NCBI GenBank assembly: GCA_937888925.1
Contig: CALARM010001098.1
Span: forward strand, 1 to 6,412
Source of the DNA: an uncultured Synergistia bacterium
GTDB taxonomy: Bacteria; Eremiobacterota; SpSt-956; JAKJGF01
Length of the DNA stretch: 6,412 nt
Reading direction: 5' to 3'
The position numbers and the translations under genes are program-made. The notes beneath the pieces are model-generated. The model made no database searches, was not told the DNA's origin, and saw only the letters and a list, made by a program, of their open reading frames with translations. The stretch's first letter is position 1; each line of letters opens with the position of its first letter. Positions 1 to 6,412 of this stretch are shown here, in pieces.

Positions 1-1597
1 TTAAAACCTGACTAAAACACTCTGAAGCAAGTTCCCATTTCTCTGCCTTCAAAAAGTAATTTCCCGTTTCTATATATTCTTCTACTTTTATATCTTTATT
101 TTCTGCCAGTTTATCGAGTATTTCTTTCGAAGAATTATAATCTTTTTTATCCATATATAACTCTAAAAGTTTTTCCGATGCTTTTTTCTTATCTTTCGTA
201 AGGACAGCACATTCCACTGCTTTCTTATAATAGTCTATGGCACTGTTCGGGTCTGAAATAGAAAGAGGATTTTTATTGCTATCAAATGCAATATCTGCAA
301 GGGCAAAAAGGGCTTTTATATTTTTTTCATCCAGTTTTAATACCTTCTCATAGGCCTCTTTTGCTGTTCTATACTGTTTATCACCAAAATCCTTATCTCC
401 AATAGCAAGGTAACGGGCAGGATTATTGTAGTGATTTTTTGCAAGAACTCCTCCTACCAGGAAAACAAGAACAATAGCAATCACTGCAGGTATTAAGAAT
501 TTATTGCCTTCTTTCTTTTTTTCAGGAACTTTATAAGTGCCTGAAGAGACTGTATTATAATGGGAAATCTCTTCCTTTTTTATTGTTTTCAAATGATCAG
601 GCTCAGGTAATGAAACAGATTTCACAGGAGTTGCTTCATAAGGAACAGTATCTGACTGACTTACCTTATATGGCACAGTCGGTTCTGAAACATCTTTACC
701 AATATTATCAAGGGCATTCTTCATATGTGCGGCACTTTGATATCTGTCTGAAGCATTCACAGAAAGAGCACACATTACTATATCATCAAGTTCCTGTGAT
801 ACACGGGGCTTATGGCTTCTTACAGGGCTGAAATCTCCCGGTATTACAGGAACTATTCCTGTAAGGAGACAGTGCATGGTAGCTCCAAGACAATATATAT
901 CAGAACGGATTTCAGGTTTTCCCAGAAGAAGTTCTTTAGGAGCAAAAGCAGGCGTCCCTATACCGGTTTTTGTTGTGTCGCTTTCAGGGTTTATACTTCT
1001 TGCTATGCCGAAATCTATAAGCATTATCTTATTATCAGAAGCACGGATCATTACATTGCCAGGCTTTAAGTCTCTGTATACTATAGGAGGATCCTGGCTG
1101 TGAAGATAGTAAAGAACATCAAGTATTTCTTTTGTCCATTCTATGACAGATTCCTCCGGCACTCCTTCTGTACCGTATTGCCTCATAACAGTATCAAGGT
1201 CATTGCCCTTTACATATTCCATTACAAGGTAATAACGGCCTCCTGATACGAAATAATCCTTTACAGTGGGAAGATTTGGATGTTTCAATGTATGAAGCAT
1301 CTGGGCTTCTTCCATAAATCTGTCTATAAAATACTGTCTGTTGTCTGTGTCTGTGGAAAGTTCGAGCATTTCTTTTACTGCACAGGGGATTTTTTTGAAT
1401 TTATGATCCAGAGCTTCATAGACTGCCCCCATACCGCCGGATTTTATGAGTCTTTTTATTTCATAGCGGTTTTCAAGCATAATGCCTTCCATAAGGGTAC
1501 CTTTTGCAGTTGTGGCTATCACTTCTCCCCCGCAGCCTTTGCAGAATTTTGCAGAGTTACTGTTCTGATAACCGCATTTTTCACAGAATATGGCCAT
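1..1597 (-). CDS. Zinc-ribbon Ser/Thr protein kinase with transmembrane segment and TPR region (3' end beyond window)
   Basis: 532 codons are visible and the frame is still open at base 1, so the C-terminus is missing. Order of parts: zinc ribbon with C5xxC8 and C19xxC22; Hanks-type kinase domain about 45-297; linker 298-365 with TVPY twice (307 and 317); one transmembrane helix about 366-386; then TPR-like helices from about 392 to the edge. Kinase residues seen: glycine-rich loop SGGMG at 53-57, VAIK-type lysine K75, helix-C glutamate E97, catalytic loop YRDLKPGN at 174-181 (D176, N181), DFG at 195-197, and GTPAFAPKE at 214-222 in place of the usual APE. Catalytic residues are intact, so an active kinase is expected. 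The first loop glycine is replaced by K52 and HRD reads YRD. ATG at 1597 is chosen because GGAGGAA (1610-1604) lies 6 nt upstream. The topology puts the kinase in the cytoplasm and the TPRs across the membrane. Substrate unknown. Confidence 0.93.
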   Translation of the reverse strand, partial: MAIFCEKCGYQNSNSAKFCKGCGGEVIATTAKGTLMEGIMLENRYEIKRLIKSGGMGAVYEALDHKFKKIPCAVKEMLELSTDTDNRQYFIDRFMEEAQMLHTLKHPNLPTVKDYFVSGGRYYLVMEYVKGNDLDTVMRQYGTEGVPEESVIEWTKEILDVLYYLHSQDPPIVYRDLKPGNVMIRASDNKIMLIDFGIARSINPESDTTKTGIGTPAFAPKELLLGKPEIRSDIYCLGATMHCLLTGIVPVIPGDFSPVRSHKPRVSQELDDIVMCALSVNASDRYQSAAHMKNALDNIGKDVSEPTVPYKVSQSDTVPYEATPVKSVSLPEPDHLKTIKKEEISHYNTVSSGTYKVPEKKKEGNKFLIPAVIAIVLVFLVGGVLAKNHYNNPARYLAIGDKDFGDKQYRTAKEAYEKVLKLDEKNIKALFALADIAFDSNKNPLSISDPNSAIDYYKKAVECAVLTKDKKKASEKLLELYMDKKDYNSSKEILDKLAENKDIKVEEYIETGNYFLKAEKWELASECFSQVL

Positions 1598-1603
1598 AAT
1601 ATG

Positions 1604-1610
1604 TTCCTCC
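1604..1610 (-). promoter_or_regulatory. Shine-Dalgarno site of the kinase gene
   Basis: On the minus strand GGAGGAA lies 6 nt before the ATG at 1597. It is a near-perfect anti-16S match and fixes the kinase start just ahead of the zinc-ribbon cysteines. Confidence 0.85.
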
Positions 1611-1622
1611 AACAAACAGACA

Positions 1623-1637
1623 TGACCGGAGCGGTCA
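1623..1637. repeat. Perfect inverted repeat in the kinase leader
   Basis: Arms TGACCG (1623-1628) and CGGTCA (1632-1637) flank a 3-nt centre. The dyad lies 13 nt upstream of the kinase Shine-Dalgarno site. It could be an operator half-site pair or a small leader hairpin. No regulator can be named from sequence. Confidence 0.45.
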
Positions 1638-1714
1638 CAACCAGATATGAAAATAACAGACAGTGAAGCATAAAACTTCATCATTTTCATATAAAATATT
1701 TATATATAATTCTA

Positions 1715-1736
1715 CAGGGAAAGGAGGATTTCCCTG
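1715..1736. repeat. 8-bp perfect hairpin with GGAGGA loop
   Basis: CAGGGAAA (1715-1722) and TTTCCCTG (1729-1736) pair perfectly around the hexaloop GGAGGA on the plus strand. No T-run follows on either strand, so it is not a standard intrinsic terminator. It sits between the divergent kinase and the plus-strand gene fragment. No open frame follows the GGAGGA closely enough to call it a ribosome binding site. Confidence 0.5.
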
Positions 1737-1765
1737 CCATATTATTAAAAATTTCTGTCTTTTCT

Positions 1766-1808
1766 GTCTGAACTCGAACAGGTCGGATTAACGGATAGGT
1801 CGGATAAA
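1766..1808. repeat. CGGAT-family intergenic repeat, copy A
   Basis: GGTCGGAT occurs twice here (1781 and 1798). The 15-mer ACGGATAGGTCGGAT at 1791-1805 recurs exactly at 5827-5841 and 5925-5939. The adjoining GTCTGAACTCG (1766-1776) is the reverse complement of bases at about 5913-5923. It is therefore a rearranged copy of the cluster at the right of the window. Confidence 0.65.
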
Positions 1809-1871
1809 GGCAATTTTTCCAACACAGATACAGGCAAACAGAAGATAACTGCAGCAATTACAGGTTAATTA

Positions 1872-1880
1872 TGATATAAT
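1872..1880 (+). promoter_or_regulatory. Extended -10 promoter upstream of the gene fragment
   Basis: TGATATAAT is a consensus TGn plus TATAAT element. The surrounding 12-mer TTATGATATAAT (1869-1880) is repeated exactly at 4072-4083 before the AAA/nuclease gene. By normal spacing transcription would begin at about 1887, on the A of an ATG, giving a leaderless start. No clear -35 box is seen. Confidence 0.55.
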
Positions 1881-1886
1881 TTAATT

Positions 1887-1988
1887 ATGAAAGAATACCC
1901 TAAAGAAATAAAAATTCAGTGGCATGCTTATTTTGCTCAGGTAATGGAGAAAGTCTGCACCATGAAGATAATGTCAGAAAATTACTGA
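1887..1988 (+). pseudogene. N-terminal fragment of a broken gene
   Basis: ATG at 1887 opens a 33-codon frame (MKEYPKEIKIQWHAYF...) ending at TGA 1986-1988. From memory, a start like PKEIKIQWH resembles a family of clostridial-type hypothetical proteins related to Rpn/PD-(D/E)XK nucleases, normally about 250-300 residues. That assignment needs a search. The longer frame that continues downstream is shifted and begins inside this one at 1904. The simplest reading is an internal deletion that removed the nuclease core and changed frame. There is no Shine-Dalgarno site, and the predicted transcript start coincides with the ATG. Confidence 0.45.
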
Positions 1989-2365
1989 TAAAATCTCTGG
2001 AAAAACCAGAAGATGCAAAGGATTATCATCAGGAGATGATCTTTCTATATAATAAACTTTACAGGGAGGTGTTAATAATGAAACTGTTAAATCCTTTTGA
2101 AGCCGGATGTGATGAACAGGGACTAAAAGAACTTATACTTGAAGAACCTCTGGGAGGATTATTAATTAAATATAAAGATGAAATTATTAATAAAATAGGT
2201 GAAGACGAGATTATTAATAAACTGGGAGAAGATAAGATTATTAATAAACTGGGAGAAGATAAGATTATTAATAAACTGGGAGAAGATAAGATTGCAAAAG
2301 CTCTTTTAAATAAAATTGGCAAGCAAAAACTTCTGGAATTACTTGATAAATTTGACTCTGAATAG
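1919..2365 (+). CDS. Small hypothetical protein with 9-residue tandem repeats, probably the C-terminal remnant of a larger protein
   Basis: The full open stretch is 148 codons from a GTG at 1919 with no ribosome binding site. A better start is ATG 2078 (M54), with GGAGGT at 2065-2070 and 7-nt spacing, giving a 95-residue product that begins MKLLNPFEAG. Residues 54-86 form a mixed acidic and hydrophobic helix-like segment. Residues 87-125 are four 9-residue units of the form D-[EK]-I-I-N-K-[IL]-G-E plus a partial fifth, followed by an amphipathic tail rich in Lys and Leu. The repeats predict a continuous helical or coiled rod. I recognise no enzyme motif. Upstream codons (EDNVRKLLIKSLEKPEDAK) also look like real coding sequence, which supports descent from a longer gene whose N-terminus is the fragment at 1887. 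Whether the 95-residue product is made is open. Confidence 0.55.
   Translation: MACLFCSGNGESLHHEDNVRKLLIKSLEKPEDAKDYHQEMIFLYNKLYREVLIMKLLNPFEAGCDEQGLKELILEEPLGGLLIKYKDEIINKIGEDEIINKLGEDKIINKLGEDKIINKLGEDKIAKALLNKIGKQKLLELLDKFDSE
2065..2070 (+). promoter_or_regulatory. Internal Shine-Dalgarno site before ATG 2078
   Basis: GGAGGT lies 7 nt before ATG 2078 inside the 148-codon frame. It is the only good ribosome binding site in this gene and favours the short 95-residue form. Confidence 0.5.
2177..2293 (+). repeat. 27-bp in-frame tandem repeat, 4.3 copies
   Basis: Units start at 2177, 2204, 2231 and 2258, with a partial unit at 2285-2293. Units 3 and 4 are identical, unit 2 differs slightly and unit 1 most. 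This suggests recent expansion at the 3' side. Each unit encodes nine residues and preserves frame. Confidence 0.9.
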
Positions 2366-2537
2366 ACTTGACCGGGATTGATAAATGAAAAACCGAAAAA
2401 CCCTCCTGCATCTTTCGAGCTTTTTTCATAAAGCCTACTAAAAACAGAAAGGGCATTTTTCTTCGTCCGGCCACTGGCCGGCCAGGGATAATCGGCCTGG
2501 ACAAAGCATGTTTGCACTGGAGTAAAATCCGTAAACC
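2366..2537. other. Intergenic spacer between convergent genes
   Basis: The left half (2366-2460) is AT-rich with no hairpin-plus-T-run terminator I can support for either strand. The right half (2461-2537) is clearly more GC-rich and continues the unusual composition of the 3' end of the neighbouring FGE gene. It holds the palindromes listed separately. Confidence 0.6.
2467..2500. repeat. Nested GC-rich palindromes downstream of the FGE gene
   Basis: Three overlapping dyads occur: CCGGCC/GGCCGG (2467-2472 and 2476-2481, 3-nt centre); the perfect 12-bp palindrome CTGGCCGGCCAG (2474-2485); and CCAGG/CCTGG (2482-2486 and 2496-2500). No T-run follows on either strand, so a simple terminator is unlikely. 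They start about 38 nt past the stop codon of the minus-strand FGE gene. A hairpin or cruciform in that position is known for some DGR targets (established for the Bordetella phage system). The link here is inference. Confidence 0.5.
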
Positions 2538-3923
2538 TTACTCTTCTGGCAGGTAGCATGTGCTCAACAGGCGAAAGCCCAGGTTGTTGTTGCGGTTGTC
2601 CGGCGTGTTGCCGAACCGTCTGGCAGACCGGCAGTAATCGGGACCGCTGTCCCAACAGCCGCCGCGTATAACCCGGTACGAGCCTGAACCAGGACCAGCA
2701 GGATTACTCAACGGACTCTGAGAATAATAACTATTACTATAACAGTCACTGCACCACTCCCATACATTTCCACTCATATCAAACAAACCCCACGCATTCG
2801 GACTCTTCTGACCCACTGGATGTACCTGACCGCCGGAATTATTACCATACCAGCAATAACTATCATTCATACTATCTCCCCAGTAATATGCTGTACTACT
2901 ACCGGCACGACATGCATACTCCCACTCAGCCTCTGTAGGCAGACGATATGTCTTTCCTGTCCTGCCGCTTAACCACCGGCAATATCCAACCGCATCATCC
3001 CAGCTCACACGCTCTATCGGATAACTTCTATCTGACCAATTACCCTGATGACCGGAATCATACATAGAATACTCACGATTCGTTACCTCATATTTTCCCA
3101 TATAAAAACTGCTCACTGTTACACTGTGAACCGGACTTTCATCACCACCATTATTACTACCCATCTGAAACGTTCCGCCATCTATATACACCATGTCAAA
3201 ATTTACTCCACTACCTGTCTCTGTATAAGACTTTCCTCCCGACACACTCACAGATACCGGAGTCGGAGTCACTGCCGCCTGTTTTGCCAGAACTTCCGCC
3301 GCTGCCTTCTTTCCTATAGCTTCTTTATTATTCGGATCTATTACAAGAACTGCTTCATAAAGAGTTACTGCATTATCATATTCTCCCTTTTCATAGCAAC
3401 CATTCGCCTTCTTCATCAACTCAGAAACCTTGCTGTTATCCACTGCTACTGGAGTAGGAGTCGGCTGGCTGTTCATTGCACTGTCACATTCCTTTATTCG
3501 ATCCTTCGCATCACTATCTGAGGGATTTATTTCCAGAACACGGTTAAAACACTTTTTCGCTTCACCATATTTCTTTAAATACATTAAAGACAGTCCCTTG
3601 TTGTAATAGGCTTTATCATAATCACCTTTCTTGCTTATTGCCTGATTATATACCTCAAGAGATCGTTCCACATAATATGTATTATTTCCGCTCTTTCCCA
3701 TATTATATAAGGCATAACCCTTGTTATTCAATAACTGAGGAACTCCAGGATCTAACTCAAGAGCCTTATTAAAACAATTTAAAGCCTCCTCGTATTTCCC
3801 CTTCTCAAGTAAACTCAATCCCTCTTTATTCCATTCTTTCGCATTCTTTCCACTTACCATTATTGAGGTCAAAAAAGTCACTACTATCATTACTATCAGT
3901 ACTACAGATAATCTCAATCTCAT
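2538..3923 (-). CDS. Exported TPR protein with C-terminal FGE-sulfatase (C-type-lectin fold) domain; candidate DGR target
   Basis: 461 residues from ATG 3923. AGGAG at 3935-3931 is 7 nt upstream, which rules out the TTG two codons earlier (only 1 nt from the site). Residues 1-25 are a signal peptide or membrane anchor (MRLRLS then a hydrophobic run). TPRs occupy about 28-145 and, after a PTPTP linker (154-158), about 166-200; a second TPTP linker (219-222) leads to the FGE-sulfatase domain, about 242-453. Family landmarks include GGTFQMGS, RLPTEAEWEYACRAG, GLFDMSGNVWEWCSD and the terminal NLGFRL. In true formylglycine-generating enzymes two cysteines lie five residues apart after the GG of the C-terminal motif; here these positions are S426 and C431. 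The catalytic pair is broken, so a binding role is more likely than sulfatase activation. The last ~50 codons are GC-rich and resemble a DGR variable region. The next minus-strand gene to the right is a paralogue. Confidence 0.92.
   Translation of the reverse strand: MRLRLSVVLIVMIVVTFLTSIMVSGKNAKEWNKEGLSLLEKGKYEEALNCFNKALELDPGVPQLLNNKGYALYNMGKSGNNTYYVERSLEVYNQAISKKGDYDKAYYNKGLSLMYLKKYGEAKKCFNRVLEINPSDSDAKDRIKECDSAMNSQPTPTPVAVDNSKVSELMKKANGCYEKGEYDNAVTLYEAVLVIDPNNKEAIGKKAAAEVLAKQAAVTPTPVSVSVSGGKSYTETGSGVNFDMVYIDGGTFQMGSNNGGDESPVHSVTVSSFYMGKYEVTNREYSMYDSGHQGNWSDRSYPIERVSWDDAVGYCRWLSGRTGKTYRLPTEAEWEYACRAGSSTAYYWGDSMNDSYCWYGNNSGGQVHPVGQKSPNAWGLFDMSGNVWEWCSDCYSNSYYSQSPLSNPAGPGSGSYRVIRGGCWDSGPDYCRSARRFGNTPDNRNNNLGFRLLSTCYLPEE
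2541..2690 (-). other. Candidate DGR variable region (3' end of the TPR-FGE gene)
   Basis: The segment encodes RVIRGGCWDSGPDYCRSARR followed by FGNTPDNRNNNLGFRL. DGR target proteins with an FGE/C-lectin domain are known to end in a motif of the type RGGSW...CRSA.R....PDNRNNN.GFR. At the positions that vary in that family the codons here are GAC, AGC, GGT, GAT, TAC, TTC, GGC and AAC, all of NNC/NNT form, as expected when AAC/AAT template codons are mutated at adenines. Bases 2541-2700 are about 61% GC (98/160 counted) against 40% in 2701-2760 (24/60). Variable codons span about 2583-2657. No template repeat is present in this window. Confidence 0.6.
2743..2974 (-). repeat. Paralogous direct repeat, copy 1 (FGE core)
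   Basis: This 232-bp block aligns without gaps to 6181-6412 (offset 3438). At the low-coordinate end 48 of 49 bases are identical. The encoded proteins match at about 58 of 75 positions. Similarity collapses below 2743, that is, in the C-terminal part of the proteins. Confidence 0.85.
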
Positions 3924-3930
3924 TGACAAA

Positions 3931-3935
3931 CTCCT
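3931..3935 (-). promoter_or_regulatory. Shine-Dalgarno site of the TPR-FGE gene
   Basis: AGGAG on the minus strand, 7 nt before ATG 3923. It decides that start over the TTG at 3929, which is too close for initiation. Confidence 0.8.
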
Positions 3936-3990
3936 CTCTATTTTTTTCTCTCTTATTCGTCAAACAGGGCTTTTATCCTTTGTCTTACTC

Positions 3991-4028
3991 ACAGATTGAC
4001 ACGGATTAATGGATTTCACGGATTTTTA
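3991..4028. repeat. ACGGATT-type intergenic repeat
   Basis: The core ACGGATT or a close variant recurs about every 8-10 bases (ACAGATT, ACGGATT, ATGGATT, ACGGATT). It lies in the divergent spacer between the TPR-FGE gene and the AAA/nuclease gene. It is related in core to the CGGAT cluster at 5819-5967 but organised differently. Similar GGATT-rich spacers are, from memory, scattered in many bacterial genomes; their function is unknown. Confidence 0.5.
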
Positions 4029-4074
4029 TAGGCACTTTTTACTGCCCTTTTCCATACAATATTAGTAAAATTTA

Positions 4075-4083
4075 TGATATAAT
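4075..4083 (+). promoter_or_regulatory. Extended -10 promoter of the AAA/nuclease gene
   Basis: TGATATAAT matches the extended -10 consensus. Transcription would start at about 4090 and give a ~20-nt leader carrying the GAGGGAG ribosome binding site. No good -35 box is seen at 16-18 nt spacing, which is usual for extended -10 promoters. Confidence 0.6.
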
Positions 4084-4096
4084 AAAAATAAAATCA

Positions 4097-4103
4097 GAGG
4101 GAG
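4097..4103 (+). promoter_or_regulatory. Shine-Dalgarno site of the AAA/nuclease gene
   Basis: GAGGGAG precedes ATG 4110 by 6 nt and fits the start expected for the family (MKKIPYGISDF). Confidence 0.7.
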
Positions 4104-4109
4104 AAGAAT

Positions 4110-5834
4110 ATGAAAAAAATACCCTATGGAATTTCAGATTTTCAACTTATAAAAAAAGAGAATTACTACTATGTTGATAAGACACGGTTTATACAGAACA
4201 TAGAAGCTTCATCACGATATCTATTTTTTATCCGCCCCAGACGTTTCGGTAAATCATTGTGGCTCTCCCTTATGGGAAATTATTATGACATAGCTAAAAA
4301 AGAACTTTTCGAAGATTTATTCAAAGAAACTTATATTTATGATAACCAGACAGATGAAAGAAATTCTTATTTAATTTTAAAATTCAATTTCTCCGAGGTA
4401 AGTTCTGATATTAAAGATGTGGAAAATTCATTCAATAATACTATAAAAATAGGATCTCTAAAATTTATAAGAAAATACAGAGATTATATAAAAGATACCA
4501 AAAAAAAAGAAAAGATAATAGAAAATATTGAAAAAGCTTCGGAAATATTAAAGTACCTTACAGATTTTGTAGAAGGCAATGAAACAATCTACCTCATGAT
4601 AGATGAATATGATAATTTCACCAATACAATCATATCCTCGACAGGTAATGAACAGTATATGGCCATAACTCACGGAGAAGGCTTCTACAGGCATTTCTTC
4701 AATGTAATTAAAGCAGGAACCACAGGAGGCCCCATTTCAAAACTTTTTATTACAGGCGTATCACCTGTTACTATGGATGACGTAACAAGCGGATTTAATA
4801 TTGGAGATAATATTACTTCAGACCCGGCAGTAAATCAAATGGCCGGTTTTACGGAAATAGAAGTTAAAGAAATGCTTTCTCATTATGGAATACCTGAAAG
4901 TGCTATTGAAATGATGAAGGGATGGTATAATAATTATCTCTTTTCAGAGTATGAAAAAACAAGAATGTATAATTCAGACATGACTCTCTATTTTGTTAAA
5001 GAATATCTTAAAACCAGTACACTTCCTAAAAATATGTTAGATTATAATATCAGAACAGATTACAATAAACTCAAATATCTCATCATAACAGACCTGAAGG
5101 GCAAAATAAAGGTAAACGGGAATTTTGAAAAATTAAATATCATACTGGAAGAAGGACAGATAGAAGCCAATATAGTAAACAGTTTCCCTGCTGAAAGAAT
5201 TATTGACCCGGAAAATTTCATTTCTCTTTTATATTATTTCGGACTCCTTACGATAAAAGGCGTAAGCAGAGGAATGACAGAACTTATTGTACCGAATGAA
5301 GTGATAAAACAGTTATATTATGAATATATCAGAGAAGGCTATAGAGATACAGATATATTTAAAATAAACCTGTTTAAACTCGGTAAACTTTTCAGTAATA
5401 TGGCCTATGATGGGAAATGGGAAGAGCTTTTTACATATCTCTCTGATGAAATGAATAAACAGACTTCCCTTCGGGATTATATTGAAGGAGAAAGAGCTAT
5501 TCAGACCTTCCTGAGAACTTACCTGAATGTTTCAAATTATTATATTACAAGAACCGAATATGAACTTAATAAAGGTTACTGTGATATTTTACTCCTTCCA
5601 AATTTACCGAGCTATCCTGATATGAAATATTCCTATTTAATTGAACTCAAATACCTGTCACAGAAGGAATTCAGTCAGACAAACATGGAAGAAAAAATAA
5701 AAAATGCAGAGGAAAAACTTGACAGGTATAAAAATGATGAAGGACTTAAAAAACTACTTGGCTCAACCCAAATAATCAGGCTTATCCTTGTATTCTCAGG
5801 GGTGGAACTCAAATACAGGTCTGACCACGGATAG
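4110..5834 (+). CDS. AAA-ATPase-like protein with C-terminal PD-(D/E)XK nuclease domain
   Basis: 574 residues, a normal length for the AAA-ATPase_like plus PDDEXK_9 architecture (Pfam PF09820 and PF08011). The N-terminal hallmark KIPYGISDFQ...YYYVDKT is present. Walker A reads RPRRFGKS at 42-49 (K48, S49); Walker B is YLMIDEYD at 161-168 (D165, E166). A sensor-like ITGVSPVTMDD lies at 214-224. The nuclease motif is E485...G489-Y-C-D492, then IELK at 511-514 (E512, K514), so the D...ExK triad looks intact. The family is often multi-copy and its role is not settled; a defence or mobile function has been suspected but not shown. The gene is monocistronic, with its own extended -10 promoter. Its final residues RSDHG and stop codon are encoded by the CGGAT repeat at 5819 onward, so the original C-terminus has probably been replaced by a few codons. 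Confidence 0.93.
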   Translation: MKKIPYGISDFQLIKKENYYYVDKTRFIQNIEASSRYLFFIRPRRFGKSLWLSLMGNYYDIAKKELFEDLFKETYIYDNQTDERNSYLILKFNFSEVSSDIKDVENSFNNTIKIGSLKFIRKYRDYIKDTKKKEKIIENIEKASEILKYLTDFVEGNETIYLMIDEYDNFTNTIISSTGNEQYMAITHGEGFYRHFFNVIKAGTTGGPISKLFITGVSPVTMDDVTSGFNIGDNITSDPAVNQMAGFTEIEVKEMLSHYGIPESAIEMMKGWYNNYLFSEYEKTRMYNSDMTLYFVKEYLKTSTLPKNMLDYNIRTDYNKLKYLIITDLKGKIKVNGNFEKLNIILEEGQIEANIVNSFPAERIIDPENFISLLYYFGLLTIKGVSRGMTELIVPNEVIKQLYYEYIREGYRDTDIFKINLFKLGKLFSNMAYDGKWEELFTYLSDEMNKQTSLRDYIEGERAIQTFLRTYLNVSNYYITRTEYELNKGYCDILLLPNLPSYPDMKYSYLIELKYLSQKEFSQTNMEEKIKNAEEKLDRYKNDEGLKKLLGSTQIIRLILVFSGVELKYRSDHG

Positions 5835-5869
5835 GTCGGATTTATCGGACATATCGGATAAAGAAACCA
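5819..5869 (+). repeat. CGGAT-family repeat, direct copy B (overlaps the 3' end of the AAA/nuclease gene)
   Basis: Bases 5823-5869 match 5921-5967 at 44 of 47 positions without gaps. The repeat begins before the stop codon TAG (5832-5834) and supplies the last codons of the gene. Confidence 0.8.
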
Positions 5870-5907
5870 GACTTCGGCAATCATCCGACTCATCCGATAA
5901 ATTCGAC
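5835..5907. repeat. Long imperfect hairpin formed by the inverted centre of the CGGAT cluster
   Basis: 5835-5849 pairs with 5893-5907 (14 of 15 plus one G-U). After a symmetric 4x4 internal loop, 5854-5859 pairs with 5883-5888. The terminal loop is 23 nt. It starts at the base after the stop codon of the AAA/nuclease gene, so it could protect or end that mRNA, but no T-run follows. Confidence 0.6.
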
Positions 5908-5920
5908 GCATCCGAGTTCA

Positions 5921-5967
5921 GACCACGGATAGGTCGGATTTCTCGGATATATCGGATTAAGAAACCA
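5921..5967 (+). repeat. CGGAT-family repeat, direct copy C
   Basis: Second direct copy, 98 bp after copy B, with three substitutions. Together with the inverted middle part the cluster has the form repeat, inverted repeat, repeat. Confidence 0.8.
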
Positions 5968-5973
5968 ATCACG

Positions 5974-5990
5974 GATAATCTCAATCTCAT
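5974..5990 (-). pseudogene. Remnant start of a lost FGE-type gene (MRLRLS)
   Basis: On the minus strand, ATGAGATTGAGATTATC at 5990-5974 is identical over 17 bases to the first codons of the TPR-FGE gene (3923-3907). It lies 6 nt after the stop of the second FGE gene, then runs straight into CGGAT repeats. The frame continues to 5796 but only encodes Ser-Asp-rich repeat translation. I read it as the first codons of a third paralogue whose body was deleted. A functional peptide is unlikely, as no ribosome binding site remains. Confidence 0.45.
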
Positions 5991-5996
5991 AAAAAA

Positions 5997-6412
5997 CTAC
6001 TGCGTACAGCAAAGACGAAACCCCAGATTATAGTCTCTGAAAGAGGAACCGGAACTATAGCGAAAAGAGGATCTGCAGTAATCCTGCCCCTTATTCCAGG
6101 CACCTCCGCGTTTGATCCTCTTTGTTCCGGACAGAGGGCCGGAAGGGTCTGTTACACAGGAGGAAGTATAGGGGCCGCTCCAGTCACTGCACCACTCCCA
6201 TACATTTCCGCTCATATCAAACAAACCCAGGCCGTTAGGACTCTTCTCTCCTACACTATGAATAGTGCCTCCTGAATTATCACTGTACCAGCAATAAGTG
6301 TCATTCATAGTATTACCCCAGTAATAATCAGATATAGAACCGGCACGGCACGCATATTCCCACTCTGCTTCTGTCGGGAGGCGATAAATCTTGCCTGTTT
6401 TACCGGTCAACC
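5997..6412 (-). CDS. FGE-sulfatase domain protein, second paralogue (5' end beyond window)
   Basis: 137 complete codons are visible, from within the domain to TAG 5999-5997. The first in-frame TTG (6410) is an internal leucine of the conserved W-L-x-G-x-T-G-K segment, not a start. Landmarks: RLPTEAEWEYACRAGS, NDTYCWY, GLFDMSGNVWEWCSDW, RGGAWNKGQDYCRS, and a terminal NLGFRLCCTQ. About 58 of 75 residues match the first paralogue up to WCSD, after which they diverge. Of the two cysteines needed for formylglycine generation only the second (DYC) remains; the first position is lysine. Codons of the C-terminal segment are mixed (AAT, AAG, TCC, TCT, TAT) and AT-balanced, so this copy does not look like a DGR variable region. 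By analogy with its paralogue the missing N-terminus may hold a signal peptide and TPRs. The role is likely extracytoplasmic binding. Confidence 0.88.
   Translation of the reverse strand, partial: LTGKTGKIYRLPTEAEWEYACRAGSISDYYWGNTMNDTYCWYSDNSGGTIHSVGEKSPNGLGLFDMSGNVWEWCSDWSGPYTSSCVTDPSGPLSGTKRIKRGGAWNKGQDYCRSSFRYSSGSSFRDYNLGFRLCCTQ
6181..6412 (-). repeat. Paralogous direct repeat, copy 2 (FGE core)
   Basis: Partner of 2743-2974. It runs off the window, so the full extent of the duplication is unknown. Confidence 0.85.

What the first reader, a model, noticed from the sequence alone, without database searches (positions are those of the whole stretch)
2541..2690. Candidate DGR variable region at the 3' end of a TPR-FGE gene
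Seen: the last ~50 codons switch abruptly to ~61% GC and encode RGGCWDSGPDYCRSARR...PDNRNNNLGFRL. Codons at the exposed positions are almost all NNC/NNT (GAC, AGC, GGT, GAT, TAC, TTC, GGC, AAC x5). Known: DGR targets with an FGE/C-lectin domain end in RGGSW..., CRSA, PDNRNNN, GFR, with AAC-rich templates mutated at A. Inference: this gene is diversified by a DGR whose template and reverse transcriptase lie outside the window, making it a hypervariable exported receptor.
Basis: partly seen in the sequence, partly recalled or inferred. Interest (0 to 1): 0.85.

Follow-up and report, generated by a model that had tools for sequence, protein, structure and literature searches.

The report
Hypermutation target fused to template RNA
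A bacterial surface-type gene ends in a piece of a known gene-hypermutation system, but its tail carries part of that system's RNA template instead of an ordinary target site, which suggests that the target and its template have merged into one and the hypermutation may have been frozen.

Summary
In detail: the last ~45 codons of the TPR-FGE gene (2538-3929, minus) change abruptly (GC3 0.36 to 0.70) into a DGR-type RGG.W...CRSA.R...PDNRNNNLGFR core. But the tail is more than a variable region (VR). Its 3' half is template-like (5 of 6 expected AAY codons kept; 11 ordinary VRs keep 12 of 57), its 5' half looks diversified at adenines, and behind it lies the structured RNA spacer that normally follows a DGR template repeat (TR): a full-length match to Rfam RT-14 (34.7 bits, below the 48.1 cut-off) and a DNA match to a Prosthecochloris plasmid's TR flank. 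A survey of genomes from four phyla gave 15 RT-14 loci: 11 behind noncoding TRs, 2 directly behind an FGE gene (cyanobacteria), the arrangement seen here, and 2 with neither. Best explanation: recombination between VR and TR, direct repeats that can flank avd and the reverse transcriptase, excised the machinery and left a VR/TR hybrid plus spacer, a frozen target. A gene whose own mRNA is its template is not excluded. The source genome is not held, so reverse transcriptase and separate template could not be sought beyond 6.4 kb. Active hypervariability is not shown.

The parts
2538..3929 (-). TPR-FGE (C-type-lectin-like) protein gene, 463 aa, hydrophobic N-terminus (by eye); its 3' end is the element described
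   Evidence: PF03781 E 1.5e-55, TPR
2571..2684 (-). TR/VR-type core: GSYRVI + 32 codons RGGCW...GFR; GC3 rises within this stretch
2610..2666 (-). 5' part of the core (codons 1-19), VR-like: template adenines mostly replaced (10 of 13 A mismatched against 11 of 40 other bases, versus a consensus of 5 foreign TRs)
2571..2609 (-). 3' part of the core (codons 20-32), TR-like: AAC ACG CCG GAC AAC CGC AAC AAC AAC...; 1 of 12 template A mismatched
2411..2562 (-). template-RNA spacer, full-length match to Rfam RT-14 (RF02921) positions 1-144, 34.7 bits, below the gathering score; contains the stop codon
2507..2562 (-). spacer helices P1/P2 (CAUG..CAUG, UGC..GCA, 10-bp hairpin)
2461..2506 (-). spacer middle hairpin P3
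2400..2454 (-). spacer terminal hairpin P4 followed by a U-run; internal loop UUAGUA / CGAAAG at 2412-2441
2538..2540 (-). stop codon TAA, inside the spacer's P2 hairpin
5997..6412 (-). second FGE gene (cut by the window end), internal control: tail conserved with P0003, no RT-14 or descriptor hit

Best explanation
The gene is a DGR target in which variable region and template have collapsed into one. In several DGRs of this kind the order is target gene (VR) - avd - reverse transcriptase - TR - spacer, all on one strand, so VR and TR are direct repeats that flank the machinery. Recombination between them would excise avd and the reverse transcriptase and leave the target gene ending in a hybrid (VR-derived 5' part, TR-derived 3' part) followed by the template-RNA spacer. 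That is what the window shows. The result is a target frozen in one variant, with its 3' UTR still holding the RNA element that in a working DGR recruits the reverse transcriptase and primes cDNA synthesis. Shown here: the hybrid-looking core, the spacer match, the gene order in four loci, two cyanobacterial genes with the same gene-spacer arrangement. Inferred: the recombination event, the loss of the machinery in this genome, and the frozen state.
For: Spacer identity: blastn of 2440-2700 against plasmids gave one hit, the TR flank of the Prosthecochloris aestuarii pPAES01 DGR; RT-14 full-length match; the unconstrained fold gives the RT-14 architecture (z -2.37, 4 of 200 shuffles as good); a stem / UYRGUA / inner helix / CGAARR / stem descriptor hits the window once, at 2441, and the loci fetched by then 8 times (6 distinct places), each at a DGR TR spacer, including L048/L049 that played no part in making it, and hits shuffles 4 times in 16.9 Mb. 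RT-14 is the DGR spacer: 11 of 15 distinct RT-14 loci lie directly behind a noncoding TR, 8 of those 11 within reach of a DGR reverse transcriptase (contexts). Hybrid core: right part keeps 5 of 6 expected AAY codons while 11 ordinary VRs keep 12 of 57 there and 10 of 53 on the left; window left 0 of 5 (P about 0.002 for the right part; Fisher 0.015 left against right). Gene order VR-(avd)-RT-TR-spacer on one strand in L003, L009, L020, L048. Same end product in L032 and L053, whose genomes gave no close DGR reverse transcriptase and no second copy of the tail.
Against: The source genome is not held, so absence of reverse transcriptase and of another template is not shown. The RT-14 score is below the family's cut-off, and two of the 15 survey loci (L036 33.3 bits, L045 37.5 bits) have no TR, so scores in this range include doubtful ones. 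A terminal-hairpin model built from 7 spacers did not find the window (5.8 bits, sixth of 13 hits with filters off), nor the spacers of L003, L020, L028, L029. The boundary between the parts (codon 19) was chosen after seeing the window, and the TRs compared are foreign. In L029, L041, L043 and L044 the VR seen lies downstream of TR and spacer, an order from which this deletion would not arise. The gap between GFR and the spacer is 8 nt here against 13-25 nt in the RT-14 loci measured (coordinates). L032 and L053 are both cyanobacterial and may share ancestry; by eye their right parts look diversified (2 AAY and none), so they do not repeat the TR-like part. Lack of a close reverse transcriptase is not special to fusions: G319 and G882, with ordinary TR-spacers, gave only 23% and 30% matches.
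Confidence: 0.55

Rival explanations
1. Self-templating target: the gene's own mRNA 3' end (TR-like part plus spacer) is the working template, served by a reverse transcriptase elsewhere in the genome; it may diversify itself or other FGE genes.
For: The spacer architecture looks intact; the A-rich right part is retained; in BPP-1 the spacer recruits the RT-Avd complex and primes cDNA (PMC12875486, introduction passage seen).
Against: No reverse transcriptase in the window; both analogous genomes gave no close DGR reverse transcriptase; a self-templated repeat should lose its adenines (inference).
Confidence: 0.15
2. Ordinary remote DGR target: the tail is a plain VR; template and reverse transcriptase lie elsewhere, and the spacer has no role.
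For: A-directed differences in the left part; relatives P0002, P0043, P0087, P0097, P0103 share 0-2 of 12 residues at template-Asn codons but 14-15 of 20 at the others.
Against: No VR in the fetched loci had a spacer-descriptor hit (the descriptor misses several known spacers); right part unlike each of the 11 VRs compared, which keep at most 3 AAY codons there.
Confidence: 0.14
3. Gene conversion or horizontal transfer put a TR-plus-spacer segment onto an ordinary FGE gene that was never a DGR target; the left part is native FGE sequence.
For: The left peptide (W-D-x-G-x-D-Y-C-R-S-A) resembles the conserved tail of P0003 (4 of 12 template-Asn and 16 of 20 other residues identical); at template-A positions the left part matches the paralogue at 7 of 13 and the template consensus at 3 of 13.
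Against: The left part and the six codons before it are nearer in DNA to the template consensus at non-A bases (29 of 40; 11 of 16) than to the paralogue (22 of 40; 8 of 16), and GC3 is already high there.
Confidence: 0.11
4. Ordinary FGE C-terminus with odd base composition and a chance terminator hairpin.
For: FGE tails with this motif are widespread; RT-14 score below cut-off; R1 model negative.
Against: DNA match to a TR flank, descriptor specificity, spacer directly behind the core.
Confidence: 0.05

Closest known systems
Bordetella phage BPP-1 DGR (mtd / avd / TR / brt)
   Same: A-directed diversification of a C-type-lectin-fold C-terminus; structured spacer 3' of TR (PMC12875486, passage)
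   Different: There the spacer lies between TR and brt; VR is followed by IMH and a hairpin/cruciform (PMC3240598, abstract and passages). Here the coding gene itself is followed by the spacer.
Prosthecochloris aestuarii pPAES01 DGR (FGE targets, avd, RT, TR)
   Same: Only plasmid match of the tail, extending through the TR end and its 3' flank
   Different: There the matching stretch is unannotated, beside avd and RT; the match does not continue into the flanks of its two FGE VRs.
Rfam RT-14 RNA (RF02921)
   Same: Full-length architecture and many conserved nucleotides
   Different: 34.7 bits, below the gathering score; stop codon of a protein gene lies inside; longer inner helix in P4.
Degenerate DGR loci of Thiohalocapsa PB-PSB1 and remnant targets of Treponema denticola
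   Same: Targets left without local reverse transcriptase or TR (PMC10907252 and PMC4891356, passages)
   Different: No VR/TR hybrid with spacer is mentioned in the passages seen.
   Same: FGE gene with VR-like tail ending directly before RT-14, no RT in the ~3 kb locus
   Different: Right parts look diversified rather than template-like (by eye).

Membership tests
DGR target gene | C-type-lectin-fold (FGE) domain with VR-type core at the 3' end | tested here: met
DGR target gene | mismatches to the cognate TR fall on TR adenines | tested here: inconclusive
   no cognate TR available; against a consensus of 5 foreign TRs, left part A 10/13 vs non-A 11/40 mismatched (p 0.0027), right part 1/12 vs 3/24
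DGR target gene | IMH followed by GC-rich hairpin with GRNA loop (BPP-1 type) | tested here: inconclusive
   none in the window, but none behind any of 16 control VRs (one of them doubtful) either
complete DGR | reverse transcriptase and accessory gene (avd) | tested here: inconclusive
   none in the 6412-base window (one 13-aa match at E 0.6); genome not held
complete DGR | separate TR nearly identical to the VR | tested here: inconclusive
   no second copy in the window; rest of genome not searchable
RT-14 RNA (RF02921) | score at or above the gathering score | tested here: not met
   34.7 against 48.1 bits
RT-14 RNA (RF02921) | full-length architecture with P1/P2, P3, P4 and UUAGUA..GAA loop | tested here: met
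   some pairs non-standard in the model alignment
DGR template repeat | noncoding, A-rich at variable codons, followed by spacer | tested here: not met
   spacer present, but the repeat is the in-frame end of a 463-aa gene and only its 3' part is A-rich

The most novel reading that the evidence does not exclude
It would be a route by which target and template form or merge.
Probability: 0.14. Interest if true: 0.85.

Novelty: new variant of a known kind. Interest (0 to 1): 0.55.

Why it matters
It gives a concrete way for a hypermutation system to switch itself off, freezing one variant, with a recognisable scar: target gene, hybrid repeat, template spacer. It also ties the Rfam family RT-14 to the DGR template RNA, a link that none of my literature searches listed, and so makes DGR templates and orphan templates searchable without the reverse transcriptase. 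If the self-templating reading held, it would bear on how template and target separated in the first place.

Tried and rejected
Whole-genome searches of the window's own assembly were not possible. Exact patterns from the tail and from the spacer found nothing in viral contigs; phages gave no match. L030 matched part of the spacer by chance inside an unrelated 490-aa ORF. Rfam at gathering score found no RT-14 in 10 loci that included known TRs, so that threshold is insensitive here; at relaxed threshold RT-14 was not found in L021 (the P. aestuarii TR flank), L024, L028 or L029 either, so those spacers rest on sequence and the hairpin motif, not on RT-14. In one search L032 was not listed, while searches report it at 45 bits. 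P0124, an FGE protein with an all-Asn tail that may read into a spacer, and P0126, a reverse transcriptase ORF reading into a TR, were suggestive, but their DNA could not be obtained, so neither is counted. The GRNA-hairpin test separated nothing. A terminal-hairpin model (R1) proved too narrow. MAFFT misaligned the 5' half of the spacers, so no covariation claim is made for it. The P4 pair count (12 of 15 pairs with changes on both sides, 93% of cells paired) was made on 7 spacers without the window; 3 of the 10 aligned (L037, L039, L044) were dropped before it. In the VR/TR comparison VRs of L020, L038 and L044 were left out because their lengths or shortened TRs did not fit the 32-codon frame; L048/L049 were not included, and loci with a VR-like tail but no TR in hand could not be.

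Literature: searches. None listed a paper whose title or abstract start describes a VR/TR hybrid with spacer or RT-14 as a DGR spacer. The likely source of RT-14 (Weinberg et al. 2017, seen only as a reference; that it defines RT-14 is recalled) is not held. Papers cited were seen as passages only.

Full report
What is there. The minus-strand gene 2538-3929 encodes TPR repeats and a C-terminal FGE domain. Up to about codon 417 its GC3 is near 0.36; then it rises to about 0.70 and the protein ends GSYRVIRGGCWDSGPDYCRSARRFGNTPDNRNNNLGFRLLSTCYLPEE. The GC-rich tract passes the stop codon and ends near 2450.

First clue. Blastn of 2440-2700 against 72,556 plasmid records gave one match, in Prosthecochloris aestuarii pPAES01. 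It lies just behind a gene annotated RNA-directed DNA polymerase, which follows avd, with FGE genes on both sides, i.e. in a DGR template repeat. The match covers the end of the repeat and continues about 75 nt past the GFR codons; the matches to the two FGE VRs there stop at the VR end. The same tail also resembles TRs beside reverse transcriptases in L003, L009, L028 and L029.

The flank is an RNA element. Rfam at relaxed threshold matches 2411-2562 to RT-14 (RF02921), all 144 positions, 34.7 bits, gathering score 48.1, E 0.0029 for the 341-nt stretch and 0.054 for the whole window. Folding the strand alone gives the same helices. Surveys with RF02921 covered 146 and 386 genomes of the phylum of G005 (cyanobacteria by its record title), 195 of the order of G345, 246 of the phylum of G001 (Planctomycetota), 247 of that of G006 (Desulfobacter) and 299 of that of G010 (Thiothrix). 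The E limits were 0.1, 0.05, 0.01 in the others; the cyanobacterial samples overlap, only a few candidates per genome were scored, and one search does not list hits seen, so counts are lower bounds. They gave 15 distinct loci. In 11 the element lies directly behind a noncoding TR: L031, L035, L037, L038, L039, L040, L041, L042, L043, L044, L052; 8 of these 11 (not L031, L042, L044) hold a DGR-type reverse transcriptase in the fetched ~3 kb, and the TRs of L037 and L039, which are not of the FGE type, were judged by eye. In 2, L032 and L053, the element lies directly behind an FGE gene with a VR-like end. L036 and L045 have no TR; L045 looks like a terminator, L036 scores well with my hairpin model and stays open. 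RT-14 is therefore, in most of the loci seen, the spacer of a DGR template RNA. In BPP-1 the corresponding spacer folds, recruits the RT-Avd complex and primes cDNA synthesis (PMC12875486, introduction passage). Seven such terminal hairpins, without the window, show changes on both sides in 12 of 15 pairs.

Independent check of the spacer. A descriptor of the terminal hairpin (outer stem of at least 7 pairs, UYRGUA, inner helix, CGAARR) hits the window once on both strands, at 2441, and the loci fetched by then 8 times: L003, L020 and L021 (the same place), L028, L037, L039, L048 and L049 (the same sequence). All lie in TR spacers. L048 and L049 were fetched for another reason and turned out to hold RT-TR-spacer. 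Shuffles gave 4 hits in 16.9 Mb. The descriptor was written with the window in view and misses several known spacers. Against: model R1, built from 7 spacers without the window, gives the window only 5.8 bits and also misses L003, L020, L028 and L029; L003, L020 and L028 share a longer inner helix with the window. The gap between the GFR codons and the RT-14 start is 8 nt in the window and 13-25 nt in the RT-14 loci measured (coordinates).

TR or VR? In 11 VR/TR pairs from 7 loci the TR's AAY codons are kept in 10 of 53 cases in the left part (codons 1-19 of 32) and 12 of 57 in the right. At positions that are AAY in at least 5 of 9 TRs the window keeps 0 of 5 on the left and 5 of 6 on the right (Fisher 0.015; chance of at least 5 of 6 at the VR rate 0.002). 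Against a consensus of 5 TRs the left part is mismatched at 10 of 13 A and 11 of 40 other bases (p 0.0027), the right part at 1 of 12 and 3 of 24. So the left part behaves like a VR and the right part like a TR. The boundary was set after seeing the sequence and the TRs are foreign, so these are indications, not proof.

Relatives. P0002, P0043, P0087, P0097 and P0103 agree with the window at 0-2 of 12 template-Asn codons and 14-15 of 20 others; P0003 at 4 of 12 and 16 of 20. The second FGE gene of the window agrees with P0003 at 11 of 12 and 16 of 20, so it does not look diversified. P0003 is named by its source as from Candidatus Eremiobacterota; the host of the window is otherwise unknown.

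Mechanism. In L003, L009, L020 and L048 a target VR, (avd), RT, TR and spacer follow each other on one strand, so VR and TR are direct repeats around the machinery; in L031 and L042 the VR gene lies 310 and 365 bp before the TR with no reverse transcriptase between. In L029, L041, L043 and L044 the VR seen lies after the spacer instead. Recombination between VR and a downstream TR removes what lies between and leaves gene - hybrid repeat - spacer, which is the window. It predicts the VR-like left, the TR-like right, and no reverse transcriptase at this place; the first two were seen, the third only within the window. L032's genome shows only distant reverse transcriptases (25-30% identity), L053's none, and neither has a second copy of the tail, while the same query found a 65% match in G950 and, besides itself, a 72% match in G1440. 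G319 and G882, with ordinary TR-spacers, also had only 23% and 30% matches, so this is not specific to fusions.

Verdict. A real DGR-derived tail, but an unusual one. Searches listed no paper describing such a hybrid; degenerate and remnant DGR loci are described (PMC10907252, PMC4891356, passages).

Noticed in passing
window 2175-2309 (+): 27-nt tandem repeat coding IINKLGEDK-type units in ORF 1919-2365, which has no Pfam or NCBIfam match.
   Followed up: no
window 1766-1809 and 5817-5967: Dispersed CGGATAGGTCGGATT-type repeats, with a 42-nt inverted pair at 5818-5924, perhaps a small mobile or REP-like element.
   Followed up: no
window 4110-5834 (+): AAA-ATPase_like / PDDEXK_9 protein, 574 aa, open throughout.
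   Followed up: no
L036:1552-1617: RT-14 hit without TR or reverse transcriptase in the locus; terminal hairpin scores 34.5 bits with model R1. Possibly an orphan spacer.
   Followed up: partly
L048:3083-6535 and L049: IMG/VR contigs with a DGR: FGE target, reverse transcriptase, TR and spacer with the UUGGUA/CGAAGA loop.
   Followed up: partly
L044:1411-1482 and L020:7930-8030: Shortened template repeats that lack several codons present in the related VRs, next to spacers.
   Followed up: no
L037 and L039: Two near-identical avd-TR-spacer-RT cassettes in one genome (G731), each with a DNA-methylase-like ORF (by eye) and a tRNA nearby, with TRs unlike the FGE type.
   Followed up: no
P0126: 428-aa database protein that looks like a DGR reverse transcriptase reading on into a TR with an all-Asn FGE tail; precomputed as RVT_1 + FGE.
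   Followed up: partly
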